A stretch of 16,665 nt of DNA from a bacterium. Its GTDB lineage: Bacteria; Vulcanimicrobiota; Xenobia; RGZZ01. Where the stretch lies: contig JAJXVI010000004.1 in the NCBI GenBank assembly GCA_021782195.1, forward strand, positions 1-16,665. Reading direction: 5' to 3'. A program made the position numbers and the translations under genes. The notes beneath the pieces were generated by a model. That model saw only the letters and a list, made by a program, of their open reading frames with translations, was not told the origin of the DNA and made no database searches. This document shows, piece after piece, positions 1 to 16,665 of this stretch; positions within the stretch are counted from its first letter, which is position 1; the number at the start of each line of letters is the position of its first letter.

Positions 1-401
1 CCGAGCTTTGCTGCAAGAGGGCCGAGTTCCGCAAACAGCGTCTTCTTGCAGAAATAGCATCGGTCGGGGGCGTTTCGTCGATACTCGGGGAGTTCGATTT
101 CTCGGGTCGGCACTTCGACCAGGCGTACCCCGAGGTCGGTGGCGAACGTTCTCGCGCGCGCGAGTTCGCTTTCACCCAGGCTTTCGGAGACAGCGATGCC
201 TGCCACGAGGTTGGGAACGCACTGGCGGGCTTCGTGCAAAAGGTAGCTGCTGTCGACGCCGCCGCTGAAGGCGACCAGCAGTCCGCCGCTCGCGAACTCC
301 GCGAGGAGTTCGAGCAGGCGGGCACGATGAGACGCGGCCGCGGTGGCGGTACGGTCGATGTCGGTCCAGGTCGGGCGGTAGGGTGCACGAGGAAGCGTCA
401 T
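1..401 (-). CDS. larE: LarE-type ATP-dependent sacrificial sulfur transferase, N-terminal part (runs off left edge)
   Basis: Reverse-strand translation from the ATG at 399-401 is open to the window edge (133 complete codons). It shows a PP-loop ATPase motif, AFSGGVDSSYLLHEA (about residues 44-58), and later DRCYFCKKTLF near residue 120. PP-loop SGGVDS plus RCxFCK is typical of the LarE/ExsB-like family. LarE adenylates a pyridinium carboxylate precursor and gives up sulfur while building the nickel-pincer cofactor of lactate racemase and related enzymes; it acts in the cytosol. Two cysteines of the CxxC type are visible; some LarE proteins use a cysteine cluster instead of one sacrificial cysteine, but the rest of the protein is outside the window. 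No larB or larC gene is in view, so the substrate is inferred from the family only. The gene is divergent from moeA. A TATAAT box lies six bases before the ATG, suggesting a leaderless message. Confidence 0.85.
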   Translation of the reverse strand, partial: MTLPRAPYRPTWTDIDRTATAAASHRARLLELLAEFASGGLLVAFSGGVDSSYLLHEARQCVPNLVAGIAVSESLGESELARARTFATDLGVRLVEVPTREIELPEYRRNAPDRCYFCKKTLFAELGPLAAKL

Positions 402-407
402 GGCCGG

Positions 408-413
408 ATTATA
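408..413 (-). promoter_or_regulatory. extended -10 promoter of larE, predicted leaderless
   Basis: The reverse strand reads TGCTATAAT directly upstream of larE: a perfect TATAAT at 413-408 preceded by the TGn extension. No good -35 hexamer sits 16-18 bases further up, which fits an extended -10 promoter. A start site seven bases after the box would fall on the A of the larE ATG at 401. No Shine-Dalgarno sequence fits between box and start codon. Confidence 0.5.
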
Positions 414-433
414 GCATATCGAAGGAGAACACC

Positions 434-475
434 CCGGGAACAGGCAAGGAAACCTTCCGTGCCAGAAGGTCCCGG
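434..475. repeat. inverted repeat / cruciform-like element between larE and moeA
   Basis: The outer arms are CCGGGA (434-439) and TCCCGG (470-475). Inside, GGCA (443-446) pairs with TGCC (460-463) and AGG (447-449) with CCT (453-455) around an AAA loop. It lies upstream of the larE -10 box, so that promoter would not transcribe it; it could act as an operator, or as a hairpin in RNA coming from elsewhere. The pairing is visible; the role is unknown. Confidence 0.4.
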
Positions 476-707
476 CTCTTGACGGCGGGAAGGCTTTCTC
501 AGGTCCTCCGTTCCGGGAGTCACCCGAGACGCTTTTCCTGCTTGCGACGCGTGCGAGCCCCGCGTGAATCGCGGTACTGTTGCGAGGAAACGAGGACCTC
601 CACGCATTTTGCGAAACGTGCGTGCGGACGCTGTAGGCCACACGAGGGCTCCCGTGCCCGCAAGAGTGGTCGCGATGGGTCTGCGCGTGGGACGGAGGCT
701 GATTCAC

Positions 708-1901
708 ATGAGACCATTGACAACCCTGCTTTCGGTTGAGGAAGCCATGGAGCGCCTGCTTGACGAGGTTCGCCCGGTCGAGGGGACGGAGCGCGTATCC
801 CTGTTTGACGCCGGCGGACGCGTGCTGGCCGAGGACGTTCTCGCCTTCATCGACGTCCCGGCCTTCGACCGTGCGGCGATGGACGGCTACGCGGTCGTCG
901 CGGCCGCGACGGTTTCGCCTCCGGTCGCGCTGCGGTGCGTGGAAGCGCTTTACGCGGGTAGCACGCCGCGGGCGCGCGTGGTGGCCCAGACGTGCTGTGA
1001 AATCGCCACCGGTGCACCGCTTCCACCGGGCGCCGATGCGGTGGTGATGGTGGAGCATACCCGTCGTCAAGGCGACCTCATCGAGATTGAGCGTCCCGCG
1101 CGTCCGAGTCAGCACGTCACGCGTCGGGGATCCGACATGCGTGAGGGGGAACGGGTGCTGGAGGCCGGCACCGTGCTGTCGCCCGCACGCGTTGGCGCCG
1201 CGGCCGCGGTCGGGAGGAAGGACCTGCTCGTCTATCGCCGACCCCGGGTGAAGGTGGGATCGACCGGAAACGAGGTGGTCGAACCCGGTGAGCCCCTGCC
1301 TCCGGGGCACGTCTACAACATCAACACCTGGTCGCTGTGTGCCCTGTTCCGGGAACTCGGGTGTGACGTCGAGCCCCTGCCGATTGCGCCCGACGACGAG
1401 GCCGTGATTCGCGAGCGCGTTGCGGGTGCGCTCGATGCCGACCTGGTGGTCATCACCGGTGGCAGTTCGGTGGGTGAAAAGGACGTGTTGCAGGACGTGT
1501 TTGCGCAGCTTGGCGAGATTGTGTTTCACGGCATTGCAATCAAACCCGGCAAGCCGACCATGCTCGCGCGGATCCAGGGCCGTCCGGTGATCGGCATGCC
1601 GGGATACCCGACTTCCTGTCTTTCGAATGCCTATCAGTTCCTGATTCCGGCGATCGACCGGCTCGCCAGACGCCCGTCGTCCCGTCGCTTCAAGCGATCA
1701 GTCCCCCTGTCGGAGCCCATCTCGGGCGCCGGGGAACGTCACACCCTCTACACCGTGCGGTTGACCGATGGCGTGGCGGCGGCAGCCTTCAAGGAATCTG
1801 GCGCCATCACGTCGATGTCACGTGCCGACGGGTACGTGGCCATTCCCGTGGGAACCCGGCAGCTCGAAGCTGGAGACGTTGTCGAGGTGACACTGTTGTG
1901 A
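708..1901 (+). CDS. moeA: molybdopterin molybdenumtransferase MoeA
   Basis: MoeA inserts molybdate into adenylylated molybdopterin, releasing AMP, as the last step of basic molybdenum cofactor synthesis in the cytosol. The 397-residue protein has the usual MoeA length and motifs in order: FDRAAMDGYAV (53-63), EIATGAPLPPGADAVVMVE (98-116), GSTGNE (184-189), ITGGSSVGEKD (249-259), KPGKPTM (279-285), GMPGYPTSCLSNAYQFL (296-312) and a C-terminal SGAITSMSRADGYVAIP barrel segment. The frame is open further upstream to 564, but family alignment starts at MRPLTTLLSVEEA, and GGAGG at 694-698 stands nine bases before this ATG. The PGYPTSC version of the usual PGNPVS motif resembles archaeal-type MoeA proteins as I recall them. 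The stop overlaps the GTG of moaB, so the two are probably made together. Confidence 0.96.
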   Translation: MRPLTTLLSVEEAMERLLDEVRPVEGTERVSLFDAGGRVLAEDVLAFIDVPAFDRAAMDGYAVVAAATVSPPVALRCVEALYAGSTPRARVVAQTCCEIATGAPLPPGADAVVMVEHTRRQGDLIEIERPARPSQHVTRRGSDMREGERVLEAGTVLSPARVGAAAAVGRKDLLVYRRPRVKVGSTGNEVVEPGEPLPPGHVYNINTWSLCALFRELGCDVEPLPIAPDDEAVIRERVAGALDADLVVITGGSSVGEKDVLQDVFAQLGEIVFHGIAIKPGKPTMLARIQGRPVIGMPGYPTSCLSNAYQFLIPAIDRLARRPSSRRFKRSVPLSEPISGAGERHTLYTVRLTDGVAAAAFKESGAITSMSRADGYVAIPVGTRQLEAGDVVEVTLL

Positions 1902-2533
1902 CTGACGAGGTGTACCGGACATCGGTCCATGGCGGGGAGGCAGCACGTGCGTCCCACCCACAGGTGATTTTAGCAGGAACCGGGGTCACGGGCGCCGGCA
2001 ATTCTTCCGCGGGTTCCGACCCGGAACCGATGCCGCACATCGAGCATCGCTCGAGGGGCCCCGCCGCGGTTCGCTTCATGGTGGTGACCGTGAGCGATTC
2101 ACGCTGCGCCGAAACCGATGACAGTGGACGCATCATCTGCCGACTGTTGACCGAGGCCGGGCACGCCGTGACCCAGTGGCGAATTGTCCGGGACGAGCCG
2201 CTGGAAGTGGCGGCGGTGGTTCGGGAAGGCGTGTCGATACCAATGGTCGACGTTGTCGTGCTCAACGGCGGAACCGGAATCTCCTCGCGCGACGTTACCT
2301 TCGAGACGCTGCTGGCGATGATCGAGAAACCGATCCCGGGCTTTGGCGAACTGTTTCGCATGCTCAGTTTTCAGCAGGTCGGTTCGGCGGCCATGTTGAG
2401 TCGCGCAACTGCCGGCCTGGTTGGCGGAAAGGCGGTGTTTTCAATACCGGGCTCACCGCGAGCGGCGGAACTCGCGATCACGCGTCTCATTCTTCCTGAG
2501 GCGTGCCACATCGTGGCCGAGACTTCTCGCTGA
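1898..2533 (+). CDS. moaB: MoaB/MogA-family molybdopterin adenylyltransferase
   Basis: This family adenylates molybdopterin with ATP, making the substrate on which MoeA then acts. The family core is plain: FMVVTVSDSR with TDDSG, VVVLNGGTGISSRDVTFE, PGFGELFRMLSFQQVGSAAM, LSRATAGLVGGKAVFSIPGS. The start is uncertain. GTG at 1898 overlaps the moeA stop (GTGA) and has GAGGTGA at 1884-1890, seven bases away; it gives 211 residues with a 44-residue glycine- and alanine-rich N-terminal stretch unlike the family. ATG at 2030 gives MPHIEHRS... and 167 residues, the normal family length, but has only a weak ribosome site. I list the longer form because of the coupling signal. The enzyme identity is safe; MoaB and MogA are hard to separate by eye, with MoaB favoured by the FRMLSF segment. 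Confidence 0.92.
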   Translation: MTDEVYRTSVHGGEAARASHPQVILAGTGVTGAGNSSAGSDPEPMPHIEHRSRGPAAVRFMVVTVSDSRCAETDDSGRIICRLLTEAGHAVTQWRIVRDEPLEVAAVVREGVSIPMVDVVVLNGGTGISSRDVTFETLLAMIEKPIPGFGELFRMLSFQQVGSAAMLSRATAGLVGGKAVFSIPGSPRAAELAITRLILPEACHIVAETSR

Positions 2534-2820
2534 GGAGGCGTTCGCAAGCGCGGGGGTCCGCATAATTTCCTGCGCAGACTCGACAACTGTGCCCTTGCGC
2601 TGGAGGGCTTGTGCTTGACCGCTGTCGAATAGAATCGCTTCTCGCTGTCAAGCAATGCACACGCGTGGCGTTTGTCGGTGAAGTACAGTCGACTGACTGT
2701 GGAATCCGTCCGCCCTTGCCTGAAGAGGCGGCGTGAAGAAGGTTGCGACAGACAGGAACGGTTGACAGTTACTGCGAAAAAAGGTCGCCCCCGCGCACCG
2801 GGGGAGAGGAGGCAAAAAAT
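2534..2820 (+). promoter_or_regulatory. moaB-HU intergenic region with candidate promoter and RBS-adjacent hairpin
   Basis: No gene is seen in these 287 bases. TAGAAT at 2630-2635 is a five-of-six match to a -10 box, with TTGTGC at 2609-2614 at a short 15-base spacing; this is a weak promoter candidate for HU. CAGTCGACTG near 2686-2695 is a 10-base palindrome. CCCCC (2788-2792) and GGGGG (2800-2804) form a hairpin with a seven-base loop, ending at the ribosome site AGAGGAGG (2805-2812). HU therefore probably has its own transcript with a leader. Confidence 0.35.
2805..2812 (+). promoter_or_regulatory. strong ribosome binding site deciding the HU TTG start
   Basis: AGAGGAGG ends eight bases before TTG at 2821. 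This selects the TTG over upstream in-frame codons and gives a 91-residue protein of normal HU length. A C5/G5 hairpin (2788-2804) touches its 5' edge and could influence ribosome access. Confidence 0.75.
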
Positions 2821-3096
2821 TTGACCAAGGCAGAATTTACCGACAACATCGCAAGTCGCCTCAAAGTGAAGAGGAAAGAGGCCGCCGCTTACGTGGAGGC
2901 CATGCTTGCCGAGATCAGTGAATCGCTGGGTCGTGGCGAGAAGGTCCAGCTCATCCCGTTCGGCTCCTTCGAGGTTCGTGTTCGCCCGCAGCGTGAAGGC
3001 CGCAATCCGCGAACGCGCGAGAAGATCGAGATCCCCGAGAAGCGGGTGCCGGTCTTCAACCCGGGCAAGTCGCTGCGAGAGGCGGTTGGTGGATAA
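2821..3096 (+). CDS. hup: HU/IHF-family nucleoid DNA-binding protein
   Basis: HU proteins bend and compact DNA as dimers in the nucleoid. The 91-residue product begins MTKAEFTDNIASRLKVKRKE (TTG start read as Met) and has the family's helical N-terminal half, the core motif IPFGSFEVRVR, the DNA-contacting arm GRNPRTREKIEIPEKRVPVF and the ending NPGKSLREAV. The arm carries the RNPRT sequence and the conserved intercalating proline (IPEK). The start rests on length, family alignment and the strong ribosome site at 2805-2812; the frame is open upstream, but that extension (RQTGTVDSYCEKRS...) does not look like HU. The following gene starts within the last codons of this one. HU and IHF subunits cannot be told apart safely from sequence alone, so the symbol is generic. 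Confidence 0.95.
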   Translation: MTKAEFTDNIASRLKVKRKEAAAYVEAMLAEISESLGRGEKVQLIPFGSFEVRVRPQREGRNPRTREKIEIPEKRVPVFNPGKSLREAVGG

Positions 3097-3961
3097 CACC
3101 GCGCCCCGCCCGGCTCTTTTCGTCCTGGCGGCCATGTCATATCGTCTTCCCCAGGACCACGTTGCGGCATTTCTTGATGAGTGCCGGCGTGGTCTCTTTT
3201 CGCAGGCGGATTCAACTGGCCTCGGGGAGCTTTCGTTCGAGACGCGGACCATTCTGGTGGTTGACGAGTGGGAAGGGGTCTACGATCTGGCGCGACTGGC
3301 TTCGCGGGTGGACGTACTCTCCTTCTCAGGTCGACGTAGAGGATTTGGAACCGCGCGATCCACGGCCATCGCGGAAGCTCGCCTGGCCGGTGCCGACCGG
3401 GCGCTGCTGGTGGATGCCGACGGCCAGCACGATCCCGTTGAAGTGGCGCGTCTGGCGCGTCTGTTTGCGGTGTCCGAAAAAGCGGCCTTCATCCCCCACC
3501 GCCGTGCCGTTGACCTGCCGCTGTGCGATGGCGGAGACCTCGACCGTGGCCTTGCCGAGCGGTTCGAGGCCTACATCGTGGCGCGTGCCTGTCATCGCGA
3601 CGATCTTCAGCAGGCCGACATGCAGCCGGGTCTTTTCATGTTCGACCGACGGGCGCTCGATCTGCTGGCGGCTTCCATGGAGTCCAGGGCCTATTCCTGG
3701 GACCTTGAAGCGACCGGTCGACTCGTGGGAAGCGACCTGCCGCTGGGATTTCCTGAGGTGGACACGCGTCCGCAGTCGGTGACGTTTTTCTCCACGACCG
3801 ACAGTCAGGCGAACCTGCGGTTTCTCGCGGATCGTTTCGGGGAAGCGTCGGTTCGTGCTGGCTGGCAGTCGTTTGTGGCGCAGCCGTGGGTGAGACAACG
3901 CTCCCCCGACGAGGCGCTTGGCCGGCACGCACGCCACCTTGACGAGGCGCTGTCCTCGTAG
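3089..3961 (+). CDS. GT2-like (GT-A fold) glycosyltransferase-type protein, cytosolic
   Basis: The most telling segment is RGFGTARSTAIAEARLAGADRALLVDADGQHDP (about residues 84-116, given here as motif RGFGTAR ... ALLVDADGQHDP). GAD...DADGQHDP matches the nucleotide-sugar/metal motif of family 2 and dolichol-phosphate-mannose-synthase-like transferases. An N-terminal strand, PALFVLAAMSY, and TILVVDEW (about 54-61) fit the Rossmann-like half; YSWDLEA (202-208) may be the acceptor-side acidic motif. There is no signal peptide or membrane helix, so it is probably soluble. The length is 290 residues from GTG 3089, which overlaps the HU stop and has GAGAGG six bases upstream; ATG 3134 is the alternative but would cut the first strand. 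Donor and acceptor are unknown. It could also be a nucleotidyltransferase-like or inactive member, because the canonical VDDGSxD motif is replaced by VVDEWEGVYD. Confidence 0.62.
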   Translation: MDNTAPRPALFVLAAMSYRLPQDHVAAFLDECRRGLFSQADSTGLGELSFETRTILVVDEWEGVYDLARLASRVDVLSFSGRRRGFGTARSTAIAEARLAGADRALLVDADGQHDPVEVARLARLFAVSEKAAFIPHRRAVDLPLCDGGDLDRGLAERFEAYIVARACHRDDLQQADMQPGLFMFDRRALDLLAASMESRAYSWDLEATGRLVGSDLPLGFPEVDTRPQSVTFFSTTDSQANLRFLADRFGEASVRAGWQSFVAQPWVRQRSPDEALGRHARHLDEALSS

Positions 3962-4029
3962 CGCGGGCCGTCCCCCTGATCGCTGCGCCTCGCTGTCTGC
4001 ACCCGCAGTTCCTCGCGGAAGTTGTGGGA

Positions 4030-4066
4030 GCGTAGCGTCCCCCCTGGTGCGTAGCGTCCCCCCCTG
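4030..4066. repeat. tandem direct repeat GCGTAGCGTCCCCCC(C)TG, two copies
   Basis: Copy 1 is at 4030-4046 (six C) and copy 2 at 4049-4066 (seven C), offset by 19 bases. A shorter relative, GTCCCCCTGAT, lies at 3970-3980, just after the preceding stop codon. The reverse complement (CAGGGGGGACGCTACGC) resembles G-rich intergenic repeats seen near REP-associated transposases in some genomes; that comparison is from memory and is not shown here. No transposase is in the window. Confidence 0.6.
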
Positions 4067-4104
4067 ACCTTCATCCGACCGTGTTGGCGTGCGCATTCCT
4101 GCCA

Positions 4105-4136
4105 GACCCCCCGCCCACTGTTCGCGTGGGAGGGTC
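4105..4136. terminator. stem-loop between convergent genes, possible bidirectional terminator
   Basis: GACCC (4105-4109) pairs with GGGTC (4132-4136) and CCCAC (4114-4118) with GTGGG (4126-4130), around the loop TGTTCGC, with an internal loop between the two stems. It sits between two converging genes, where a terminator is expected. There is no run of T on either side, so termination would not follow the standard hairpin-plus-U model. Confidence 0.35.
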
Positions 4137-4234
4137 ACGGTCTTGCCGCACACAAAAAGCAGGGGAGCCGTGCGCCGCCATGAAGGCAGGACAGATCCCC
4201 CGCGCTTGATCGTCTGGCGTCGCGGTTGCCCGAC

Positions 4235-5869
4235 TCAGCCGAGATGAATCTCTTTCGCGTCGTGGATCCCGGGCATTGCGCGAATCTCGTCGACCAGTGT
4301 CGGACCGGCGGGCTCATCGGTGGAAAGCACCATCAGGGCGTTTCCTCTGGGATGGTCGCGACCGACCTGCATGTCGACGATGTTGATGTTGCGCGTTCCG
4401 AGGAAGGTTCCGAGACGGCCGACGACGCCAGGGGCATCGGCCTGCCAGGTCAGCAGCTTGTGTCCGGCCGGGTGCAGATCAAGCCGATGGTTGTCGATGC
4501 TGATGACGCGCGGGTCGCCCTGACCGAAGATGGCGCCTTCGCAACGATGTTCTTCACCGTCTGCGTGAACCACGACTTCGATGCGGTCGAGGTAGGATCG
4601 CTTCTGGGGCTGGCGGGCCTCCTGGAAGGCGATCCCGAACTGCGCGGCAATGTGCGGGGCGTTCACGAAATTGACGGTTTCCGCCTGGGTGACCGAGAGC
4701 AGCCCCTTGAGGACGCTCCACGTGACTGCCTCGAGTCGCATCTGGCAGATGTCGCCACTGTAGTTGACGTCGACCTGTTTGACCGAGCGCGTTGTGAGCT
4801 GTCCGAGCAGCGACCCCATGCGATCGGCAAGCTGGATGAACGGCGCGAGCTGGGCCATCTGTTCCGCCGGCAGGGAGGGGATGTTCACCGGAGCGCGCGC
4901 CGGCTGCCCCTCGAGCACCAGTGCAACCTGCTCGGCAACGTCGAACGCGACTTTCATCTGTGCCTCCTCGGTGGAGGCCCCCAGGTGCGGGGTGCAGATC
5001 ACGTTCGGCATGTCGAGCAGGGGAGACCCCGCGGGCGGTTCGTCCACGAACACGTCGAGCGCAGCACCTCCGATGTGGCCGGACGTGAGCGCCTCCGCCA
5101 GTGCGTCCTGGTCGATGATGCCACCCCGTGCGACGTTGACGATGCGGGCTCCTTGTTTCATCGTGGCGAGCTGTTTCTTCCCGATCAGGCCGCGCGTTTC
5201 GCGCGTGAGCGGGGTGTGCACCGTCAGGACGTCCGCCTCTTTCAGCACGGTCTCGAGGTCGACCGACTCGATGTTCAGTTCGCGTGCGTGTTCGGCCGTG
5301 ATGAACGGATCGAACACCAGGACCCGCGTCTTGAACGCCAGCACGCGGCTCGCAACTTCGCGGCCAATCTTGCCGAGGCCCACGATGCCGACGGTTTTGG
5401 CGTACAGTTCCTGCCCCGTGAACTTCTTGCGTTTCCATTCACCCCGGGCAGTGGATGCTGCGGCCTGCGGAATGTGCCGGAACAGGGCCAGCATCAGCGC
5501 GACGGTGTGCTCGGCCGCGGAGATGGTGTTGCCCTCGGGAGAGTTGACGACGATGATCCCTTTCTGCGTGCATGCCTTGACGTCGATGTTGTCGACACCG
5601 ACGCCGGCTCGTCCGACGATGCGCAGTCGCGTGGCGCCTGCGATGAGGTCGGCCGTGACCTTCGTGCCGCTGCGCACGAGAAGAGCGTCGGCAGTCTTGA
5701 GAAGTTCCGTCAGTTCGTCAGGTGGAAACGAGTCACGGGCCGTGATTTGAGCGATCGTCTCAAGTCTTGCAAGCGCTTCCGAGGGAAGCGGGTCTGATAC
5801 CACAACGTGAAAAGGCCGACTTATCGTGTCAGTCGGTGTGATGGAGGGTTGCGCAGTTTGCGTCGACAT
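4235..5869 (-). CDS. serA: D-3-phosphoglycerate dehydrogenase (long, ACT-domain form)
   Basis: SerA oxidises 3-phosphoglycerate to 3-phosphohydroxypyruvate with NAD+, the first committed step of serine synthesis in the cytosol. The 544-residue protein has an N-terminal substrate domain with GRAGVGVDNID (87-96), the NAD-binding GxGxxG in VGLGKIG (163-169) with acidic D187 about 18 residues later, and the catalytic set R248 (NVARGGIID), E277 (DEPP) and H295 (PHLGAST). After about 320 comes the allosteric-substrate-binding domain, and from about 470 a C-terminal ACT domain (DAPGVVGRLGTFLGTRNINI). This architecture and length fit the long mycobacterial-type enzyme, in which serine feedback acts through the C-terminal domains. 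The ATG is preceded by AAGGAGA about eight bases away. It is separated from rimI by 186 bases, so it may have its own promoter. Confidence 0.97.
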   Translation of the reverse strand: MSTQTAQPSITPTDTISRPFHVVVSDPLPSEALARLETIAQITARDSFPPDELTELLKTADALLVRSGTKVTADLIAGATRLRIVGRAGVGVDNIDVKACTQKGIIVVNSPEGNTISAAEHTVALMLALFRHIPQAAASTARGEWKRKKFTGQELYAKTVGIVGLGKIGREVASRVLAFKTRVLVFDPFITAEHARELNIESVDLETVLKEADVLTVHTPLTRETRGLIGKKQLATMKQGARIVNVARGGIIDQDALAEALTSGHIGGAALDVFVDEPPAGSPLLDMPNVICTPHLGASTEEAQMKVAFDVAEQVALVLEGQPARAPVNIPSLPAEQMAQLAPFIQLADRMGSLLGQLTTRSVKQVDVNYSGDICQMRLEAVTWSVLKGLLSVTQAETVNFVNAPHIAAQFGIAFQEARQPQKRSYLDRIEVVVHADGEEHRCEGAIFGQGDPRVISIDNHRLDLHPAGHKLLTWQADAPGVVGRLGTFLGTRNINIVDMQVGRDHPRGNALMVLSTDEPAGPTLVDEIRAMPGIHDAKEIHLG

Positions 5870-6055
5870 CGGAATGTCTCCTTGGGTGGGGTGATGGTCC
5901 CGGGGCCGTCATCAGCGTGGTCGTTGGCCCCTGCTCTGTCCGAGTACACTCGGGGCTATCCGATTTTTCCGTGGCCGAAGCGATTCCTGCCCCGGCGATC
6001 CAACCGTGAGGAAGGCTGTCGCGGTGACGGCGGTTCGTCGCGTGCCCGAACCAAC
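5870..6055 (-). other. rimI-serA gap
   Basis: In the serA direction this stretch holds a small perfect hairpin, CCGAG TGTA CTCGG (5940-5953), and the serA ribosome site. No confident -35/-10 pair is visible. It could hold a serA promoter or simply be a leader within a longer transcript. Confidence 0.4.
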
Positions 6056-6760
6056 TCAGGTGCGAGGCGGAGTTGTCGGGGTGCGCAGCAGTTTTGCACC
6101 CGGACGCGATGCGAGCTCCGGCACGACGTGGTCGGATGCCTCGTCCGCGTCGTGCGGCGTTCGCACCTGACGTCCGCGCGGGGCGTTCGGCGGGGATCCG
6201 TCCGCGCACGCCGTGTCGCCGTCCGCGCACGCCGTGTCGCCGTCCGCGTCCTCGTCGGCTGCCGGCGCGGAAAGGGGGACGTGCCTCGCAACCTGGTCGC
6301 GGAAATCCTTCTGCTGCATCTGTCCGACCCACAGTACCCGCGCATTCTCGTCGTTCTCGTAGTATCGCTTGCGCACGCCGACCTGACGAAACCCGAACGC
6401 CTCGTAGAGGCGGATGGCGGCAACGTTACTCTCGCGCACTTCCAGCACCGACCAGCGGACATCGCGCTCGATGGCGTCAGCCAGCATCCTTGCGAGCAGG
6501 AGACGTCCCACGCCGCTTCGTCGACGAACGGGGTCCACGGCAAAGGTTGCGATGTGGAGCTCGTCCATGACGATCCATCCACCGATGTAGCCCGCCACGC
6601 ACCCGTCGATGAGCGCCACGAGGTAGTGCGAGAGTTTGTTCTCGCTCAGTTCGCGTTCGAACGAGTCGGCCGGCCATGCCACGGGGAACGACACCTCCTC
6701 GATGCGGTGCATTTCTGCGATGTGTTCGGCCGACAGGCGGACAATCTCAACTGTTTGCAA
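6056..6760 (-). CDS. rimI: ribosomal-protein-S18-alanine N-acetyltransferase RimI with a long C-terminal tail
   Basis: The first 155 residues are a GNAT acetyltransferase. DELHIATFAVDPVRRRSGVG (about 66-85) is the strand followed by the acetyl-CoA pyrophosphate loop (RRSGVG). LEVRESNVAAIRLYEAFGF (106-124) and VRKRYYEN (129-136) are hallmarks of RimI, which acetylates the N-terminal alanine of ribosomal protein S18. RimI is commonly next to tsaB, as here. The start is TTG (6758-6760), with GGAGG five bases upstream inside the end of tsaB; the genes overlap by 14 bases. After about residue 160 there is a low-complexity tail of about 75 residues, rich in D, A, P, R and T, that normal RimI (about 150 residues) lacks. 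It includes the heptad ADGDTAC twice, encoded by a 21-base tandem repeat. The tail is probably disordered; its function is unknown. Confidence 0.9.
   Translation of the reverse strand: MQTVEIVRLSAEHIAEMHRIEEVSFPVAWPADSFERELSENKLSHYLVALIDGCVAGYIGGWIVMDELHIATFAVDPVRRRSGVGRLLLARMLADAIERDVRWSVLEVRESNVAAIRLYEAFGFRQVGVRKRYYENDENARVLWVGQMQQKDFRDQVARHVPLSAPAADEDADGDTACADGDTACADGSPPNAPRGRQVRTPHDADEASDHVVPELASRPGAKLLRTPTTPPRT
6200..6248. repeat. 21-bp tandem repeat in the rimI tail
   Basis: A 21-base unit beginning GTCCGCGCACGCC occurs exactly twice (6200-6220 and 6221-6241), followed by a seven-base partial third copy (6242-6248). The unit is a multiple of three, so copy number can change without breaking the rimI frame. 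On the reverse strand it encodes repeated D-T-A-C-A-D-G residues. Confidence 0.9.
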
Positions 6761-7655
6761 GCGGGCCTCCAGGGGCCTCTGTGAACGAGACGTGCGGAGA
6801 TTCTGCGTGCTCGGGCGACGACGCTTCCAGGAGGGGGGCGATCAGGTCGTGTCGGATCGCGGGGAGAACGGGCTTCTTGACGTCCGGGGGACGCAGGTAG
6901 CACGGGAGCACTTCGGCGTAGGAAAGGAGGGTGACGGGACCATGGGCGCCACTCCCGGCAAGAGCGACGTGGCGTGCGGAGGGCTGGCCCGCCGAGAGGG
7001 GAGCTTCGATCACGTGGGTCGAGGTCGAAAAGACCCCCCGCAGGAGATCCCCGTAGGCAAGGAAGGCGCTTCCACCCACGACCGTGGGTCCCGAGATGGT
7101 GGCTTTGAGCCATTCGACCGCGTCCGCGGGGTCGAAGACCCTGGGGGCGTCCACGCACACGGGCGGGGTTCCACGATAGGAAGCTGCAAAGATCTGGCGT
7201 TTGCGCGCGTCGGTCAGTACGCAAATGGCGGTGTCGTGTGGGGAGAAAGGGGCAACGGTTTTGCACACCGCCGGTTCCGGGGCGCCCCCCCCTGTCGTTG
7301 CGAGCCACTCGTGCAGGCCGTAGCCGATGGTGTCAAGCGTTGACACTGCGACGACCGGACAGTCGAGTATCTGCGCAAACGTGCGCGCGGTGGCCAGCGC
7401 AAGACGGATTCCGGTGAAGGAGGCCGGACCGATTGAAACGGCGACCCGCACCAGGGAGCGCGGGCTCAGGTGCACCTCTTCAAGAAGCTGCAAGGTGAGG
7501 GGGAGAAGCAGGCGGAGTTGCTCGCCCGGACCCGTCACGCTTCTCTCCTCCAAGCCGCTTTCGCTTGCCACTGCGACGCTGCAGCGGTCTCCGGAGCAGT
7601 CGATGCCGAGGACGGGGGTGACCACCTCCGCGTGCGGTGTGGGGTCAATCGGCAT
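6747..7655 (-). CDS. tsaB: tRNA threonylcarbamoyladenosine biosynthesis protein TsaB
   Basis: TsaB is the non-catalytic partner that bridges TsaD and TsaE in the bacterial t6A37 tRNA-modifying complex. The protein starts with the family's VLGIDCSGDRCSVAV (usually LaIDTS) and contains VSIGPASFTGIRLALATART (74-92), the TsaB version of the GPGSFTGLR signature, then FAQILDCPVVAVSTLD. At 302 residues it is longer than the usual 220-240; the extra length includes a glycine/proline-rich insert near 120-135 and a longer C-terminus (PPDVKKPVLPAIRHD...). GGAGG lies six bases before the ATG. It overlaps tsaE upstream by 11 bases and rimI downstream by 14, so the three are probably co-translated. TsaD is not in the window. 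Confidence 0.93.
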   Translation of the reverse strand: MPIDPTPHAEVVTPVLGIDCSGDRCSVAVASESGLEERSVTGPGEQLRLLLPLTLQLLEEVHLSPRSLVRVAVSIGPASFTGIRLALATARTFAQILDCPVVAVSTLDTIGYGLHEWLATTGGGAPEPAVCKTVAPFSPHDTAICVLTDARKRQIFAASYRGTPPVCVDAPRVFDPADAVEWLKATISGPTVVGGSAFLAYGDLLRGVFSTSTHVIEAPLSAGQPSARHVALAGSGAHGPVTLLSYAEVLPCYLRPPDVKKPVLPAIRHDLIAPLLEASSPEHAESPHVSFTEAPGGPLANS

Positions 7656-8121
7656 TGCATGCCTCCAGTGCTCGCGACAACCGCGTGCACAGGTCTTGAT
7701 GGCGTGGTCCGTGGCCGCTCAAGTGAATCTTCCGCTGCGTCAGCCCGCTGGATTCAAAACGCACTTCCAGTCGGTCTGACGGAAGCGCGGAGACGATCCT
7801 GTCTGCCCACTCGACGACCGCGACACCGTCACCCCAGAAGTATTCCTCGGCGCCGATGTCGTCGAGTTCTTCGATCTGTTCGATCCGGTAGACGTCGAAG
7901 TGGTAGATTGGCAGACGCCCCCTGTAGATGCGCATGAGTACGAACGTCGGACTGGTTGCGTTCTCGGGCGATCCAAGTCCGCGGGCGAGTCCCTGGACGA
8001 ACGTGGTCTTCCCCGCGCCGAGATCGCCATCGAGCGCGAGGACGTCGCCGGCCTGCAGAAACGCCGAAAGGGTACGTGCCAGGGCGGCGGTTTCCGCTGC
8101 CGATGACGTGGTGACGATCAT
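7645..8121 (-). CDS. tsaE: tRNA threonylcarbamoyladenosine biosynthesis ATPase TsaE
   Basis: TsaE is the small ATPase that resets the TsaBD complex during t6A synthesis. The 158-residue protein has the Walker A motif GDLGAGKTT (32-40), TSPTF (56-60), HFDVYR (74-79) and VVEWADR (102-108), all diagnostic of TsaE, at normal family length. The ATG at 8119-8121 shares its A with the TGA stop of the upstream ATPase gene (TGATG), a classic coupling arrangement; a GTG one codon earlier (8122-8124) is an alternative. No strong ribosome site precedes it, consistent with dependence on translation of the upstream gene. Confidence 0.96.
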   Translation of the reverse strand: MIVTTSSAAETAALARTLSAFLQAGDVLALDGDLGAGKTTFVQGLARGLGSPENATSPTFVLMRIYRGRLPIYHFDVYRIEQIEELDDIGAEEYFWGDGVAVVEWADRIVSALPSDRLEVRFESSGLTQRKIHLSGHGPRHQDLCTRLSRALEACNAD

Positions 8122-10505
8122 CACGTGGTGCTGACCTGGATCCTTTTACCGGCAGTCAGGATCTCCAGATCGTTCTGATGGGTTCTGGCGATTGGGAGGT
8201 TGCGTTCGGTGAGGAGTTTGCGCAGTTGCTCGAACGCTTCGGGAGACGATATCGCAACAAAGGTCTGAACTGCCTGGGAAAGCGCCACAATCCAACGCGA
8301 GAGTCTTGAAAACGCCTGCGTGTCGATATCGCGATACGGGTCATCGAGGAAGGCGGGCAGTACGGTGTCGCCGCCGGACCGGGCGCGTTCACCCTCCACG
8401 ATGACGTGGAGCAGGTGGGCGTCGGCGGCGCCCAGTGCCGCGGCCGGTTGCCACACACCGCCTGCTGGGGGGCGCACTTCAGTCTGGATCAGCCATCCGT
8501 CGGTGCGAATACGTACCTGGATCGGGCGTTCCGTGATATGACTCCACACCGACGACACGGCGCGCTCGAGGCGTTGCGCCGATACGGCAGGGGAGCCTCC
8601 GCCGGCATCGCGCGTCGAGCCTTCCAGGGCGGCCAGTTCGGCCTTTACGGGAGCGGCCTTCTGACGCGCCTCCTGCAGTTGGAGGCGATATTCGTCCAGG
8701 CGGTCGGGGGTAGCCTGGAGCGAGGCAGTATCGAGATTGAGCGCGCGCAGTCCGCGTTCACACTCCTCGCGCAGTTGCGTCACCTCGCCGCGGGTACGTC
8801 CGCGCAGCTGGCTGCGAATCTGCTCCTGCAGTTTCTCCATCGCGGCACGGGTAGCGGGGGAGAGCGTCGGTGCCGAGGCGCCTGGCCCTGTTTCGGCCGA
8901 AGGCTTCTGCGACTTTTCCTGGAGCCTCTGCCTCAACGGAAGAAGGCGTTTCTTCAGCTCCTCCTCCTGTTGACGCAGGCTCTGAAACCGCTCGTAGGTT
9001 TCGAGAAACGTGGAGACAGCTCGCCTGGAGACGGTCTCTCCGGCTGCCAGCACGCCGCTTACGAGGAGCGCCTTCGGAGGGGGGCCGGAACTCGAGGCTT
9101 TCTGCTTCGCGAGTTCCAGCTCTTTCTCCAGTTCCTCGCAGTAGTTGCGGGTCGTTTCGAGATCGCGCTCTAGACTTCGAAATTCACGGTATCGGGTACG
9201 CAGCTCCTTGATGGTCCGGGTGCCCGTCTTTTCGAGGAGATCGCCCAGGTCACGCCTGGATGCGTCGATGTTTGACTGAAGGTCGGCGATCTGGGTGGAG
9301 ATGCGCGTCTGTTCCTCGTGCATGTGTCGCAGGTTTTGACGCAACGATTGAAGCCGAACCAGGGTGACTGAAAGAAGTCCCAGCAGAACCGCGGCAGCCA
9401 GCGCGATGCCGGCGGAGATGTGCCAGCCCGCACGGGAAAGCGCAAACACGGCCAGGCCGCTCATCACGAAGATGACCAGAAGGTATCCCGTGAACCGAAG
9501 GAAGCTTGAACGAGCGGCTTCGATTCGCTCCTGCGTGCGGTCGCGCTCGACCACGCGGGCTGTCAGGAAGTCAGACCTTCCCAGGTCGGTTTCGAGCGTG
9601 TTGAGACGGCCGTCAAACCCGTCGTCGTCCTTGTTCGTGAAGAGCGGGGTCATTTCTTGAAGACGGCGCACGATGTCGGCCTCTTTTGTACGGAAGCCTT
9701 CGAGGTTGCGCTGTCGATCGCGGAGCTGCCCCTGTGTCGGCCCTTCATCGATGACGTGCTCGCGGACCTGTGCAACGTCGGCCTCCGTGAGCGCGTAGAG
9801 TGGCTCGAGGGCGGCCAGTTTCTCCGCGAGTTCCCGGCGTTGAGCACTCAGGGTCTCGAATTCCTCGGAGAGTGCGTCAGCCTCGGGTCTGGATGAAGAC
9901 CCGTCGGGGGATGTCGTGGCCTGGGTAGCGGTCTCGGATGAGGCCTGCTTCGTGAGGGTTGCGAGACTGTCTTCGAGCTCCGACGCGCGTTTGAGGCGGG
10001 CGTCGAGATCGAGCAGGAAGGCTTTGCGGAAGTGGGCTTCCCACTTGATGGCTTCTCGTTCGGCCTCTCTTACGCGCCCCCGCGCCTCTTCCAACCGCTG
10101 TGGAGAGACGTCGTTTCCCCGGCCGTCTTCCAGACGGATCGTGCTGACGCCCGGGGCCGGGCCCTGGGCGTCGGTGACGGGCACCTCGCCCTGCTTCCCC
10201 TCGTCGCGCGCACGCACCGACATGTCCTCGAAGTTGCGCTGCAGCGTGATGGTCTGGGGCCCGACCCTGTAGCGGACACGGGCTACGAACGCATCGCCAC
10301 TCTTCGGGCGAGCCTCTGGGTAGCAGGGGCCTTCGCGGGGCGTCGGGGTCGCGGCTGTTCCGGCCAGCACGTCGCGGATGCAGTTGCCAACGGTCGACTT
10401 GCCAGCGCCGCTGGGACCGAACAGCACGTTGACCCCCTGTGATGGCTGGAGAAGGAAGTTCGAGAGTTTTCCGTAGCCCCTGATTGTGAGCTCTTCAATT
10501 TGCAT
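8121..10505 (-). CDS. membrane-anchored SbcC/YhaN-like (SMC-type) ATPase with central coiled coils
   Basis: The 794-residue protein begins MQIEELTIRGYGKLSNFLL, then VNVLFGPSGAGKSTVGN with Walker A at 30-38, as in SbcC, RecF and YhaN proteins. Its C-terminal part has a degenerate signature region (AALGAADAHLL, about 688-698) and Walker B plus D-loop VLPAFLDDPYRDID (715-728). Between lie long charged coiled-coil stretches (about 135-335 and 385-620). At about 338-357 and 362-383 two hydrophobic helices (GYLLVIFVMSGLAVF; AGIALAAAVLLGLLSV) interrupt the coil, as in B. subtilis YhaN. This suggests a hairpin inserted in the membrane, with both ATPase halves in the cytosol. A DNA repair or DNA-end role is inferred from family only. 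The frame extends up to TTG 10631, but alignment favours ATG 10505; its ribosome site is weak. The stop overlaps the tsaE start. No SbcD-like nuclease partner is seen. Confidence 0.8.
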   Translation of the reverse strand: MQIEELTIRGYGKLSNFLLQPSQGVNVLFGPSGAGKSTVGNCIRDVLAGTAATPTPREGPCYPEARPKSGDAFVARVRYRVGPQTITLQRNFEDMSVRARDEGKQGEVPVTDAQGPAPGVSTIRLEDGRGNDVSPQRLEEARGRVREAEREAIKWEAHFRKAFLLDLDARLKRASELEDSLATLTKQASSETATQATTSPDGSSSRPEADALSEEFETLSAQRRELAEKLAALEPLYALTEADVAQVREHVIDEGPTQGQLRDRQRNLEGFRTKEADIVRRLQEMTPLFTNKDDDGFDGRLNTLETDLGRSDFLTARVVERDRTQERIEAARSSFLRFTGYLLVIFVMSGLAVFALSRAGWHISAGIALAAAVLLGLLSVTLVRLQSLRQNLRHMHEEQTRISTQIADLQSNIDASRRDLGDLLEKTGTRTIKELRTRYREFRSLERDLETTRNYCEELEKELELAKQKASSSGPPPKALLVSGVLAAGETVSRRAVSTFLETYERFQSLRQQEEELKKRLLPLRQRLQEKSQKPSAETGPGASAPTLSPATRAAMEKLQEQIRSQLRGRTRGEVTQLREECERGLRALNLDTASLQATPDRLDEYRLQLQEARQKAAPVKAELAALEGSTRDAGGGSPAVSAQRLERAVSSVWSHITERPIQVRIRTDGWLIQTEVRPPAGGVWQPAAALGAADAHLLHVIVEGERARSGGDTVLPAFLDDPYRDIDTQAFSRLSRWIVALSQAVQTFVAISSPEAFEQLRKLLTERNLPIARTHQNDLEILTAGKRIQVSTT

Positions 10506-10823
10506 AGACGCGCGCCGTCGTGCCTTTCTTGACCCTTTCTCCACAGCCGGAAACCGGTCTTCGACGACCGATCCGCACGCGATGAACGTCCCGGGGTCGA
10601 GTGGGAACCTGACCGCGCGGAGGCTTTGCAACGACCCCCTGGTCCTGCACCCGGCCCCGAGTCCGGCACGGTTTGAGCCCGCTCGCTCTTGCGATCAGTT
10701 CCCGCGTGGTCGAGAGCCGGGACGTGCTCGCGCCCGGGGGGCAGGGACGGCCTCCCACGGGGTCTCTTCCGGAATGTTCCACCTGCCGCGCTGCGGCTCC
10801 TTTCAAACGTGACGACTGCGGGG
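10506..10823 (-). other. gap between the helicase and the ATPase gene
   Basis: The stretch of 318 bases holds no recognisable gene. The ATPase frame stays open up to a TTG at 10631, and another arginine/proline-rich frame is open to about 10872, but neither looks like protein. A GC hairpin, GCCGC/GCGGC at 10785-10797, lies 27 bases after the helicase stop and lacks a T run. No clear promoter is visible, although the distance suggests the ATPase operon may start here. Confidence 0.4.
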
Positions 10824-13373
10824 TCATCCGTCTGCGGACGCGGTTGCCGGACAGATTTCGTAGAACGCGCACACCGCGCAGGTGCGCGTCTCCGGTCGTG
10901 CGGGGTAGGCCCGCGCGCGCAGTCCGCGAGCAGCCTCAAGGATGACGTTGCGGGTCTCCTCAAGGTCTCGCATGCTCTTTCGCGCGCGTCCGACCTGTCC
11001 GGATGCGAGAAAGTGCAGTTCGACGCGGCGCGGGAGCCTGCCCTCGCGCTCGTGCCACGCCAGCGCGTAGACGGCAAGCTGGAAGTTTTCCCTGGCCCGT
11101 CTGTCGGCTTCTTCGCGAGACCTCACGTCGGTCGACTTGTAGTCGATGATCGTGGCTTCAGCCTCGCCGTCCGGACCGATCGTAGAGTCGACGCGGTCGA
11201 ATCTTCCCACGACGCGCGTGCGTTCGAGCAGGAACGAGAACTCGTGCTCCACGAGCGACGGTACGTGTGGACTGTCCGCCTCGCGTTTCATCCATTGGGT
11301 GAGCACCTTCTGACCCTGCTCGAACCGCTGCTCCTCGTGCTCGGGTGAGAGAAAGCCTTCGTTCACCCAGGCCCGTGAAAACGTTTCCAGAACTGCGCCC
11401 GGGTCCACCGTCAGGTCACTCTTTCGCGCCTGGTTGTAGCACGAGATGGCCTCATGGAGGGCCCGACCGTACACAACCGTGTGGTTGGTCAGCAGTGGCA
11501 CGCGGAGGATGTGGACGTACTTGTACTTGAGCGGGCAGGTCATGTAGTCGTCGAGTTGTTTGTGTGACAGCGTGAGCAACTGATCGTCGGGGACCGGTGC
11601 CGGAGCCACGGGAACCACCTCGTCAGGCGGAGCGGAACGTTCAATGGCCGACGTCGCCGAGGCGCGCCAGGTGGGGGCGGAGGTCGTGTCGAGCTGAAGG
11701 GCTTCCGCAACGAAGCGACTCGGCTTCGCGCGTCTCCGACCGCCGATGTCGTGAGCACACGAGATGTAGAGGGTTTCCCGTGCCCGTGTCATGGCGACGT
11801 AGAAGAGCCGACGCTCCTCCTGAACCAGAGCGTTGCCGGAAAGGGTGGTCTCGTGAAGGAGTTCGACCGGCAGGGCAAGGCTCTCGCCTCGGTTGCGTGC
11901 GGGAAAGCGTCCTTCCACCGCGCCCACGAGGAACACGACGGGAAATTCGAGCCCTTTTGACTTGTGTACGGTCAAGACGGAGACCGCGTCGCTGTCTGTG
12001 TCAATTTCCGCCACGGCAGGGTTGTCGCCGGCCGCGATGAGCTGATCGAGGTGATTCACCAGGGTGGCAAGAGGCGGACCCGGGACGCGCGTGACGGTCT
12101 GCGAGGGGAGTGCGTCCAGGGCTTCGAACTCGCGGACGATGTCGAAGAATCTCGCAATGTTCTGAAGGCGCGTGTCATCATCGGGGGTGTCGAGTCGGCT
12201 GAGCCTCGAGAGCCAGCCGCTTCCCCGGAGGAACCCGTAGAGCACCTGGCCGGGTGGTTTCCATGCCGCCAGCCTTGCATATCGGCGGAGATCTCCGACG
12301 AGGCGGACGATGGTGGCGCGCGTATCGTCGTCGAGGGTTTTCAGGAGCGCAAGATCCTCCGGTGTGGGTTCGAACGCTCGCCGACGAGGGGCAGCGCCAG
12401 CGGCGACGGCCTCTCCACCGGCCATGGACGCCACCACCTGCATGACCTCGTACAGGCTCCGGTTCCGTCGTTGCGCGAGCGAGCACAGCAGGGCCAGATC
12501 GATGGGAGAGGTCTGGTAGACCTCCGAAGCCGCCAGCGTATACAGCGACGCACCGTCGTGCGGGTCTGTGGTTGCGTGCATGAACGCGATAAGCAGCCGG
12601 ACTTCCGGTCGACTGTAAAGTCCCTGGTTTCCAGTAAAGCGATAGGGGATTGCGTGGACGTTCATGGCACGCAGGTAGGGATCCGCGTAGCGATTGGCTC
12701 GAACCAGGATGGCGTGATCGGCATAGGGTCGACCGGACGCGTGCGACTGCGCGATTCGGTGTGCGACCTGGTCGGCTTCACCGGATTCCGTGTCAAATAC
12801 GTTGAAGATTGGCACGGCATTCGGCTCGTCGCGGCCGGTCAACCGTTTGTCGAGGTTCTGGCGAATTTCGAGACGGTCCGGGTTGTTGACCGTGACCAGT
12901 CGATACGCGGCGTCGAGAAGGGGTTGTGGAGAGCGGAAGTTCTGGGTAAGAACCACAGGGCGCGCGTCTGGATAGATGTCGCAGAACTGAAGGATGTTGG
13001 AGATGGCTGCCCCGCGAAAACGATAGATCGCCTGATCGTCGTCCCCGACGACCGTGATGTTGCGGGTGTGGCCGCTCAGGAGACGCAGGAGCTCGAACTG
13101 TCCGTGGTTGGTATCCTGGAACTCGTCCACGAGGATGTATCGATACCGTCGGCGCAACTGTGCAAGCAACGACGGTCGCGCGCGAAGCAAGGCCAGCAGG
13201 CGATAGACCTGGTCGCCGAAGTCGATGCACCCGTGCTGGCCCATCAAGCGTTCACAGGCAGCATAGGCTTTCGCGAGCTCCGTCTGACGCCTCGCCTCGT
13301 CTGCCACCTCCTCGTCGTTCGGAACCATCGCGGCCTGGGCTGACAGCTCCTCGGCGAACTGGGCGTATCGCAC
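10824..13373 (-). pseudogene. UvrD/PcrA-type helicase with PD-(D/E)XK nuclease: C-terminal part after an in-frame stop
   Basis: This is the downstream part of a gene cut by TGA at 13428-13430; the frame is the same on both sides. Counting from GTG 13952, it carries superfamily 1 motifs II VDEFQDTN (275-282), III GDDDQAIYRFRGA (303-315), IV QNFRS (337-341), V VLTVHKSKGLEFPVVFL and VI EERRLFYVAMTRA, then a C-terminal nuclease domain with GRFDRVD and IIDYKST (D937, K939). One cysteine in TCPLKYKY and three in CAVCAFYEIC (1025, 1028, 1034) match the iron-sulfur staple of AddB/Cas4-like nucleases. Full length would be 1042 residues. Alone it lacks the Walker A ATP site. Open sequence continues back to the stop; the first plausible restart is GTG 13373, with GAGGA ten bases upstream. 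The domain call is firm; whether it is expressed is unknown. Confidence 0.88.
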
Positions 13374-13427
13374 CGGCGAGCAGTCCTCGTCCTTGGCCCG
13401 GCCGATCAGGGCGGTCAGTGCCTCGAG

Positions 13428-13952
13428 TCAGGCGGTCGGGTCTCCCAGCGGGCGATAGATATCGAGGGGAAGTTCGAAAATGTGACGGGTCAGGAGAATG
13501 ATCTGTTGAGGACGCGACAGGACTCGCAGGTCTGTCGTGAGGCCGGCTTCGAGGGCGTGTTCACGCAACAGTTGATAGCCAAAGGAGTGAAAGGTGGAAA
13601 TGTGGAGGTCCGTGTACCCATAAGGGAGCAGCGTGTCAACGCGCTCTTCCATTTCTCGAGCGGCCTTGTCGGTGAAGGTGAGCGCCAGAATCTCGTTCGC
13701 TCGCGCCAGGCGAGAGGCAACCAGCCAGGCGATACGCCGGGTGATGACCGTGGTCTTGCCGGTGCCGGCTCCCGCGACAATCAGCAGAGGACCTGCCGCG
13801 TGTGTCACCGCTGTTCGCTGCGCCTCATTCAGGCCGCGCAGGATGGGTTCAAGCGTACGGGCGGACGTGGGAGGACGGGAAGGGTCCGCAAGTGGCGGAC
13901 CCGGGGTGAAATCGAACTCGTGTTCTGGAGTGTCTGTTGGATGGGCGGTCAC
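13428..13952 (-). pseudogene. UvrD/PcrA-type helicase: N-terminal part ending at an in-frame TGA
   Basis: This holds the start of the same helicase: Q-motif LNEAQRTAV (41-49), Walker A VAGAGTGKTT (59-68), motif Ia LTFTDKAAREME (91-102) and motif Ib HISTFHSF (117-124). It ends at YRPLGDPTA followed by TGA (codon 175). Past the stop the sequence continues as LEALTALIGRAKDEDCSP, which fits the usual family run PLGNPTxxLEALL...AKDE without gap or shift, so a single sense codon seems to have become TGA. The aligned residue is usually large or aromatic; TGG to TGA is one base away. The start is uncertain: GTG 13952 (MTAHPTDTPE) is preferred. The frame stays open to ATG 14180, but that stretch crosses a strong hairpin and is unlike protein. 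Confidence 0.85.
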
Positions 13953-14178
13953 AGGCAGGCGTTCGTTCCCGACCCGGCAGTTCCTCCACGGTCCGTCCCG
14001 GGCGCTCGGACTCGGTGCCCTGTTGGCGGCAGGGTGCGAGGAACCCAGGCGGGGACTATGGAATGAGTCAGCAGGCAAAGCGTGTGGTCTGGCGCCAGGC
14101 GCGTCGGACCCTGGCGCAGAAACGACCGACCGGATGCGGTCGCAACCTGGGTGCGACCGCGTCCGGTCAGGGGTGGCC
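13953..14178. other. divergent region between the helicase and STAS genes with two inverted repeats
   Basis: The region should hold promoters for both directions, but I find no clear -35/-10 pair. It contains GCGCCAG/CTGGCGC at 14092-14098 and 14111-14117 (12-base loop, overlapping the palindrome CTGGCGCCAG at 14089-14098) and the large hairpin at 14128-14168. Open frames across it on both strands show no family resemblance. Confidence 0.5.
14128..14168 (+). promoter_or_regulatory. 17-bp-stem hairpin touching the STAS gene ribosome site
   Basis: The left arm (14128-14144, GACCGGATGCGGTCGCA) pairs with the right arm (14152-14168, TGCGACCGCGTCCGGTC) across the seven-base loop ACCTGGG, with one A/G mismatch in 17 pairs. 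The right arm ends where the ribosome site AGGGG (14169-14173) begins, five bases before ATG 14179. In RNA this would be very stable. It could be a translational control element, an attenuator, a processing site or, as DNA, a protein operator. No T run follows, so simple termination is less likely. Confidence 0.7.
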
Positions 14179-14571
14179 ATGAAATTCGAGATGCATCGTG
14201 ACCAGGAAGTGGCGGGAAACGAACTGGTGGTTCTTCACATCTGCGGAGAGCTTGACATCGACTGTGCCCCGGCCCTGCAGGAGGCGGTTCGACCGCTGCT
14301 TGACCAGGGGTGTCTCCACTTGCTGCTTGAAATTGACGGCCTTCGTCATCTCGATAGTTTCAGCCTGGGAACGTTTCTCGGGCTCCGCCAGCGTCTGCGC
14401 GCATCGAACGGCTCGATGTCGCTTGTATGTCACGTTCCCACCGTCCGTCGCCTGTTTCATATCACCAACCTGGAACGGGTCTTTGAGTTTTACGACTCGG
14501 TGGCGGCCTTTGTGACCGCGAAGGGTGGGCATTTCAACGGGCCGGCAGCCGAGGGGACCGGCGCTTCGTGA
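14179..14571 (+). CDS. STAS-domain protein (anti-sigma factor antagonist type)
   Basis: The 130-residue protein has a single STAS domain: ELVVLHICGELDIDCAPALQEAV (about 15-37, quoted as LHICGELDID), LLLEIDGLRHLDSFSLGTFLG (48-68 region, core LDSFSLG) and a C-terminal helix after HITNLERVFEFYDSV. In SpoIIAA/RsbV proteins, such domains bind an anti-sigma kinase and are switched by phosphorylation of a serine in the DSSG loop. Here the aligned loop reads D59 S60 F61 S62 L63 G64, so the usual phosphoserine position appears to be Phe and the glycine Ser; S60 or S62 might serve instead, or it may not be phosphorylated. No anti-sigma kinase or phosphatase is in the window. ATG is supported by AGGGG five bases upstream; the reading frame extends further up only through the hairpin region. 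Confidence 0.82.
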   Translation: MKFEMHRDQEVAGNELVVLHICGELDIDCAPALQEAVRPLLDQGCLHLLLEIDGLRHLDSFSLGTFLGLRQRLRASNGSMSLVCHVPTVRRLFHITNLERVFEFYDSVAAFVTAKGGHFNGPAAEGTGAS

Positions 14572-14801
14572 GCGACCCGTCGCCAGCCTGGTCTGTGTTG
14601 CGGAGGGCAACGTCTGCGACGACGCGCAACCCCCACGAGCTCGGAAGGAACCTTCCCGAGGGTGGTGAACCCTGGCCATGCCTGCCCGGTACACGCCGCA
14701 GTCGACACGCCGCTTCTTGCGATCCGGCCCGCCGTGTGTCCCCAGACGCCGAGCCCTCTCTTCGGGGGCGCCACATCACGAAAGATTGAGGTAGATCTGA
14801 C
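14572..14801 (+). other. STAS-zinc ribbon gap with hairpin and a doubtful small frame
   Basis: A hairpin is formed by CCAC/GTGG (14633-14636, 14662-14665) and CTCGG/CCGAG (14640-14644, 14656-14660). A GTG frame at 14568-14789 overlaps the STAS stop (GTGA) and ends just before the next gene, giving 73 residues rich in R, P and S with third-position G+C near background; I do not count it as a gene. The ribosome site of the next gene, GAGGT, is at 14788-14792. Confidence 0.4.
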
Positions 14802-14990
14802 TTGGCCAGGGAGATGACTTTTGAGGAGATGCAGCAGAACAAGCTGGCATCGTGTCCGGTGTGCAACGAGCTGAATGACTACAGTGCCATCAAGTTCAAT
14901 GACCAGATGAACTGCAAAGCCTGCGGTACGGTCATCCTGCTCGCGCGGATCGACGGCATCGTGCTTTTCTTGAGGCACGGCTGGACGTAG
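14802..14990 (+). CDS. small zinc-ribbon-like protein, function unknown
   Basis: The 62-residue product has two cysteine pairs, SCPVC (C18, C21) and NCKAC (C38, C41), seventeen residues apart, as in a zinc ribbon. It is followed by a hydrophobic stretch, GTVILLARIDGIVLFL, which looks like the second half of the ribbon rather than a membrane helix. TTG 14802 has GAGGT nine bases upstream; ATG 14814 is in frame but has its purine-rich sequence right against the start. It lies two bases from the next small gene and downstream of the STAS gene on the same strand. I do not recognise the family; it might bind RNA, DNA or a protein partner. Confidence 0.65.
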   Translation: MAREMTFEEMQQNKLASCPVCNELNDYSAIKFNDQMNCKACGTVILLARIDGIVLFLRHGWT

Positions 14991-14992
14991 GG

Positions 14993-15229
14993 ATGGGTAC
15001 CGTCCTCCAGACGTCGCACCAGTTGTTTCCCCACCCCTGTGTGCCTGAGGATATGCGCTTTTGCTCCTACAATCCGCAGACGATCTCGTTCTACTGCGTG
15101 GAGTGTGGCGGGAGGCTGACGCTGGCCGTGACACGGGACGAGTGGGCGCTTTTTTTTGGGCACGATTCGCTCGTCCTCACGGAACGCGCGTTGGAGCGGG
15201 TCGTTCCCTCGACGTCATCGGACGACTGA
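14993..15229 (+). CDS. small cysteine-pair protein, function unknown
   Basis: The 78-residue product begins two bases after the stop of the zinc-ribbon gene. It has C16, C24 and a CVEC pair (C35, C38) in ISFYCVECGGRLTLAV, a half zinc ribbon with a possible second pair from C16/C24. The ribosome site is poor, so it may depend on translation of the preceding gene. ATG 15053 (MRFCSYNPQ) is an alternative start. No family is recognised. The next gene is convergent. Confidence 0.55.
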   Translation: MGTVLQTSHQLFPHPCVPEDMRFCSYNPQTISFYCVECGGRLTLAVTRDEWALFFGHDSLVLTERALERVVPSTSSDD

Positions 15230-15235
15230 GCCTGC

Positions 15236-15257
15236 TCCGGCTTTTCGCGAAGCCGGA
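15236..15257 (+). terminator. stem-loop after the STAS/zinc-ribbon gene set
   Basis: TCCGGCTT (15236-15243) pairs perfectly with AAGCCGGA (15250-15257) around the loop TTCGCG, seven bases after the stop of the last plus-strand gene and upstream of a convergent gene. The position suits a terminator in either direction, but no T run follows. A 12-base palindrome, TCCGAGCTCGGA, lies further on at 15286-15297. Confidence 0.45.
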
Positions 15258-15353
15258 ATCTCCGTTGCGCGCGGACTCCTTCTGCTCCGAGCTCGGAACG
15301 TGCCCACGGCGGACAGGGTCGTCACCGCGTGATGGATTCCGCGCGACGAACGG

Positions 15354-16223
15354 TTACTCGGCCGGCGTTTTCTCGGGGACGCCAGGTTGGAGCCGCTGGT
15401 TGTATTTGGCTTTGAGTTCGGCGTACGTCGTCTCGCTTACCTGGCCTTTTGAGAACCGGTCTTCGAGCAGTTCCAGAAGACGTGTGACGCGTCGGCGTTC
15501 AGCTTCGTCGACGACTCCTCCGCCGTGCGGAGCATTTTGCGCCGGGCCGGTACCGGCCGACGCCGTTCGGTTGGCGGGCGCACGTCTCGCGGCAGAGGTC
15601 GGTTGGGAAGCCGCTGCGGGCTGAGAAGCCGGTGCAGGCTGGGCCGACTTCGCGGACCGGGCCGCGGGCGTCGCCGGACTTGCCGCCGCGGATGGCGCGG
15701 GCTGAGCTGGCTTCGTGGTTCGGGTTGCAGTTGTCGGCGTCATCGCAACGGGTTGCACCGACGCTGCAGTCTCGGCGGTTCCTGAAGAGGCGGGAACGGC
15801 TGTCGCTTTCCCGGTCGCGTGCGGTGACTTCTCGTGTCGGTCAGAATGCGAATGCGTTCGCTCGGTGGACGGAAGGGCAGCCTCGGGCCTTTTTCCCGGG
15901 GTTGACGGCGCTGCCTGCGGGGGAAGCGCCGGCGTGTCGGTGCGGGGTTGGCTCTTTGTCGCGGCGTTGCGTTCCGATTCGCTTCGATGGTCGCGAGAGG
16001 TGCGTTGACCGTGCGCGTCGGAAGGCCCCGAGACCGGACCGTGTGGTTGAGGTGCGTGCGACGGTGTTGCCAAACCGCCTGGAGCAGTCTTCTCGGAGGC
16101 GGGGTGGGGAAGAAGGGGCGGCTGCGGAACGGGACGCGCCGGTGCTGTGAACTCCAGTCTGTCCGGCCTCTTGACGGGAGGATGCTGTTGCGGAGCTTTC
16201 ACGGGACGAACGGGGGCGACCAC
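15354..16223 (-). pseudogene. Pro/Ala-rich linker plus SHOCT-like C-terminal domain, in frame with the gene upstream
   Basis: The frame is open from directly after TAA 16260-16262 down to 15354, in the same register as the upstream coding region. The first ~230 residues are low-complexity (P, A, S, T, K, R), with degenerate repeats such as SAKSAQPAPASQPAAASQP. The last ~50 residues form a helical unit, RLLELLEDRFSKGQVSETT then YAELKAKYNQRL, similar in pattern to SHOCT-type short C-terminal domains (LxxLxxGxIsxxxYxxxKxxxL). GTG 16223 is the first usual start codon after the TAA, but CTTCCTCCC stands before it and no ribosome site is visible, so I favour its being the tail of the gene upstream, cut by a nonsense codon. 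The alternative is a separate small gene with an unseen start. Function unknown. Confidence 0.6.
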
Positions 16224-16259
16224 GGGAGGAAGTGGTTCCGGAGCGGGGACAGCGATCTC

Positions 16260-16665
16260 TTACGACAGATCTGCCGTGGCCTCTTCCCACCGACGGGCAT
16301 CGGTCTCAAGGAACTCCACGTTGGTGTGCACGACCTTGAAACGGTTTCCGGCGACCGACATGAGGTCGATGGAGTCTCGCTCGTTGAATGCGATGTCGAA
16401 ATCCACGTGGAGCCTGGAGAGCGGCCGGAGGTCAGCCTGTGCGGCCAGACGATCGTCAAAACGCTTGATCAGGAGGAACGGGGTGGTCTTCGTCTGAATG
16501 GCGACAAAGTTTCTTCCGAGGGAGCGCACGGTGTATTCCATGGAGGGAGCCGTGACGTGGAACTTCTCGCTTTCCGTGTTCACGATGACAATTCCGCGTT
16601 CCCCGTTCTGAACGGCGTCCACGAGTGCGGTTCCGTCGCGGTTCACGAGCAGTGACCGGATCAGA
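16260..16665 (-). CDS. conserved-looking protein of unknown function, N-terminal side beyond the window
   Basis: The frame is open from the right edge to TAA 16260-16262 (134 residues visible). It reads as a compact beta-rich domain: GIVIVNTESEKFHVTAPSME, VAIQTKTTPFLLIKRFDD, LHVDFDIAFNERDSIDLM, VAGNRFKVVHTNVEFLE. I do not recognise the family. GTG 16646 is a possible start, but sense codons continue upstream (LIRSLL), so the gene probably begins outside. The frame resumes after the TAA as EIAVPAPEPLPP and a Pro/Ala-rich linker, suggesting that the natural protein was this domain plus linker plus helical C-terminus. Confidence 0.55.
   Translation of the reverse strand, partial: LIRSLLVNRDGTALVDAVQNGERGIVIVNTESEKFHVTAPSMEYTVRSLGRNFVAIQTKTTPFLLIKRFDDRLAAQADLRPLSRLHVDFDIAFNERDSIDLMSVAGNRFKVVHTNVEFLETDARRWEEATADLS

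Follow-up and report, generated by a model that had tools for sequence, protein, structure and literature searches.

The window analysed here, a stretch of 16,665 nucleotides, is contig C431 of a draft assembly of 705 contigs that is 61% complete, and it contains a gene for a UvrD-like helicase-nuclease in which a TGA codon interrupts an otherwise open frame. The question raised by this locus is whether the TGA is a genuine stop, a stop that is translated, or an error in the assembled sequence. The reading that we prefer, with a probability of about 0.5, is that the TGA is a consensus error of a draft metagenome contig and that the organism has a sense codon there.

TGA Interruption of the Helicase Frame

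The features of the gene are as follows, in the order in which they are read.

13431-14180, minus strand: frame before the stop, matching UvrD-helicase profile positions 1-120 (Pfam)
13752-13772, minus strand: Walker A, before the stop
13659-13688, minus strand: motif Ia, before the stop
13581-13598, minus strand: motif Ib, before the stop
13428-13430, minus strand: in-frame TGA stop, codon 251 of the 1118-codon frame 10824-14180
10824-13427, minus strand: frame after the stop, with motifs II-VI, UvrD_C and the PDDEXK_1 nuclease; ends in TGA-C
13371-13373, minus strand: in-frame GTG, possible restart, 54 bases past the TGA
11520-11540, minus strand: Cys of the four-cysteine set, after the stop
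10851-10880, minus strand: C-x2-C-x5-C, after the stop

In this assembly the helicase reading frame is broken at codon 251, with 867 codons downstream of the TGA and 268 open codons upstream, or 250 if counted from the putative start at ATG 14180. The UvrD domain starts at residue 117 of the frame, and the Pfam UvrD-helicase profile was matched at positions 1-120 before the TGA and 145-268 after it, followed by UvrD_C and PDDEXK_1. Counted over both pieces, the UvrD N-domain, UvrD_C and PDDEXK_1 were all above the Pfam cut-offs, and in nine aligned relatives the two sides of the TGA site form a single unbroken frame. The homology on either side of the TGA excludes a chance in-frame join. The presence in the assembly of a TGA that interrupts one continuous UvrD-like helicase-nuclease, which the sequence-only reading of this DNA had claimed, is therefore confirmed.

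The same reading placed the stop between motifs Ib and II, and this position was found to be correct, with Walker A and motifs Ia and Ib ahead of the TGA and motifs II-VI past it. It also described intact motifs and a four-cysteine set over more than 860 further codons, and the nuclease motifs, the Cys and the C-x2-C-x5-C do lie downstream of the TGA. The UGA-C context and the in-frame GTG at 13373 are both as it described; the terminal TGA of the same gene is likewise followed by C.

Predicted Function of the Intact Protein

The piece after the stop matches chains of the UvrD, PcrA, Rep and AdnB types. One of these is PDB 6ppu_B (listed as a UvrD/REP helicase of 1095 residues; E 1.1e-37), an AdnB-type motor-nuclease. 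The window's protein shares with AdnB the arrangement of a UvrD motor plus a C-terminal nuclease, but the best matching stretch covers only query residues 47-316, and better scores were obtained with UvrD, PcrA and Rep. Together, the motor, the nuclease, and the Cys and C-x2-C-x5-C suggest an end-processing helicase-nuclease in the style of AdnB or AddB, a function that is inferred from the domains and cysteines. PADLOC returned GajB matches for the helicase, which probably reflect the common UvrD motor. Directly downstream of the helicase-nuclease and on the same strand is an AAA ATPase gene (AAA_23, window 8121-10631, minus strand), the product of which may work with the helicase-nuclease.

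Conservation of the Interrupted Gene

The degree of decay was evaluated against the 77 of 89 candidate loci that gave full-length proteins, the 12 partial ones being left out. It was found that the window retains 80/80 of the positions conserved in 97% or more of the other proteins and 146/147 of those conserved in 90% or more, and that the part downstream of the TGA retains all 69 of its near-invariant positions. Comparable retention was seen in many relatives (for example, 80/80 in locus L009 and 80/81 in L002). A simple simulation of neutral change left every one of the 80 positions intact in 39% of its runs for a divergence of 0.5%, in 16% for 1%, in 2.1% for 2% and in 0.55% for 3%. By this measure a lesion is unlikely to predate about 2% divergence, and the retention of all 80 positions means that a nonsense lesion, if real, is probably young. 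An old, decaying pseudogene is thus ruled out, in agreement with the earlier remark that so intact a gene would be odd for one.

No internal in-frame stop was found in the 89 relatives' loci over the parts covered. Four of these loci had been flagged: two contain frame shifts (L057 and L084), one flag is the natural end of the gene (L026) and one is a match on the opposite strand (L085). A stop seen for L043 in the aligned stretch of the codon survey described below is absent from the 89-locus check, in which the query begins five residues later.

The Codon at the TGA Site in Comparison Loci

The codon corresponding to the TGA was located in 98 of 101 fetched loci, a set that includes distant UvrD-type paralogues, one of them (L022) from the same genome. 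The residue at the site was His in 43 loci, Phe in 28, Tyr in 11, Val in 5, Pro in 3 and Ser in 2, with Trp, Lys, Ala, Glu and Leu in one each and a gap in one. Neither TGA nor Cys was present at the site in any of the 98 loci. A conserved stop is therefore ruled out, and the alignment of homologues at this codon, which had been proposed as a check, gave no conserved TGA.

The relative from another genus of the same family (genome G001) has Trp, encoded by TGG, whereas the nearest relative by identity (G002, 64%) has Tyr, encoded by TAC, two changes from TGA. Of all the codons that specify Trp, Tyr, Phe or His, TGG is the only one from which a single change can yield TGA. Because the TAC of G002 is two changes away, either this lineage had Trp at the site earlier or two bases are wrong, and the TAC argues somewhat against a simple history.

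A Second Stop and the Search for Other Broken Genes

A further interruption, missing from the text of the sequence-only reading, was found 2.8 kb from the TGA site.

16260-16262, minus strand: in-frame TAA, the second stop of this kind, in the neighbouring gene, separating the domain that relatives also have from the C-terminal part

This TAA lies in frame between pieces of 134 and 301 codons. The neighbouring gene was compared in seven of nine loci fetched from relatives. In four of the seven (L125, L126, L127 and L130) both pieces match a single frame, the second with E values of at most 1.2e-8, obtained with composition correction off, so that low-complexity sequence may help them. Of the other three, two extend past the fetched stretch (L124 and L129) and one gave a weak match (L128, E 0.002). 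In G001 the neighbouring gene is near the helicase gene, in the same order and orientation as in the window. The idea that both stops are changes of the C-to-T type was dropped, because the residue at 16260 cannot be securely aligned.

The end of the window was compared with contig C440, which is identical to it over 126 bases within window positions 16537-16665. The window's final 3 bases differ from C440, and the C440 version carries the reading frame of the 134-codon piece onward.

A codon-score scan for comparable stops gave 44 after a first filter, of which 36 were dropped because a rival frame scored equally high on one side. The 8 that were left were the window's TGA site and seven others, and six of these seven were inspected by eye. 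The candidates in L109, L144 and L145 resemble ordinary neighbouring genes that share a frame, and that in L146 resembles a non-coding frame, leaving L103:11172, L136:7639 and L103:2547. With these three as remaining candidates, no clear case of a comparable stop was found in the 37 other contigs or parts. The scan undercounts, in that it overlooks stops that adjoin low-complexity sequence, the TAA at 16260 among them, and the clustering of two stops in one contig is therefore weak evidence. No variant copy of the TGA site was found elsewhere in the assembly, and plasmid records (near mode) gave no match. In a Pfam search, each of ten other frames of the window was assigned to a family, in nine cases above a curated cut-off; these frames were chosen because they are open, and so the matches say little about consensus error.

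Probable Consensus Error or Recent Nonsense Mutation

If the TGA is a consensus error, the true codon would be a sense codon, Trp as in G001 or Tyr as in G002, and the reads would display it at 13428-13430. The gene would then be intact, and its product would be a UvrD-type helicase that carries a nuclease domain of the iron-sulfur type and processes DNA ends. Cooley and Wright (2024, PMC11017572) report that many pseudogenes with internal stops stem from errors of assembly, with an influence of assembler, platform and coverage. The present case resembles those artefacts in having an isolated in-frame stop, a conserved gene and a fragmented draft, with the difference that error is here a probable explanation.

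The main alternative is that a genuine nonsense mutation arose very recently, being either fixed or still segregating in the sampled population, and that it inactivates the protein by truncating it ahead of motif II; we regard this as a substantial possibility that falls short of even odds. The TGA is one transition away from the TGG of G001, the undecayed gene fits a young event at the simulated divergences of 0.5% and 1% better than at 2%, and the genome has a further UvrD-like gene (an 840-codon frame on contig C583), so that the loss might be tolerated. Against this, two separate recent losses would be required to explain a stop in each of two adjacent conserved genes on the same contig, and an internal in-frame stop occurs in none of the 89 relatives' loci in the parts covered. 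The two stops, the mismatch with C440 at the contig end, the fragmented 61% draft and the lack of a clear case in the 37 other contigs or parts make an assembly error slightly more probable than a nonsense mutation that is recent and private. The undecayed gene counts for the consensus error as well; the points against it are the TAC in G002, the lack of a second copy of the site, and the look of the sampled contigs, which are not error-ridden. Both options had been offered from the sequence alone, and both stand, with TGA in 0/98 loci and an undecayed gene. When a single stop turns up in a conserved gene of a draft assembly, it can mimic recoding, and caution is called for where error or a very recent mutation explains it better.

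Unlikely Read-through of the TGA

It is improbable that the stop is read through, whether Trp is inserted by near-cognate decoding or selenocysteine is incorporated, with the full-length enzyme being made. The more specific form of this explanation, in which the TGA is real and is read as Trp at a useful frequency, so that a little helicase-nuclease is made from a leaky UGA-C in a genome where UGA is a stop elsewhere, is less probable still. Should the TGA prove genuine and the enzyme be made at full length, this would be a case of UGA being read in a single gene of a genome that has UGA as its ordinary stop.

The UGA-C context and the Trp in G001 favor read-through, whereas the use of TGA in this genome does not. 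TGA ends 9 of the 12 genes checked in the window, including the helicase gene itself with the same next base. It accounts for 201 of 286 stops after coding-like stretches (TAG, 53; TAA, 32) in a six-frame tally of 38 contigs or parts (272,905 bases including the window) that also counts non-coding frames and the TGA site. An RF2-like gene is present on contig C489 (360.6 bits against a cut-off of 370), truncated by the contig end; with the same RF2 profile, G002 and G003 were above the cut-off and G001 was below it. Genome-wide recoding of UGA, which had been thought unlikely on the ground that TGA is a normal stop elsewhere, is rejected as unlikely in view of these gene ends, the tally of stops and the RF2-like gene.

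A search for suppressor tRNAs had also been proposed, and it revealed none among the genome's own 16 tRNA matches (ARAGORN). This result counts against read-through, though tRNA-Trp is itself absent from the 16 matches, an absence that means little in a genome that is 61% complete. According to PMC13092985, reassignment of UGA to Trp occurs via tRNA-Trp(UCA) or via a tRNA-Trp with a four-pair anticodon stem, the latter being linked to UGA reading. As in the reassignment described there, UGA stands here where another genus of the family has Trp; as differences, an RF2-like gene is present, TGA is an ordinary stop, and the anticodon stem of tRNA-Trp(CCA) has five pairs in both family members, G001 and G002 (in G002 with a G-U end pair).

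The earlier doubt about selenocysteine seems right as far as this site is concerned. A tRNA-Sec was found in the genome (contig C443, locus L212, 1173-1264; anticodon tca; 67.9 bits against a cut-off of 47), together with SelB-like pieces on contigs C256 and C527 that are below the cut-off in frames reaching the contig ends. Adjoining the C256 piece is a SelA-like frame (locus L213, 437-2047), recognised by eye. In G001 and G002, tRNA-Sec and SelB are both above their cut-offs. This genome therefore probably has selenocysteine machinery, a point in favor of read-through, although such machinery does not make any given in-frame UGA a selenocysteine site. Three overlapping stretches around the TGA folded no better than shuffled sequences (z +0.61 to +0.68, in a general folding comparison as opposed to a SECIS-specific search), and Rfam gave no match anywhere in the window. 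Selenocysteine at 13428-13430 is rejected on this site evidence, that is, Cys in 0/98 loci and no fold above background, and not for want of machinery. The folds near the stop and the lack of both Cys and TGA at the site in the comparison loci count against read-through in general.

Unlikely Restart at GTG 13373

The production of two polypeptides, the second by restart at GTG 13373, acting jointly or separately, is likewise improbable. A GAGG is located 11 bases upstream of the GTG (spacing by eye), and the part downstream of the stop keeps its near-invariant positions, as would suit a separate polypeptide. However, the GAGG falls within the codons of a conserved KDED motif, the break would part Walker A from motif II of a single ATPase, and none of the 98 comparison loci has a stop here. 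Read-through and restart had been listed alongside the other options for this TGA, and both are judged unlikely.

Other Observations

Just before a STAS-domain gene, an inverted repeat was recognised by eye; its arms (14128-14144 and 14152-14168) are 17 bases long, with a single mismatch between them. Contigs C431 (16.7 kb) and C583 (13.5 kb) stand amid contigs of about 3 kb although the sampled contigs are otherwise in order of falling length, perhaps as a result of later extension or joining.
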